Assembly: GCA_902519945.1 (NCBI GenBank)
Contig: CABYLY010000001.1
Coordinates: 96,579-160,578, forward strand
Length of the DNA stretch: 64,000 nucleotides
Direction: 5' to 3'
Origin: an uncultured Pelagibacteraceae bacterium
GTDB lineage: Bacteria > Pseudomonadota > Alphaproteobacteria > Pelagibacterales > Pelagibacteraceae
Positions 1-64,000 of this stretch are shown in pieces. The translations under genes were made by a program, and so were the position numbers. The notes beneath the pieces were generated by a model. It was not told the DNA's origin. It ran no database searches and worked only from the letters and a program-made list of their open reading frames with translations. Numbering within the stretch: position 1 is the first letter of the stretch; the number at the start of each line of letters is the position of its first letter.

Positions 1-944
1 CTTTGATTGAAATGCTGATCGGCGTTGTTATTTCCTCAATTATTATAGCTGCCATGTATACAACTTATTCAGTGATTAATAACACTTATTCTCGAGTAAC
101 AGATGTTGCTGGAATAAGTAAGTCAGGAAGAGATATTGTCTCTATGATAATGAGAGATGTTAGGATGGCAGGCTACAAATATTATTATGGTTATAATGAA
201 GCGAATGAACTTAAAGCTGAGGGTGAAAAAATTCCAAGAAATGATTATTTGCAATTTATTCCTGGAGACACAGATGCAACAGAAAAAAACAGTCATGCAC
301 CTATCGTAATTTATAGAAATACAATTGGCGATAAAACTAAAGTGGGTAGTGGAGATCCATTGGCTCCAGGATATACAATCCTTGATGAGTCAACAGAAGT
401 AAATAATGTATGTTGTGATCAAATTCATATTGTGTTCGGAGATTTTGATGCTGGTGCTACCGTAGGGGCGGGTGAGCAATATTATAAAAAATATAAAATA
501 TCATATTTTGCACGAGCTTTAGAAAAAGATGGAGACAGATTTTATGGTGTGTTCAGATCTAAGAAATATTGGAAACAAGCTATTGGTCAAGATAAAGGAG
601 AGTGGGTAGTGGACAGCAGCGAATGTCCAGGTGATGATTGTTATAGTGGTGAATTAGTAAGGGAATACTTAACAGATATGTCATTTGTTGCATTAGATAA
701 GTTCGGTCGAATTGTCGATGCAGATCCAAAAAATCCAGATAAGATTTATGATATTCGTTCAGTTGATATGACTTTAACTTTTAGATCCGCTAGTAAAACT
801 GGATTTTTTAAAAATTTAAAGCAAGGAACAACTAGACAGATATTATCATTGGGAAGAGAGCCTGAAATATTTAGTGAAGGTCAAGCTGCTTATAAAAGGG
901 ACTCGATATTTATAACTGTACACACAAGAAATCTAGGAGGATAA
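1..944 (+). CDS. PilW-like minor pilin / prepilin (5' truncated by window edge)
   Basis: Starts inside a prepilin N-terminal motif (LIEMLIGVVISSIIIAAMYTTYS); followed by PilX-like and PilY1 genes. Confidence 0.8.
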   Translation, partial: LIEMLIGVVISSIIIAAMYTTYSVINNTYSRVTDVAGISKSGRDIVSMIMRDVRMAGYKYYYGYNEANELKAEGEKIPRNDYLQFIPGDTDATEKNSHAPIVIYRNTIGDKTKVGSGDPLAPGYTILDESTEVNNVCCDQIHIVFGDFDAGATVGAGEQYYKKYKISYFARALEKDGDRFYGVFRSKKYWKQAIGQDKGEWVVDSSECPGDDCYSGELVREYLTDMSFVALDKFGRIVDADPKNPDKIYDIRSVDMTLTFRSASKTGFFKNLKQGTTRQILSLGREPEIFSEGQAAYKRDSIFITVHTRNLGG

Positions 945-949
945 TTAAA

Positions 950-1846
950 TTGATGATTAAAAATAAAGAAAAAGGATTTGCTTTAATTTTATCTATAATT
1001 TTATTAATAGTGATGTCTTTAATGGGTGGTTCATTGATAGTTATTTCATCTGGAGATCACCAAAGTAATAATAATAGCGATCAATATCAACAAACATTTT
1101 ATGTCGCTGAAACTGGATTAATAGAAGGTGAAAAATGGATTTTGGATAATTATCTCGGACATTGGATGAATTCTATTCCTAAAGATAAAGATGTGTTAGG
1201 AGAAGCTCCAGACTCACCAGGTCCATTATCTGATTACAATGTAAGGAAAGAAATATGGGATGAAAAAAAAAATGAGTATGATGACGCAAAAGAAGGAGGA
1301 TATTTTAGACATACATTTGGAAGAGGCCCAGCGGTTAATGATACAACTGTAAATAGGACAGACTCTAAATGTTTAAGTAGTTTTAAAAATCTTGATACCG
1401 ATGAAAAAGGTAATGTTAAAATTGTAGGCAAAGGAAAACTACCAATTCAAAAAAGTTTTTTAGAAATTGTCGGACCTTTGTTGTGCAAAGATCCATACTC
1501 AGAATGTGCAGCTACTGGAGCAGGCAGTTCAAAATTTCAAACAGATGCAGCTGATGCAATAATTAATGAAGAGGATGAGAAAAGTAGAAAAAAATTTGTA
1601 ATGTCAGAATTTAATTTTCTTAAAAGATTTGCGTATGAATATTTTATTATAAATATAGGTGGTGCGGCATTTAGAGATGAAGGATCAAGTATCGCAACAA
1701 ATACAAGCAATGTTGACTTGCAGGGCACAGCATATAAAATATATGCTTGTGGAATTTTTTATGGAACGGGAGGCGCTGGAGAATTGCACAATAATGATAT
1801 TGAAATTATAATACCATTAGAAAACGTTGTAGTGATGCCAACTTGA
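950..1846 (+). CDS. PilX-like minor pilin assembly protein
   Basis: N-terminal KEKGFALILSIILLIVMSLMGGSLIVISSGD...FYVAETGLIEGE is typical of PilX; position between PilW and PilY1. Confidence 0.75.
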   Translation: MMIKNKEKGFALILSIILLIVMSLMGGSLIVISSGDHQSNNNSDQYQQTFYVAETGLIEGEKWILDNYLGHWMNSIPKDKDVLGEAPDSPGPLSDYNVRKEIWDEKKNEYDDAKEGGYFRHTFGRGPAVNDTTVNRTDSKCLSSFKNLDTDEKGNVKIVGKGKLPIQKSFLEIVGPLLCKDPYSECAATGAGSSKFQTDAADAIINEEDEKSRKKFVMSEFNFLKRFAYEYFIINIGGAAFRDEGSSIATNTSNVDLQGTAYKIYACGIFYGTGGAGELHNNDIEIIIPLENVVVMPT

Positions 1847-1850
1847 TATT

Positions 1851-2393
1851 ATGAGAAAAAATAAACTGTTTATAACTTACTTCCTCTCAATATTTTTGAT
1901 TTTTTCACCAGTAAATTCTGAAGAATGTAATTTAGGATTTGAAATAGGAGAAAATTTTTCAAATGTGACAGAAATTTTTGGTGAGATTAATGTAGACGAA
2001 TATATTAACATAATAGAAAGAGAGCCTGGTCAAGAAGACCAATTACATGGATTTGTAACAACAAAGTTTGAACATTGGTGTCCAGATCACCATCCAAAAG
2101 AAACTGAAATCAGAATATACGCATTAAATGAAGAGCCTGATATTGTCCTTGGTTACAAGCTTCTTTCAAGCAATCATATTTCATTAATAAAAGATAAAAA
2201 ATCTTTCCTTTTTTATTATATTCAAGATAATTTTAAAGATGAGGTTAAAGAAGTGTTTGATAATAAATGGTTAGGTCATGTTAGTTGGCAAAAAAACGGA
2301 AATCAATATTACTATAGTAAGCTGTTAAAATTTGACGCTCTTGTTGTGGAAGAATTGATAATAACTAAATACGAATATAGAAAGAGTTGGTAA
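1851..2393 (+). CDS. hypothetical secreted protein in the minor pilin operon
   Basis: Intact ORF with signal peptide (MRKNKLFITYFLSIFLIFSPVNSEEC), tightly packed between pilX and pilY1. Confidence 0.7.
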   Translation: MRKNKLFITYFLSIFLIFSPVNSEECNLGFEIGENFSNVTEIFGEINVDEYINIIEREPGQEDQLHGFVTTKFEHWCPDHHPKETEIRIYALNEEPDIVLGYKLLSSNHISLIKDKKSFLFYYIQDNFKDEVKEVFDNKWLGHVSWQKNGNQYYYSKLLKFDALVVEELIITKYEYRKSW

Positions 2394-5300
2394 TGCTTAG
2401 AATGAATAGATTAAAAAAATTAATTTTTTACTTATTTTCATTCTCAATGTTATTCAGTTATAATGCATTATCAAAGTCATTACCTCCAGGATCAGGTGCT
2501 GGAGATGTTAAGGCTAATATATTAATACTTCTTGATACCTCAGAAAGTATGGTGAATAAACCTTTTGGTGGAGCAGCAATATATGAGCCAGGAGATATAA
2601 TTTTACTTGATGATGGTAATGTATTAGTTGGGCAAGCAGGTACAGGTGGAATAATAAAATTTGATTATGACACTGAAGACTTTGATACATCATTTGTAGA
2701 TCCGGATAAAGATGGTATTGGAGAAAGAGTATTTCAAGGATCAAATAGCATGAAATCTTGTGAATTAGAATCTGGTAACGGTAAGCAGGACAGTAGAGTA
2801 AAATTTACAATGGATATGGCTAAGTCCAAAAATGTGAAAGGAACCACACCAGCAAATAAAGAGGTTATCTACGCAGCTTCATATACTTATCATAGTGTTG
2901 TTGCAATTGATGCTGATGGAGACTGTGTAGAAGTTATTGATCGAGAGGAATTAGGGGATAATAGTGATAAAGCGCTGTTTGATGAAATGCGTCCTTATGG
3001 TCTTGCCATCAGGACCATAGATAGTAATGATTATTTAGTTGTACTTGGAGAGAATAAAAATTGTACTAAGGTAGGTGAATACTGGAAAGGAAAAGGAAAA
3101 AAGAGGAGAAAGGTAAAGTTTTGCGAAACGAATGAGGATAAACCATTTTTCTATAGCAAAAATCTAACAACAGGAGTTGATGATACTTGTGATCTCGATA
3201 AAGTAACTGCAAGTTTTAAAGACGAAATAATAAATTTAAGATCAATTACGATGGATGGTGGAAATAATCTTTTCCATATTATTGATAAAGAAATTTATAA
3301 ATACCCTATTGAAAAAAAAGATGGAATTAACGGCAATGAAGTGATCTGTCCATCAGATGACGGAACTCATAAGCGTTATCAAATAAATACTGGTGGAAAT
3401 AACTATTACAAACCCGTAAAAATCGAAATTGATCCAGATGATACAAGTGTAATGTATGCTACTAGTCAAACTCGACATCTACTTCAAAAACTTTCAATTG
3501 ACACTGATCCTGATGAAATTTCTCGTAGTGGAACTATCGGACAATATGATACTTCAGCCTCAACCGCGAGCAATATTTACTTTAATCATCCATTAGCCTT
3601 ACATGTTTCAAGTGATAGAGTTTGGGTGGGTAGTAAAAAAACCTCAATACAAGAATTTGATATAAGTGGAGCTAGTATGACCTGGGTTGATGAATTGGGT
3701 ACTACAATAATAAGTAGAGCTGACGGAGCCAAAGCGGCGATTAAAGCTATAATGAATGATAGTTCTTTGACAAGCGGGGCATATTTTGGTTATGGACTCT
3801 GGAATTCTGGTACAACGCCAAATGGAAAAGGTGCATCAGGAAAATGGAAATACCATGGAGAGAAACATTGTCATGTGGAATGTCCATTGCCTTCAAATAA
3901 AAAATGGTATTGGAAATGTGGCGGTCAATGTGATTATTATCGTGGCTGGAAAGGACAACACCCTTTTGGTCGATCAAATCAATGTGATGGAAATTCTTGT
4001 TTGAGAGTGGGAGTTGGACCAAATACTGGGGCTCGAATTATCAATGCCGTTGATAATATGGAATTAAGATATGGCACAGATGGAACCGCATTCTCTCAGC
4101 TTGCCTATGATTATTATATGGATCCTAATGTAGGGTTAGTCGGTGATGATAAACCGGTATGTCAATTAAACTATGTAATCGTTATATCAGATGGTGTTTG
4201 GTATAGTCATGATAGGGCCATGGCTCAAATAAGAGCCTTAAGAAATGAGACGGCTGCAATGGGAGTTAATCCAGATGCAAATGGAACTCCAAGAGGTGTT
4301 AAAACTATTTTTATGGCCTATGGGGGTGGAATAAAAGATCCAGGTCCTGAGCAATTTGAAGAAGCGGCAAAAGCTGGAAGTTGTGATGATCCAAATTTTG
4401 GTACTCCACAACAAACTGATCAAGAGTGTAGACAATATATAATAGCAGATACTCCAAAGGACCTAGTAACTAAATTAAAGAGTGAGATAGAGAGAATTAT
4501 AGCAAGTAGACTTTCATTTTCAGCTCCTTCTATTACTGCATCGATCCAAGAAGGAGGAGATTTATATCAAGGACAATTTGAGTATGTAAAAGGTGGGGAG
4601 TGGATAGGTCATTTAATAAGAAGTCATGTTTCACCTGATGGTATAGTAAACATGCAACATCCAGATAATTGGGATGCAGCAGAAGTAGTAAGGGAACAAG
4701 CAGAAAGAAACGCTAGAAATATTTGGACAGTATTACCTGGAAAAGATGTTGATTATAAAACAAATTACAATAATTTTATTGCCGATAACAGTACTGATAT
4801 TAATTCCCTATTTGGAATTTTAGGAATGCAAGTCGCAGACTATCATAATGCTAGCACTCCATGCGTAGGTACTAATGGAAATTCTGATGATATCAAGGGT
4901 TTGATCAACTTTATGAGAGGTGAAGACTATTTTGTATACAGTGGAGATTGTAAAAATAAGTCAAATGGTTTTATTAGAGAATCGATATTAGGAGATATAT
5001 ATCACTCCAATATTGTTGAGGTTGGACCACCGAGCGCTAACACTTTATATACTGGCACAAATCAAGAAGCTTATTTTAGAGCAAAAAATGGATATAGAAC
5101 TTGGGCCAACAGTAATAGTAATAGAAAAAGAACTCTTTATGTTGGAGCGAATGATGGGATGTTACATGCATTTGATGCAGTAACTGGTGAGGAGTTATGG
5201 GCTTTTGTTCCACCATTTATTGCAGGTAAATTACCTACGATTATTAATGATAGTTTGAGAGGTATTGGGGGTACTAAAAAAGGAGGTACTAACGCGATAT

Positions 5301-7303
5301 TTGGAGTTGATGGCTCACCTGTTGTTCATGATATGTATATAGCTGGCATTAAACCAGATGGAAGTTTTGAGAAAGGTACAAAATCTTGGCATACTATACT
5401 AATGATACCTTACGGTAGAGGTGGGGCAGGTTTCTCAATTTTAGACATAACCGATCCTGATAAACCATTACATGTATTTTCAATTTATAATGATTTTGTA
5501 AACTCAAAAGTAATGATAGCTAAAGCTAATGGAGATATAGAAAATAGTTCAATTAAACCAAATCCAGATTTAGATTATTCAGGTGGTACTTTAACAATAA
5601 ACGACTCTGAGGAAGCGGCAATGGCACAACTGAATATAGACCAAGCAAGAACTACAGATAAAGCGGCAGAAGCAGCTGATGACGTCGATGACGAAATATT
5701 TACAGCAAGGGATGCCATTAGAACTTGCGTATCAGATGCTAATTTCTCATCAACTGGTACCAATGCTTGTTATAAGGGAAGAGTTTTAAATTTTAATTAT
5801 ACTATGCCAGAAGAATTTGTTGACGACCCAGCAACTTTAGATGCTTTTAAAGTTGTTGATGGAAATGACGAAAAGATTGCTGTTGTCTCGGTTTCACAAG
5901 AAGCTTCTTTAGCAACTATAACGTTTGCAGAAGATATAGTAATTAATAAGGGAGAAGGTGATAATAAAGAGGATGATGAGACAACGATTATTAAAATAAA
6001 GGTTCCTAATCTTGGAACTGCAAAACAAGAATATGATTACAGTCGATTAGGTGAAACTTGGGCTACACCAAGAATATTTAGACTTCCAGTAGGAGACACA
6101 ATAGATGATGATAAATATGTTGCAGTGTTGCCAGCTGGTTTTGGTAAGATTGGGGGCGTTGGTTCAGCTGTATATATTATAGACTTAGAAAGTATGAACG
6201 AGCAGGATGGAAATCTGCTTCCAGGTAAAATTGTAGAAGGTGGAGCTGGATTAATTGAATTAGTCGATATTAACAATCAATTCACAGATATAGATGGAGA
6301 TACTCACTTTGATATTCCAAATTCTGTCTTAGGTGACCCTGTTTTAATTACACCAGATACTTTTAGGGGCGCAAAATGGAGGGGAGGAATGGTTTATGTT
6401 AACGACTTCGAAGGGAAAATTACAAAAATAAATTTAACTAATGCGGAGTCCTCTGGAGGTCAGAATCCTGTTCCAGTAGACCTATTTGATTATACGACTT
6501 TATTTTCACTAAACACTAATGATGAAAATGGCAGGTATAGCTTTTTTGGTTTGGATGCAGCTTACGGAAGCGATACAAAAAATTTGTATTTGTTTGGCTC
6601 AACAGGAGATTTCTCTGATATCGGTCGAAGATCAAAAGGTATGGATAATATATTATATGGAATTAGAGATTTTGATTTTCCGAATTTTAGACATGTGAAC
6701 AGTGGCGCTATAGGAACTGTAACAGAAGCGTTGAATGCTAGAAAAATTGATCAAAATGATGGATATCGATTAAATCCTTTATGTGTTAATACAGCAGACG
6801 AAACAATGGATCAGGGTGACTGTCCAGCGATTACAAAAGATGCTTGGGTATTTAAATTAGACAAACCTTTTGACAAAAGTCAAGATAAGGCATTAGTTAA
6901 GAATGGACAATCGCAATTAACAGAAAATTTATATCAAAAAGCCAGTGCTTCACCTACAGTTTTCAAGGGTACGGTATATTATCCGGTCTATAAACCACCT
7001 CTTGGCACATCTTGCGCTGTTGGTGACGCGTATGTATGTGCTGCAGACGATGAATGTGGATTAAATACATCTGAAAATATTGATAGTGCTAGAAAAACGA
7101 TGGCAGCGGACTCCGGCTTTGACGAAAGCACAGGCTGTTATTATTTACAGCCAGGTGTTCTCTCTAAGTTGGTGGTTTTTGCAGATAAGTTGTTTGCCAA
7201 CATAACAACAAGTAGTGATGAACAGAAAGATACTCTTATAAGCTTACTTTCCAACGAAGGTCAAATTGGTGTGAATAGAGGAAGTTGGAGAGAAAATTAT
7301 TAG
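2393..7303 (+). CDS. pilY1: PilY1-like type IV pilus tip/assembly protein
   Basis: vWA start (ANILILLDTSESM), C-terminal PilY1 propeller segments (RTLYVGANDGMLHAFDAVTGEELWAFVPP), C-terminal RGSWREN. Likely start ATG at 2393 rather than 2387. Confidence 0.88.
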   Translation: MLRMNRLKKLIFYLFSFSMLFSYNALSKSLPPGSGAGDVKANILILLDTSESMVNKPFGGAAIYEPGDIILLDDGNVLVGQAGTGGIIKFDYDTEDFDTSFVDPDKDGIGERVFQGSNSMKSCELESGNGKQDSRVKFTMDMAKSKNVKGTTPANKEVIYAASYTYHSVVAIDADGDCVEVIDREELGDNSDKALFDEMRPYGLAIRTIDSNDYLVVLGENKNCTKVGEYWKGKGKKRRKVKFCETNEDKPFFYSKNLTTGVDDTCDLDKVTASFKDEIINLRSITMDGGNNLFHIIDKEIYKYPIEKKDGINGNEVICPSDDGTHKRYQINTGGNNYYKPVKIEIDPDDTSVMYATSQTRHLLQKLSIDTDPDEISRSGTIGQYDTSASTASNIYFNHPLALHVSSDRVWVGSKKTSIQEFDISGASMTWVDELGTTIISRADGAKAAIKAIMNDSSLTSGAYFGYGLWNSGTTPNGKGASGKWKYHGEKHCHVECPLPSNKKWYWKCGGQCDYYRGWKGQHPFGRSNQCDGNSCLRVGVGPNTGARIINAVDNMELRYGTDGTAFSQLAYDYYMDPNVGLVGDDKPVCQLNYVIVISDGVWYSHDRAMAQIRALRNETAAMGVNPDANGTPRGVKTIFMAYGGGIKDPGPEQFEEAAKAGSCDDPNFGTPQQTDQECRQYIIADTPKDLVTKLKSEIERIIASRLSFSAPSITASIQEGGDLYQGQFEYVKGGEWIGHLIRSHVSPDGIVNMQHPDNWDAAEVVREQAERNARNIWTVLPGKDVDYKTNYNNFIADNSTDINSLFGILGMQVADYHNASTPCVGTNGNSDDIKGLINFMRGEDYFVYSGDCKNKSNGFIRESILGDIYHSNIVEVGPPSANTLYTGTNQEAYFRAKNGYRTWANSNSNRKRTLYVGANDGMLHAFDAVTGEELWAFVPPFIAGKLPTIINDSLRGIGGTKKGGTNAIFGVDGSPVVHDMYIAGIKPDGSFEKGTKSWHTILMIPYGRGGAGFSILDITDPDKPLHVFSIYNDFVNSKVMIAKANGDIENSSIKPNPDLDYSGGTLTINDSEEAAMAQLNIDQARTTDKAAEAADDVDDEIFTARDAIRTCVSDANFSSTGTNACYKGRVLNFNYTMPEEFVDDPATLDAFKVVDGNDEKIAVVSVSQEASLATITFAEDIVINKGEGDNKEDDETTIIKIKVPNLGTAKQEYDYSRLGETWATPRIFRLPVGDTIDDDKYVAVLPAGFGKIGGVGSAVYIIDLESMNEQDGNLLPGKIVEGGAGLIELVDINNQFTDIDGDTHFDIPNSVLGDPVLITPDTFRGAKWRGGMVYVNDFEGKITKINLTNAESSGGQNPVPVDLFDYTTLFSLNTNDENGRYSFFGLDAAYGSDTKNLYLFGSTGDFSDIGRRSKGMDNILYGIRDFDFPNFRHVNSGAIGTVTEALNARKIDQNDGYRLNPLCVNTADETMDQGDCPAITKDAWVFKLDKPFDKSQDKALVKNGQSQLTENLYQKASASPTVFKGTVYYPVYKPPLGTSCAVGDAYVCAADDECGLNTSENIDSARKTMAADSGFDESTGCYYLQPGVLSKLVVFADKLFANITTSSDEQKDTLISLLSNEGQIGVNRGSWRENY

Positions 7304-7503
7304 TAAATAAGTTTATAAAAGAAATAGATGATCCAAGCAAACATAGTAAGCATTGTGAAAAAAATTATTGCCATTCCAACAATTGTGCCTTGATTTACTT
7401 TCTTCTGCCATTTTTTTGGAAAAAATTTCAAAGAATATGCGTAAGCTAAAATAAATATATTAAAAGCTGAAATAATAATACATACGTATAAAAAAGTATT
7501 CAT
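7300..7503 (-). CDS. small two-TM membrane protein, unknown function
   Basis: 67 aa ORF with two hydrophobic segments, directly downstream of 7503..8216(-). Confidence 0.5.
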   Translation of the reverse strand: MNTFLYVCIIISAFNIFILAYAYSLKFFPKKWQKKVNQGTIVGMAIIFFTMLTMFAWIIYFFYKLIY

Positions 7504-8216
7504 TAGTTGATTATGTTTTTTAATTTATTTTTTAACTTGTCTTTAACTTTATTTTCAATATCTTTTGTATCAAAACTCTCAATTTTTTCCAAAAAATTTT
7601 CACTTAAAATTTTTTCTTTTACTATGGCCACTGTATTATTAAATATATCCTTTAATATATCTTTATAGTCTTTGCTTTGACTGGTGTTACCTATATTTGT
7701 AAAATTCATATCTTTTAATTTGATAGTTTTTTTAATATCTAAATTAGGAGAAGACGCTGATAAAGAAATATTTTTAGCATTTAAATTTTTAATATTGAAA
7801 TATTTATTTGAATTAGAGTATGTAGTTTTGTTTTCAAGATCCTGTTTAAGCGATCGGACATTGTCTGAAATAATTTGTTCTGCAAAATTAAAATAATAAT
7901 TTACTTTTATATTTTCTAATAGAACATTATTTATAATTACATCATTAGTAAAAATTGAAAATGCATCTAAGTCTACCTCAATTGTTTCAATCCTAAGCAA
8001 ATATCCATCAAACTTTTTATTTAGTAAACTTATTCCTTCTGCATTGGCTTTTCCATTTAAATAATTAATATTAAATTTTTCAATTTTAACATCTCTATTT
8101 AATGTGCTTGAGATATTATTTTCAAATATATTCTTTATTAATCTATCTCCAATAAATTCTACTAATAGATAAAAAAAGATTATAATAATTAAAATTGTGG
8201 CTGAAAACTTTTTCAT
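7503..8216 (-). CDS. membrane-anchored protein, possibly AsmA-like
   Basis: N-terminal TM (FSATILIIIIFFYLLVEFIGDRLI), then repeated I-x-N-V/I-type beta segments; overlaps prepilin peptidase gene by 4 nt. Confidence 0.5.
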   Translation of the reverse strand: MKKFSATILIIIIFFYLLVEFIGDRLIKNIFENNISSTLNRDVKIEKFNINYLNGKANAEGISLLNKKFDGYLLRIETIEVDLDAFSIFTNDVIINNVLLENIKVNYYFNFAEQIISDNVRSLKQDLENKTTYSNSNKYFNIKNLNAKNISLSASSPNLDIKKTIKLKDMNFTNIGNTSQSKDYKDILKDIFNNTVAIVKEKILSENFLEKIESFDTKDIENKVKDKLKNKLKNIIN

Positions 8217-8980
8217 ATAATTATGAATTTTAAAATTTCTTTAAATAATAATAAATATAATACACACCCTATTACAAGATAAGGTCCAAAAGGAATTTGT
8301 GAAGACATCTCTTTTGATTTATTAATTAATGATGGGGTTACAATAATAAGCGCTATTACTGAAGATAAAAAAATTATAAAAGGAATACTTACCCATCCAA
8401 ACCAAAATCCTATTGCGGATAATAATTTAGCATCACCTAAACCCATGCCTTCTTTATTTTTTATTTTTTTATAAAAAAGAATTATTAACCAAATAACTAA
8501 GTAACCTAAAATTCCCCCAATTAAAGAGTTCAAGTAATTAGGAAATAGATTTATATTTAAATTTGGATCAAAAGATTTTACAAAACCAATTATCATTAGA
8601 GGAAAAGTAAGGGCATTAGGAATTATATAATGTTTTAAATCAATAAAAAAAATTATAATGAAAAATATACTTAACATAGCTAACAGTATTGAGGTAATTG
8701 ATAACCCAAAGAAATGATATATGGATAAAAAACTTATTACACTTGTAAGCTCAACTATAAAGTATCTTTTATCTATTCCAGACTTACAACTTTGACATTT
8801 TCCACCAAGTAATAAAAAAGAAATCAGAGGAATGTTATTAAACCAATTAATTTTTGATTTGCAATCTGGACAATAAGATCTTTTTACAACAATACTTTCA
8901 CCAATAGGCAGTCTATGTATACAAACATTAGCAAAACTCCCCCATATACTTCCTAAGATAAATACTATAATATAGAACAC
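8213..8980 (-). CDS. pilD: prepilin leader peptidase / N-methyltransferase
   Basis: GSFANVCIHRLP, zinc-type CPDCKSKINWFNNIPLISFLLLGGKCQSC, GLGDAKLLSAIGFWFG active site motif. Confidence 0.92.
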   Translation of the reverse strand: MFYIIVFILGSIWGSFANVCIHRLPIGESIVVKRSYCPDCKSKINWFNNIPLISFLLLGGKCQSCKSGIDKRYFIVELTSVISFLSIYHFFGLSITSILLAMLSIFFIIIFFIDLKHYIIPNALTFPLMIIGFVKSFDPNLNINLFPNYLNSLIGGILGYLVIWLIILFYKKIKNKEGMGLGDAKLLSAIGFWFGWVSIPFIIFLSSVIALIIVTPSLINKSKEMSSQIPFGPYLVIGCVLYLLLFKEILKFIII

Positions 8981-9031
8981 AATTTATAGTTTAATGTGAG
9001 AGGATAATTCTATGAGCCCATTAATGCAGTA

Positions 9032-10429
9032 TTGTACGAACAGAATTGCATCATTAAGGTGCAAATAGAAATTAGGCGCATGAATAATGATTTCCATCAG
9101 TTTCAAAAATATCAAAATACTAACGAATATCAATTTATAAATAGCATGTTTTTTGGCGCAAAAAAAAAGGAAACAATAAAAATAGACGATACTAGCAGTA
9201 AAGATTTAGAACTTATCACTAAAATGAACCAAGAGTTTGCAAAGTCTCTTGATTTAAAAGAAACATTAAATAATTCTCTAGATTTAATTATAAAAAGAAT
9301 AAATGCACAGGCAGCTAATATTTTTCTAATAGATAAAAAAAATCAATTATTTCAATGTATAGCTTCGAAACATCAAGCTTATCTCGAAGATTTTGAAATA
9401 CCTATCACTCAAGGTGTAATGGGAAAAGCAGCTGTTATGAAAAAATGTATAAGAGTTGGTGATGTAAGGAAAGATGTAAGAGAAATTGCAGAATTTTATT
9501 TTGATTTAGATAATAAGACAAATTTTACAACATACTCAGTCTTATGTTCACCACTAATTGTATCAGATGAATGCATCGGTGTTATTCATTGTTTAAATAA
9601 AAAAACCAACAATAAACTTTTTGAAGAAAATGATAGAAAACTTTTAGAAACTTTATCTGGTCCAGCCGCACTTGCAATAAATAATGCAAAGATGGCAAAA
9701 GATTTAGTTGATAAAAATAGAATGCAAAAAGAGATTGAAATTGTTGGTGAGATTCAAAAAACTTTGTTATCGCAAAATAAAAAAGAAAATTTTCCTATTG
9801 CAGGAATAAACATCCCAGCAAAAATTGTTTCAGGAGATTTTTATAACTTTTCTGATCTCGGTAATGGTAAATACGGTTTTGGTGTAGCAGATGTCTCTGG
9901 AAAAGGAATCAAATCATCTTTACTTATGTCTAAAGCTTCTAGTCTTTATAGATGTTTAAGTAAGACAATGTATTCAGCATCTGAGTTACTTAACTTACTT
10001 AACTCTGAAATTTGTGAAACAGCTGCACGTGGAATGTTTGTTACTATGTTGATTGGAATTTATGATAGCAATAAAAAAGAATTGTTACTTGCAAACGCTG
10101 GACATGAACCGCCATTAATTCGTTCAAAGGATGGAAAATTTTTAAATTATACTGAAGCAGGACCTCCACTTGGAATTATGCCAAAGATTAAATATAAAGA
10201 AACAACTTTAAAATTTTCTGAAAGTTCTTTATATATTTTTACTGATGGCATTACTGAAATTAAAGATGCTGAAGGAATTATGTTAGAGTCTGATGGTTTT
10301 AAAAGTTATATAGAAAAGTATCAACACATACCTAATTACCAAAGATTAGATGAAATTGTAAAAGATATTATTAAGTCAGGCAGAATTCAAAAAGATGATT
10401 TGACTATTGTTGTTGTAGACGGGATCTAA
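9032..10429 (+). CDS. GAF domain - SpoIIE/RsbU-type PP2C serine phosphatase
   Basis: GAF-like segment (IVKRINAQAANIFLIDKKN...GVMGKAA...CSPLIVSDECIGVIHCLNKK), then PP2C motifs VSGDFYNF, ADVSGKGIKSSLLMSKA, NAGHEPPL, TDGITEI, DDLTIVVV. True start may be the downstream ATG at 9080. Confidence 0.88.
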   Translation: MYEQNCIIKVQIEIRRMNNDFHQFQKYQNTNEYQFINSMFFGAKKKETIKIDDTSSKDLELITKMNQEFAKSLDLKETLNNSLDLIIKRINAQAANIFLIDKKNQLFQCIASKHQAYLEDFEIPITQGVMGKAAVMKKCIRVGDVRKDVREIAEFYFDLDNKTNFTTYSVLCSPLIVSDECIGVIHCLNKKTNNKLFEENDRKLLETLSGPAALAINNAKMAKDLVDKNRMQKEIEIVGEIQKTLLSQNKKENFPIAGINIPAKIVSGDFYNFSDLGNGKYGFGVADVSGKGIKSSLLMSKASSLYRCLSKTMYSASELLNLLNSEICETAARGMFVTMLIGIYDSNKKELLLANAGHEPPLIRSKDGKFLNYTEAGPPLGIMPKIKYKETTLKFSESSLYIFTDGITEIKDAEGIMLESDGFKSYIEKYQHIPNYQRLDEIVKDIIKSGRIQKDDLTIVVVDGI

Positions 10430-10439
10430 CTAATTTTTA

Positions 10440-10742
10440 ATGTTTGTAACAAGTAAAGTCATGGTACTAGTTGCAATAGTTATCGCATCTCTTTTATATT
10501 GGGCAACATCTAATGTTTGTAGATATAATTTTACAATTGAAAAAAAAACAAGAGAGCTTAATATTATTGCTGATGACATTTACCCATCTCTTCCTAAGGC
10601 TAAAATATATTACTATGAAGAATTAAATTGTAGCGATGTAAACTTTACGTGGAACCTTGATAGAGTTATTAATAACTTAAACGCTATTTCAGTTTTGATT
10701 TATCAAGAACTTACAACTGACATCACTGGAAATCCAAATTGA
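10440..10742 (+). CDS. small membrane-anchored hypothetical protein
   Basis: 100 aa ORF with one N-terminal hydrophobic segment; follows the GAF-PP2C gene closely. Confidence 0.45.
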   Translation: MFVTSKVMVLVAIVIASLLYWATSNVCRYNFTIEKKTRELNIIADDIYPSLPKAKIYYYEELNCSDVNFTWNLDRVINNLNAISVLIYQELTTDITGNPN

Positions 10743-10877
10743 ATTCATAATTTAAATATTTTTTAAAATAATTTGAAAATAAAGTGTTTTATTTTTTATT
10801 TTTGAATTGAATTAAAAAAATTTGAGTTTTTTCACCTAAAAAGAGAAAAGTATTAAAAATTTTTCTTTAAAGTGGCA

Positions 10878-11234
10878 CAATTTGAGATTGAAAAATATCT
10901 TTTTTGATTTTTTTGATCAAAATTTTGCTTTTTAGTCATGTGTTTCAAAAAAATAAGATTAAAATAATTTTCTCTAACACAAAATATATTAACTCTAACA
11001 CAAAAGAGAGATTTTTTTTGTTAAATTCAATTTTTGTTGATTTTATTGAGTTTTTTATATTTTTTAAATTTTAAAAAACTCTAACACAAATTAAAAATAC
11101 TCTAACACAATCATAATTTTAGGATTTGTGTTAGAGAAAAAGAAAAATATTAATTTTACATAATAATTTTTTAAAATTTTAGTTTTTAAAAAAGTGTCTA
11201 TTTTACTGGTTTTTTTTAATAAAATCTCAAATTG
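10878..11234. repeat. 12-bp inverted repeat pair CAATTTGAGATT (10878..10889) / AATCTCAAATTG (11223..11234)
   Basis: Exact reverse complements read directly from sequence within the non-coding region before pilMN. Confidence 0.7.
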
Positions 11235-11307
11235 AACACTAATTAATAATTTTTGTGTTAGACTAAATCAAATTTTTGTGTTAGAGATTCGTAAATTTGT
11301 GTTAGAT
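10972..11307. promoter_or_regulatory. Cluster of eight 12-bp motifs CTCTAACACAAA / TTTGTGTTAGAG upstream of pilMN
   Basis: Forward copies at 10972, 10993, 11079, 11100 (last ends AAT); inverted copies at 11125, 11252 (GAC end), 11275, 11296 (GAT end). Pairs 1-2, 3-4 and 7-8 have exactly 21-bp start-to-start spacing. Confidence 0.85.
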
Positions 11308-11327
11308 AAAATAACTATAAGTTGTAT

Positions 11328-13745
11328 ATGAGCGATCAGGACGACGAAAAAAAAATATTAAACGAAGATACAACTGTATCTGAGTCTCAAAATCAACCTT
11401 CAGTTGATCAAAAAGATCAACCTGAAAGTGCAGAAGGTCAAAATAACGATCCAAATTCCAATTCTGATGAAAATACAAACATTAATAAAGATCAAGCTAA
11501 AGATAATGATGTCTCTAATGAAAAAAAAGGCCAAAATGAGAACCTTCAAGCCCAGGATGATGAAGTAAGTGAAAAGAAAGATGAAGTTACTGGATCTGGA
11601 CATGAAGTAATCCATAAAAAAGATGGAAGATTACATATTTATGTTCGACAAGATAAATATAAGGGTGAATTAAAATCAAAAAATTGGGTTGGAAGACTTT
11701 ATCATGATGGAAAACAAAAAATTTCATCATCGGGGACTCCAAATTTAGAAGAAGCAATTCCAATTTTAGAAAAATGGTTTGATGATGTTGTTTCAGAAAA
11801 AGAAAAAGAAAAAGAAGCTGTGGAACAAACTGCTGTGCCAGAGCAAATATCTGTTCAGCTAGAAACAAACAATCAAATAGAAAGTCCTGTTCAAAATGAA
11901 AATACTCAAACAACAAATCAAACGATTCCAAAACCAGAAACACCAAATGAAACTATAAATATTAATCAAACAGCTGAAGTTGAAACTGAAAACAAAAAAT
12001 CTAAGTTTGCTTTTTTAGAAAATTTAAAAAATATAAAATTTAAAAAACCAAAATTTTTAGAAAAAAGTTCAGAATCAAAACCATCTTTACAAACAGGTGA
12101 ACTTTCAAAAAAAACAGGAGAACTTTCAAAAAAAGTTGGAGACTTTTTTAAATCAAAAATTGGAAAGTCTTCTGTAAAAGGAGAGGAAATTGTTGGAGTA
12201 GAAATAAGTAATAAAGAAATAAAACTAGCTCAAGTATCTACTAATAAATCAAATCAATGGATATTAGATAAATTTTATTCTCATCCAGTAGATTTACCAG
12301 ATGATGCAAGTGTCTTGGACAATGGAGAAAAATTAGGAGCTGAACTTACTATTGCACTGCAAAAATCTAAAATAATGACAATGAATGCTGCTATTGCAAT
12401 ACCAGTAACTAGCGCAATAATAAGAGTTGTGACAGCTCCGTTGATGAAAGATGAAGAATTACAAAAAGCAATTGAAACTAATTCACTTTGGGAAAACCTA
12501 GTTCAATTAACTGACAACTTAGATGACTATTCAATTTTTCATCAAGTAATAAACAGAAATGATAAAGCTAATACAATGGATATTTTGTTTGTTGCTTCAA
12601 AATTAGCTGATATTAATAATTATACCTCAATAATTAAACAAAGCAGACTTAACCCTGTTATAATTGATGTAAAATGTTTTGCATTAAAATCTGCGGTTGA
12701 TCAAATAAATCAAATTTCAAATAGTGCAGAAGACGCAAATCTTACTGCTGTTTTAGAATTTGGTTTGGATGAAAATTATTTGATGATTTTATATGAAAAT
12801 AACCCAATAATTACTGATATATTTTTAAGAGGCCAAGACAGAAAAATTTTATTAGAGTCACAAGATATCGAGGAAAAAGAGGCGTTAGTTAGACGTTTCA
12901 TCACTCAAGTTAAACAAGCAGTACAAGATTTTGAGACTAAATATGAAAGAAGAATTAGAAATATAAAAGTTGTCTCTGATTTAAAGGATGTTGAGGACTA
13001 CCTATCAAGCTTTAGAAAAAATTTAATGAATGTTGGTTTTAATTTATTTGATCCTATTGATGGATTGTTAATTCCTCAACAGACCAAAGATAAAGTAGAT
13101 TTAGCTAATAGATCTTATTTATCATCCGTAATTGGTCTAGCATTTAGAAAACTAGACGTATTTGGCTATTATAAATTTGTAACTGCAGTTAAAAATATAA
13201 ATCTCTTACCTGATAGAAAAGGAATGATTAAAGAGAAAAAGATGAAAGCTTTTTCAAGTTTTGCTTTTAAGGGTATTACAGCAGCTGTTGCAGCAATATA
13301 TTTGGTTCTTTTTGGATTATCATTCTGGAATATTCACTCATACAATAAAAAGTTAGTAAATTATAGTAGTGTCTTAAATACTCACAAAGCTAAGACTACT
13401 GAGCAAAATAAAATTAAAAAAGAGTTGGGCATAATTACAAAAACATTAAAGTTAAGTAATAGCCTAAAATCAAATAAGAAAAATAGCTATAGAGTTTTGG
13501 CACAAGTTGCAATGAGTGTCCCGAAAAGAATTAGATTTAGTTCTGTTGAATATGATGGAAAAAATAGAGTTGTCGTAAAAGGTCAAGCAGCGACTGATCA
13601 AGATATTTTAAAATTAATAAATAATTTAGGCGCACAAGAATTAGTTACTCAAGCTTCTTTAGGAAATATGAATTACAGAGGCAAAGCAGGAGATGCTGCT
13701 GATATAAAAAAGAATTTTACAATTTTAATTGATGTTAAAGGATAA
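11328..13745 (+). CDS. PilM-PilN fusion with disordered N-terminal extension
   Basis: ~200 aa Q/N/E/K-rich leader, PilM actin-like part (IVGVEISNKEIKLAQV ... AAIAIPVTSAIIRVV), then PilN part (INLLPDRKG..., TM, VPKRIRFSSVEYDGKNRVVVKGQA). ATG at 11328; ORF track used TTG at 11322. Confidence 0.85.
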   Translation: MSDQDDEKKILNEDTTVSESQNQPSVDQKDQPESAEGQNNDPNSNSDENTNINKDQAKDNDVSNEKKGQNENLQAQDDEVSEKKDEVTGSGHEVIHKKDGRLHIYVRQDKYKGELKSKNWVGRLYHDGKQKISSSGTPNLEEAIPILEKWFDDVVSEKEKEKEAVEQTAVPEQISVQLETNNQIESPVQNENTQTTNQTIPKPETPNETININQTAEVETENKKSKFAFLENLKNIKFKKPKFLEKSSESKPSLQTGELSKKTGELSKKVGDFFKSKIGKSSVKGEEIVGVEISNKEIKLAQVSTNKSNQWILDKFYSHPVDLPDDASVLDNGEKLGAELTIALQKSKIMTMNAAIAIPVTSAIIRVVTAPLMKDEELQKAIETNSLWENLVQLTDNLDDYSIFHQVINRNDKANTMDILFVASKLADINNYTSIIKQSRLNPVIIDVKCFALKSAVDQINQISNSAEDANLTAVLEFGLDENYLMILYENNPIITDIFLRGQDRKILLESQDIEEKEALVRRFITQVKQAVQDFETKYERRIRNIKVVSDLKDVEDYLSSFRKNLMNVGFNLFDPIDGLLIPQQTKDKVDLANRSYLSSVIGLAFRKLDVFGYYKFVTAVKNINLLPDRKGMIKEKKMKAFSSFAFKGITAAVAAIYLVLFGLSFWNIHSYNKKLVNYSSVLNTHKAKTTEQNKIKKELGIITKTLKLSNSLKSNKKNSYRVLAQVAMSVPKRIRFSSVEYDGKNRVVVKGQAATDQDILKLINNLGAQELVTQASLGNMNYRGKAGDAADIKKNFTILIDVKG

Positions 13746-13748
13746 TTT

Positions 13749-14443
13749 ATGGATTTAAAAAATATTAATATTGACATGAAGAACATAAATATAGAAAGCA
13801 TCAAAGCAAAAATCCAATCTATAGATAAAAAAATTTTAATTAAATTTGGAATAGGAATAGGTTCAGTAATTGTCTTCCTGATTATATATTACACTATTTT
13901 AAGCCCAATAGTAGATAAGAAAAGAGCTCAATTGAATGACATGCAAAAAAAACAAACTGAAATAAATGAAATGAATAAAGTTATTTCTAGCAGTAAGGCA
14001 AAAATAAAAAAATTGACACCACAATACGAAAATTTTTCTACATTATTTCACAGTAAAGCGGAAGTAGAGGGTCTTTATGAAACCCTAAGTCAATTTGCTG
14101 GAATGAATAATTTAATTATATCAAAAATTGAAAAAGGCAAACCTACAGCAGTATCAAAGGTAGCGGCCATGGCATCTACAGAAAAAAAAAGAAAAAGAAA
14201 AAGAGAAAGCAAAAAGTTGATACCACAAAAAAGCAAAATATTGCGTATTATAGAATACCTGTAAATTTCCAAATAAAGGGCAATTTTCTTGGTTATATTA
14301 AGTTTAAAAGACAGATTGCGATGTCCTTAAAGATGTTAAATTTTGACAAAGAAACGATTAAAGTGGTAAAAGGGGATACAACCAGTACGGTAGTAGTAAA
14401 TGGCGTTTTAACAATAGTAGGCTTACCAGATGAATTTTTTTAA
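13749..14443 (+). CDS. pilO: PilO-like protein, reading frame interrupted at an A9 tract
   Basis: N-part 13749..~14190 in frame; C-part continues in the -1 frame (..KQKVDTTKKQNIAYYRIPVNFQIKGNFLGYIKFKRQIAMSLKMLNFDKETIKVVKGDTTSTVVVNGVLTIVGLPDEFF*) to 14443. ORF track stops at 14264. Confidence 0.8.
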
Positions 14444-14876
14444 ACTGATAATTGTAGTTTTAATAATTTTTACTTTCTCGCAGAAGGCCATGTCAGATAG
14501 TCACGATAAAGAAACAGGGCAAAAAAAAGTTGATAACACTGCAACCGTTAATGAAGAACCATTACCATTAAATGATCCTTTTGCTGGAGATGCATCTACT
14601 GCAAGTGATATCGTAACTGAGGAAACCCCTACCTCAAGTGCAGTCAAATTAAGAGCTTATAAATTAGTTGGATCATTTTCTGCACAGGATAATAGCTTTA
14701 TAACTTTAGTCGATGATAATGGGGAATTTATGACCGTGGAACTTTTTGAAGAAGTCTTAAGTGGTGTAAAATTAGTTAATGTTAATATTAAGGAAGCTGT
14801 CTTTGAAAAAGCAGATGATAACAAATACATAATTATGAATTTTAAAAATCAAATAAAAGAGGCAAATGAATATTAA
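14430..14876 (+). CDS. pilP: PilP-like pilus assembly lipo/periplasmic protein
   Basis: Signal sequence, PLPLNDPF, KLVGSFSAQDNSFITLVDDNGEFMTVE...; located between pilO and pilQ. Confidence 0.75.
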   Translation: MNFFKLIIVVLIIFTFSQKAMSDSHDKETGQKKVDNTATVNEEPLPLNDPFAGDASTASDIVTEETPTSSAVKLRAYKLVGSFSAQDNSFITLVDDNGEFMTVELFEEVLSGVKLVNVNIKEAVFEKADDNKYIIMNFKNQIKEANEY

Positions 14877-16404
14877 AAATTTTAAATTTTTTATTTCATT
14901 TATTTTTTTATCAGCTTTGCTTCTTAGCGGGTGTGCTACAGATAGTAAGTTTGGTAAGAAAAAGTTTAAACACAACACACCATTAATTAAAGACGATATA
15001 AAAAAGCAAGGTCGGATAGAGGTAGACAAAACTGCTGAGATGGGACCTAAACCAGCCGAAGCAGATGTAATTAAACTCGGCAAAAGAAAACAAATTTCTT
15101 CTCAAAAATCAAGAAACTATTTATTAATTGGTGAGGAATATAAATTATTAAAACAAAACGTATCCTTCAAATTTCAAAATCTTGATTATAGAACCGCAAT
15201 AGATCTTATGGCTAAAGCTGGTGAAATAAATATTTTAATAGGTGATGAAGTTGCTGGATCAGTTACAGCACAATTAATAGATATTCCATGGGACAAAGCT
15301 TTTAATGCTCTATTAGATTTAAAAAATTATGCTGCAGATTTTGATGTACAAAGCAATTTGATTAGAGTTCACTCTCCATCAAATTTAACTCAACAAGAGT
15401 CTACAAAATCAGCAAGAGCATCAGCTGTTAGAAAAAAAGTTGAATTAGAGGACTCAGTAGAACCATTAATTTCAGAAATATTTAGACTTTATTATATAAG
15501 TCCTGCAGAGGCAAAATCTACTTTAAATGAATTATTTAAAGCGTCTGATGGAGGAGTTTCTCTAGTACAGTTTACAGAAGAGAAAACCACAAGGTCAATT
15601 ATTGCAAGAGGAAAAGAAAAAGACTTAGATGTCGTAGATAAGATAATACGAGAAATTGATGTAAGAACTAAACAAGTTTTAATTGAAGCTTTTATAGTTG
15701 AGGCGAACTCTGATTTTGAAAGAGCTTTAGGTACGAGACTTGGTGGATTTTATAGAAGACAAGGTGAAGTCATTGGTGGTGTCCAAGCTGGATCAACGGG
15801 TAATTTAAATGCCACTTCAGGAACTGCTAACTTAGGAGCTACTACAGACTCTTTAACTGACTTTACTGCAGCTGGTAAGACAAGTGGTATTGGTATTTTA
15901 AAACAAACAGGTTCTGCAGTTTTAAAAACTGAAATTACTGCCTTAGAATCCCAAGGAATGGGTAAAACTATTTCTAACCCGAAAATTTTTACTTTAGATA
16001 ATCAAGTTGCTACTATTACCCAGGGTGAGGAAATACCGTATGCCTCAAGCTCAGCGGAGGGTTCAGATACTTCTTTTAAAGAAGCTGCATTAAAAATGAC
16101 TGTCACACCAAGCATAATAGGTGACGGAAACGTTCTTTTAGATATTCAAGTAAACAATGATACTCCAAATAGATCTAATCCAGGAGACCCTGCAATCAAT
16201 AAGATGGAAATTAGTACAAAATTACTCATAGCTGATGGAGATATTGTAGTTATAGGTGGTATTAAAAAGAATGCTCTAACTGATAGTAAGCAACAAACTC
16301 CCGGTGTAGGAAACGTGCCAGTTGTAGGAAATCTATTTAAAGGAAAATCAAATACTGATAATATGGATGAATTATTAGTATTTATTGCACCAAGGATTTT
16401 ATAG
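14866..16404 (+). CDS. pilQ: PilQ-type secretin
   Basis: VSFKFQNLDYRTAIDLMAKAGEINILI (STN), secretin core EALESQGMGKTISNPKIFTLDNQVATITQGEEIPY, GGIKKNALTDSKQQTPGVGNVPVVGNLFKGKS; lipobox LLSGC. Confidence 0.93.
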   Translation: MNIKNFKFFISFIFLSALLLSGCATDSKFGKKKFKHNTPLIKDDIKKQGRIEVDKTAEMGPKPAEADVIKLGKRKQISSQKSRNYLLIGEEYKLLKQNVSFKFQNLDYRTAIDLMAKAGEINILIGDEVAGSVTAQLIDIPWDKAFNALLDLKNYAADFDVQSNLIRVHSPSNLTQQESTKSARASAVRKKVELEDSVEPLISEIFRLYYISPAEAKSTLNELFKASDGGVSLVQFTEEKTTRSIIARGKEKDLDVVDKIIREIDVRTKQVLIEAFIVEANSDFERALGTRLGGFYRRQGEVIGGVQAGSTGNLNATSGTANLGATTDSLTDFTAAGKTSGIGILKQTGSAVLKTEITALESQGMGKTISNPKIFTLDNQVATITQGEEIPYASSSAEGSDTSFKEAALKMTVTPSIIGDGNVLLDIQVNNDTPNRSNPGDPAINKMEISTKLLIADGDIVVIGGIKKNALTDSKQQTPGVGNVPVVGNLFKGKSNTDNMDELLVFIAPRIL

Positions 16405-18156
16405 ATGCTTAAGATTAGTAGAGAAAGTGAAATTAATTTAATCAATGTATTAATTGATAATGATATTATTTCTGGAAAAGATTTAATTAATATTAAGAAA
16501 ATTAGTACTGAGGGAAATAAATCCCAGATAGATGCGGTCTTTGAACTCAAGCTAACAGATGAGGATAAAATTTTAGATGTTTTAGTTAAAGAACAAAGTC
16601 TTGAGGTTGTAGATCTCACAAAAATTCAAATTAGTGATGAAATCAAAAGTGTCTTGCCATCAAATTATATTAACGTAAATTTTGTTGCTCCTTTTAAAGT
16701 TGAGGGCAAAACTCTTCATATTGCAATATCTGATAGTTCTAAACTCGGTTTGATGCGAAATTTAAAAGCAATCACAAAAAAAAATATAGAACTTCATGCT
16801 GCAAAGGTATCTCAAATCTCAGAATTTATTGAAAAACTTCAGTCGGAAAGTGGAGATGTTACAACTGCAACAATTAGACAAGAGAATAAAGAAAAAACTA
16901 AAACTTTTGACTCTGATTTAGGTGAGGCAGGTGAAGTTTTAGAAAAACCACCAGAGGAAGACATAGAAGCTATTGAAAATGAGTCTGAAGTTATAAAATT
17001 TAGTACGGCAGTTGTTGCAGAGGCAATTAAGTCAGGGGTTAGTGATATTCACATTGAACCTTACAGATTTTCTTCAAGAGTTAGATATCGTTTAGACGGA
17101 ATGTTGCAAGAACAAGAACAGTATAAACAATTTCTTCATGATAATTACGGAGCAGTAGTTACACGTTTTAAAATTATGGGAAAATTAGATATTGCTGAAA
17201 GACGATTGCCTCAAGACGGAGCGATAAATTTTAAAATTGATGGTAAGGTTGTTGATTTACGATTATCTATTTTACCAACAGCTAACAATGAAAGAATAGT
17301 AATGCGGGTTTTAAATAAAGATGCTGGGGATATTACTTTAGAGCAATTAAATTTTGAGGATGCTGATTTACAAAATTTAAGGAAATCAATTCATTCAACT
17401 CAAGGCTTAATACTTGTAACAGGACCAACTGGTTCAGGTAAATCTACAACTCTTTATAGTATCTTAAAAGAAGTAAGTAAGCCTCACTTAAATATTTTGA
17501 CAGCTGAGGATCCTGTTGAATATGAGTTAGATGGAGTTGGACAGGTGCAAATAAAGGACGATATTGGATTAAGTTTTGCAGCAGCTTTAAGATCTTTTTT
17601 AAGACAAGACCCAGAAATCATTCTAGTTGGAGAGATGCGAGATAAAGAGACTGTTGATATTGGATTAAAAGCTGCATTAACAGGACACTTAGTATTTAGC
17701 ACATTGCATACAAATGATGCTCCAAGCACAATAACTAGATTACAAAACATGGGCACGCCTGACTATTTGATTAGTGCTGCTTGCCAATTGGTTTTAGCGC
17801 AAAGATTAGCAAGAAGAACCTGTAAAGATTGCAGGGTTCCAGATGATGATGTTAATCCAAAAGTTTTACAAGATTTGGGTTTTACTCCTGAGCAAGCTTC
17901 AAGAGTTAAAGCTGTCAAAGGAAAAGGATGTCCTAAATGTAAAGACACTGGCTATAAGGGAAGACAAGGTCTTTATGAAATTCTAGTGGTTTCAAAACCA
18001 GTTAAAGAGGCAATACTTAGAAAAGCAACAACACCTGAATTGAGAGAAATTGCTATTAAAGAGGGCTTTCAAACCATGCAAGATATGGGCAGAAGGTTAA
18101 TTGCCAATGGCGAACTTAATTTTAGGGAGTATGAGCGGGTTTTATCAGCCTCATAA
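16405..18156 (+). CDS. pilB: PilB-type T4P assembly ATPase (GspE family)
   Basis: Walker A GPTGSGKSTTLYS, Asp box AEDPVEYELDGVGQVQI, Walker B DPEIILVGEMRD, CxxC zinc site CKDCR...CPKCKDTGYKGR. Confidence 0.94.
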   Translation: MLKISRESEINLINVLIDNDIISGKDLINIKKISTEGNKSQIDAVFELKLTDEDKILDVLVKEQSLEVVDLTKIQISDEIKSVLPSNYINVNFVAPFKVEGKTLHIAISDSSKLGLMRNLKAITKKNIELHAAKVSQISEFIEKLQSESGDVTTATIRQENKEKTKTFDSDLGEAGEVLEKPPEEDIEAIENESEVIKFSTAVVAEAIKSGVSDIHIEPYRFSSRVRYRLDGMLQEQEQYKQFLHDNYGAVVTRFKIMGKLDIAERRLPQDGAINFKIDGKVVDLRLSILPTANNERIVMRVLNKDAGDITLEQLNFEDADLQNLRKSIHSTQGLILVTGPTGSGKSTTLYSILKEVSKPHLNILTAEDPVEYELDGVGQVQIKDDIGLSFAAALRSFLRQDPEIILVGEMRDKETVDIGLKAALTGHLVFSTLHTNDAPSTITRLQNMGTPDYLISAACQLVLAQRLARRTCKDCRVPDDDVNPKVLQDLGFTPEQASRVKAVKGKGCPKCKDTGYKGRQGLYEILVVSKPVKEAILRKATTPELREIAIKEGFQTMQDMGRRLIANGELNFREYERVLSAS

Positions 18157-18205
18157 TTAGTATATATATATATATAAAGAGTAAATTTAATATATATAAA
18201 GAGCA

Positions 18206-19441
18206 ATGGAAGCATTCACATACAAGGGTATTGCAGATGGCAAATACGTCACTGGAGACATAGAAGCCATTAATCAAGAAGAGGCATCGCACAAGCTTAA
18301 AGAGCAAAAAATCATAATTACCAACCTTATAAGAACAAAAAAGAAAAAAGGCGAAACCAAGAGTAAAGGCAAAAGTAAGGGTTTTTCATTTGGAAAGAAA
18401 AAAGTAAAAGTAGAGGATATTCTAATTTTCTCAAAACAATTTGCAACAATGGTTAAAGCTGGCTTGCCAATATTAGAAGTTTTAGGCATGTTAAGAGACC
18501 AATTAGAGAGCCCAGCTATAAAAGAGGTAATTGAGGATATAAGAAAAAGCCTTGAGGGTGGTGTTACATTATCTAAGTGTTTTGAAAAATATCCACAATA
18601 CTTCGATAACGTTTATGTTAATCTTATTAAAGCTGGTGAGGCTAGTGGTAAGTTAGATGTTTTCCTTTTAAAAATAGTTGATTCCCTTGAGAAAAAAGAA
18701 AAAATAAAAAAGAAAATAAAATCAGCATTAATGTATCCGTCGATAATGTTTTCTGTAGCGATAACTGTAAGTGCCTTTATGTTAATAAAAGTAGTTCCTG
18801 TTTTTGCTAAAATGTATGAAGGCATGGGATTAGCTTTACCTAAACCAACAGCTGTAATTATGTCAATGAGTGATTTTTTAAGAGGAACAGGAGGATTTGT
18901 TATGCTTGTTTCTATTATTGTGTTCGTGGTTGTTTTTAAATACTTAACAACTAAAAACGCAGCATTTCGATACAGATGGCACAAACAGGTTTTAAAATTA
19001 CCTGTGTTCGGCGAAATGATTTTAAAGTCTTTGTTGGCGAGAATTTCACTAATTTTAGGAAACTTAAGTGCAGCAGGGGTTAATTTATTGGAAAGTCTTG
19101 AAATTGCAAAATCTGTTAGTAACAATGTTGTTGTAACAGAAGCTTTAGAGAATGTTAAAAAAGGAGTTTTTTCAGGAGACACTTTAACAAAACTTTTTTT
19201 AAAAGAACCTTTATTTCCACCAACATTTAGTCAACTTATTTCAGTCGGTGAACAAACAGGACAATTAGATGAAATGTTTGGTTCCGTTGCAACTTATTAT
19301 GAGGAAGAATTTGATCAAACGGTTGATAATATGTCTAGCTTAATTGAACCAATTATGATTGTTTTTATGGGAGTGATGATCGGTGGATTGATGATAGCGA
19401 TGTACTCTCCAATCTTTAACGTTGGAGCATTAATAGGTTAG
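18206..19441 (+). CDS. pilC: PilC-type T4P inner-membrane platform protein (GspF family)
   Basis: FSKQFATMVKAGLPILEVL, GEASGKLDVFL, SVGEQTGQLDEMF, LIEPIMIVFMGVMIGGLMIAMYSPIF. Confidence 0.93.
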   Translation: MEAFTYKGIADGKYVTGDIEAINQEEASHKLKEQKIIITNLIRTKKKKGETKSKGKSKGFSFGKKKVKVEDILIFSKQFATMVKAGLPILEVLGMLRDQLESPAIKEVIEDIRKSLEGGVTLSKCFEKYPQYFDNVYVNLIKAGEASGKLDVFLLKIVDSLEKKEKIKKKIKSALMYPSIMFSVAITVSAFMLIKVVPVFAKMYEGMGLALPKPTAVIMSMSDFLRGTGGFVMLVSIIVFVVVFKYLTTKNAAFRYRWHKQVLKLPVFGEMILKSLLARISLILGNLSAAGVNLLESLEIAKSVSNNVVVTEALENVKKGVFSGDTLTKLFLKEPLFPPTFSQLISVGEQTGQLDEMFGSVATYYEEEFDQTVDNMSSLIEPIMIVFMGVMIGGLMIAMYSPIFNVGALIG

Positions 19442-19851
19442 ATCTTTTTTGTGAGTACTAAGTGGTTTACCCACTCTTTCTGATCTTTTTTAAAAACAGC
19501 AGCATCCATAATTTGTTTTATGAAGAACGTGCCTAGGCCACCAGGCTTTATATCATCTAATTTTCTGTGTTGAATATTTTCAGGTATAACCGCTTTTCCT
19601 TTATCAAAAAAACCAATTTCTAAATCATTATCTTTTAGTGAAATTTTAATTTCCATTCTATCAGAAGTTTCTGTAACGTCTTTGTAAGCGTGTTTAACAA
19701 TATTTTGTGCTGCTTCAGCAATAGCTAATACAAGCTCATCTTTTTGATCTTGAGGTAAATTAATTTTTTCAAATACTTCTCTAGAAAAAGTTCTAACATC
19801 TTTTAAGCTAGCGGTACTTACAAGAAAATCTTTAGATTCTTTTATATTCAT
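19438..19851 (-). CDS. RsbW/SpoIIAB-like anti-sigma/serine kinase (HATPase)
   Basis: N-box ELVLAIAEAAQNIVKHAYKD and G-box PGGLGTFFIKQIMD. Confidence 0.88.
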   Translation of the reverse strand: MNIKESKDFLVSTASLKDVRTFSREVFEKINLPQDQKDELVLAIAEAAQNIVKHAYKDVTETSDRMEIKISLKDNDLEIGFFDKGKAVIPENIQHRKLDDIKPGGLGTFFIKQIMDAAVFKKDQKEWVNHLVLTKKI

Positions 19852-20150
19852 TATTCTAAGTTTAAAATCTGTTCAAGTTTTGCCATCATTATTACTTTTA
19901 AAACAGATTTACTCACCTCTTTTACAATTACCTTGGTATTATTTTCTAAAGCTTTTTGGTGACTCTCAATAAGAACAGAAATACCAGATGAGTCCATATA
20001 AGAAACGTCTTTTAAATTTAAATGAACTTCTTTACCAGACTCAACTAATGGCAAAATTACTTCTTTAGCTTTTTCTGTAACATCCATGTCAATTTCTCCG
20101 TTTAAAAAAACGGTGCTGATGTTGTTTTCTTCTGTTACTTTATATGTCAT
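19851..20150 (-). CDS. STAS-domain anti-sigma factor antagonist
   Basis: VHLNLKDVSYMDSSGISVLIESHQKA, with candidate phospho-serine DSSG; overlaps the kinase gene by 1 nt. Confidence 0.9.
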   Translation of the reverse strand: MTYKVTEENNISTVFLNGEIDMDVTEKAKEVILPLVESGKEVHLNLKDVSYMDSSGISVLIESHQKALENNTKVIVKEVSKSVLKVIMMAKLEQILNLE

Positions 20151-20320
20151 AAAATTTAATATTTAGACTGATAACATAAATCATACTTAAAATGTACAAT
20201 TTTTGCCCAATCTGGGACAAATCATTTATTTTTGTTAGATTATTTAGTATTTATAAAGTATTTACATATCAAAATTTATTAATAAAAATTGATTAAAAAT
20301 ATAAAAAAAGAGGGATTAAA

Positions 20321-20845
20321 ATGAAAAATAATAAAGGTTTTACACTAATTGAATTATTAGTTGTTGTAGCGATCATTGGTATTTTGGCAGCTGTTGGTGT
20401 TGTTGCTTACAATGGTTACACTTCAGCGGCAAAGAAAAATGCTTCAAAAAGTATTCATGCCAATGTTGTAAAAGTTTTAGCATCAGAGACGAAAAAATGT
20501 TCACTAGGTGGTGGAACAATATTAAAGAACAATAATGGGCAAGGCGGAATGACTTGTGCCACTTACGCAACAAATGTTGCTGCTGCTACTGGTGCTGCTC
20601 CTAGTATCGTATTACTTGTTCAGACTACTAATGAAGGCAAAGTTTTTACCGATAAGAATCCGCACACACCGTCAAAAGACGTAACCACAGATGGGGCAAC
20701 ATCAAGTGTACCAAATTATGCTGTAGGTGCTTCTTCTTCTGGTCTTGGATCAACAGTGTTAACTGCAGACGTAAACACAATTACTGTTACAACTACTTGG
20801 GATTCGGATTCGGACCCTTTAGTAGATACAATTTCTTTAGAGTAA
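20321..20845 (+). CDS. type IV major pilin-like protein
   Basis: Prepilin motif KGFTLIELLVVVAIIGILAAVGVVAYNGYTSAAKK. Confidence 0.9.
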   Translation: MKNNKGFTLIELLVVVAIIGILAAVGVVAYNGYTSAAKKNASKSIHANVVKVLASETKKCSLGGGTILKNNNGQGGMTCATYATNVAAATGAAPSIVLLVQTTNEGKVFTDKNPHTPSKDVTTDGATSSVPNYAVGASSSGLGSTVLTADVNTITVTTTWDSDSDPLVDTISLE

Positions 20846-20861
20846 AAATTTTTAAAATTTT

Positions 20862-21296
20862 ATGACTAAGAGCTCGGGATTTTCTTTAATCGAGCTCTTA
20901 GTTGTTGTTGCAATTATCGGAATTTTATCTGCGGTAGGTGTAGTTTCATACAATGGTTATGTTAGTGGAACGAAAAAGAAAGCAGCCGAGAATGTTTTGG
21001 TACAAATCGGTTTAGCACAAACTGATCATTACGCTGATTGCGCTACTTATTACTCAACTTCAAGAAGTTACTGTGATGCACCAGCTGCTGAGGAGAAGTG
21101 TACTCCATCGGCAGATACTACAGAAAGCTTAGGTGATGATTTATTTTCAAATGAAAATTATATAGATCAAAATAATGGATTTTTCTATTGTATATATTCA
21201 CCAACTGTAACTAGCTATAAAACAGTAGCCAAAGGTCTGGGTGATTGTGAATTAACCATTGACGATACTGGTGTTGTTGATAAAAGCGGTTGTTAA
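20862..21296 (+). CDS. second type IV pilin-like protein (tandem paralogue)
   Basis: Prepilin motif SGFSLIELLVVVAIIGILSAVGVVSYNGYVSGTKKKA; divergent Cys-rich C-terminus. Confidence 0.88.
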   Translation: MTKSSGFSLIELLVVVAIIGILSAVGVVSYNGYVSGTKKKAAENVLVQIGLAQTDHYADCATYYSTSRSYCDAPAAEEKCTPSADTTESLGDDLFSNENYIDQNNGFFYCIYSPTVTSYKTVAKGLGDCELTIDDTGVVDKSGC

Positions 21297-21301
21297 TTTA
21301 A

Positions 21302-21595
21302 ATGATGAAAAAGCTTTTTTTAATTCTTCTGATTATTCCTTTTTTGAGCAATTGTACTCAATATTCAGCGATGATAAGTCCGTCAATTACATTAGCCTCA
21401 GGTGGAACAATGACTCAGGCGACAACCTCTTTATCAAGTTCTTTAGCTATGAATAAAGCGAAAAGTAATTATATGGCTGAAAAAAAAGTTGAAAAAATTT
21501 GTCCAACTTTTCATACCTCTAACTTAAACAAAATATTCTTTGAAACCGTAGATCAAATGGATTGTATTTATGATCCAATGAGCATCCACAGATAA
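21302..21595 (+). CDS. small lipoprotein
   Basis: Signal peptide with lipobox (LLIIPFLSNC); 97 aa, between pilin and Amt-PP2C genes. Confidence 0.6.
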   Translation: MMKKLFLILLIIPFLSNCTQYSAMISPSITLASGGTMTQATTSLSSSLAMNKAKSNYMAEKKVEKICPTFHTSNLNKIFFETVDQMDCIYDPMSIHR

Positions 21596-21604
21596 CATTT
21601 TTTA

Positions 21605-23749
21605 ATGATGTCCCAGGAAGTAATCGATGTACTTACGAGTAATATTGATACTTTGTGGGTAATAGATTGCGCAATTTTAGTTTTCATCATGCAAGCAGGT
21701 TTTATGTGTATGGAAACAGGATTATCTAGACATAAAAACAGCATCAATGTTGCATTAAAAAACGCTGCAGACTTTGGTGTATCAGTAGTCATCTTTTGGA
21801 TTTTTGGTTTTGGTTTGATGTTTGGTACTTCTTATAATGGTTTTTTTGGAACTGATTTATTTTTTTTCAAAACAGATAAAGCTGAATACATGACTTATTT
21901 TGTTTTCCAAGCGATGTTTGTTGCAACTGCTGCAACGATAATTTCAGGTGCTGTTGCTGAAAGAATGAAATTTAATGGTTATCTAATAATGACAGTTTTA
22001 GCTACAGGAATTATTTATCCTATAGTGGGTCATTGGGCATGGTCCTCAAGTTATCTATCAAAATATGATACAGCTCAGCAGTTGTTAAATGCTACCAACT
22101 CTACTGGATGGCTTTCAAATTTAGGTTTCGTAGATTTTGCTGGAAGCACAATTGTCCACTCAGTTGGTGGATGGATTGCATTAGTAGCTGTAATAATTTT
22201 AGGCCCAAGAATAGGAAAATATTCAGATGCAAATAAAGGAAAATTTACTGGCTCAAGTTTTCCCCTGGCAGTTTTGGGTACATTAATTTTATGGTTTGGG
22301 TGGTTTGGTTTTAATGGTGGTAGTAACGGTGCGATGGACGAAGTTGTTCCATTAATTTTAATCAATACTTTTTTAGCTGCTGCATTTGGTTTACTAACTG
22401 GTTTGGGTATTTCATACCTTAGATATAAAAAACCTGATCCATTTCACATTATCTTAGGACCCTTAGCGGGATTAGTTGCAATAACAGCTGGGTGTAATTC
22501 AATGACATCAGTAACTTCTATTTTTGTCGGTATCATTGGAGCAATTATTGCAATTGTTGTTAATGAAGTTCTTAATAGATATGAAATCGATGATGTGGTT
22601 GGAGCTGTGCCTGTACATTTGGCTGCAGGAATATGGGGAACTTTAGCAGTAGGTTTTTTTAGTGACTTAAGTATTTTAGACACCGGTCTAGATAGATTTT
22701 CACAAATTAAAGTTCAGTTCATCGGTGTATTAAGTATTGGAGCATTTACATTTATTTCTTCGTTTGTAATTTTAAATCTGTTTAATAAATTTTATCCATT
22801 AAGGGTTAGTCCTGTACAAGAAGAACTTGGATTAAATATAGCTGAACATAATGCAGTGTCGATTGAACATGATTTAATTTCCATTTTGGATAAACAATCT
22901 GAATCTGGTGATTTAAAGATAAGGGGACCACAAGATCCATTTACTGCAGGAGGAGTAATTGGTCTATATTATAATAAACTCATGAGTAAACTTGAGACGA
23001 CCGAAGAAGAAAAAAATAAGTGGCGTGAAAGAATTTCAAAAGAAGTAAAACTAGCAGTCAAAGTTCAAGAAAATTTTTTACCCAAAAGAAATTTAAAAAA
23101 TTATCCTGTGCATGGTATTAATATTGCAGCAAGAGAAGTATCTGGTGATTTTTTTAGTTTTTATCCACATAACGATAGCATTTATTTTATAATTGCCGAT
23201 GTAGCCGGTAAAGGAATTCACGCAGGTATGGTTATGGCAAAAGCTTCAACTTTGTTTGAAGTTTTGTCTCAATCTAAAGTTGATCCAGATGAAATGGTTT
23301 TTCATATGAATAATGATTTGAATAATACAAAAACTGGTGGAATGTTCGTAACCTCTATTATTGGAGAATATAATTTAATTACTGATGAAATTAGATGGGT
23401 TAATGCAGGTCACCAACCAGCAATTATTCGGGATGATAATGGAAAGTATAATCAAATTGAAAGCTCAGCACCACCACTTGGAGTAATTAAACAAAAAGAT
23501 AAAAGTATTTATAATGTAAACAAGATGAAACTTAATGGCTCAAGATTTTATGCTTTCACTGATGGTCTATCTGAAAGTTTAAACAAAGTCGGAGAGGAAA
23601 TAGGAATTGAAGGTTCAATAGATATTATAGAAGAGAATTATAACAAAGATACTATTAAGCAGTTGGATGATATTACAAAGACTGTGATCAGTGATAGTAA
23701 AAATCAGTCACTTTCTGATGATTTAACAGTGATAAGTATTGGTAAATAA
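21605..23749 (+). CDS. ammonium transporter (Amt) - SpoIIE-type PP2C phosphatase fusion
   Basis: Amt motifs (FIMQAGFMCMETGLSRHKN, SGAVAERMKF, DFAGSTIVHSVGG, DDVVGAVPVHLAAGIWG) followed by PP2C motifs VSGDFFSF, ADVAGKGIHAGMVMAKA, NAGHQPAI, TDGLSES, DDLTVISI in one uninterrupted ORF. Confidence 0.93.
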   Translation: MMSQEVIDVLTSNIDTLWVIDCAILVFIMQAGFMCMETGLSRHKNSINVALKNAADFGVSVVIFWIFGFGLMFGTSYNGFFGTDLFFFKTDKAEYMTYFVFQAMFVATAATIISGAVAERMKFNGYLIMTVLATGIIYPIVGHWAWSSSYLSKYDTAQQLLNATNSTGWLSNLGFVDFAGSTIVHSVGGWIALVAVIILGPRIGKYSDANKGKFTGSSFPLAVLGTLILWFGWFGFNGGSNGAMDEVVPLILINTFLAAAFGLLTGLGISYLRYKKPDPFHIILGPLAGLVAITAGCNSMTSVTSIFVGIIGAIIAIVVNEVLNRYEIDDVVGAVPVHLAAGIWGTLAVGFFSDLSILDTGLDRFSQIKVQFIGVLSIGAFTFISSFVILNLFNKFYPLRVSPVQEELGLNIAEHNAVSIEHDLISILDKQSESGDLKIRGPQDPFTAGGVIGLYYNKLMSKLETTEEEKNKWRERISKEVKLAVKVQENFLPKRNLKNYPVHGINIAAREVSGDFFSFYPHNDSIYFIIADVAGKGIHAGMVMAKASTLFEVLSQSKVDPDEMVFHMNNDLNNTKTGGMFVTSIIGEYNLITDEIRWVNAGHQPAIIRDDNGKYNQIESSAPPLGVIKQKDKSIYNVNKMKLNGSRFYAFTDGLSESLNKVGEEIGIEGSIDIIEENYNKDTIKQLDDITKTVISDSKNQSLSDDLTVISIGK

Positions 23750-23803
23750 TAATTTTTAAACTAAATTATTAATTGAAAAAAATAATATAGTTAATATCTT
23801 CCA

Positions 23804-25114
23804 GTGTTTATGTTTTTTAAATTGAATAAACTTTTTTTAATATTTGCTTCAACTTTTTTGTTGTTAACAGCCTCTGTGTTTTCATCTGAAAAGAATGTTA
23901 CCTATATGCAGATTTTACAAAATCCTAACGACTTGGATTTAAACTTAAAATACGCTCAGCAACAAGGTAAGATGGGAAATTTCAAACAAACAATCTCAAC
24001 CCTCGAAAGATTGAATATGCTTTATCCTGACAATACAGAAATAAAGTTATATTTGTTATCTGTTTTAGTACAAGTAGACTCTCCAGAAAAAGCAAACACG
24101 ATTATTGCTGAAATGAAATTAAGAAGAGATCTTTCACCTGAGGATTTAGAGACTTTACAAGAAATAGAAACTGAATTGAAAGATAGAGAACCAGGTCTTT
24201 GGACTTTTGCAGCAGATTTATCAATGGGATCAGTATTTTCAGATAACGTTAATAGTGTTTCAAAATCAAGACTTAAAAAAGATTCAGACAGCACTGTAGC
24301 TTTTAATTCTCCAAAACATGATAGAACTTTAAGTGGTGGGATAGGGTTGTCTGCATCAAGACCAGTTGGAGAGGAGTCTTCAGTATTAATAAATTTATCA
24401 CATACCTCCTCTGAACAATATCAAGAAACAGATGACGATTATCAAAGTTATGGTTTAACTTTTGCTCTTGATACAATTTTTGCAGGTCAAAGTGTAAGTC
24501 CCTATTTAATGTTGAGTAAATCAGACTATCAGACTGATGCTGATAGCGTTTCATTTATGTATGGAGCTGGAAGTTTTTTTACTATAGGGGAAAGAAATAC
24601 AATTAGTTACGGATACGCTTTTTCAGATTCAAAAGGAAACACTAACTCAAGTGACACAACTGCAGATGAAACTAATTCTATAGGTCACAGTTATACTTTA
24701 GCACACGATTTTATTTTAACGGAGATAATTTCAACAAACATAAGTTTAGGTTACAGTGATAGTGATGCTAAAGTGGACGCTGGTAACGATTATGAAACAT
24801 ATGATGTTGGTTTTGGATTAAATTTTGCTTTTCCTTGGGCTTACATAGCAGTAACTAATTCTTTAAGTTTTAATGATTATAAAAAAGCAGACTCATCTGT
24901 AGACTCTACTAAATTAAGATCAGATGTAACTAACACTTTTGATATAATGCTTACAAAAGCAATTGGAGATTTTTTTCCAGCTATAGATCCAAACAGAAGC
25001 TTTTTTATCAACCTTTCATATGAAAAAGTTATATCTGAGGCTAATATTATGAATTACGATTACATATCCGATTCTTTCTCTTTGAGCTTTGCCAGATCTT
25101 TTAGTTTGAATTAA
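23804..25114 (+). CDS. TPR-containing outer-membrane beta-barrel protein (surface lipoprotein assembly modifier-like)
   Basis: Signal peptide, N-terminal helical repeat-like region, then alternating beta strands ending SFSLSFARSFSLN. Confidence 0.6.
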   Translation: MFMFFKLNKLFLIFASTFLLLTASVFSSEKNVTYMQILQNPNDLDLNLKYAQQQGKMGNFKQTISTLERLNMLYPDNTEIKLYLLSVLVQVDSPEKANTIIAEMKLRRDLSPEDLETLQEIETELKDREPGLWTFAADLSMGSVFSDNVNSVSKSRLKKDSDSTVAFNSPKHDRTLSGGIGLSASRPVGEESSVLINLSHTSSEQYQETDDDYQSYGLTFALDTIFAGQSVSPYLMLSKSDYQTDADSVSFMYGAGSFFTIGERNTISYGYAFSDSKGNTNSSDTTADETNSIGHSYTLAHDFILTEIISTNISLGYSDSDAKVDAGNDYETYDVGFGLNFAFPWAYIAVTNSLSFNDYKKADSSVDSTKLRSDVTNTFDIMLTKAIGDFFPAIDPNRSFFINLSYEKVISEANIMNYDYISDSFSLSFARSFSLN

Positions 25115-25218
25115 ATAACAACTTTTTTTTAAAAACCCTTTAAATTGAGCTATTTTTTGCGTCCATTTTGGTCTAAAAATTCTTTCAATTTTCCAATAAT
25201 TTGTTACGTTTCCCTTAA

Positions 25219-26466
25219 ATGAAAAAACTATTAGCATCTGTTGTAAGCTTAATTTTATTATTCAGCGTAAGCGCTAAAGCTGAAGAAAAATTGACTATTG
25301 AAAAACAACTTGTAGGTATTGTTGGTGCCATTTCAGGTACTGTTAAAACTGAGACAAGAGAATTAAAAGCTGGTGATAAAATTTATCTTAACGAAACAAT
25401 TTATGCAGGTGCAGGTTCTGGAACACAAATTTTATTATTAGATCAATCTACATTTACTGTGGGTGAAGACTCAGAAGTAGTAATGGATACTTTTATATTC
25501 GACCCAGCTACTAACGATGGAAAAATTGTTGCAAGCGTAAAACAAGGTAGCTTAAAAGTAATATCAGGTTTAATTAGTAAAAAAGATCCTGATGCTTTAA
25601 CTGTAGAAGTTCCTGAAGGAACGTTAGGATCAAGAGGAACTGAATTTCAAACGGTTGTATCAAAAGGAAGAACAGACACTTTATTAATAGGTCCAGGGAA
25701 AAATAATACTTTAGGAATGAGACCAGGAGCAGTTTTAGTTGGAAATAAATTTGGCCAAACTCTTTTAGATAATCCTTACAGCATTACTTCAATGTCCAAA
25801 GGAAAAGCTCCAGGACAAGCGAAAAAAATTACAAAAAACCAATTAAAGAAATTTAATAAAAAGATGAAAGCACTGAGAGTTGCAAAACTTTCACCAGACT
25901 CGACTAAAGAGGAAAGAAAACAATTAAGAAAAAGTTTAAAAAAAGAACTTAAATCATTAGGTTTCGAAAAAGAAGAAATTAAAACAATTATCAAACAAAA
26001 TATTCAAAAAGATAAAGAGAAAAAAGTAGCTATTAAAGCTGAAAGAGCTGAAAAGAAAAAAGCTGCAAAAGCTAAGAAAAAAGCTAAAGCTGAAAAGAAA
26101 GCAGCTAAAAGAGATGAAGGCCAACCAGGAGTCAAAAAGAAAAAAGGTAAAAAGAAAAAAGCAACTAAGAAAAAAGCTACTAAGAAAAAAGCTACTAAGA
26201 AAAAAGCTACTAAGAAAAAAGCTACTAAGAAAAAAGCTACTAAGAAAAAACCGGCTAAGAAGAAAAAAGCTGTGAAGAAAAAACCAGCTAAGAAGAAAAA
26301 AGCTGTGAAGAAAAAACCAAAGCCTAAAAAGAAAAAAGTAGTTAAGAAAAAACCAAAGCCTAAAAAGAAAGTTAAGAAAAGAGTTGCTAAGAAGAAAAAA
26401 GTAGTCAAAAAAAGAAAAGCAGCTAAGAAGAAAAAAGCTAAAAAGAAAAGAAAGAAAAAGAAGTAA
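25219..26466 (+). CDS. secreted FecR-domain protein with long Lys/Ala-rich C-terminal tail
   Basis: Signal peptide; GIVGAISGTVKTETRELKAGDKIYLNETIYAGAGSGTQILLLDQSTFTVG...VPEGTLGSRGTEFQTVVS; C-term KKKATKKKATKKK... Confidence 0.82.
   Translation: MKKLLASVVSLILLFSVSAKAEEKLTIEKQLVGIVGAISGTVKTETRELKAGDKIYLNETIYAGAGSGTQILLLDQSTFTVGEDSEVVMDTFIFDPATNDGKIVASVKQGSLKVISGLISKKDPDALTVEVPEGTLGSRGTEFQTVVSKGRTDTLLIGPGKNNTLGMRPGAVLVGNKFGQTLLDNPYSITSMSKGKAPGQAKKITKNQLKKFNKKMKALRVAKLSPDSTKEERKQLRKSLKKELKSLGFEKEEIKTIIKQNIQKDKEKKVAIKAERAEKKKAAKAKKKAKAEKKAAKRDEGQPGVKKKKGKKKKATKKKATKKKATKKKATKKKATKKKATKKKPAKKKKAVKKKPAKKKKAVKKKPKPKKKKVVKKKPKPKKKVKKRVAKKKKVVKKRKAAKKKKAKKKRKKKK
26161..26250 (+). repeat. 15-bp tandem repeat (AAGAAAAAAGCTACT) encoding KKKAT units
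   Basis: About six near-identical units read directly; lies inside the FecR ORF. Confidence 0.85.
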
Positions 26467-26528
26467 TCTAACTTTCTCCTTAAATAAGAAATATTTACTT
26501 TAACTCAATTAGTTATAGATTTACTTTT

Positions 26529-28592
26529 GTGAGAGTTTTTTTACAAAAATATTTTAATTACGTCGTATTCCTAATCTTACTTCTTATATTAATTTCATTA
26601 AAGATTATAAATCCCGCATTTATTAAATCAGTTTCATACTTAAGTTTCGATTTATATCAAAAAATATTTGCTGAAAAAAAAGACAGTGAGGTTGTAATTA
26701 TTGATATTGATGAAAAAAGTTTAGGAAAATTCGGACAGTTTCCATGGAACAGAAACGTCTTTGCAAAAATTCTAGATCAACTTAACACCTCAAATCCAAA
26801 AGCAGTTGGATTTGATATATTTTTCACTGAGAAAGATAAACAATCTCCTGATGAAATAATTAAGTCTTATAATCTAATTCCTGATGATGTTGCTGAGCTG
26901 CAAAAGTTAAAAGGACCTGACGATATTTTTTCCGAAAAATTAAAAGAGTCAAAATCAATAATTGCAGTTTTAGGTAGTAATGTTCCTTCACATTCAAATT
27001 ATGATAGAAAAGCTAAAGCCAGATTTTTATCTAAAGGAGGAGACCCTAAACAATTTACTTATTTATATCCTTATTCAATAGGATCTCTTGAAATATTAGA
27101 AAAAGATGTCAAAGGTTTGGGTTCGATTTCTTTTTTAGATCAATTAGATGGAATAATTAGATCTTTGCCACTGATTGTACAATTTAATAAAAAGTTATAC
27201 CCGACAATGGGATTAGAGATGATACGTGTTGGATCTAATCAAAAAAACATTTATGTAGAATTAAATGAAGTTGGTATCAAAAGGATAAGCGCAAGACCAT
27301 ACAAAATAGACTCAGATCCTAATGGAATCATTTGGATAAAATATAAAAGATCAGACAAGAAACAATATATATCTGCTGGAGATGTTTATGATGGGAAATT
27401 TCAATCAGATTTTTTTAAAGATAAATACGTTTTAATTGGTGCATCAGCACAGGGTTTGTTCGATCTTGTAAAGACACCATTAGGTCTTACAATTCCAGGA
27501 GTTGAAGTGCACGCTAATGTCATAGAAAATATTTTAGATCAATCATATTTAATAAGAAATCCAAATACTTATATTTTCGAATTATTGTTTTCTATTATAG
27601 TGGCATTATTAACATTTATACTTTCACAAAAAATTAAACCAAAATATAGTTTATCAATTTTCTTTGGAAATATTTTAGCAATTATTATTATAGGTTTTTC
27701 AATTTATAAATTTAAATCTGAATTAGTTGACATAAGTTATCCAATATTCATTGTAACTTTAACATTCTTGGCAGGTCTTTATTTCAGATTTATTGAAGAA
27801 AATAAAATTGCTCTTGCTAATTTACAAAAAGAGGCAAAATTACTAAAAGAAAGAGAACTAGCTGCAGGAGTTCAAAAAAGCTTATTTCCAGACATTTCTA
27901 AGTTTGAAAACTTTATTTTTGCAAAAAATGTTCCAGCAAGAGATGTCTCGGGAGATTATTTTGATGTAGTTAGATCAACACCTGAGGAATATTTTTTTAC
28001 ATTAGCTGATGTATCTGGAAAAGGAGTTAAAGCTGGTATGTATATGGCTAAAGCATCCTCAATATTTAGAACATTAACAAATTTAAAATTTCCATTAGAA
28101 AAAGTTGTATTTGGTGTGAATAATGAACTGGTTGAGGCTAAATTCAAAGGTATGTTCGTAACTGCTGTTTTTGGAAAATTAAACATTAAAACTGGAGAAC
28201 TCATTTTTATAAACGCAGGGCATGAAAGTATTTTAACTTTTGATCAAAATAAAAATTATGAATATATCAAATCAGAAATGCCACCAATTGGGATTGTTAA
28301 ATATTTTACAGAGTCGATGGTTAAATCAACTACTATGAACCTTAAAGAAAAGACATTTGTTGTTTATACTGACGGTGTAACCGAAGGGTATTTAAAAAAT
28401 GGTGAGGAATTAGGAGCTGAAGGAGTTCAAAAAATTATTGATAATATGCCTGAAGTGACACCAAAGAGTATTGTTGAGTCTATTGAAAAAGAGTTAAATT
28501 GGGGCGCTGAAAAATTAAGAGATGATATTACTTGTATGGCAATTAATATTAAAAATACTGAATTAATAAAGAAAAATATAAAAAAGTCATAA
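26529..28592 (+). CDS. CHASE2 sensor - SpoIIE-type PP2C phosphatase
   Basis: CHASE2-like region (VVIIDIDEKSLGKFGQFPWNRNVFAKILDQL...FFTEKDKQSPDE; LIGASAQGLFDLVKTPLGLTIPGVEVHANVIENIL), three TMs, PP2C VSGDYFDV, ADVSGKGVKAGMYMAKA, NAGHESIL, TDGVTEG, DDITCMAI. Confidence 0.92.
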   Translation: MRVFLQKYFNYVVFLILLLILISLKIINPAFIKSVSYLSFDLYQKIFAEKKDSEVVIIDIDEKSLGKFGQFPWNRNVFAKILDQLNTSNPKAVGFDIFFTEKDKQSPDEIIKSYNLIPDDVAELQKLKGPDDIFSEKLKESKSIIAVLGSNVPSHSNYDRKAKARFLSKGGDPKQFTYLYPYSIGSLEILEKDVKGLGSISFLDQLDGIIRSLPLIVQFNKKLYPTMGLEMIRVGSNQKNIYVELNEVGIKRISARPYKIDSDPNGIIWIKYKRSDKKQYISAGDVYDGKFQSDFFKDKYVLIGASAQGLFDLVKTPLGLTIPGVEVHANVIENILDQSYLIRNPNTYIFELLFSIIVALLTFILSQKIKPKYSLSIFFGNILAIIIIGFSIYKFKSELVDISYPIFIVTLTFLAGLYFRFIEENKIALANLQKEAKLLKERELAAGVQKSLFPDISKFENFIFAKNVPARDVSGDYFDVVRSTPEEYFFTLADVSGKGVKAGMYMAKASSIFRTLTNLKFPLEKVVFGVNNELVEAKFKGMFVTAVFGKLNIKTGELIFINAGHESILTFDQNKNYEYIKSEMPPIGIVKYFTESMVKSTTMNLKEKTFVVYTDGVTEGYLKNGEELGAEGVQKIIDNMPEVTPKSIVESIEKELNWGAEKLRDDITCMAINIKNTELIKKNIKKS

Positions 28593-28594
28593 AA

Positions 28595-30868
28595 ATGAAA
28601 GTAATAAATTTTACTTTTTTTGTTTTTTTATTTTTAATTATCACAGCCAAAGCTTCTGAATTAGAGGTAAAATGGAGAACAAATTTACTTGTTCCAAGAC
28701 CAGATTTAGCTTCAAGTGGAAGCCACGTATGTTTTGATGAACAAGGAACTCAAATAATTAAAGATGGAGCTGAAGATCCATCAGACGTTGCTTTTAGTAA
28801 TGATGGTTTAACTTATGTTATCGGTAATATAAGAAATGATGGTATAACCAATCGAATAATAGTTTATAAATTAACCAAACCTTTTGATTTAGACACTGTC
28901 AAAAATGATTGTTCACAGTTTCGTTTTAATCCTTGGAAAGATATGACCACTGAAACAAATGAAAGAGTAGAGTCTATAAGATTTAGCCGTGATGGTTCAA
29001 AGTTTTTCATTGTAAATGAAAATGGGGAAATATTTAGCTATGATCTTTCAACACCTTTTGATTTATCAACCCGGTCATATATTACTGAGTTAGATTTAAC
29101 TGGATCTAGAATATCAATAGAGTTTAGTGCTGATGGTATGCAACTATTTAAATTAGATGGAAAAAATCTAGATCCAACGATTGAAGTTTATGATTTGCCT
29201 GGTCCTTATGACACTTCTTCAGCTACATTAAATTATACGTTGGATTTAAATGATACAGAAATAGAAACACTTCAATCTCCTGCGCAAATGCAAGCTTTAG
29301 ATTTTGAATTTAATGATACTGGAAGTGCAATTTATATCTTGGCGCAAACAACAAGTCCTGGAAATGATACTGGTTTTAGTAAGTCTGCTATCTTCCAATA
29401 TAACACTGCAGCAAATTACGACATATCATCAGTTCAATTTAAAGGTCGATGGAATGTGGTGTTTGATCCAGATGATGCATTTTCTGGTATAGGAAAACCA
29501 TATGGTTTCGCATTTGGTGCTGCAGGAATGAAATTATTTGTGACGAATCATAGAGAGGATGCTTCTTCAGTTGATAGGACTAATGAATACAATTTAGAGT
29601 GTCCGTACGGTATTTATGAATGTACATCGGATGCGAGATCTAATTTAGGGTCCCAAGTAGAGCTAGCAAAACAAAATATAAGTTTAAATACATCAACGAT
29701 ATTTAAGAGATTTGAGTGGATTAAAAGAAACAGAAATAAAGAAAATCTTAATAATTTTTCTATAAATATTGATACAGATAATCGTTTATTATTATCTTTA
29801 AAAGATAATCTTCAAGCGTCTTTAAATAATAAAAAATCTCAAAGTGATGCAAAAAATAGAAGATCTGATTGGTCTTATTGGAACCATGCAGATATTTCCA
29901 TAGGAAGTTTTGATGCAACATTATTTGAAAAACCTAAACAAATTCGAACAAGAGGTCTCACTTTTGGTGCTGATAAAAAATATGGTGAAAATAAATATTT
30001 TGGTACAGCAGTAAGATATGGAAATAGCGGTGCAGATATTAAGTACTCCGCACAGGCTATAAATTTAGAATCTTTAACTTTAAATATTTATGGAACTATT
30101 CCTACAGATCAATATCGATATTCAAATGCTATCTTGGGATTGAGTATACTCAGATTTGATCAAATATTTTCAGGTAAAGTTACTGGTAAAAGAAATGGTA
30201 AACAAGCTTTTACTGCTTTAAATTTTAGGACTAAAAAAACTTATGGTAAGTTTAATTTTACTCCGTCTGGAAGATTTAACTACGGTATAACTAATCTTTC
30301 TCATTTTACTGATTTTATTTCTAAAGCAAAACGAGGAACAGATATCATTTATGATGAAAAAACTTTTGAAACTGGGGAAATTGCAGGTGGTTTTTTATTT
30401 GATATCAATGAAATAAAAGTTCCAGACGGAATTTTAAGACCTAATGGTGGATTTGAGATGATATTAGATATTTCACCAGATTTATCCTTTAATCATTCTA
30501 ATGTTGGTGGAACAAAAACAAATAAAGCTACAATTGAAAAGTATTCACATAAAAGATTAAAAGGAAATATAGGATTTGAAGCTATTTATGAAAATGGAAT
30601 TACTTTTTCCATTAATTACGAAAAAATAACACACAAAGACAGAGAACGATCTTACTCACATCAAGATACAATTTTGTTTAAGTTTGGTCGTATAAATAAA
30701 AATGACTCAGAGTTTGTGATGAATTTTAATCCAAACCAAAATAATAAAACTGAGTTAAGTTACACAAAAAGATTTAATAATTTTAACTTAAAAATGGACA
30801 CAAACTACAGTTTATTCAGCAAAATACCTGAATATGGTGCAAACTTACAAATTTCTGGAACTTTTTAG
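28595..30868 (+). CDS. secreted protein with N-terminal propeller-like repeats and C-terminal autotransporter-like beta-barrel
   Basis: Signal peptide; FSNDGLTYVIGN / FSRDGSKFFIVNENGEIFSYDLSTPFDLST / FSADGMQLFKLDGK repeats; C-terminal barrel-like strands ending NLQISGTF. Confidence 0.65.
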   Translation: MKVINFTFFVFLFLIITAKASELEVKWRTNLLVPRPDLASSGSHVCFDEQGTQIIKDGAEDPSDVAFSNDGLTYVIGNIRNDGITNRIIVYKLTKPFDLDTVKNDCSQFRFNPWKDMTTETNERVESIRFSRDGSKFFIVNENGEIFSYDLSTPFDLSTRSYITELDLTGSRISIEFSADGMQLFKLDGKNLDPTIEVYDLPGPYDTSSATLNYTLDLNDTEIETLQSPAQMQALDFEFNDTGSAIYILAQTTSPGNDTGFSKSAIFQYNTAANYDISSVQFKGRWNVVFDPDDAFSGIGKPYGFAFGAAGMKLFVTNHREDASSVDRTNEYNLECPYGIYECTSDARSNLGSQVELAKQNISLNTSTIFKRFEWIKRNRNKENLNNFSINIDTDNRLLLSLKDNLQASLNNKKSQSDAKNRRSDWSYWNHADISIGSFDATLFEKPKQIRTRGLTFGADKKYGENKYFGTAVRYGNSGADIKYSAQAINLESLTLNIYGTIPTDQYRYSNAILGLSILRFDQIFSGKVTGKRNGKQAFTALNFRTKKTYGKFNFTPSGRFNYGITNLSHFTDFISKAKRGTDIIYDEKTFETGEIAGGFLFDINEIKVPDGILRPNGGFEMILDISPDLSFNHSNVGGTKTNKATIEKYSHKRLKGNIGFEAIYENGITFSINYEKITHKDRERSYSHQDTILFKFGRINKNDSEFVMNFNPNQNNKTELSYTKRFNNFNLKMDTNYSLFSKIPEYGANLQISGTF

Positions 30869-30959
30869 ACAATTTTTAATTTTATTTAGTCTTTAATTTA
30901 AGCTTATTAAATACATAAATTCACTATACACCCCCACTAAAATAAATTACTAATTCAAT

Positions 30960-31799
30960 ATGAAAAAAGTTTTAATAATTTTAATTTCATATTTTATGAT
31001 TTCGACGTCATACGCCGATGGTGTAGCTAAGCAAGTTTCAGATTATATAAACAACATTATTCCTGGTGAAGGTGATACTGAGGTTAGTATAGATATTAGA
31101 GAAAATTTTAAACCAGACTATAGTATTCTAGGAGTAAGAGAAATTGAAAAAACAGCTAATGGAAATTTTTTTACTCAATTTTCAATTTTTAATACTGAAA
31201 AAAATAACGATGAGAGAATTGTGGGAAACCTTGGATTTGGTAAAAGAATGTTAAATGATGATAAAACAATGATGACAGGATTTAATGCCTTCTTAGATTA
31301 TGATGATATTGGTAATGCAAGATCTAGTCTAGGTGTCGAGGCTAGAAATGCTGTGCTTGATTTTGGCTACAATTATTATATTGGAATTGATGATGGCACT
31401 GACGAAAAGGTTCTAGATGGATACGATCTAAGACTAGCATCTCAAATTCCATATATGCATTGGGCTGATATATTTGTAAATGCTTACGAATACGATGGCA
31501 GAGATAGAGATGATATTAAAGGAAGAAAATTAGGTTCAGAATTACTTTTAAACCCAAATTTGAATTTAGAGCTTGCATATGATGACAAAGATAAAGAGGG
31601 TCTAGAAGATGAATGGTATGCAAAAATAATATTGATACACCCTCCAAGAACTGGTCCATCTCTACAAGATGGTCTTTTTAGCAACACAGCCTGGAAAGAG
31701 GAAAAAGATATGTCTGGAGAGTTGTTAACAAAAGTTAAAAGAAACAACAAGATAATGGTTGAATTTAAAGGCAATGCAACAATTTCAAGGGCAGATTAA
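30960..31799 (+). CDS. inverse autotransporter (intimin/invasin-type) beta-barrel protein without obvious passenger
   Basis: NLGFGKRMLNDDKTMMTGFNAFLDYDDIGNARSSLGVEAR...YNYYIG...GYDLRLASQIPYMHWADIFVNAYEYDG resembles inverse autotransporter barrel; only ~50 aa follow it. Confidence 0.7.
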   Translation: MKKVLIILISYFMISTSYADGVAKQVSDYINNIIPGEGDTEVSIDIRENFKPDYSILGVREIEKTANGNFFTQFSIFNTEKNNDERIVGNLGFGKRMLNDDKTMMTGFNAFLDYDDIGNARSSLGVEARNAVLDFGYNYYIGIDDGTDEKVLDGYDLRLASQIPYMHWADIFVNAYEYDGRDRDDIKGRKLGSELLLNPNLNLELAYDDKDKEGLEDEWYAKIILIHPPRTGPSLQDGLFSNTAWKEEKDMSGELLTKVKRNNKIMVEFKGNATISRAD

Positions 31800-31801
31800 A
31801 T

Positions 31802-32578
31802 ATGATTAGATTTATCAAAATTTTATTTTTAAATTTTTTAATTTCTGTAGCTTTAATGCTTCCATCATATGCAGTAACTGGAAATGCTGATCTTTATAAA
31901 GTTACAATGCGAAAACTTGAATTTTGTACAAACAGCACAGGTGTAGGGAGTTGTGATAATGCAGTTGTTGTAGGAAGTGGAGACAAACAAGTAGATATCA
32001 CATCTGTAGGTGCAGGCGCATCTGCTGCTGCTTATGGTGATCCAACACTACTTCCACTCGGTGTTACCTACACTCATATGAGAGTTACAATTGATAGAAA
32101 ATTTGTAATTAGAAATGACACTGCAATTGCTGCAGGTTCAACAGCTAATGCTTGCAGGACTGTTGCAACAACTGATACAATGTATGGATCAGCAAGTGAG
32201 TCATCTGGAAAGTACACACATAAACCTGTTGTCGCTAACAATCAAACAGCAGCAGATATGAATGTTTACCTTGTAAATGATCAATATACTCAGTGTACAG
32301 CTTTGACTTGTGCAGGAGTTGGTGGATTTAATCTTGATCAAAGCATTGAATATGATCAAGGGATTGGTTCTTCTAAACATCAAACACAACACGCAGATGG
32401 AAGTACAAGTGATGATCATGTTATGATTTATGAACTTGCAACACCGTATACAGTTTCTTTAATCGCACCTACAATAGATATTGCTTTTGGAACAAAAAAT
32501 GCCGTTGGTGCAAATGAAGCTAATAACCTATGTCAAATGTGGGCAGAGGAACCTATTGTAACAATAACAATTAAGTAA
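31802..32578 (+). CDS. secreted hypothetical protein
   Basis: Signal peptide (FLISVALMLPSYA); starts 3 nt after the inverse autotransporter gene. Confidence 0.6.
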   Translation: MIRFIKILFLNFLISVALMLPSYAVTGNADLYKVTMRKLEFCTNSTGVGSCDNAVVVGSGDKQVDITSVGAGASAAAYGDPTLLPLGVTYTHMRVTIDRKFVIRNDTAIAAGSTANACRTVATTDTMYGSASESSGKYTHKPVVANNQTAADMNVYLVNDQYTQCTALTCAGVGGFNLDQSIEYDQGIGSSKHQTQHADGSTSDDHVMIYELATPYTVSLIAPTIDIAFGTKNAVGANEANNLCQMWAEEPIVTITIK

Positions 32579-32581
32579 AAT

Positions 32582-32836
32582 TTATTTTAGTAATTCTTTA
32601 AGTTTATTTTCTTTTTCTAAAGTTCTGACTTCATCATAACCACCAATGTGTTGGTCATCAAAAAATATTTGTGGGATTGTTCTTTTTCCGTTAGCTTTAT
32701 TAATCATTTCGTCCATAGCTCCTTCAACTTTTGCAATATCTATTTCTGTGTAAGTTGCATTATTTCTAGTTAATAATCTTTTTGCCGCATCACAATAATT
32801 GCAAAATGGACCTGTATAAATTGTAATTTTTTTCAT
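32582..32836 (-). CDS. grxC: glutaredoxin 3
   Basis: ITIYTGPFCNYCDAAKRLL, RTIPQIFFDDQHIGGYDEV. Confidence 0.93.
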   Translation of the reverse strand: MKKITIYTGPFCNYCDAAKRLLTRNNATYTEIDIAKVEGAMDEMINKANGKRTIPQIFFDDQHIGGYDEVRTLEKENKLKELLK

Positions 32837-32846
32837 AAATTATTAA

Positions 32847-33143
32847 TTATAGATAATCTCCTTTTTTTAATTTACCAGATATTTGTTTTCTTGAATATTC
32901 AAATTTTTTTCTGTGTTTGATACTTTTTTCATGAACCCTTTTTCTCCATAATCTAAATGAGGATGGTTTAAGAGACCTTCGCATTATTTTAATAACATCA
33001 GATTCTCGGTAACCGGTTTTTTTTTCAATTTCTTCAAAAGTGATCCTATCTGCCCAGGCTGCCCAAATGACCCAATCTGGATCTTCAACATTTGGCTCTG
33101 GATTTTTGACTTTGGTGATTGGCCTGTGACCTTTTTTTTTCAT
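32847..33143 (-). CDS. TIGR03643/DUF2805 family protein
   Basis: DPDWVIWAAWADRITFEEIEKKTGYRESDVIKIMRRSLKPSSFRLWRKRV. Confidence 0.78.
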   Translation of the reverse strand: MKKKGHRPITKVKNPEPNVEDPDWVIWAAWADRITFEEIEKKTGYRESDVIKIMRRSLKPSSFRLWRKRVHEKSIKHRKKFEYSRKQISGKLKKGDYL

Positions 33144-33150
33144 AAATCCC

Positions 33151-33225
33151 TTATATTTGAAAAAAATTGATAATGCATTTTTTTTTAGATCTGATATATT
33201 GATTTGGATAGTCCTTCTTAGCCAT
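33151..33225 (-). CDS. candidate small ORF / leader peptide (MAKKDYPNQYIRSKKKCIINFFQI)
   Basis: 24 codons with GGGAG Shine-Dalgarno-like sequence 6 nt before ATG; ends 7 nt before start of 32847..33143(-). Confidence 0.4.
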   Translation of the reverse strand: MAKKDYPNQYIRSKKKCIINFFQI

Positions 33226-33262
33226 CTTTAGCTCCCGGTTTTTAAGGACTATCTTTTTTTTT
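33207..33262 (+). terminator. hairpin plus T-tract (GATAGTCCTT ... AAGGACTATC TTTTTTTTTT) immediately before LysE-family gene
   Basis: 10-bp perfect stem 33207..33216 / 33244..33253 followed by T run. Confidence 0.6.
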
Positions 33263-33264
33263 AT

Positions 33265-33879
33265 ATGCTCCCCCTAGATTTTATCTTATTTTTACAAATC
33301 ATCATTTTTCTATTTATAACACCAGGAACCCCAAGGGTAGTAATCGTATCTTATTCAATGAATTATGGTGTTCGAAATTGTGTATGGACAGCATTTGGTG
33401 ATATAACGGCAAATTTTTTTCAAGCAACTTTAGTTATCTTTGTTTTAGGAACTTTTCTTTCTGACAATCCTAATTTTTTAAATATCTTTAAATGGATTGG
33501 TGTACTTTATTTACTTTATTTGGCTTATGATGTGTATAAATCTTCACCAAAAGATGTAAATTCAAAAATTGTATCGTCAAAAAGTATTTTTTCTTTTTTT
33601 AAAGATGGTTTTTTAGTTGCAGGAACAAGTCCAAAGGCCTGGTTGTTCTTTCCATTAATATTTCCACAATTTATTGACTTTAATTCAAATTATATCATTC
33701 AATTTTTTATTTTAATTACAACCTATGTTGTCTTGGATTTTTTATCTTTAATTGGTTATGCAATGCTTGCACAAAAATTAATTATTTGGATAAAAGCAAA
33801 TCCAAAAACAATCAATACAATCTCAGCGAGTGTTTTGGTTGTTATTGCGATAATAATTATTGTTACACAACAATATTAA
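33265..33879 (+). CDS. LysE-family amino acid exporter
   Basis: FLFITPGTPRVVIVSYSMNYGVRN...GTFLSDNPNFLNIFKWIGVLYLLYLAYDVYKS; multiple TMs. Confidence 0.82.
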   Translation: MLPLDFILFLQIIIFLFITPGTPRVVIVSYSMNYGVRNCVWTAFGDITANFFQATLVIFVLGTFLSDNPNFLNIFKWIGVLYLLYLAYDVYKSSPKDVNSKIVSSKSIFSFFKDGFLVAGTSPKAWLFFPLIFPQFIDFNSNYIIQFFILITTYVVLDFLSLIGYAMLAQKLIIWIKANPKTINTISASVLVVIAIIIIVTQQY

Positions 33880-33968
33880 TGTTGCTGTAATGTTATATTG
33901 CCACTTGAAAAGTATTAAAAATCTTTATTAAATTAGCTTTTAATTAATTAATTAACAAGAGGAATAAA

Positions 33969-35207
33969 ATGAAAATAAATAAAATAATATTGAGTTTTAT
34001 TTCTGCAGTAGCAATTTTACTTTCAACTTCAGTTGTTTCATTTGCAAAAGTAGTTGGTGATAAAATTGTTTTAGGTGCTGCAATTTCATTAACAGGAAAA
34101 TATTCATCTAATGGCGTTCATACTCAAAACGGTTATAATATGGCTGTTGACAGAATTAATAGCATGGGTGGTGTTAAAGTTGGTGGAAAAACTTATAAGT
34201 TTGAAATCATTTATTACGATGATGAGTCAAACCCAAAAAGAGCAGCTCAATTAGCAGAAAGATTAATCTCACAAGACGGCGTTGAATTTATGCTTGGACC
34301 ATACAGTTCAGGTTTAACTAAAGCTATTGCACCTGTAACAGAAAAATATGGTGTACCAATGGTTGAAGCAAATGGTGCTTCTAGATCTTTGTTTACTAAA
34401 GGTTACAAATATCTATTTGCAGTTTTAGCTCCAGCTAATTTATATCTTGATGTTGCTATTGATCTAGCAGTAGAAAAGAATAATGGAAAACCAGTAACGG
34501 TTGCTATGGCATTTGAACAAGATGCATTTTCTCAAGATGTAAGATTGGGAGTTTTAGATGCAATTAAAAGAACAGGCTCTAAAAAAGTAATAGATGATAA
34601 ATTACCAAAAGAGTTAAATGATATGGCTGCTACATTGGTTAAAGTTAAGCAAATGAAGCCAGATGTTCTTGTTGTATCAGGTCACACTAAAGGTGCATTG
34701 ACTGCAATTAGACAAATTGCTGAAATGAAAGTAGATGTACCAATGCTAGCAATGACACATTGTGATGCTGCGAAATTATCAAAACAACATGGTAAAAATT
34801 CACAGTATGCTTTATGTGCATCTCAATGGCATAAGACTTTAACTTATAAAGATAACTTCTTTAAAGATGGTATGAAATATGCGGCAGACTTTGAAAAAGA
34901 GTTTGGATATGATCCGCCGTACCAATCAGCAGAGTCCTCAGCGGCATTGTTAGTATTTAAGGATGCATTTGAAAGAGCAAATTCTTTTGATCAAAAGAAA
35001 GTAAGAGATGCTCTTGCAGCTACTAACATGCAAACATTCTATGGAAATATTAAGTTCGCAGAAGGTGGTCAGAACGTTGACAAACCAATGGTTCTTTTCC
35101 AAGTAATGTGTGATGGCTCAGGAAAATGTGAAAACAAAGTTGTAGCTCCAACAAAATGGGCTTCAGCTAAATTGATTCACCCAATTCCTAAGTGGTCTGA
35201 AAGATAA
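33969..35207 (+). CDS. branched-chain amino acid/amide-type ABC transporter substrate-binding protein (system 1)
   Basis: Signal peptide; IVLGAAISLTGKYSSNGVHTQNGYNMAVDRINSMGGVKVGGKTYKFEIIYYDDESNPKRAAQLAERLISQDGV. Confidence 0.92.
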   Translation: MKINKIILSFISAVAILLSTSVVSFAKVVGDKIVLGAAISLTGKYSSNGVHTQNGYNMAVDRINSMGGVKVGGKTYKFEIIYYDDESNPKRAAQLAERLISQDGVEFMLGPYSSGLTKAIAPVTEKYGVPMVEANGASRSLFTKGYKYLFAVLAPANLYLDVAIDLAVEKNNGKPVTVAMAFEQDAFSQDVRLGVLDAIKRTGSKKVIDDKLPKELNDMAATLVKVKQMKPDVLVVSGHTKGALTAIRQIAEMKVDVPMLAMTHCDAAKLSKQHGKNSQYALCASQWHKTLTYKDNFFKDGMKYAADFEKEFGYDPPYQSAESSAALLVFKDAFERANSFDQKKVRDALAATNMQTFYGNIKFAEGGQNVDKPMVLFQVMCDGSGKCENKVVAPTKWASAKLIHPIPKWSER

Positions 35208-35220
35208 ATATTAATCTCTA

Positions 35221-35253
35221 AATACCCCCTAAACTCTAGGGGGTATTTTTTTT
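35221..35253 (+). terminator. intrinsic terminator between substrate-binding protein and permease genes
   Basis: AATACCCCCT / AGGGGGTATT perfect stem followed by T run. Confidence 0.88.
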
Positions 35254-35265
35254 TAAGGGTTGGTT

Positions 35266-36159
35266 ATGGATTTCATGGTTTTTCAATATCCTATGATTAC
35301 TGTTCAAGCTTGCTTGGATGGATTGCTTCTAGGTATCTTGTTTGCATTGATCGCATATGGGATGGCTTTGCAATGGGGAGTTATGAATATCATAAATATA
35401 GCCCAAGGTGATTTAGTGATACTTGGAGGTTACATTGCTTATTTCATGTATCTTTATGGAATTCATCCTGCCTGGGGCGTAATTGTTTCTCCAATCATAA
35501 TGTATTTTATTGGTGTTGGAATTTATAAATTAGTAATCAATAAAGTAGTTGATAGAGATTTATTTATCTCAATTCTTGCTACATTTGGAATAAGTATTTT
35601 GTTTATGCAACTAATGAATTTTGCATTTGGTGCAGATGTAGTTTTGGCAAATTCTGGATATGGCACAACAATGTTATTTGATAATAATGTTACTTTACCG
35701 AATTCAAAAATATTTTCTGCATTTGTAAGTATAATTTTTGCAATTTGTTTAGTGATTTACATGAAAAAATCTAAACTTGGTCGTGCAATTAGAGCAACAG
35801 CTCAAAATGCTAGAGCTGCAAAGATTTTAGGAGTAGATACAGAAAAAGTTTATGCAGCAACATTCGGAATAAATGCAGCTCTTTGTGGAGTAGCTGGTGC
35901 ATTAATTTCAATAACTTTTACAATACATCCTTACATGGGACTACCATATACAATTCGATCTTTTATGATTGTAATTGTTGCAGGCTTAGGAAACTTACCT
36001 GGTGTTGCAATGTCAGGTATGGGTTTAGGTGTATTTGAGGAGTTTGCTGATTATATATTAGGTACAGAATTCAGAATAGGCTCAGTATTCCTTTTATTAG
36101 TTTTAATTCTTGTTTATAGAAGATTTAAACTTTCTAGGAAAAGAGAGTATTTAAAATAA
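35266..36159 (+). CDS. LivH-type ABC permease (system 1)
   Basis: LDGLLLGILFALIAYGMALQWGVMNIINIAQGDLVILGGY; start ambiguous (35260 or 35266). Confidence 0.92.
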   Translation: MDFMVFQYPMITVQACLDGLLLGILFALIAYGMALQWGVMNIINIAQGDLVILGGYIAYFMYLYGIHPAWGVIVSPIIMYFIGVGIYKLVINKVVDRDLFISILATFGISILFMQLMNFAFGADVVLANSGYGTTMLFDNNVTLPNSKIFSAFVSIIFAICLVIYMKKSKLGRAIRATAQNARAAKILGVDTEKVYAATFGINAALCGVAGALISITFTIHPYMGLPYTIRSFMIVIVAGLGNLPGVAMSGMGLGVFEEFADYILGTEFRIGSVFLLLVLILVYRRFKLSRKREYLK

Positions 36160-37208
36160 TGAGTAAAAACGCGATATTATATGCAGTAATTTTAATATTT
36201 GGCTTATCTTCGCCGTTTATTTTTCCTGCATTTAAAGTTCAGTTATCAATTCTTTGTGTTTTAATTATTTTAGCAACCACTTGGAATATTCAAGGTGGAG
36301 AGATGGGATACAACACATTTGGAAATATTTTATTTTACGGTCTTGGAATGTATTTATGTGCATCTGTTCAAGTAGGAATGTTTTTTCCTTTAGCAGAATG
36401 GACTGAAAGTGGAGGAGAAAAAACTTTTGTGCATACTCCATCTCAATTTTTTCAAGGAATGGCAGTTGGACTTTTGGTAGCTGCAATAATTCCAACTATT
36501 GTTGCTGGTTTAATTGGTTACTCAATTTTAGGATTAAGAGGACATTATTTTGCAATATGTACTTTAGGTCTAGGGGTTGCAGCAGGTGAAATTTCTGGAG
36601 GTATAGAAATTATTGGAGCGGGACAAGGGTTCACAACACCACCTTTTCCAAATGTAGGTGGTTTAGAGGCAAGGGGAGAGTTCTTTTATTTTTTGAGTTT
36701 TGGAGCACTTGTACTTACTTTTATTGCTGTAAGGGCAATTTATTCAACTAGATTTAAATTAATTCTTAATGCGATTAGAGACAACGAAGATAAAGCAGAA
36801 GCTATGGGAATTGAGACAATGAAATATAAAATTATTGGCTGGATGGTTTCAGCTTTCTTTTGCGGTTTAGCTGGAGGTATCATGGGTGGATTAGTAGGAT
36901 ACATTGACTCTACTGATGTTGCATTTGATGGAAGAGAGATGGGAGTATTTATGGTTTTAATGGCAATTTTAGGTGGTAAAGGAACTTTATGGGGTCCTAT
37001 AATTGGAGCTACTGTGTTTCATATTTTTAAAGAGGGTTTTTGGACATTCTTTTTAGGTTGGCAGTATGTTGCTCTTGGAGTGTTAATTGTTGTAATTGTC
37101 ATCTATTTTCCAGAGGGAATTATGGGATGGTTGAGAGAAAAATACCCTGAACGATTTGGCGAAGTTGTAGATGAGGCAGATCGAAAAGCTCAGGTAGAAC
37201 TGAAATGA
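36159..37208 (+). CDS. LivM-type ABC permease (system 1)
   Basis: ATTWNIQGGEMGYNTFGNILFYGLG..., LILNAIRDNEDKAEAMGIETMKYKIIGWMVSAFFCGLAGG. Confidence 0.92.
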   Translation: MSKNAILYAVILIFGLSSPFIFPAFKVQLSILCVLIILATTWNIQGGEMGYNTFGNILFYGLGMYLCASVQVGMFFPLAEWTESGGEKTFVHTPSQFFQGMAVGLLVAAIIPTIVAGLIGYSILGLRGHYFAICTLGLGVAAGEISGGIEIIGAGQGFTTPPFPNVGGLEARGEFFYFLSFGALVLTFIAVRAIYSTRFKLILNAIRDNEDKAEAMGIETMKYKIIGWMVSAFFCGLAGGIMGGLVGYIDSTDVAFDGREMGVFMVLMAILGGKGTLWGPIIGATVFHIFKEGFWTFFLGWQYVALGVLIVVIVIYFPEGIMGWLREKYPERFGEVVDEADRKAQVELK

Positions 37209-37945
37209 GTATTTTAGAAGTAAATAATGTGAGTAAATCTTTTGGCGGTGTTAAGGCTAATGTTGACATTTCAATGTCAGTAGAAAAGGGAAAAATATTT
37301 GGACTAATTGGCCCAAATGGTTCAGGAAAAACAACTTTATTCAACTCAATTGTTGGTACTTATCCAATAGACCAGGGGTCAATTAAATTTAATGGTAAAG
37401 AAGTATCTGAATTACCTGTTCCTGTAATTGCTAAACTTGGCTTACTAAGAACTTTTCAACAAACAAGAATTTATGGAAAATTAAATTGTGTAGATAATAT
37501 GTTAATCAGTCACAAAGGCAGTGATGAAAATATATTAAAAATATTCTCAAAAATTCCTCAAGATTTAACTGATAAAGCAGAAAACCTTTTGAATTTTGTA
37601 GGACTTTATCAAAAAAGAAAATTAAGGGCTGGTGATTTATCTTTTGGTCAGCAAAAATTACTTGAGTTGGCAATGGCCTTAATGAATGAACCGGAAATGC
37701 TTTTATTAGATGAACCAACTGCAGGTATTAACCCAACTCTAATCAATGGAATAATAGACAGGTTAATAAAAGTAAACCAAGATTTTGGGATAACTCTTTT
37801 AGTTATCGAACATAATATGAGAGTTATTATGCAATTAGCAGAAAGTATATATTGTTTAGCTCATGGCAAAATGCTTGCCAATGGAACACCAGATGAAATT
37901 AAAAATGACAAAAGAGTAATCGATGCATACCTGGGAGCACAATAA
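37205..37945 (+). CDS. LivG-type ABC ATPase (system 1)
   Basis: GLIGPNGSGKTTLFNSI, LSFGQQKLLELAMALMNEPEMLLLDEPTAG. Confidence 0.93.
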   Translation: MSILEVNNVSKSFGGVKANVDISMSVEKGKIFGLIGPNGSGKTTLFNSIVGTYPIDQGSIKFNGKEVSELPVPVIAKLGLLRTFQQTRIYGKLNCVDNMLISHKGSDENILKIFSKIPQDLTDKAENLLNFVGLYQKRKLRAGDLSFGQQKLLELAMALMNEPEMLLLDEPTAGINPTLINGIIDRLIKVNQDFGITLLVIEHNMRVIMQLAESIYCLAHGKMLANGTPDEIKNDKRVIDAYLGAQ

Positions 37946-38730
37946 TGTCTAATCAATACGAAGTATTAGGTAAAGCTCCTCAAGCAGATGATTTAAAAAA
38001 ACTTTCACCTAATGATATTCATCTTACAATTAAAAATATGAATGCTGGCTATGGGAAAATGGAAATTTTACATAATTTTGATCTTTATGTTAGCAAGGCT
38101 CAATCACTTTGTTTAATAGGTCCAAATGGTGCAGGTAAATCAACTATTCTTCATTCAATTTATGGATTTACAAATATATTTTCCGGAAAAATAGAAATTG
38201 ATGGAAAAGAAATAACCAATTTATCACCAGCTGAAAAATTAAAATCAGTTGGTATTGCATATATTTTACAAGATAATTCTGTCTTCCCTGACATGACAGT
38301 CGAGGAAAATCTTTTAATGGGTGGATTTATTAAAGATAAAACAGAGGAGTCATTTCAAGAGGCTGAGAGAATTCTTGAGAAGTATGAAAGATTAAGAAAT
38401 AGAAGAAATCAACCTGCAAAAGTTTTGTCTGGTGGTGAAAGAAGATTATTAGAAATTTCAAGAGCACTTGTTATGAAACCATCAGTTTTATTAGTTGATG
38501 AACCTTCGATTGGATTAGAGCCAAGATATATTGAAATGGTATTTGAAATTTTAAGAGACCTTCAACAAAATGAAAAAAAAACAATTATCCTTGTTGAGCA
38601 AAATGCAAAGAAAGGTTTAGAGTTTGCTGACATCGGTTATGTTTTAGTATCAGGACAAACTGCAATAGCAGGTAAAGGAGATGAACTCTTAAATAATCCT
38701 GATGTTGGACGCCTATTCCTGGGCGGTTAA
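37945..38730 (+). CDS. LivF-type ABC ATPase (system 1)
   Basis: GPNGAGKSTILHSIYG, LSGGERRLLEISRALVMKPSVLLVDEPSIGLEP. Confidence 0.93.
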   Translation: MSNQYEVLGKAPQADDLKKLSPNDIHLTIKNMNAGYGKMEILHNFDLYVSKAQSLCLIGPNGAGKSTILHSIYGFTNIFSGKIEIDGKEITNLSPAEKLKSVGIAYILQDNSVFPDMTVEENLLMGGFIKDKTEESFQEAERILEKYERLRNRRNQPAKVLSGGERRLLEISRALVMKPSVLLVDEPSIGLEPRYIEMVFEILRDLQQNEKKTIILVEQNAKKGLEFADIGYVLVSGQTAIAGKGDELLNNPDVGRLFLGG

Positions 38731-39434
38731 TGATTGATTCAAAATATTTTTTGAAAGGTTTCGCATCTATTAAAGGTGTTGGAAGTCCAGCTATAGCCTT
38801 GGGTGCTAGCTTTATAGCAATTGGGGCTCTTTTAAAAAATATTGGTTTTACAATTCAAGAAAGTCTTTTTTCAACTTTTTTGACTTACGCATTACCTGGT
38901 TCATTAGTGATGGCAGAGTCACTTATAATTGGATCATCATTAATAAATATCTTCATTGCTGTTTGGTTAGTAAATGCAAGATTGTATCCAATGACAGTTT
39001 CCTTAATGCCATTATTGATGCACCAAACACAACCTAAATGGAAATATTATTTATCATGTCACTTCATTGCCGTCTCATCGTGGCTAATAATGAAAGATAA
39101 TTATGAACAAATAAAAAAAGAATCAAGGATAGATTTTTGGATTGGTATTGGTACAGCAACCTGGTCGGTAGCAATTTTTTCCACATTTATTGGCTATATT
39201 GCATCAGACTTTTTAAATAGAGATATGTTAATTGGGTTAGCAATAATTAATCCAATTTATTTTACTTGTATGATGGTGGGGGCGATGAAAACTATTAAAA
39301 TTAGTTTATCAATCATCCTTGGTGCAATTTTAGGTCCAGCTTTTTATTTTATCTCTCCAGAGTGGTGTATTTTATTTGGTGGTTTTATGGCTGGAACAAT
39401 TGCATTTTTTATTGGAGAAGTAAATGACAGGTAA
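38730..39434 (+). CDS. azlC: AzlC-family branched-chain amino acid exporter large subunit
   Basis: GASFIAIGALLKNIGFTIQESLFSTFLTYALPGSLVMAESLIIGSS; overlaps AzlD-like ORF. Confidence 0.82.
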   Translation: MIDSKYFLKGFASIKGVGSPAIALGASFIAIGALLKNIGFTIQESLFSTFLTYALPGSLVMAESLIIGSSLINIFIAVWLVNARLYPMTVSLMPLLMHQTQPKWKYYLSCHFIAVSSWLIMKDNYEQIKKESRIDFWIGIGTATWSVAIFSTFIGYIASDFLNRDMLIGLAIINPIYFTCMMVGAMKTIKISLSIILGAILGPAFYFISPEWCILFGGFMAGTIAFFIGEVNDR

Positions 39435-39747
39435 TATTTTTTTAGTAATCTTAATAACTTCATTAGCGACATTTTTGTCTAGATTTTTAGGTGTTGTTAG
39501 TTCAGAAAATATTAAAGAAACTTCCAAAATATTTAGATGGTTTAATTGCTTGGCATACTCGACGTTGGCAGCATTAATAGCCAGAATTGTAATTTTTCCA
39601 TCAGGATTATTATCTGAGATAGATTACTTAATAAGACTAATTGTAATAATTTTATCAATTGGGCTTTTTTTTATCACTAAAAAAAATTTAGTTTACCCAA
39701 CAATTTTCTCTGCTATCATACTTACACTTTTTAGCAGTTATTTATGA
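39424..39747 (+). CDS. azlD: AzlD-family small subunit
   Basis: ~107 aa with TMs, SRFLGVV...FRWFNCLAYSTLAALIARIVIFPSG; downstream of azlC. Confidence 0.75.
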   Translation: MTGNIFLVILITSLATFLSRFLGVVSSENIKETSKIFRWFNCLAYSTLAALIARIVIFPSGLLSEIDYLIRLIVIILSIGLFFITKKNLVYPTIFSAIILTLFSSYL

Positions 39748-40658
39748 TTGAAAAAATAGACGGATTTGAAATATATGAAAATAAGCAATCTCCAAGGATA
39801 ATTAACATAGATATAGGAGATGAAATTTTAAATAAACTTATTTTTCCTTTTAATAAGTTTGATATTACTGCATTAGAATATAAACCGTTTACTAGATTTA
39901 CTATCGCAAAAAGTTTAGACGATTTAAGTAATAATAAATTATCTAAATTAATTAATAAAATTATTAGAGATCGAAATACAGGTTGTTTTATTATTAAACC
40001 TAAAAATTTAATATCTAAAATTGATGATAGTTTTTTAGTAAAGCTTTCAACAGCTGTTGCGCATCTTATTGGGAAACCTAATCATGATGCAATGGCTGGT
40101 AAATACTATGCTAGATTTTATGTTAAGCATGAAGACAAAAGTGACTCCTATTTAAGAAAAGCTTATAAAAATATGGATCTACATACAGATGGAACCTATG
40201 TAAAAGAAAAAACTGACTGGTTGTTAATGTCAAAAATAGAGGAAAAAAATGTTGAGGGTGGGGAAACTGCCATGCTTCATCTCGATGATTGGGAGCATTG
40301 TGATGAATTATTTAATGATCCTGTCGGAAAAGAAGATTTTCTTTGGGGTTCTCCAAAAAGTAAAAATATTGATTATAAAGTTGAACATCCAGTATTTTCA
40401 TCTGATAAAGATGGAAGAGCACAAATTTCATATATTGATCAATTTCCAGAACCTAAAAATATGAAACAAGGTACTTTTTTACAAAAATTATCTGATAGTT
40501 TAGAGGAAAGTAATAAGAAGATTATAACCAAACTTCCGGTGGGATCATCTGTAGTAGCAAATAATTATTTTTGGCTTCATGGCAGAAAAGCCTTTAAAGA
40601 ACATAAAGATTTGAGTAGAGAGTTGTTGCGAATTAGAGGTTCTTTTTTTATTAATTAA
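39744..40658 (+). CDS. glaH: GlaH/CsiD-like 2-oxoglutarate-dependent glutarate hydroxylase
   Basis: SPRIINI..., ALEYKPFTRFTIAKSLDDL, TAVAHLIGKPNHDAMAGKYYARFYVKHEDKSDSYLRKAYKNMDLHTDGTYV, LHLDDWEH, FWLHGRKAFKEHKDLSRELLRIRGSFF match remembered CsiD layout. Confidence 0.85.
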   Translation: MIEKIDGFEIYENKQSPRIINIDIGDEILNKLIFPFNKFDITALEYKPFTRFTIAKSLDDLSNNKLSKLINKIIRDRNTGCFIIKPKNLISKIDDSFLVKLSTAVAHLIGKPNHDAMAGKYYARFYVKHEDKSDSYLRKAYKNMDLHTDGTYVKEKTDWLLMSKIEEKNVEGGETAMLHLDDWEHCDELFNDPVGKEDFLWGSPKSKNIDYKVEHPVFSSDKDGRAQISYIDQFPEPKNMKQGTFLQKLSDSLEESNKKIITKLPVGSSVVANNYFWLHGRKAFKEHKDLSRELLRIRGSFFIN

Positions 40659-40684
40659 TATAAATTAATCACTATAAGATATTT

Positions 40685-41452
40685 ATGAAATTAGGTTTTA
40701 TAGGAACTGGAAAAATAACATCATCAGTTATATCTGGAATATGTTCTTCAAGAATTAATTATAAAAAGATATTTATTTCATCACGAAATAGTCTTATTGC
40801 AAAAGGACTAAAAAAAAAGTTTAAAAAGATATTTATTGAAAAGGACAATCAAAAAATTGTTGATAATTGTGATTGGATTTTTTTGGCAGTCACACCAATT
40901 GTTGGTCAGAAAATTATTAAAGATTTAAGATTTAGATCTAGTCAAACAATTATAAGTTTTATCTCAACTATAAATCTTTCAGAACTTCAAAAAATGATAA
41001 AAGTAAAAGCTGACTTAGTAAGAGCTATTCCACTTCCGCCAATTTCTCTTAAAAAAGGACCAGTGCCTATCTGCCCACCAAATAGAAAGGTTAAAAATTT
41101 TTTTAATAAAATTGGATCTACTATTGAAATTAAAAATGAAAAATTATCAATTAATTTCTGGTCAACATCTGGGATGATGGCATCTTATTATGAAATATTA
41201 AATGTGATGAGTACTTGGTTGATAAAAAAAGGTATTAAAAGATCTGATGCACAGAAATATATTACAACTTTATTTTTGGCCTTATCTGAAGATGCAGTTG
41301 TAAATTCAAAAAAAGATTTAAGACATTTAGTCAAAGAGTCTCAAACTCCAAAAGGTTTAAACGAACAAGGATTAAAAGAAATGAGTAAGAGAGGGGCTTA
41401 TAAATCTGTAGTAAATGCATTAAATAGAATTTACAAAAGACTTAACAAATAA
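40685..41452 (+). CDS. pyrroline-5-carboxylate reductase-like NAD(P)-binding protein
   Basis: KLGFIGTGKITSSVISGI, DWIFLAVTPIVGQKIIKDL, LVRAIPLPP. Confidence 0.75.
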   Translation: MKLGFIGTGKITSSVISGICSSRINYKKIFISSRNSLIAKGLKKKFKKIFIEKDNQKIVDNCDWIFLAVTPIVGQKIIKDLRFRSSQTIISFISTINLSELQKMIKVKADLVRAIPLPPISLKKGPVPICPPNRKVKNFFNKIGSTIEIKNEKLSINFWSTSGMMASYYEILNVMSTWLIKKGIKRSDAQKYITTLFLALSEDAVVNSKKDLRHLVKESQTPKGLNEQGLKEMSKRGAYKSVVNALNRIYKRLNK

Positions 41453-41455
41453 TTG

Positions 41456-42241
41456 ATGTCAGAAAATATTTTAGAAATAAACAATCTATCAAAATATTTT
41501 GGTGGATTAGCAGCGGTATCAGATTGTTCACTCAAAGTTAAGAAAGGAACTATAACTGGAATAATTGGTCCTAATGGATCAGGAAAAACTACCTTATTTA
41601 ATTTGATTGCTGGAAATATAAAATGTTCAGCCGGCAGTGTTATGTTTAACAACGAAAATATAACTGATGTACCGGCGTATGAATTATTTTCAAAAGGTTT
41701 ACTTAGGACTTTTCAAATTGCACATGAATTCACAAATTTATCAGTTTTAGAAAATTTAATGATGGTTCCTGGTAATCAGTCAGGTGAGCAATTGATAAAT
41801 GCTATATTTAAACCTTCATTAATTATGAAAGAAGAAAATATTATTAAGCAAAAAGCCATTGAAGTTATAGAGTTTTTAAATTTAGGGCATTTAAGAAATG
41901 AGCTAGCTGGAAATTTATCTGGTGGTCAAAAAAAATTATTGGAGCTTGGTCGAACAATGATGGTAGATGCAAAGTTAGTTTTGCTAGATGAAGTGGGCGC
42001 AGGTGTAAATAGAACACTACTCAAAGATCTTGGTACAGCGATTGAAAAACTAAATAAAGAAAAGGGATATACATTTTGTATGATTGAACATGACATGGAT
42101 TTCATAGGAAGACTATGTGATCCTGTGATTGTAATGGCTGAAGGATCAGTATTATTTGAAGGTTCAGTGGATGATGCAAAAAAAGATGAAAAAGTAATTG
42201 AAAGCTATTTAGGCAGGGGATCAAAAATTAAGGATAATTGA
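41456..42241 (+). CDS. LivG-type ABC ATPase (system 2)
   Basis: GIIGPNGSGKTTLFNLIAG, LSGGQKKLLELGRTMMVDAKLVLLDEVGAGVN; start ATG 41453 or 41456. Confidence 0.92.
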   Translation: MSENILEINNLSKYFGGLAAVSDCSLKVKKGTITGIIGPNGSGKTTLFNLIAGNIKCSAGSVMFNNENITDVPAYELFSKGLLRTFQIAHEFTNLSVLENLMMVPGNQSGEQLINAIFKPSLIMKEENIIKQKAIEVIEFLNLGHLRNELAGNLSGGQKKLLELGRTMMVDAKLVLLDEVGAGVNRTLLKDLGTAIEKLNKEKGYTFCMIEHDMDFIGRLCDPVIVMAEGSVLFEGSVDDAKKDEKVIESYLGRGSKIKDN

Positions 42242-42243
42242 TA

Positions 42244-42951
42244 ATGGCATTTTTTGAGGGAAATAAAATGACTGGTGGATATGGAAACGGTCCAGATATT
42301 ATTAATTCGTGCTCAGTGAATGTCGACAAAGGTGAAATTGTTTCAATCTTAGGTCCTAATGGTGCGGGAAAATCAACAGCAATGAAGGCAATGCTAGGTT
42401 TGCTAAATTTAAAATCTGGCTCAGTAATAATTGGTGGTAAAGATATTACACAATTATCTCCACAAGATAGAGTTAAGTCAGGAATTTCATTTGTACCTCA
42501 AACGAAAAATGTTTTTGCAGGAATGACTGTTGAGGAAAATTTAGAAATGGGAGCCTTCTTAATTGATGAAAGTTATAATTCAGTAATCAATGAGATCTAT
42601 GAATTGTTTCCAATATTAAGTGAAAAAAGGAATCAATTAGTTGGTGAATTATCAGGAGGACAAAGACAACAAGTAGCACTTGGTAGGGCGCTAATGATTA
42701 AGCCATCAGTTTTAATGTTAGATGAACCAACCGCAGGAGTTTCACCAATTGTAATGGATGAATTGTTTGACCATATTGTAAAAGTTAAACGTACAAATGT
42801 TGCAATACTGATGGTGGAACAAAATGCCAAACAAGCACTAAGCATTTCAGATAGAGGTTACGTTTTAGTCACGGGAGAAAATCGTTATTCAGGATCAGGA
42901 AAAGAATTACTAAATGATCCAAGAGTAAGAAGTTCATTTTTAGGCGGGTGA
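42244..42951 (+). CDS. LivF-type ABC ATPase (system 2)
   Basis: SILGPNGAGKSTAMKAMLG, LSGGQRQQVALGRALMIKPSVLMLDEPTAGVSP. Confidence 0.92.
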   Translation: MAFFEGNKMTGGYGNGPDIINSCSVNVDKGEIVSILGPNGAGKSTAMKAMLGLLNLKSGSVIIGGKDITQLSPQDRVKSGISFVPQTKNVFAGMTVEENLEMGAFLIDESYNSVINEIYELFPILSEKRNQLVGELSGGQRQQVALGRALMIKPSVLMLDEPTAGVSPIVMDELFDHIVKVKRTNVAILMVEQNAKQALSISDRGYVLVTGENRYSGSGKELLNDPRVRSSFLGG

Positions 42952-42952
42952 T

Positions 42953-43963
42953 ATGGATTATATGAATGCGATTGTACTTTTATTAAATTATATTTTTATA
43001 CCAGCATTAACCTATGGATCTCAATTAGCTTTAGGTGCAATTTTTGTAACTTTGATATATGGGATCTTAAGGTTCGCAAACTTTGCTACAGGAGATATGA
43101 TGTCTTTTGGAACCATGGTCACTATTTTGTTCACATGGTATTTTCAATCTTTAGGAATAAGTTTGGGTATCTTACCTACTGCTCTAATTGCAATTCCTTT
43201 TGCTATTATATTTATGGCTGGTTATATGCTTTTGATAGATAAATTTGTTTTCAAATATTATAGAGTAAGTAAAAGCCCCCCTGTTCAATTAGCAATGGTG
43301 AGTATTGGGGTAATGTTTGTCACCCAAGCAGTTGTTAGAATAATTATTGGTCCATCTGATAGAAGATTTTTTGATGGTGAAAAATTTTTGATTAAAGCTG
43401 GTGAGTTTAAAGAAATGACTGGTCTTAATGAGGGCCTTGCAATCAAATCCACTCAAGTAATTACAATTGTTGTAACATTAATTTTAGTTTCAGCTCTTTT
43501 TTGGTTTTTAAATAAAACAAAAACAGGAAAAAGCATGAGAGCTTATTCTGATAATGAAGATCTTGCTTTGTTGTCTGGGATTGACCCAAAAAAGATTGTT
43601 ATGACTACTTGGATAATAGCAGGAGTTTTAGCTACAATTGGTGGATCATTATATGGTTTAGATAAAAGTTTTAAACCATTTACTTATTTTAATAACATGC
43701 TTCCAATATTTGCTGCTGCTATAGTTGGTGGAATTGGTAATCCTTTTGGAGCTTTCCTAGGAGGTTATGTAATTGCTTTTTCAGAAATATTCTTAACTTA
43801 TGCTTACAAGAAATTTTTCATGTATGTGTTACCTGAAAGGATGGAGCCTGACGGTCTAATTCAATTACTTTCAACTGATTATAAATTTGCGGTATCTTTC
43901 TCAATATTAGTAATTGTGCTGCTTTATCGCCCGTCTGGAATATTTAAAGGAAAAATATTGTGA
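42953..43963 (+). CDS. LivH-type ABC permease (system 2)
   Basis: LALGAIFVTLIYGILRFANFATGDMMSFG; MRAYSDNEDLALLSGIDPKKIV. Confidence 0.9.
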   Translation: MDYMNAIVLLLNYIFIPALTYGSQLALGAIFVTLIYGILRFANFATGDMMSFGTMVTILFTWYFQSLGISLGILPTALIAIPFAIIFMAGYMLLIDKFVFKYYRVSKSPPVQLAMVSIGVMFVTQAVVRIIIGPSDRRFFDGEKFLIKAGEFKEMTGLNEGLAIKSTQVITIVVTLILVSALFWFLNKTKTGKSMRAYSDNEDLALLSGIDPKKIVMTTWIIAGVLATIGGSLYGLDKSFKPFTYFNNMLPIFAAAIVGGIGNPFGAFLGGYVIAFSEIFLTYAYKKFFMYVLPERMEPDGLIQLLSTDYKFAVSFSILVIVLLYRPSGIFKGKIL

Positions 43964-45330
43964 GAAAAAATTTAAATGTCATAGCGGCTTACAGTATTAT
44001 GATGGGATTAATTATCCTTGTCGGTATATTTCAATCCTGGAACATTGCTTTATCTATCTTTAATCTTTGTCTGATATCAGCTGTCATGACGATGGGTGCT
44101 AATATTCAATGGGGATATGCTGGTTTAATAAACTTTGGAATAATGGGTTTCACAGCTTTAGGTGGTTTAGCAGCAGTTTTAATTTCTGTTAATCCAGTTC
44201 AAGAGGCTTGGAGTGCAGGCGGTATAAATATTTTATTGAGTTTATTTCTCATTATTGGAATTGTTTTAGCTATTAGATTTGTTCTTAAAAAATATCAGAA
44301 ATCTAAAATTAGAAGTTATGTTGTAGCTGCAATAATTATTACTGGAATAATTATTATACGATTAGTCTCTGAACCTGGTATTGAGGCAATTGAGGAGGTA
44401 AATCCAGCGAGAACCGGATTTCTTGGTGGGCTAGGGCTTCCAATAATTTTTTCATGGATTGCCGGTGCTTTTTTTGCAGGAGGATTAGCTTTTATAATTG
44501 GAAAAGTAGCATTGGGTTTAAGAGCTGATTATTTAGCAATTGCTACATTATTGATATCAGAAATTGTTATAGCAATTATTAAACATGAAGACTGGTTAAC
44601 AAGAGGCGTTAAAAATGTGATTGGTTTAAAACGCCCTGCTCCTTATGAGGTAAATTTACAGCAAACAGATTGGTTTATAAATTTAGTTGAAAAATTTAAT
44701 TCAGGAAAATTAAATTTAATTTCTGATATGTCTGAAAGAAAAGCAGCACTTAACCAATTTGTAATAGAAGGATCATCAATATTTGTAAAACTTTGTTATT
44801 CAGGTTTATTTTTGATTGTTGTGATTATTCTTTTAATTTTAACACAAAAGGCTCTTTATTCTCCTTGGGGAAGAATGATGAGAGCAATTAGAGACAACGA
44901 GGAAGCTGCAAATGCTATGGGAAAAAATGTAGTCAAACAACATTTGTTAATTTTTGTTTTAGGTTCAGCTATTGTTGGTATTGCTGGAGCTATGCTTGTA
45001 ACTCAAGATGGATTATTTACACCAGGAAGTTATAGACCTTTGAGATATACTTTTTTGATTTGGGTAATGGTTATTATTGGTGGAAGTGGAAATAATTTTG
45101 GAGCTATTCTTGGTGGTTTTGTAGTTTGGTTCTTATGGATTGAAGCAGCACCAATTGGATTGTATCTAGTCAATTTATCAACAGCAGGTTTAGAAGATAC
45201 ACACTTTTTGAAAGTGCATTTAATTGAAAGTGTTCCTTATTTCAGATTTTTAATGATGGGAATAGGTTTATTATTAATTATGAGGTATAGACCAAAGGGT
45301 ATACTTCCTGAGAAAATAGAAATAAAATAA
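43960..45330 (+). CDS. LivM-type ABC permease (system 2)
   Basis: GANIQWGYAGLINFGIMGFTALGG; GRMMRAIRDNEEAANAMGKNVVKQHLLIFVLGSAIVGIAGAML. Confidence 0.9.
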   Translation: MRKNLNVIAAYSIMMGLIILVGIFQSWNIALSIFNLCLISAVMTMGANIQWGYAGLINFGIMGFTALGGLAAVLISVNPVQEAWSAGGINILLSLFLIIGIVLAIRFVLKKYQKSKIRSYVVAAIIITGIIIIRLVSEPGIEAIEEVNPARTGFLGGLGLPIIFSWIAGAFFAGGLAFIIGKVALGLRADYLAIATLLISEIVIAIIKHEDWLTRGVKNVIGLKRPAPYEVNLQQTDWFINLVEKFNSGKLNLISDMSERKAALNQFVIEGSSIFVKLCYSGLFLIVVIILLILTQKALYSPWGRMMRAIRDNEEAANAMGKNVVKQHLLIFVLGSAIVGIAGAMLVTQDGLFTPGSYRPLRYTFLIWVMVIIGGSGNNFGAILGGFVVWFLWIEAAPIGLYLVNLSTAGLEDTHFLKVHLIESVPYFRFLMMGIGLLLIMRYRPKGILPEKIEIK

Positions 45331-45334
45331 AATT

Positions 45335-45406
45335 ATGAAATATATTATTACAGGTGCAGCTATAGCTTGGGCTTTATATATGGCTGATAAATATTTATTT
45401 TTTTAA
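45335..45406 (+). CDS. candidate micro-ORF, single-TM peptide MKYIITGAAIAWALYMADKYLFF
   Basis: Complete 23-codon ORF between livM (system 2) and its terminator; hydrophobic. Confidence 0.45.
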   Translation: MKYIITGAAIAWALYMADKYLFF

Positions 45407-45408
45407 AA

Positions 45409-45438
45409 AAACCCCCAACAAATAAATGATGGGGGTTT
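45409..45438. terminator. bidirectional intrinsic terminator between convergent genes
   Basis: AAACCCCC ... GGGGGTTT stem flanked by A-tract and T-rich sequence. Confidence 0.85.
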
Positions 45439-45457
45439 AATTCTTTTAGATAAAAAA

Positions 45458-46642
45458 TTATCTTTGCTTTTTAGTTTTGAATTTTCCGCCTTTAACTTCT
45501 TGTTCTAAGAAAGAACCCTCAGCCTCACCGACGCTAGTAAAGGTAACTCCAGTTGCACCTTCATAGTCCACCTTTTTACCTTTAGCTAATAAATCTAAAC
45601 CTTTTTTAAGCTCACCTGGATAAATTTTTGTTCCAGGTCCGTTAGCAACATCCATAACATTTTTTGCAATTGATGCTCTGTCAGCTGAATTACCGGCTTG
45701 CATTGCTAAAACAATTAATGCTGCTGCATCGTATGACTCACCTGTATAAGGTCCTGAGCTGTCAATACCTCCGGCACTTGCAACTTTTGCAAATACCCCA
45801 GCACCTTTTCCTGTTGAACCTGGCATTGAACCAAAAGATTTTCTTAAGTCTTTTCCAAATGCGTCAACTAAGGACTGTCCAATCATACCATCAGATAAAA
45901 TAAATTTATCAAAAGCACCAGAGTCTAAAGAAGCTTGAATAATTCCTTTACCACCTTGGTCTAGGTATCCAATTACAGCTACTGCATCACCACCTGCTGA
46001 GGCAAGAGTTGCTACTTCAGAAGAGTAATCTGCTTTTCCATCTTCGTGGGCAGTCACAGTGGTTACTTTAATACCGTGCGCTTCCACAGCTGCTTTGTAA
46101 ACATCTGCTAAACCCTTTCCATAGTCATTATTTGTGTAAGTGATTGCAACACTTTTTACTTTTCTGTCTTTAGTAATATCAGCTAAAATTTGACCACCTC
46201 TTGCATCAGATGGAGCAGTTCTAAAAAAATAACCTTTGTCATCTAAAGTAGTTAATCCTGGTGATGTCGCTGACGGTGAAATCATTACTACACCATTTGG
46301 CACAGCAACATTTGAAGCTATCGCTCCAGTAACACCTGAACAGTCAGCACCCATAATAGCTGCTACGCCTTGTGAAATAACACCTTCAGCCGCTGCTGTA
46401 GCTGCCGCAGAGTCAACGCATGTTGAGTCCGCTCTAATCACGGAAATTTTTTCCCCACCTAATAATGATCCAGAGTCTGAAGCCTCTTTAAAAGCAAGTT
46501 CAGCTGAAGCAGCCATTGCCGGTGTGAGAGATTCAATAGGTCCAGTGAAACCTAAAATTACACCCATTTTAATTTCTGCAAAAACATTTGTCGTAAAAGT
46601 CGAACCAAAAATAAATGCAGCTACAAGTAATCTTTTCATCAT
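45458..46642 (-). CDS. branched-chain amino acid-type ABC substrate-binding protein (system 2)
   Basis: Signal peptide; IKMGVILGFTGPIESLTPAMAASAELAFKEASDSGSLLGGEKISVIRADSTCVDSAAATAAAEGVISQGVAAIMGADCSG. Confidence 0.9.
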   Translation of the reverse strand: MMKRLLVAAFIFGSTFTTNVFAEIKMGVILGFTGPIESLTPAMAASAELAFKEASDSGSLLGGEKISVIRADSTCVDSAAATAAAEGVISQGVAAIMGADCSGVTGAIASNVAVPNGVVMISPSATSPGLTTLDDKGYFFRTAPSDARGGQILADITKDRKVKSVAITYTNNDYGKGLADVYKAAVEAHGIKVTTVTAHEDGKADYSSEVATLASAGGDAVAVIGYLDQGGKGIIQASLDSGAFDKFILSDGMIGQSLVDAFGKDLRKSFGSMPGSTGKGAGVFAKVASAGGIDSSGPYTGESYDAAALIVLAMQAGNSADRASIAKNVMDVANGPGTKIYPGELKKGLDLLAKGKKVDYEGATGVTFTSVGEAEGSFLEQEVKGGKFKTKKQR

Positions 46643-46747
46643 TTTCCTCTATTTGTTAACAATTTATAAAAGATAAATTAAATATAATTTGTAAAGATTT
46701 TCAACAAGCAAATTATATCATTTTGTAGTAACTTTGATTAATAAATA

Positions 46748-47494
46748 ATGAAATCAAATAAAATAGAGCCGAAATTTGTTACAAAATTTAATCCTAGAAT
46801 TGGTTTGATTGCTCTAGCGACTGATTTCATGATTGAAAAAGATTTTATAAAAGTAATTAAAGATAAAGAGATAGATTTTTTTGTAAATAGAATTGAATGC
46901 TACAATCCACTAACTAAAGAAAATTTAATAAGAATGTCAGAGGAGATAACTAAAGTTACAAGTGATATTTTGCCGAATGAGGAAATAGATTGTATAGTTT
47001 ATGGATGTACCTCAGGAACAATAGCTGCTGGATTTGAGTCAATTGAAAAAAAAGTTAAAGCAGCAAAACCTAAAGCAAAATTAACAACGCCAAGTTCAGC
47101 AACAATAAAAGCATTAAAAAGATTAAATGTGAAAAAATTGGGTATTTTTACTCCTTATAGTAAAACACTAAATGATGAAATTGTAGATTTCTTTAGAAAT
47201 GAAAAATTTGATGTTGTATCAAATTCATATTTAGATATTGCAGCTGACTATGATATTGGAAAAGTAGATCAAGATTTTTTATTTGAAATTTTATCTAAAA
47301 TGGAAATTACTGATGCTGATGTTTTATTTATTTCATGTACGGCCTTACCTGTCCTTGATATAATTGAAAAATTAGAAAAGAAATTAAATAAACCTGTATT
47401 ATCAAGTAATCAAGCTTTGATTTGGGACGCTTTAGAAAAGATTGGTAAAAATAATGATATCCAAGGATTTGGAAAATTATTCTCTAATGATTGA
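46748..47494 (+). CDS. Asp/Glu racemase-superfamily protein (maleate isomerase/EutA-like)
   Basis: CIVYGCTSGTIAAGFE, LTTPSSATIKALKRLNVKKLGIFTPYSKTLNDEIVDFF, VLFISCTALPVLDII. Confidence 0.82.
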   Translation: MKSNKIEPKFVTKFNPRIGLIALATDFMIEKDFIKVIKDKEIDFFVNRIECYNPLTKENLIRMSEEITKVTSDILPNEEIDCIVYGCTSGTIAAGFESIEKKVKAAKPKAKLTTPSSATIKALKRLNVKKLGIFTPYSKTLNDEIVDFFRNEKFDVVSNSYLDIAADYDIGKVDQDFLFEILSKMEITDADVLFISCTALPVLDIIEKLEKKLNKPVLSSNQALIWDALEKIGKNNDIQGFGKLFSND

Positions 47495-48666
47495 TTATGC
47501 TTTTTAAAAAAGAAGAATATAAGCAAAGACTTATAAAAGTTCAAAAAATGATGCATGAAAAAGGCATAGAGCTTTTAATATCCCATGACACTAATAACAT
47601 AAATTACTTAACAGGTTATGATGCGTGGTCTTTTTATTATGCACAATGTGCTATAGTTCATATAAATGCAGATGAGCCAATATGTTTTGTTAGAGCACAA
47701 GATGCCGGTGGAGCTTATATAAAATCATATGTCAAAAAAGAAAATATTATCGTCTATGACGAACATTACATCCATACTTGGCCAAAGCATCCTTATGATT
47801 ATTTAGTAAAAATAATAAAAGATAAAAAATGGGATAAGCTTTCGATTGGATTAGAAATGGATGCGCATTATTTCACCGCTTTTTGTTATGAAAAAATTAA
47901 ACAAGGCCTACCTAATGCTAAAATTAAAGACTCAGATAGATTGGTAAACTGGGCAAGATTAGTAAAATCAGAAACAGAAATAAGTTTTATGAAATCTGCT
48001 GCTAAAATCTCAGAAATTGGAATGAAAACTGCTTATGATGTAATTGAACCAGGGGTAAGGCAATGTGATGCGGTAGGTGAAATACAAAAAGCTTTGTTTT
48101 ATGGAACTTCAGAGTTTGGTGGAGAATATTCAAGTATTGCAACATTACTACCAACTGGAAAAGGAACTTCAGCATCACATTTAACCGCCACACAAGATAA
48201 ATTTGTTGATGGTGAAGCAACAATTATTGAATTATCTGGTGTTTATAAAAGATATCACGCACCTATGGCAAGAACGGTGTTGTTAGGAAAGCCTGACAAA
48301 ATTAAAATTGATACTATGAAAAAAACTATTGAAGCCCTTCAGGCTGGAATTGATGCAACAAAACCTGGCAATAAAGTTGATGATGTAGCCCAAGCATTTT
48401 GGAAAGTATTAGATAAATACGGTATAGAAAAAAAATCTAGAACTGGTTACTCAATCGGAATAGGTTATCCGCCTGATTGGGGAGAGCATACTCTTAACAT
48501 ATATAAAGGAGACATGACTTTATTAGAACCTAATATCTGCTTTCATATGATTGCAGTAATGCAATTTGGAGATTGGGGGGTTGAAGCATCTGAAGCAATT
48601 CGTGTGACTAAAAAAGGATCAGAATTATTTTGTAATTTATCTAAAGAACTTCACGTCAAAAGCTAA
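47491..48666 (+). CDS. M24-family hydrolase, DoeA/EutD (ectoine hydrolase)-like
   Basis: NINYLTGYDAWSFYYAQ, LVNWARLVKSETEISFMKSAAKISEIGM, ELSGVYKRYHAPMARTVLLGKP, SRTGYSIGIGYPPDWGEHTLNIYKGDMTLLEPNICFH. Confidence 0.8.
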   Translation: MIMLFKKEEYKQRLIKVQKMMHEKGIELLISHDTNNINYLTGYDAWSFYYAQCAIVHINADEPICFVRAQDAGGAYIKSYVKKENIIVYDEHYIHTWPKHPYDYLVKIIKDKKWDKLSIGLEMDAHYFTAFCYEKIKQGLPNAKIKDSDRLVNWARLVKSETEISFMKSAAKISEIGMKTAYDVIEPGVRQCDAVGEIQKALFYGTSEFGGEYSSIATLLPTGKGTSASHLTATQDKFVDGEATIIELSGVYKRYHAPMARTVLLGKPDKIKIDTMKKTIEALQAGIDATKPGNKVDDVAQAFWKVLDKYGIEKKSRTGYSIGIGYPPDWGEHTLNIYKGDMTLLEPNICFHMIAVMQFGDWGVEASEAIRVTKKGSELFCNLSKELHVKS

Positions 48667-48718
48667 TTATTAATGGTTGATATTTATTCTCACAAATGTT
48701 TTAAATTCATCTTAATTT

Positions 48719-49804
48719 ATGTCGGTAAATAAAGAATTCGTAAAATTTGATAAAGTTGATAAAAGTTATGACGGTAAAGTTTTAGTCGTCAAAGATCTTC
48801 AATTAGATATTGCAGAAGGTGAATTCATTACAATGTTAGGACCCTCTGGCTCTGGTAAAACAACTTGTTTAATGATGTTAGCTGGGTTTGAAACTCCTAC
48901 TAACGGTGAAATATATTTAGATGGAAATGCTATTTCAAGTATACCACCGCATAAAAGAGGAATTGGAATGGTTTTTCAAAACTATGCTTTATTTCCACAT
49001 ATGACAGTTTACGAAAATTTGGCTTTTCCATTAAGAGTAAGAAAAATTCCAAAAGATGAGGCTGATAAAAAAATTGATAAGGCACTATCTATGGTTTCTC
49101 TTCAGGGTTTTGCCTCAAGAATGCCAGGACAATTATCGGGTGGTCAACAACAAAGGGTTGCAGTGGCTAGATCTTTAGTATTTGATCCACAATTAGTTTT
49201 GATGGATGAACCATTGGGTGCTTTAGATAAAAATTTAAGAGAAAGTATGCAATATGAAATAAAACATATTCATGAAAGTATTGGAGTAACAGTTGTATAT
49301 GTTACTCATGATCAAAGTGAAGCTTTAACAATGTCAAATCGTATCGCAGTGTTTAATGATGGAAAAGTTCAGCAACTTTCTAGTCCAGATGAATTATATG
49401 AGAAACCAGTTAATTCTTTTGTGGCTGAGTTTATCGGAGAGAATAATACTTTTACTGGTGAAGTTTCAGAAATATCTGGTCAAAAATGTAAAGTTAAACT
49501 TTCTAATGCTGAAATAATGGCAAATCCAATATCTGTAAAATCAAAAGGGGAAAGAACCAAAGTATCCCTAAGACCTGAAAGAGCTTTGATAAATCCAAAA
49601 GACAAAATGGATAATATTCATAATGGTAAAATTGAGGAAGTTATTTATCATGGAGATCATACCAGGGTTAGGATTAATCTTTTGGGAAACCCTGAATTTA
49701 TTTTAAAAGTTCCAAACAGTTCAGCAAATCTTGATATTAAATTAGGAAATGAAATTAAGATTGGCTGGAATAGTGAAGACGCCCGAGCATTAGACCCAAA
49801 ATAA
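48719..49804 (+). CDS. potA: PotA-type spermidine/putrescine ABC transporter ATPase
   Basis: MLGPSGSGKTTCLMMLAGFETPTNGEI, LSGGQQQRVAVARSLVFDPQLVLMDEPLGALDKNLRESMQ, TOBE-like C-terminus. Confidence 0.9.
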   Translation: MSVNKEFVKFDKVDKSYDGKVLVVKDLQLDIAEGEFITMLGPSGSGKTTCLMMLAGFETPTNGEIYLDGNAISSIPPHKRGIGMVFQNYALFPHMTVYENLAFPLRVRKIPKDEADKKIDKALSMVSLQGFASRMPGQLSGGQQQRVAVARSLVFDPQLVLMDEPLGALDKNLRESMQYEIKHIHESIGVTVVYVTHDQSEALTMSNRIAVFNDGKVQQLSSPDELYEKPVNSFVAEFIGENNTFTGEVSEISGQKCKVKLSNAEIMANPISVKSKGERTKVSLRPERALINPKDKMDNIHNGKIEEVIYHGDHTRVRINLLGNPEFILKVPNSSANLDIKLGNEIKIGWNSEDARALDPK

Positions 49805-49904
49805 TCATCGTAGAACTATTATAGAATAAGTAAAAAAGGGCTGTTGACTCTCACTCCTGAAGTTGTTTTAATTTGATTTATAAAAACGTTTAAACGGAGG
49901 AAAA

Positions 49905-51032
49905 ATGAAAAAACTAAGTAAAATATTACTAGCTATTTCTTTTGTACTTTCACTAACTACTTCAGCATTTGCAACAACAGTAACTGCAGTGTCTTGGGGT
50001 GGAGCTTATACTGAGTCTCAAAAGTTAGGTTATGGTGATCCAACTGCTAAAAAACTGGGCATTAACATTGCTTGGGTTGACTATTCAGGTGGTTTATCAG
50101 AAATTAAAGCACAAAAAGAAGCTGGTAAGATCACGTGGGATATAATCGACGTGTTTGCAATGGATACTATCACTGGATGTGATGAAGGATTATTTGTTGA
50201 ATTTGATTTTGACAAAGACTTCCCACCAGCTCCAGATGGAACTCCAGCAAGTAAAGATTTCTTTACTGCAATGCCAAGTAAGTGTGCTGTAGGAAATATT
50301 TTATATTCTTGGAACTACGCTTATAACACTAACAATGTTAAAGGCACGCCAAAGACTATCAAAGATTTCTTTAACACAAAGAAATTCCCTGGAAAAAGAG
50401 CTATCTACAAAAGCGCTTTAACTAATTTAGAGATCGCTTTAGCTGCAGATGGTATCAAGCCGGGTAAAGGCGGAGCAAAAATCTACAAAGCTTTAGAAAC
50501 AGAAAAAGGTGTTGAAAGAGCAATGAATAAGATCAAAAAATTATGTACAGATCCAAAAGGTGGATGTGTATTTTGGTCTACAGGTGCTCAACCACCAGAA
50601 CTGTTAGTATCAGGTGAAGTAGTAATGGCTACTGGTTGGAATGGTAGATTCTTCAATGCTGAAATTGGAGAAGGTGCACCAATCAAACAAGTTTGGGATG
50701 GCCAAGGTCTTGACTACGAATATTTCGTACAAGTTAAAGGTGGACCAAACGATGCTAATGGTATGGCTAAAAAAGCTTTAGCTATGATGACTAGTGCAGA
50801 GATGTTAGCAGGAAGTGCTAAATACATCGCATATGCTCCTTGGAGAAAATCTTCAATTAGTATTATGGAAAAAGGTGAGCCTTGGTATAAAGATGGTAAG
50901 ACAAACATGGTACCACAGATGCCAACTGCACCGGCTAACACTAAAAACTACTTCCTAGTAGATCCAATTTTCTGGGCTGATAACGGAACAGAGCTTGGTG
51001 AAAAATGGGAAGCTATGAAAGCTGGTCTATAA
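49905..51032 (+). CDS. PotD-type ABC transporter substrate-binding protein
   Basis: Signal peptide; TVTAVSWGGAYTESQKLGYGDPTAKKLGINIAWVDYSGGLSEIKAQKEAGKITWDIIDVF. Confidence 0.88.
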   Translation: MKKLSKILLAISFVLSLTTSAFATTVTAVSWGGAYTESQKLGYGDPTAKKLGINIAWVDYSGGLSEIKAQKEAGKITWDIIDVFAMDTITGCDEGLFVEFDFDKDFPPAPDGTPASKDFFTAMPSKCAVGNILYSWNYAYNTNNVKGTPKTIKDFFNTKKFPGKRAIYKSALTNLEIALAADGIKPGKGGAKIYKALETEKGVERAMNKIKKLCTDPKGGCVFWSTGAQPPELLVSGEVVMATGWNGRFFNAEIGEGAPIKQVWDGQGLDYEYFVQVKGGPNDANGMAKKALAMMTSAEMLAGSAKYIAYAPWRKSSISIMEKGEPWYKDGKTNMVPQMPTAPANTKNYFLVDPIFWADNGTELGEKWEAMKAGL

Positions 51033-51069
51033 TTTAAGTTTTATTAAACTTAATTATATATTATAATTT

Positions 51070-51100
51070 AAGGGCGGTTATTTATAACCGCCCTTTTTTA
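51070..51100 (+). terminator. intrinsic terminator between PotD-like and PotB-like genes
   Basis: AAGGGCGGTTAT / ATAACCGCCCTT stem followed by T-rich tract. Confidence 0.88.
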
Positions 51101-51103
51101 TTT

Positions 51104-52357
51104 ATGAGCTCTGAAACAAAACAGATTTTAACTACTGACGGAATACCCTTAGAGGTAAGTCTTAAAAAAGCTGAGAGAAAAAATAAGATCAAAGCTTTCT
51201 TGCTTGTTGCTCCTTTATTGTTTTTCTTAATTATTACCTATGTCTTTCCAATAGGTGACATGTTATTCAGAAGTATCGATGATAAAATGGTAACACAAAT
51301 GCTTCCAAAAACTTTTAAAGCAATGGAAACCTGGGACGGTCAGGAGTTACCCGGGGAAGAGGTTTTTGCAGCTTTTCATGAAGATTTTATAAAATTAGTA
51401 GAAGATAAACGTGAAGGTAAATTATCTACTCAGTTAAATTATACGAAAAATGGATTTAAAAGTATTATTAAAAAATTAAGAAGAAAATCAAAATCATTTG
51501 AAGAGGGAAACTATAAAGAGCAAATTATGTCAGTTCATAAAAGATGGGCTGATGTTGAGTACTGGAGAGCAATTAAAAGAAGAGCCCCTGAATTTACAAG
51601 TCAAAAATATCTAAAAGGAATGGATATGTATGTAAATGAAGAGGGAAAAATAGTAAGTGTTGAAGAGGACAGAAGAATTCATAGAGTGCTGTGGTTACGA
51701 ACTTTGGAAATTGCATTCTTTGTAACTGTCTTTTGTTTCTTAATGGCTTATCCAATAGCCCATTTATTAGCTACTTTACCTATGAAGTATAGTAACTTAT
51801 TAATGATATGCGTACTGTTGCCGTTCTGGACTTCATTACTTGTAAGAACTGCTAGCTGGATGATTTTGTTACAACAACAAGGTATTGTTAATGATTTCTT
51901 TGTAGGAATAGGATTGGTAGCAGACGATAACAGGCCTGAGATGATGTACAATAAGACAGGAAGTTATGTAGCAATGACACAAATCTTGCTACCATTCATG
52001 GTACTCCCGTTATATAGTGTAATGAAAACTATCTCACCAAGCTTAATGAGAGCTGGAAAATCATTAGGTGGAACACCATTTGTAGCTTTTTGGAAAGTTT
52101 ATTTTCCACTTACAATTCCTGGAATAGGTGCAGGTTGCTTACTAGTTTTCATTTTAGCGATTGGTTATTACATTACACCAGCCTTAGTTGGTGGTGCATC
52201 CGGAACTTTAATTAGTAATCAGATCGCTTTTCACATGAAAAGTACCCTAGACTGGAGTTTTGCATCCGCAATGGGATTAATGCTGTTAAGTGGAGTTTTA
52301 GTGATTTATTGGCTTTATAACAAAATAGTTGGAATTGATAATATTAAATTAGGATAA
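51104..52357 (+). CDS. potB: PotB-type ABC permease with large extracytoplasmic insertion
   Basis: N-terminal TM, ~130-160 aa hydrophilic insert, then permease core MKTISPSLMRAGKSLGGTPFVAFWKVYFPLTIPGIGAGCLLVF. Confidence 0.87.
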   Translation: MSSETKQILTTDGIPLEVSLKKAERKNKIKAFLLVAPLLFFLIITYVFPIGDMLFRSIDDKMVTQMLPKTFKAMETWDGQELPGEEVFAAFHEDFIKLVEDKREGKLSTQLNYTKNGFKSIIKKLRRKSKSFEEGNYKEQIMSVHKRWADVEYWRAIKRRAPEFTSQKYLKGMDMYVNEEGKIVSVEEDRRIHRVLWLRTLEIAFFVTVFCFLMAYPIAHLLATLPMKYSNLLMICVLLPFWTSLLVRTASWMILLQQQGIVNDFFVGIGLVADDNRPEMMYNKTGSYVAMTQILLPFMVLPLYSVMKTISPSLMRAGKSLGGTPFVAFWKVYFPLTIPGIGAGCLLVFILAIGYYITPALVGGASGTLISNQIAFHMKSTLDWSFASAMGLMLLSGVLVIYWLYNKIVGIDNIKLG

Positions 52358-52362
52358 TTAAG

Positions 52363-53217
52363 ATGGCTTTACCAAAGTATACTGAACCACATTATAGAAT
52401 TTGGCATTATATTTATTTAACAATTTGTGGTGCAGTTTTCTTTTTTCTTATTGCACCCTTATTTGTAATCTTTCCATTATCATTCAACGCAGAAGAATTT
52501 TTAAGTTTCTCTGACGGGATGAAAAGCCTTGATCCTGATGCCTTTTCTTTAAGATGGTATAAAGACATGATCTATGGGACTAAAAATCCTTGGGGATTAG
52601 CTGCGAAAAATAGTTTTATAATTGCAATATTTGCAACAATAGGTTCGGTGATACTTGGAACGGTTGCCGCTCTAGGGTTAAGTAGCAGACATATGCCATA
52701 CAAAGGTTTGATAATGGCTGTTTTAATTTCTCCAATGATCGTACCTTTAATTATTTCAGGTGTTGCAATATTTTTCTTCATGGCCAAGGCAGGTTTGGCA
52801 GCAACCCACACAGGTATTGTGCTTGCCCACATAATTTTAGGAACACCATTTGTTGTTATCACAGTAACCGCTACTCTTTCAGGATTTGATCACAGTGTAA
52901 CTAGAGCTGCTGCAAGTTTAGGCAGTGATCCAGTAAATACTTTTATGAAAATTACGTTGCCACTAATCTTACCAGGAGTTATTTCAGGTGGATTATTTGC
53001 TTTTGTGACTTCCTTTGATGAAGTTGTTGTTGTTTTATTTTTAGCAGGATTAGAAAATACAACTATTCCTATTCAAATGTGGACAGGTTTAAGAGAACAA
53101 TTAAGTCCAACAATTCTAGCAGTTGCGACTTGTTTAATTATACTATCAACATTAATACTAGTAACCGCTGAGCTTTTAAGAAGACGATCAGAGAGACTTA
53201 GAGGAATTAATCGATAG
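52363..53217 (+). CDS. potC: PotC-type ABC permease
   Basis: TRAAASLGSDPVNTFMKITLPLILPGVISGGLFAFVTSFDEVVVVLFLAG. Confidence 0.9.
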   Translation: MALPKYTEPHYRIWHYIYLTICGAVFFFLIAPLFVIFPLSFNAEEFLSFSDGMKSLDPDAFSLRWYKDMIYGTKNPWGLAAKNSFIIAIFATIGSVILGTVAALGLSSRHMPYKGLIMAVLISPMIVPLIISGVAIFFFMAKAGLAATHTGIVLAHIILGTPFVVITVTATLSGFDHSVTRAAASLGSDPVNTFMKITLPLILPGVISGGLFAFVTSFDEVVVVLFLAGLENTTIPIQMWTGLREQLSPTILAVATCLIILSTLILVTAELLRRRSERLRGINR

Positions 53218-53229
53218 TAAAATAATCAA

Positions 53230-55452
53230 ATGAAAATTAAGAACGTAGTAGTTATTGGATCAGGTACAATGGGAAGTGGTATAGCTGCACATCTCTGTAA
53301 TGCTAATATTCCTGTCACACTTTTAGATTTAAAAACTGAAATAAGTCAAAATGCTAGAGAACGAATACATAAATCAAGACCGCCTTTATTAATTGATAAA
53401 ACCAAAATTGATAATATTAAGGTTGGAAATATATCTGATGATTTCGATGTAGTTAAAGATGCTGATTGGATTGTTGAGGCAGTGGTTGAGAGAATTGATA
53501 TAAAACACCAAATTTACGAAAAAATTTTTAAAAGTAGGAAAGATGGAGCAATAGTTTCATCAAACACTTCCTCAATCCCAATTAAAGTCCTATCTCAAAA
53601 TTTAAATAAAGATCAAAAAAAGGATTTTTGTATCACACATTTTTTTAATCCAGTTAGATATATGGGTCTTCTTGAAATAGTTAAGAATGAAGACAATGAT
53701 TTAAATAAAATCAATCAATTAAAAGAATTTTGTGAAGTTGAGTTAGGTAAAGGAGCAATTGTTTGTAATGATACCCCTGGTTTCCTAGGAAACAGGGTGG
53801 GTGTGTATGCAATGCAAATTGCAATGACTGAAGCATTTAAGATGAAACTTTCTGTTGAGGAAGCAGATGCAATCTTTGGAAGACCTATGGGTATACCTAA
53901 AACAGGAGTTTTTGGATTATATGATTTAATTGGAATAGATTTAATGGCAGATGTTTTAAAAAGTTTTATCAAAGAACTTCCAAAATCTGATGAGTTCCAT
54001 GAGGTCGCTAAAGAAATTCCTCTAGTAAAAAAATTGATTGAGACTGGATATACGGGGAGAAAAGGCAAAGGTGGCTTCTATAGAATGAAAAAGACTGATA
54101 GTGGAAAAATTATGGAAGCTATTAATCTTGAAACTGGCGAGTATTCAACAAGTCAAAAAATAGATATTAAGTCTGATAAAGTAGATTTAAAGGCTCTAAT
54201 AAATAGAAATGATAAGTATGGAGACTATGCTTGGTCAGTACTATCTAAGATAATAAAATATGCTTCATCTCTAGTTCCTGCGATTACCAAAGAATTTAAT
54301 GACATAGACGAGGCAATGAGACTTGGATTTAACTGGGCGAGGGGACCTTTTGAGATGTTAGAAGAAATTGGTGTAAAAAATTTCTTCGATAAAGTTGATG
54401 AATATAAAGGTAATAATTTTTTAGAAAATTTATCTAATTCTAAAGATGAAAATTTTTATGGTGAAAGGCAAAAGTACACATCAATTGAAACTTTAGGTAA
54501 GATCAAGAAAACTGCCTCAAGTGTTGATGGTAACAGTTCAGCTTCAATTTATAGATTTAATGATTTTAATATTGTTGAGTTTACGACTAAAGCTAATGCG
54601 CTCGATTATGACTCAATGGATGCTCTTAAGAAAGCAACTGATAAACCTTTAATAATAATTAATGAAAGCATGCAATTTTCTGCTGGTGTTAACCTGACCT
54701 ATACAATGGAATTTGCAAATAAAAATGATTTTAAATCGATAGAAAAATTTATTAAATATTTTCAAGAAACTTGCAAACATCTTAAGTACTCTAAATACCC
54801 AGTTATATCTGCCCCATCAGGTTTAACTTTGGGTGGAGGTTTTGAAGTTTTAGTACAAAGTAATTTTGTAGCCTCACACACCAATATTGTTATCGGATTA
54901 GTAGAGACTATTGTTGGATTAATTCCAGCTGGAGGCGGATGTAAAGAAATGCTCGCTAGATGGTTAAATACTGAAGAGGCTAAGAAAGATGCAAAATATG
55001 CACCTCTGAAAGTATTTGATATAATTGGCTATGGTAGAACAGCTACGTCTCCAGTTGAGGCAGAACCTTTGAAATACTTATTACCTGAAAATAAAAGAAT
55101 TATGAATAGAAATAGTTTACTTGAAGTATCGAAAAAAATCTTAAATGAAAACAAGGACTTTAGAGCACCAAATGAGCTTACATTTAATTTACCTGGTAAA
55201 GCAGTTATTGATGATATGAACAAAATTTTAGAAAAACTTTATAATGACAAAGTTATATTGGATCATGGTTTGACTGTAGCAAAAGAATTAGCTCATGTGT
55301 TAAGTGGTGGTGAAACTACTAAAGATAAAACTCTTACAGAGGATGATTTGTTTAAATTGGAACTTGATGCTTTTATGAGATTAATTGAAACCAAACAAAC
55401 TCAAGATAGAATTAAACATACTCTTGCTACTGGTAAACCTTTGGTTAATTAA
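53230..55452 (+). CDS. 3-hydroxyacyl-CoA dehydrogenase / enoyl-CoA hydratase, FadN-like order
   Basis: N-terminal KNVVVIGSGTMGSGIAAHLCNANIPVTLLD, THFFNPVRYMGLLEIV; C-terminal crotonase-like APSGLTLGGGFEVLVQSNFVASHTNIVIGLVETIVGLIPAGGG. Confidence 0.88.
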   Translation: MKIKNVVVIGSGTMGSGIAAHLCNANIPVTLLDLKTEISQNARERIHKSRPPLLIDKTKIDNIKVGNISDDFDVVKDADWIVEAVVERIDIKHQIYEKIFKSRKDGAIVSSNTSSIPIKVLSQNLNKDQKKDFCITHFFNPVRYMGLLEIVKNEDNDLNKINQLKEFCEVELGKGAIVCNDTPGFLGNRVGVYAMQIAMTEAFKMKLSVEEADAIFGRPMGIPKTGVFGLYDLIGIDLMADVLKSFIKELPKSDEFHEVAKEIPLVKKLIETGYTGRKGKGGFYRMKKTDSGKIMEAINLETGEYSTSQKIDIKSDKVDLKALINRNDKYGDYAWSVLSKIIKYASSLVPAITKEFNDIDEAMRLGFNWARGPFEMLEEIGVKNFFDKVDEYKGNNFLENLSNSKDENFYGERQKYTSIETLGKIKKTASSVDGNSSASIYRFNDFNIVEFTTKANALDYDSMDALKKATDKPLIIINESMQFSAGVNLTYTMEFANKNDFKSIEKFIKYFQETCKHLKYSKYPVISAPSGLTLGGGFEVLVQSNFVASHTNIVIGLVETIVGLIPAGGGCKEMLARWLNTEEAKKDAKYAPLKVFDIIGYGRTATSPVEAEPLKYLLPENKRIMNRNSLLEVSKKILNENKDFRAPNELTFNLPGKAVIDDMNKILEKLYNDKVILDHGLTVAKELAHVLSGGETTKDKTLTEDDLFKLELDAFMRLIETKQTQDRIKHTLATGKPLVN

Positions 55453-56089
55453 ATAATCTAAGAGTATTTATAAAGTCAGGCCTTAAAACATATTCAGATT
55501 TATTTAAGTGTTTAATTTTTTCTAAAGCTTCTAAGCCAAATATTACTTTTCCAATGGGTGTATATTCTCCTTCATACAAAGGTTCATCCTGAAGAATTAT
55601 AAAAAATTGGCTGTCCTCAGTATCATATTTTAATGATCGAGCTAATCCTACGCTTCCTTTGGTGTAGTTAAAATCCCTATCAACTTCAGATTTGATTGTA
55701 CCCAACCCAGATTTTCCAGTTCCAATTTTTCCATAATCAATATTTCCTTTTTTTCCAAATTCTACATCTCCAGCTTGTACAAGTTTATCTTTAATGACCC
55801 TATGAAATGCTACATCATCATAGGCATTAGATTTAATTAATTTTTTAAATCTTTCTACTCCATTTGGAGAAATTTCTGGATATAATTCTATAATTACATT
55901 TCCACACTCAACGTTTAGAATAGCTATGTTATTAGGATTTTCAAAATTAATCTTATTTGGATCATAATTCTTAACAAACAAACATTTATTTTTAAGCAAA
56001 ACAAACGAAGTAATTGAAAATAAACCTAAAATTACAACAAATATAAATATTATTTTTTCAGATTTTGAAGCTTTTATCTTTTCAATCAT
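55445..56089 (-). CDS. cyclophilin-type peptidyl-prolyl cis-trans isomerase
   Basis: CGNVIIELYPEISPNGVERFKKLIKSNAYDDVAFHRVIKDKLVQAGDVEFG...SQFFIIL. Confidence 0.88.
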   Translation of the reverse strand: MIEKIKASKSEKIIFIFVVILGLFSITSFVLLKNKCLFVKNYDPNKINFENPNNIAILNVECGNVIIELYPEISPNGVERFKKLIKSNAYDDVAFHRVIKDKLVQAGDVEFGKKGNIDYGKIGTGKSGLGTIKSEVDRDFNYTKGSVGLARSLKYDTEDSQFFIILQDEPLYEGEYTPIGKVIFGLEALEKIKHLNKSEYVLRPDFINTLRLFN

Positions 56090-56808
56090 AAAATAAAACT
56101 TTTATCAATTTTTAGGAGTCCTTTTCTGATGAATTCAATCTTTTTTTGAAGAATAGGATCAACCGTTTCAGGTAAATTTCCATACATTAAATGAGAAAAT
56201 ACCTCAGCCATATCTTCAGATGCGGTGGATCGTGAGTATTCAGTAATAAAACCAGCTGTATTAGAATATGTTTCTAATCCTATTTTTTTTGTACAGGTTG
56301 AACATTCTGCATAATTGAAATCTTTAGGATTAAAACTAGACCAAATTTGTTCATTAAATATATCTTTGAAACTATCATTTATTATGTGGAACACTTCGTG
56401 ATGTAACACTCTTTCAAAATATCTATCGTTAAACTTTATATCTACAATTAAAGTTTTCATTATATTATCAGGTATCCCAGCAGTATTAATACCTGAGATT
56501 GATAAGTCTTCACACATAACAATGTATTTTAAATTTATTTTTTTTAAAAAGTTTTGAGAATATCTATTAAGATTTTTTTCAATAATCTTATATTTTCTAT
56601 CTAGGTCTTGCTTTGATGATTTAAAACAATTGATATTATTATCAATACCTATTGTAAATGCTTGTTTAGCATTCAAGTATCTTAATTTATTTTCAGTTTT
56701 AAGATTATAAATTTCCAGATTTGGAATCTTTATCAATTCGTAAATTGTATCTGTTTGGGCTGGAGAAATTAAAAGTAAATACAATAAAATGAGCTTTAAT
56801 AATTTCAT
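56086..56808 (-). CDS. predicted secreted zinc metallopeptidase-like protein
   Basis: Signal peptide; HExxH-type motif RVLHHEVFHIINDSF. Confidence 0.6.
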   Translation of the reverse strand: MKLLKLILLYLLLISPAQTDTIYELIKIPNLEIYNLKTENKLRYLNAKQAFTIGIDNNINCFKSSKQDLDRKYKIIEKNLNRYSQNFLKKINLKYIVMCEDLSISGINTAGIPDNIMKTLIVDIKFNDRYFERVLHHEVFHIINDSFKDIFNEQIWSSFNPKDFNYAECSTCTKKIGLETYSNTAGFITEYSRSTASEDMAEVFSHLMYGNLPETVDPILQKKIEFIRKGLLKIDKSFIL

Positions 56809-56862
56809 AATTAGTATTATTGAAGATATTCCAATTTGTTAGAATGTGATAGAGTTTTTGTA

Positions 56863-57822
56863 ATGAAAAAAAAAAGAAGCAAAGAGCCCATTCAACCAGT
56901 AAGTGGTACAAAGGTTCCAAGATTTGCTGGTCCATCAACTTTTGCTAGACTACCAGAATTAAGAGACGTTGAGTACTGTGATGTTGCAATTGTGGGAATA
57001 CCATTCGATGCGGGCACAAGTTACAGGCCTGGGGCAAGATTTGGTCCTCAAAGTATAAGACAAGCTTCAAGACACTTAAGAACAAATTATCATCCAAATT
57101 ATGATGTTGAACCCTTCAAAGTTCAACAAGTTGCTGATGCCGGTGATATTACTTGCAATCCATTCAATATAGATGAAGCAATTAAGCAAATTGAGGAAGG
57201 AGCATTGGATCTTCTTAAAAAAACTGGTGGTATAATTAGTTTAGGTGGAGATCATACAATTGCGTTTCCTTTATTAAAAGCAGTAAATAAAATTAATAAT
57301 GGTCCTGTTGCTTTAGTTCATTTTGATGCTCATCTTGATACTTGGGACACTTATTTTGGTGCGCCTTATACCCATGGAACACCTTTTAGAAGAGCACGTG
57401 AGGAAAATTTATTCATGGATGATGCTTCAATGCACGTTGGTATTAGAGGTCCATTGTATAGCAGAGAAGATCTTAAAAATGATGAAGGTTTTGGATTTAA
57501 GATAATTCATTGTGATGAGTTTCAAACTGAAGGCACTGATAAAATTGCTGAAAGAATAAAAAAAAGAGTAGGAGATAATCCATTATATTTATCAATTGAT
57601 ATTGATGTTTTAGATCCTGCTTTTGCACCTGGCACTGGTACACCAGAAATAGCAGGCATGACCACTAGAGAAATGGTTAATGTTATTAGACGCTTGTCTG
57701 GTATGAATTTAATCTCTGCAGATGTTGTTGAGGTATCACCTGCTTATGATCATGCTGAGGTAACATCACTTGCAGCTGCTACTATAGTTTATGAATTAAC
57801 AAATCTATTTGCAAAAAAGTAA
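56863..57822 (+). CDS. agmatinase / ureohydrolase-family protein
   Basis: GIPFDAGTSYRPGARFGPQSIRQASRHL, SLGGDHTIAFPLLKA, VHFDAHLDTWD, SIDIDVLDPAFAPGTGTPE. Start likely ATG 56863 (ORF track 56836). Confidence 0.9.
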   Translation: MKKKRSKEPIQPVSGTKVPRFAGPSTFARLPELRDVEYCDVAIVGIPFDAGTSYRPGARFGPQSIRQASRHLRTNYHPNYDVEPFKVQQVADAGDITCNPFNIDEAIKQIEEGALDLLKKTGGIISLGGDHTIAFPLLKAVNKINNGPVALVHFDAHLDTWDTYFGAPYTHGTPFRRAREENLFMDDASMHVGIRGPLYSREDLKNDEGFGFKIIHCDEFQTEGTDKIAERIKKRVGDNPLYLSIDIDVLDPAFAPGTGTPEIAGMTTREMVNVIRRLSGMNLISADVVEVSPAYDHAEVTSLAAATIVYELTNLFAKK

Positions 57823-57842
57823 AGAAAGGTTAGGAATCTCTA

Positions 57843-59276
57843 ATGGAAAATAAAAAAAATTTTTATATCAATGGCAAATGGGTAACACCAAAAAGCAAAG
57901 AAGAAATCAAAGTAATTGATCCTGCAACTGAGGAAAATTGTGCAGTTATAACACTGGGTAACAAAGATGACGTAAACGATGCTGTGAATGCTGCCAAAAA
58001 AGCTTATAGTTCTTGGGCGTTTTCATCAAAAGAGGAGAGAATAAAATTACTAGAAAAACTTTACGAAAATTATAAGAAAAGATGGGCTGACATTGCAAAT
58101 GCGATTACGATAGAGATGGGAGCACCAAAAGATTTTGCAACAAAACTTCAAGCTGGTACAGGTGCGGCTCATTTAAAATCATTTATAAGATATTTGAAAA
58201 ATTTTGAATTTGAAAAACCATTAGGAGAACATGCTCCTAATCAAAGACTTATTTATGAACCTAAAGGCGTATGTGCATTAATCACACCATGGAATTGGCC
58301 AATGAACCAGGTTTGTTTAAAGGTGATGCCTGCAATTGCATCTGGCTGCACTATGGTCTTAAAACCATCTGAACTAGCTCCGTTATCGTCAATGATATTA
58401 GCTGAGCTAATTGATGAGACTAAGATCCCAGCAGGTGTGTTTAATTTAGTTAATGGTGATGGAGCAACAACTGGAGATGCATTAACAAGTCATCCTGACG
58501 TAAATATGATTTCATTTACCGGATCAACTAGAGCAGGAGCATTAATTTCCCAAAATGCTGCGAAGGATTTTAAAAGAGTTAGTTTAGAACTTGGCGGCAA
58601 AGGTGCAAATATAATATTTAAAGATGCTGATCCAGATGCAATAGAAAGAGGTGCTTTGAGATGTTTTAGAAACTCAGGCCAGTCATGTAATGCACCCACA
58701 AGAATGCTAGTCGAAAAATCAATGTATAATGATGCTGTGGAAAGATTAAAGAAGTATACAGAAAATTTTGAGGTTGGTGATCCAAAAAAAGAGGGAGAGC
58801 ATATAGGCCCAGTTATTTCTGAAACTCAATACAACAAGATACAAACTTTAATTAAGAAGGGTATTGATGAGGGAGCTAAATTAGTAGCTGGAGGCCCAGG
58901 CAAACCAGATGGATTAGAAAAAGGTTATTTTGTGAAGCCTACTGTATTTGCTGATGTTAATAACAAAATGGAAATTGCAAGAACAGAAATATTTGGCCCA
59001 GTTTTATCTGTGATGCCTTTTGAAACAGAGGAAGAAGCTATTGAAATTGCAAACGATACTCCCTACGGATTAACAAACTATATTCAAACTACAGATAAAG
59101 AAAAAGTAAAGAGAGTTGCTAGAAAACTTAGATCGGGGATGGTTGATGTTAATGGTGCTGGTATTGCTGTTGATGCGCCTTTTGGTGGATTTAAACATTC
59201 TGGGATTGGTAGAGAAGCTGGTGAGCATGGTCTTGAAGAGTTTTTAGAGGTTAAATCTGTAGGTGGATGGAGTTAA
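57843..59276 (+). CDS. NAD(P)-dependent aldehyde dehydrogenase
   Basis: LITPWNWPMNQVCLKVMPAIASGCTMVLKPSELAPLSS, SFTGSTRAGALISQNAAKDFKRVSLELGGKGANIIF, FRNSGQSCNAPTR. Confidence 0.93.
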   Translation: MENKKNFYINGKWVTPKSKEEIKVIDPATEENCAVITLGNKDDVNDAVNAAKKAYSSWAFSSKEERIKLLEKLYENYKKRWADIANAITIEMGAPKDFATKLQAGTGAAHLKSFIRYLKNFEFEKPLGEHAPNQRLIYEPKGVCALITPWNWPMNQVCLKVMPAIASGCTMVLKPSELAPLSSMILAELIDETKIPAGVFNLVNGDGATTGDALTSHPDVNMISFTGSTRAGALISQNAAKDFKRVSLELGGKGANIIFKDADPDAIERGALRCFRNSGQSCNAPTRMLVEKSMYNDAVERLKKYTENFEVGDPKKEGEHIGPVISETQYNKIQTLIKKGIDEGAKLVAGGPGKPDGLEKGYFVKPTVFADVNNKMEIARTEIFGPVLSVMPFETEEEAIEIANDTPYGLTNYIQTTDKEKVKRVARKLRSGMVDVNGAGIAVDAPFGGFKHSGIGREAGEHGLEEFLEVKSVGGWS

Positions 59277-60463
59277 TTAAGAGTAGATTTTTTCTTAATT
59301 CCCTCAAGAAATTTCAAACATTTTTTAAGTTCATTAAGTTCAATGAACTCATCGACTTTGTGAGCTTGTTCAATAGAGCCTGGCCCGCAAACAACTGTAC
59401 TGATACCAATTTCTTGAAACAATCCAGCTTCTGTTCCAAAGGATACAACTTCTCTAGAATTATCACCGGTCAAACTTGAGACTAATTCACATGCTTCTGA
59501 ATTATCTATACGATCGAAACCTGTGACTTCACCTATTATTTCCTTCGTTATCTTTGAATTAGTAAAAACTTTTCTCATCTCTGGTAATAAAACTTCATTT
59601 GCATATTCATCTATTTTTTGATTTAGAAAGACACCATCTTCTTTGATGACTGGTCTTGTCTCCCATTCAACCCGACATTTGTCAGCTATTACATTGTGAG
59701 CTATACCTCCGAATATTCCTCCAACTTGTAATGTTGAAAAAGGAGGATCAAAAATCGAGTCCTTTGGAGCTCTTTTTTTTAATTCTTCCCTAAGCTCGAT
59801 TAACTTATTTGCATATTTTGATGCAAATTCAACTGCACTAACACCTTTGTGTGGCATTGAACTATGTCCAGCTAATCCCTCAAAATAAGTAGTATATTCA
59901 TAACAACCTTTATGTGCATCTATGATTTTCATTTTTGTAGGTTCTCCCACAATACAAATTCCATCTTGAATATTTCTTTTTTTAAGTTCTTTAATTAATA
60001 TTGGAGCACCCAAGCATGCTGTTTCCTCATCAAATGTAAAAGAAAAATGAATATCTCTATTTAAATCAACTTTAGAAAAAACTGGAGCAAACGCTAAAGT
60101 ACATGCAATAAATCCCTTCATATCACAAGAACCTCTTCCATAAAGTTTATCTTCTTTAATTGTTGCTTTGAATGGGTCTGTACTCCAACTCTTAGAAACA
60201 GGGACTGTATCAGTATGACCGGATAAAATTATTGGTTTAACCCCATTTGATTTTTTTGCTTTTATTGTTGCAAAAAGATTTACTCTTTTTTTTTTATCAT
60301 CATATGTTTTAAATGAAGTTGCACCCAAATCATTGAGATATTTTTCACAATAATTAATTAAATCATTGTTATCTTCTCCAGAAATAGTTTTAAATCCAAT
60401 TAAATCAGATAAAATCTTTATAGAATTCTTATATAATTTATCTAAATTTACTTCTGTACTCAT
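59273..60463 (-). CDS. M20-family acetylornithine deacetylase-like
   Basis: ILSGHTDTVPVSKSWSTDPFKATIKEDKLYGRGSCDMKGFIACTLAF, TFDEETACLGA, GPGSIEQAHKVDEFIEL. Confidence 0.88.
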   Translation of the reverse strand: MSTEVNLDKLYKNSIKILSDLIGFKTISGEDNNDLINYCEKYLNDLGATSFKTYDDKKKRVNLFATIKAKKSNGVKPIILSGHTDTVPVSKSWSTDPFKATIKEDKLYGRGSCDMKGFIACTLAFAPVFSKVDLNRDIHFSFTFDEETACLGAPILIKELKKRNIQDGICIVGEPTKMKIIDAHKGCYEYTTYFEGLAGHSSMPHKGVSAVEFASKYANKLIELREELKKRAPKDSIFDPPFSTLQVGGIFGGIAHNVIADKCRVEWETRPVIKEDGVFLNQKIDEYANEVLLPEMRKVFTNSKITKEIIGEVTGFDRIDNSEACELVSSLTGDNSREVVSFGTEAGLFQEIGISTVVCGPGSIEQAHKVDEFIELNELKKCLKFLEGIKKKSTLN

Positions 60464-60492
60464 AACTAATAATTAATATAAATATCACATTT

Positions 60493-60834
60493 ATGAAAGA
60501 ACAAATTACTTACGACATATTTGAGAAAATAGACATTAGACTTGGGACAATACTCTCAGTCAAAAAAAATGAGAAAGCTAGAAAACCATCTTTAGTCGTT
60601 GAAGTCGATTTTGGAAAAAAAATAGGTGTTAAAACATCATCAGCTCAAATTACTCATTTTTATAACGAAGAAAATTTAGTTGGCAAACAGGTGATTGGTG
60701 TTTGTAATTTTCCAGAAAAAAATATTGCAGGCATTAAATCTCAATTTTTACTTTTAGGCTCAATAGACTCTGAAGGAAAGGTTACATTAGTACACCCCTC
60801 ACAAAAAGCAGAGAATGGTTTACCTATAGCATAA
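60493..60834 (+). CDS. csaA: CsaA-like tRNA-binding protein
   Basis: FEKIDIRLGTILSVKKNEKARKPSLVVEVDFGKKIGVKTSSAQIT, KQVIGVCNFPEKNIAGIKSQFLLLG. Confidence 0.88.
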   Translation: MKEQITYDIFEKIDIRLGTILSVKKNEKARKPSLVVEVDFGKKIGVKTSSAQITHFYNEENLVGKQVIGVCNFPEKNIAGIKSQFLLLGSIDSEGKVTLVHPSQKAENGLPIA

Positions 60835-60836
60835 GT

Positions 60837-61427
60837 ATGCATCCAGAATTTTTATCTATGGCACTATTTTGGATTGTAGCTGCTTATACACCAGGACCAA
60901 ATAACGTTGTTGCATCTTATTCTGGTTTTAATTTTGGAATAAGAAAAACAATCCCACATATTTTTGGAGTTACATTTGGATTTACTTCAGTGGTATTTGC
61001 TCTAACAATTGGTTTAGTTAATGTCTTTAAACTATTCCCAATTATACAAACTATTTTGAAATATCTTGGAAGTTTATTTTTAATATACCTAGCCTATAAA
61101 ATTAGCTTTTCAAAACCTTCTGACGAGAAAAAAAATGAAAATCCAATTTCTTTTTTGGATACTTTTATTTTTCAATTTTTGAATCCAAAAGGTGTTTTGA
61201 TTGGAATTATCATTGTTTCAACATATGTTGAATATGGAGAAAATTATCTAAATTATGCGACTCAAGTTATTTTATTTGCTTTTGTAGTATCTTTATCTAG
61301 CATCACTTTTTGGACATTTGTAGGTAAATATCTGAGAAAATTTGCGACAAATGAGAAATTTATTAAATACTTTAATTATGTTATGTCAGTCCTTCTTCTT
61401 TTGAGCATAATTACATTTTATATATAA
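60837..61427 (+). CDS. LysE-family exporter
   Basis: WIVAAYTPGPNNVVASYSGFNFGIRKTIPHIFGVTFGF; multiple TMs. Confidence 0.85.
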   Translation: MHPEFLSMALFWIVAAYTPGPNNVVASYSGFNFGIRKTIPHIFGVTFGFTSVVFALTIGLVNVFKLFPIIQTILKYLGSLFLIYLAYKISFSKPSDEKKNENPISFLDTFIFQFLNPKGVLIGIIIVSTYVEYGENYLNYATQVILFAFVVSLSSITFWTFVGKYLRKFATNEKFIKYFNYVMSVLLLLSIITFYI

Positions 61428-61430
61428 AAT

Positions 61431-64000
61431 ATGAAACCAGGAAATAAAAATTCTTACAAATCATTATCTGATCTAGAGATAAATGGTAAAAATTTTAAAT
61501 ATTATTCATTAAAAAAAGCTGAGTTAAACGGTTTGCAAGGTATTTCAAAATTACCAAAATCCCTAAAAGTTTTGTTAGAAAATTTACTTAGATATGAAGA
61601 CGATATATCAGTTAGTAAAAATCAAATAGAGTCAATAAAAAATTGGCTTGATACAAAAAAATCCAAAACTGAAATAGCCTACAGACCTGCTAGAGTTTTG
61701 CTTCAGGATTACACTGGAATTCCAGCTGTAGCTGATTTGGCAGCAATGAGAGAAGCTGTTAAAGAAAAAAATAAAGATCCGAATACAATTAACCCTCTGT
61801 CAGCAGTTGATTTAGTCATCGACCACTCTGTTCAGGTTGATCAATCAGCTAAAAAAGATTCATTTGAGAAAAATGTTGATATCGAATTTAAAAGAAATGG
61901 TGAAAGATATTCTTTTTTAAAATGGGGTCAAAGTGCTTTTAATAACTTTAGAATTGTTCCTCCAGGAACTGGTATTTGTCACCAGGTTAATTTAGAATAT
62001 TTATCAAAAGTAGTTTGGTCAGAGGAATATAAAGGAGAAAAGTATTTGTTCCCTGATACGCTTGTTGGAACAGATAGTCACACAACAATGGTCAATGGTT
62101 TATCAGTTTTAGGATGGGGTGTAGGTGGAATTGAAGCTGAGGCAGGAATGCTTGGACAGCCAATTTCAATGTTAATTCCTGAAGTTATTGGTTTTGAGAT
62201 TACAAAAAAAATGCCAGAGGGAACAACTGCAACAGACTTAGTTTTAACAGTTGTTAAAATGTTAAGAGATAAAGGGGTGGTTGGAAAATTTGTTGAATTT
62301 TACGGTGAGGGATTGAAAAATTTGACTTTGGCAGATAGAGCAACTATTGCCAATATGGCACCTGAGTATGGGGCAACATGTGGATTTTTTCCAATAGATA
62401 ATGAAACTTTAAAATATTTAGAATTTTCTGGAAGAGATAAACAAACAGTTGCAATAGTTGAAAGGTATGCGAAAGAACAAGGTCTGTGGTCAAGTGAAGA
62501 AATTGAGTTTACAGATAAAATCTCTTTAGATATGTCAACAGTTGTTCCAACTATTTCAGGCCCTAAAAGACCACAAGATAAAGTTCTTTTGACTGATGCA
62601 TCAAGTAATTTTAAAAAAGTTTTTAAAGAAGCTACAGATAAAAAAGATTACAAAATTGCCAAGGTTAAAGATACAGACTATGAAATTAAGGATGGTTCAA
62701 TACTAATTGCAGCCATTACATCATGTACCAATACTTCAAATCCAAACGTTCTGATTGGTGCTGGATTACTTGCAAAAAAAGCTGTTGAGTATGGAATAAA
62801 TGTTAAACCATGGGTCAAGACATCTCTAGCTCCTGGATCACAAGTAGTAACTGATTATTTAGAGAAAGCAGGTCTAAATACTTATTTAGATCAATTAGGA
62901 TTTAATTTAGTTGGATATGGTTGCACAACTTGTATTGGTAATTCAGGTCCATTAGCTGATAATATAGTTGAAGCAATTCAAAAAGAAAATTTATATGCTG
63001 TCTCAGTTTTGTCAGGTAATAGAAACTTTGAAGGAAGAATTTCACCTCATATTAAAGCGAACTATCTAGCTTCTCCCCCACTTGTTGTGGCTTATGCACT
63101 TGCAGGTCATATGGAATTTGATTTATTTAAAGACTCTTTTGGAAAAGACAAAAATGGTAAAGATATTTTTTTGAAAGATATATGGCCTTCAAATAAAGAA
63201 ATTGAGGAGACTTTGAAGAGTTCTCTTAATGCAGAAATGTTTGTAAAGAGATATTCGAATGTTTCTGAGGGACCAAAACAATGGCAAGAAATTAAAACAG
63301 AAAAAAGTAGCATTTATAATTGGGATGAAAATTCAACTTATGTCAAAAAACCTCCATTTTTTGATAATCTTACTGATGAACCCGAGGGCTTTAAGCAAAT
63401 TAAAAACGCAAGACCATTGTTGATTTTGGGTGATATGGTTACAACTGACCATATTTCTCCAGCTGGAAATATTCAAAAAGATAGTCCAACGGGAGAGTAT
63501 TTTATGAATTATCAAATCCTTCCAAAAGATTATAATTCATATGGTTCAAGGCGTGGAAATCATGAGGTAATGATGAGAGGAACTTTTGCAAATATAAGAA
63601 TTAAAAATGAAATGGCTCCAGGAACTGAAGGTGGATTTACTAAATTATATCCAGAGGAAAAAGTTATGTCAGTTTATGATGCAGTAGTAGAATATAAAAA
63701 AAGAGGGACAGATTTAGTAGTAATTGGTGGTAAAGAATATGGGACAGGTTCTTCTCGAGATTGGGCAGCAAAAGGTACTAAATTATTAGGAGTAAAAGTT
63801 GTGATTGCTGAAAGTTTTGAGAGAATTCATAGATCAAATTTAATAGGGATGGGAATACTCCCTTTGCAGTTTACCAAAAACATGAATAGAAAAAATCTAA
63901 ATTTAGTAGGTTCTGAATTAATAAGCGTTATTGATATTGAAAAGGGTATCAATCCATCAGACAAGGTTAAACTTGAGATAAAATATCTATCAGGAGACGT
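61431..64000 (+). CDS. acnA: aconitate hydratase, 3' truncated by window end
   Basis: Not in ORF track because no stop is reached. ATG 61431; GTDSHTTMVNGLSVLGWGVGGIEAEAGMLGQP, AITSCTNTSNPNV, GYGCTTCIGNSGPL, GKEYGTGSSRDWAAKGT. Confidence 0.95.
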   Translation, partial: MKPGNKNSYKSLSDLEINGKNFKYYSLKKAELNGLQGISKLPKSLKVLLENLLRYEDDISVSKNQIESIKNWLDTKKSKTEIAYRPARVLLQDYTGIPAVADLAAMREAVKEKNKDPNTINPLSAVDLVIDHSVQVDQSAKKDSFEKNVDIEFKRNGERYSFLKWGQSAFNNFRIVPPGTGICHQVNLEYLSKVVWSEEYKGEKYLFPDTLVGTDSHTTMVNGLSVLGWGVGGIEAEAGMLGQPISMLIPEVIGFEITKKMPEGTTATDLVLTVVKMLRDKGVVGKFVEFYGEGLKNLTLADRATIANMAPEYGATCGFFPIDNETLKYLEFSGRDKQTVAIVERYAKEQGLWSSEEIEFTDKISLDMSTVVPTISGPKRPQDKVLLTDASSNFKKVFKEATDKKDYKIAKVKDTDYEIKDGSILIAAITSCTNTSNPNVLIGAGLLAKKAVEYGINVKPWVKTSLAPGSQVVTDYLEKAGLNTYLDQLGFNLVGYGCTTCIGNSGPLADNIVEAIQKENLYAVSVLSGNRNFEGRISPHIKANYLASPPLVVAYALAGHMEFDLFKDSFGKDKNGKDIFLKDIWPSNKEIEETLKSSLNAEMFVKRYSNVSEGPKQWQEIKTEKSSIYNWDENSTYVKKPPFFDNLTDEPEGFKQIKNARPLLILGDMVTTDHISPAGNIQKDSPTGEYFMNYQILPKDYNSYGSRRGNHEVMMRGTFANIRIKNEMAPGTEGGFTKLYPEEKVMSVYDAVVEYKKRGTDLVVIGGKEYGTGSSRDWAAKGTKLLGVKVVIAESFERIHRSNLIGMGILPLQFTKNMNRKNLNLVGSELISVIDIEKGINPSDKVKLEIKYLSGD

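Follow-up and report, generated by a model that had tools for sequence, protein, structure and literature searches.

A conserved repeat array upstream of SAR11 pilMN, a candidate operator for an integrase-like domain within PilMN

Upstream of the pilMN gene of a SAR11 bacterium, a 12-bp motif is repeated eight times, which raises the question of what this array does and which protein reads it. SAR11 bacteria are known for few regulators. We analysed a window of 64,000 nucleotides from a SAR11 (Pelagibacteraceae) genome of 1,008,417 bases in 36 contigs, which is 78% complete and has single-cell genomes of Pelagibacteraceae as its nearest named relatives. A sequence-only reading of the window had proposed a multi-site operator or nucleoprotein element for a regulator of the type IV pilus operon, and sequence comparison supports this proposal, the motif being non-random and conserved together with its 21-bp spacing. 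We consider it probable that the array serves as a cis operator for PilMN itself, whose integrase-derived domain would have come with its arm sites, and that PilMN is a membrane-anchored autoregulator of pilMNOPQBC.

The four forward and four inverted copies of the array were all found where they had been placed by the earlier reading:
10972-10983, forward strand, array site 1, CTCTAACACAAA, found by sequence scan
10993-11004, forward strand, array site 2, CTCTAACACAAA, 21 bp from site 1
11079-11090, forward strand, array site 3, CTCTAACACAAA, found by sequence scan
11100-11111, forward strand, array site 4, CTCTAACACAAT, the last forward copy
11125-11136, reverse strand, array site 5, inverted, found by sequence scan
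11252-11263, reverse strand, array site 6, inverted, GTCTAACACAAA, found by sequence scan
11275-11286, reverse strand, array site 7, inverted, found by sequence scan
11296-11307, reverse strand, array site 8, inverted, ATCTAACACAAA, 20 bp short of the ATG

The spacings of 21 bp (sites 1-2, 3-4 and 7-8) and 23 bp (sites 6-7) had also been read correctly, as had the 20-bp gap between the end of site 8 (11307) and the first ATG of pilMN (11328). Within the window the motif is confined to the array, as had been remarked; there is no further exact 12-mer, and the next best match, at 50369, has one mismatch.

The clustering of sites is far above chance. When the 1,008,417-base genome was scanned for the exact 11-mer TCTAACACAAA, 7/7 copies fell inside one 334-bp stretch, and the reversed control 11-mer had 0 copies. 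Exact sites cluster upstream of pilMN, without copies at random positions. The same holds for six near-complete genomes (two of them on a single contig), where the sole cluster is upstream of pilMN. Within the genus, 11-mer clusters at 20-23 bp spacing occur in many genomes and are absent from others; in the loci extracted, they sit upstream of pilMN.

The gene had been named pilMN, which is correct and can be refined, as a single ORF encodes PilM fused to PilN. Its N-terminal extension of ~250 aa had gone unremarked. The features of the gene and its operon are as follows:
11328-13745, forward strand, pilMN, a PilM-PilN fusion with a long low-complexity N-terminal extension (ORF, Pfam, alignment)
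11598-11804, forward strand, integrase-type N-terminal (arm-binding-like) domain within the extension (comparison, model)
12195-12809, forward strand, PilM part (Pfam PilM_2 match)
13491-13724, forward strand, PilN part (Pfam PilN match)
13749-19441, forward strand, pilO-like and pilP-like genes, pilQ secretin, pilB ATPase and pilC platform protein, the presumed remainder of the operon (named by reading sequences and order)

The PilM_2 match has an E-value of 6e-18 (65.4 bits against a cut-off of 27) and the PilN match 8e-5 (23.0 bits against a cut-off of 22.8); a hydrophobic segment, FAFKGITAAVAAIYLVLFGLSFW, is visible by eye along with the PilN part. The extension is variable and of low complexity except for one nearly invariant block of ~60 aa with the consensus HKKDGRLHIY[VI]RQDKYKGELKSKNWVGRLYxDGKQKISSSGT..L.EAIPILEKWFD. 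This domain is flanked on both sides by long low-complexity linkers, and is generally single-copy per genome and located in pilMN. The pilMN ORF has ~700-850 codons in genomes with the array, and PilM ORFs have 572-601 codons in genomes without it.

Conservation was scored in 102 non-redundant loci encoding the domain (99 pilMN and 3 integrases), with at most one mismatch per site. The 70.8 kb upstream contain 657 sites, whereas the 420 kb downstream contain none. Over the 102 loci, spacings between sites of the same orientation peak at 21 bp (168 pairs), then at 22, 23 and 20 bp, and then at 86 bp; the relatives' pilMN upstream regions thus keep both the motif and its 21-bp spacing. The array is present in 98/99 of the domain-bearing SAR11 pilMN loci and has at least four sites in 97/99, typically six to eight; locus L166 has nine once two mismatches are allowed. 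The lone pilMN locus without sites, L228, has a reversed phosphatase coding sequence directly before the ORF at the contig end, and is most likely a single-cell amplification chimera.

Domain and array also go together where the domain is missing. Among the first loci examined, sites were found in 16/16 domain-bearing pilMN and in 0/13 domain-less PilM loci. Both domain-less sets lack sites and motif X (described below), and their pilMN-pilT gap is only 49-145 bp. In a deeper PilMN group the domain is at the extreme N-terminus, and gene order and array layout are altered, with pilMN divergent from an ATPase gene; 97 TAACACAA cores lie in 5.0 kb upstream there, versus 2 in 44 kb downstream. In the PilM tree, the nine SAR11 PilMs that lack the domain group in a single clade (support 99/97) with domain-bearing groups on either side and domain-less outgroups, and the domain label needs two changes on the tree, as against 10 after shuffling. 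As this clade is separate from the two groups that have the domain, the array must have changed along with the domain; possible histories are one gain and one loss, or two gains, of the domain with the array.

The origin of the domain is indicated by three SAR11 tyrosine recombinases (L124, L162 and L285; 418-423 aa), whose N-termini it matches at 54-64% identity. The domain comes first in these proteins, and the remainder matches Phage_integrase PF00589 (E 1.3e-7) and phage integrase families. The domain profile also matches an integrase of another alphaproteobacterial family (E 5e-4). In PilMN no recombinase catalytic domain was found with Pfam. As full-length homologues of the SAR11 integrases exist in an alphaproteobacterial integrase family (E 5e-28) on plasmids and chromosomes, transfer from integrase to PilMN is the likelier direction.

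By this homology, the PilMN domain looks to be derived from an integrase arm-binding domain. The arm-binding (AB) domains of tyrosine recombinases are N-terminal, consist of three strands and a helix, and bind arm DNA, and some are overlooked by Pfam (PMC8138268). An AF2 model of the PilMN domain has the order E-E-E-E-H with a C-terminal helix (best of five models, pLDDT 83.6; others 58-76). On the other hand, the domain had no significant fold or sequence match in the PDB and no Pfam match even at E 10, and profile comparison (hhalign) with the N-termini of lambda and Tuc2009 integrases was not significant. Neither the domain nor the integrase had a match in phage records or IMG/VR, and a search of IMG/VR for the paired site pattern was negative as well.

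The three integrases are located at a truncated 5' half of tRNA-Leu, and in two of them a serine recombinase-like gene adjoins; these neighbours place the integrases in an island. The 5' half of the host tRNA-Leu precedes the integrase gene in L124, L162 and L285, and ~25 bp 3' of it lies a tRNA-Leu-like gene (CAA in the two scanned) that is strongly divergent among the three. We considered a single-gene element lying between one split tRNA-Leu and one restored tRNA-Leu and rejected it, because the tRNA-Leu(CAA) on the downstream side proved to be another, divergent gene, which puts the integrase at the island edge.

Beside all three integrase genes, sites occur between the tRNA fragment and the start at -66, -55 and -23; the first two are forward and spaced by 11 bp, and the third is an inverted TAACACA site. 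The clearest flank reads CTCTTACAC / CTCTTACACAAA / GTATAACACAAT. The pil-like sites (CTCTTACACAAA) are clear in one flank and weak in two; in control windows the match was equalled in 0/644 for one integrase, and in 16/643 and 14/594 (the 2-3% level) for the other two. As the integrases are homologous, the three matches are not independent of each other. The flanks give an independent hint of a link between domain and site.

The regulator of the array is thus probably encoded by the adjacent gene, through the integrase-like domain on PilMN, which had been missed before. Another possibility is that a separate trans-acting transcription factor of the pilus operon uses the array as its operator and that the PilMN domain has some other role. 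Many regulators typically have direct repeats at helical spacing, which would suit such a factor. However, each genome has one cluster, always beside a domain-bearing pilMN, sites are missing exactly where the domain is absent though pilMN remains, and similar sites adjoin an integrase gene that encodes this domain. We regard a separate factor as unlikely, though it is the strongest of the alternatives.

Between the groups of sites lies a second conserved element, motif X:
11036-11055, forward strand, distal copy of motif X, GTTGATTTTATTGAGTTTTT, equidistant (43 bp) from the starts of sites 2 and 3
11196-11215, forward strand, proximal copy of motif X, degenerate, GTCTATTTTACTGGTTTTTT, preceding site 6 by 56 bp

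In the domain-bearing loci motif X (GTTGATTTTATTGACTTTTT) is one-sided, with 135 forward occurrences versus 27 expected. Across loci it follows the start of site 2 by 43 bp and precedes site 3 by 42-44 bp, and this midway position accounts for the constant spacing step of 86 bp. Among 12 close relatives, 67% of columns are invariant in the sites, 58% in motif X and 19% elsewhere. Enlarged arrays of at least 10 sites reach out to 800-900 bp upstream of pilMN in L127, L129 and L157, with motif X between sites.

Read in reverse, motif X is an A-tract plus AATCAA, and it resembles a bend site. It departs from the strict IHF consensus WATCAANNNNTTR, for which 8 exact matches were found against 14 expected in 98 loci; genes of the HU/IHF family are present in 2-3 copies per genome. 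In the integrase flanks, motif X gave matches only at 6-8 edits, which are unconvincing. A promoter scan upstream of pilMN gave 5 promoter-like matches versus 5.2 expected from shuffles, and none was convincing as a promoter.

How might PilMN use these sites? That its domain binds DNA we hold to be very probable, and the integrase-type domain most probably binds the array's short site. It would bind TTTGTGTTAGAG DNA, each TCTAACACAA of the array being a predicted protected site. The 12-bp sites would act as arm-type sites arranged about the bend-prone motif X, both in inverted groups and in tandem with a step of 21 bp, or two helical turns. Binding would be multivalent over the ~350 bp in front of the ATG, coming as close to it as 20 bp. 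Because the array fills most of the upstream DNA and ends 20 bp before the ATG, occupation of the sites should affect transcription of the operon. Looping at motif X is conceivable, but we would not count on it.

Since the PilN part would anchor PilMN in the inner membrane, PilMN would be a one-component, membrane-anchored autoregulator, and we judge autoregulation likely. Repression is somewhat favoured over activation: free or unassembled PilMN in excess would most likely repress pilMNOPQBC, and PilMN assembled into pilus machines would relieve the repression. PilM-type proteins contact pilus motors and the platform (e.g. PMC6325625, Thermus platform), so PilMN availability could reflect assembly. 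More tentatively, and with less confidence than looping, the type IV pilus machine might itself be a transcription factor, in which an assembly-platform subunit with a domesticated arm-binding domain forms an intasome-like looped promoter complex and assembly state is read as operon expression, the operon perhaps being held at the pilus base.

The same anchoring could serve another purpose. The array could be a tether by which PilMN, anchored in the membrane, keeps the chromosome close to the pilMN operon at the pilus machine for co-localisation, segregation or DNA processing, not for transcription. The predicted PilN anchor of the domain and the flexible long low-complexity linkers around it would suit a tether, and eight sites exceed the need of simple repression. 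A pure tether would be free to sit anywhere, and the array invariably adjoins its own gene on the upstream side, to 20 bp from the ATG, rearranged loci included, which argues against it. We think tethering improbable, a little more so than a separate factor.

Much less probable is an attP-like attachment region, functional or relic, of an integrative element carrying the pilus operon. Opposed arm-like sites on two sides of a bend-like motif do recall attP, and the domain is integrase-derived. PilMN, however, has no recombinase catalytic domain, no integrase was seen and no tRNA found within the window, and the array persists in two deep PilM groups whose neighbouring genes differ.

The inverted copies could also act as hairpins in the leader transcript. 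Sites 4 and 5 (11100-11136) form a strong RNA hairpin (-14.1 kcal/mol, z -5.7), whose position is kept in some relatives, not in all. Neighbouring copies are mostly direct and helically spaced, and in L128 and L288 the array sites are in one orientation only, making an RNA-level element very unlikely. Least probable is a replication origin, iteron or partition site, already rated less likely by the sequence-only reading: tandem short repeats near 21 bp look iteron-like, but GC skew is monotonic and of one sign from end to end of the window, without a turning point or other sign of an origin, the array follows pilMN and not map position and is missing from related genomes that lack the domain, and we rejected this role.

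Other genes around the pilus operon were named by reading. Three forward ORFs are of the SpoIIE/PP2C phosphatase type (9032-10429, 21605-23749 and 26529-28592), of which 21605-23749 apparently joins an N-terminal Amt-like ammonium transporter to a C-terminal SpoIIE-type PP2C phosphatase. A small RsbW-like kinase ORF lies at 19438-19851 on the reverse strand. Together, phosphatases and kinase suggest a partner-switching control system. A FecR-like protein (25219-26466, forward) has a long lysine/alanine/threonine repeat tail (KKKATKKKATKKK...), and an Rfam rhtB sRNA (RF01814, 83.4 bits; 33189-33271, forward) immediately precedes an RhtB/LysE-like exporter ORF.

SAR11 bacteria are the surface ocean's most abundant heterotrophs, according to a passage in PMC12636525. 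In such a hard-to-manipulate organism, pairing the domain with its DNA sites from sequence alone offers a testable protein-DNA pair. If PilMN reads the array, control of a cell-surface machine would have been taken over by mobile-element machinery that brought its binding sites along, and a pilus subunit would be a sequence-specific DNA-binding protein, of which our searches of open-access papers found no report.

Proteins of the ToxR and CadC type are membrane proteins with a cytosolic DNA-binding domain that regulate from the membrane. PilMN would share with them a DNA-binding domain on a membrane protein, as predicted here. Unlike theirs, the anchor of PilMN is a structural pilus assembly protein, the domain is not a winged helix, and there is a single target, its own operon. 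With other type IV pilus systems SAR11 shares homologous PilM and PilN and the order of the operon genes; the SAR11 pair, however, is fused and has an N-terminal domain of DNA-binding type, whereas the PilM of other systems is known for partnering platform and motor proteins (e.g. PMC6325625), not for DNA binding. The IHF-dependent pilin promoters of Neisseria (PMC6528607) are likewise pilus promoters with a proposed DNA-bending element, but they use IHF, and motif X of SAR11 fails the strict IHF consensus. With the AB domains of Tn916, lambda and SXT Int (PMC8138268), the PilMN domain has in common its size, its modelled strand-helix make-up and, in the SAR11 homologues, the N-terminal position, as well as short arm-type sites near the gene, tandem and inverted. 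Unlike these, it is fused to PilM-PilN without a catalytic domain, its sites are 21 bp apart, not 11 bp as beside the SAR11 integrases, and the array of 6-8 sites would here serve a pilus operon.
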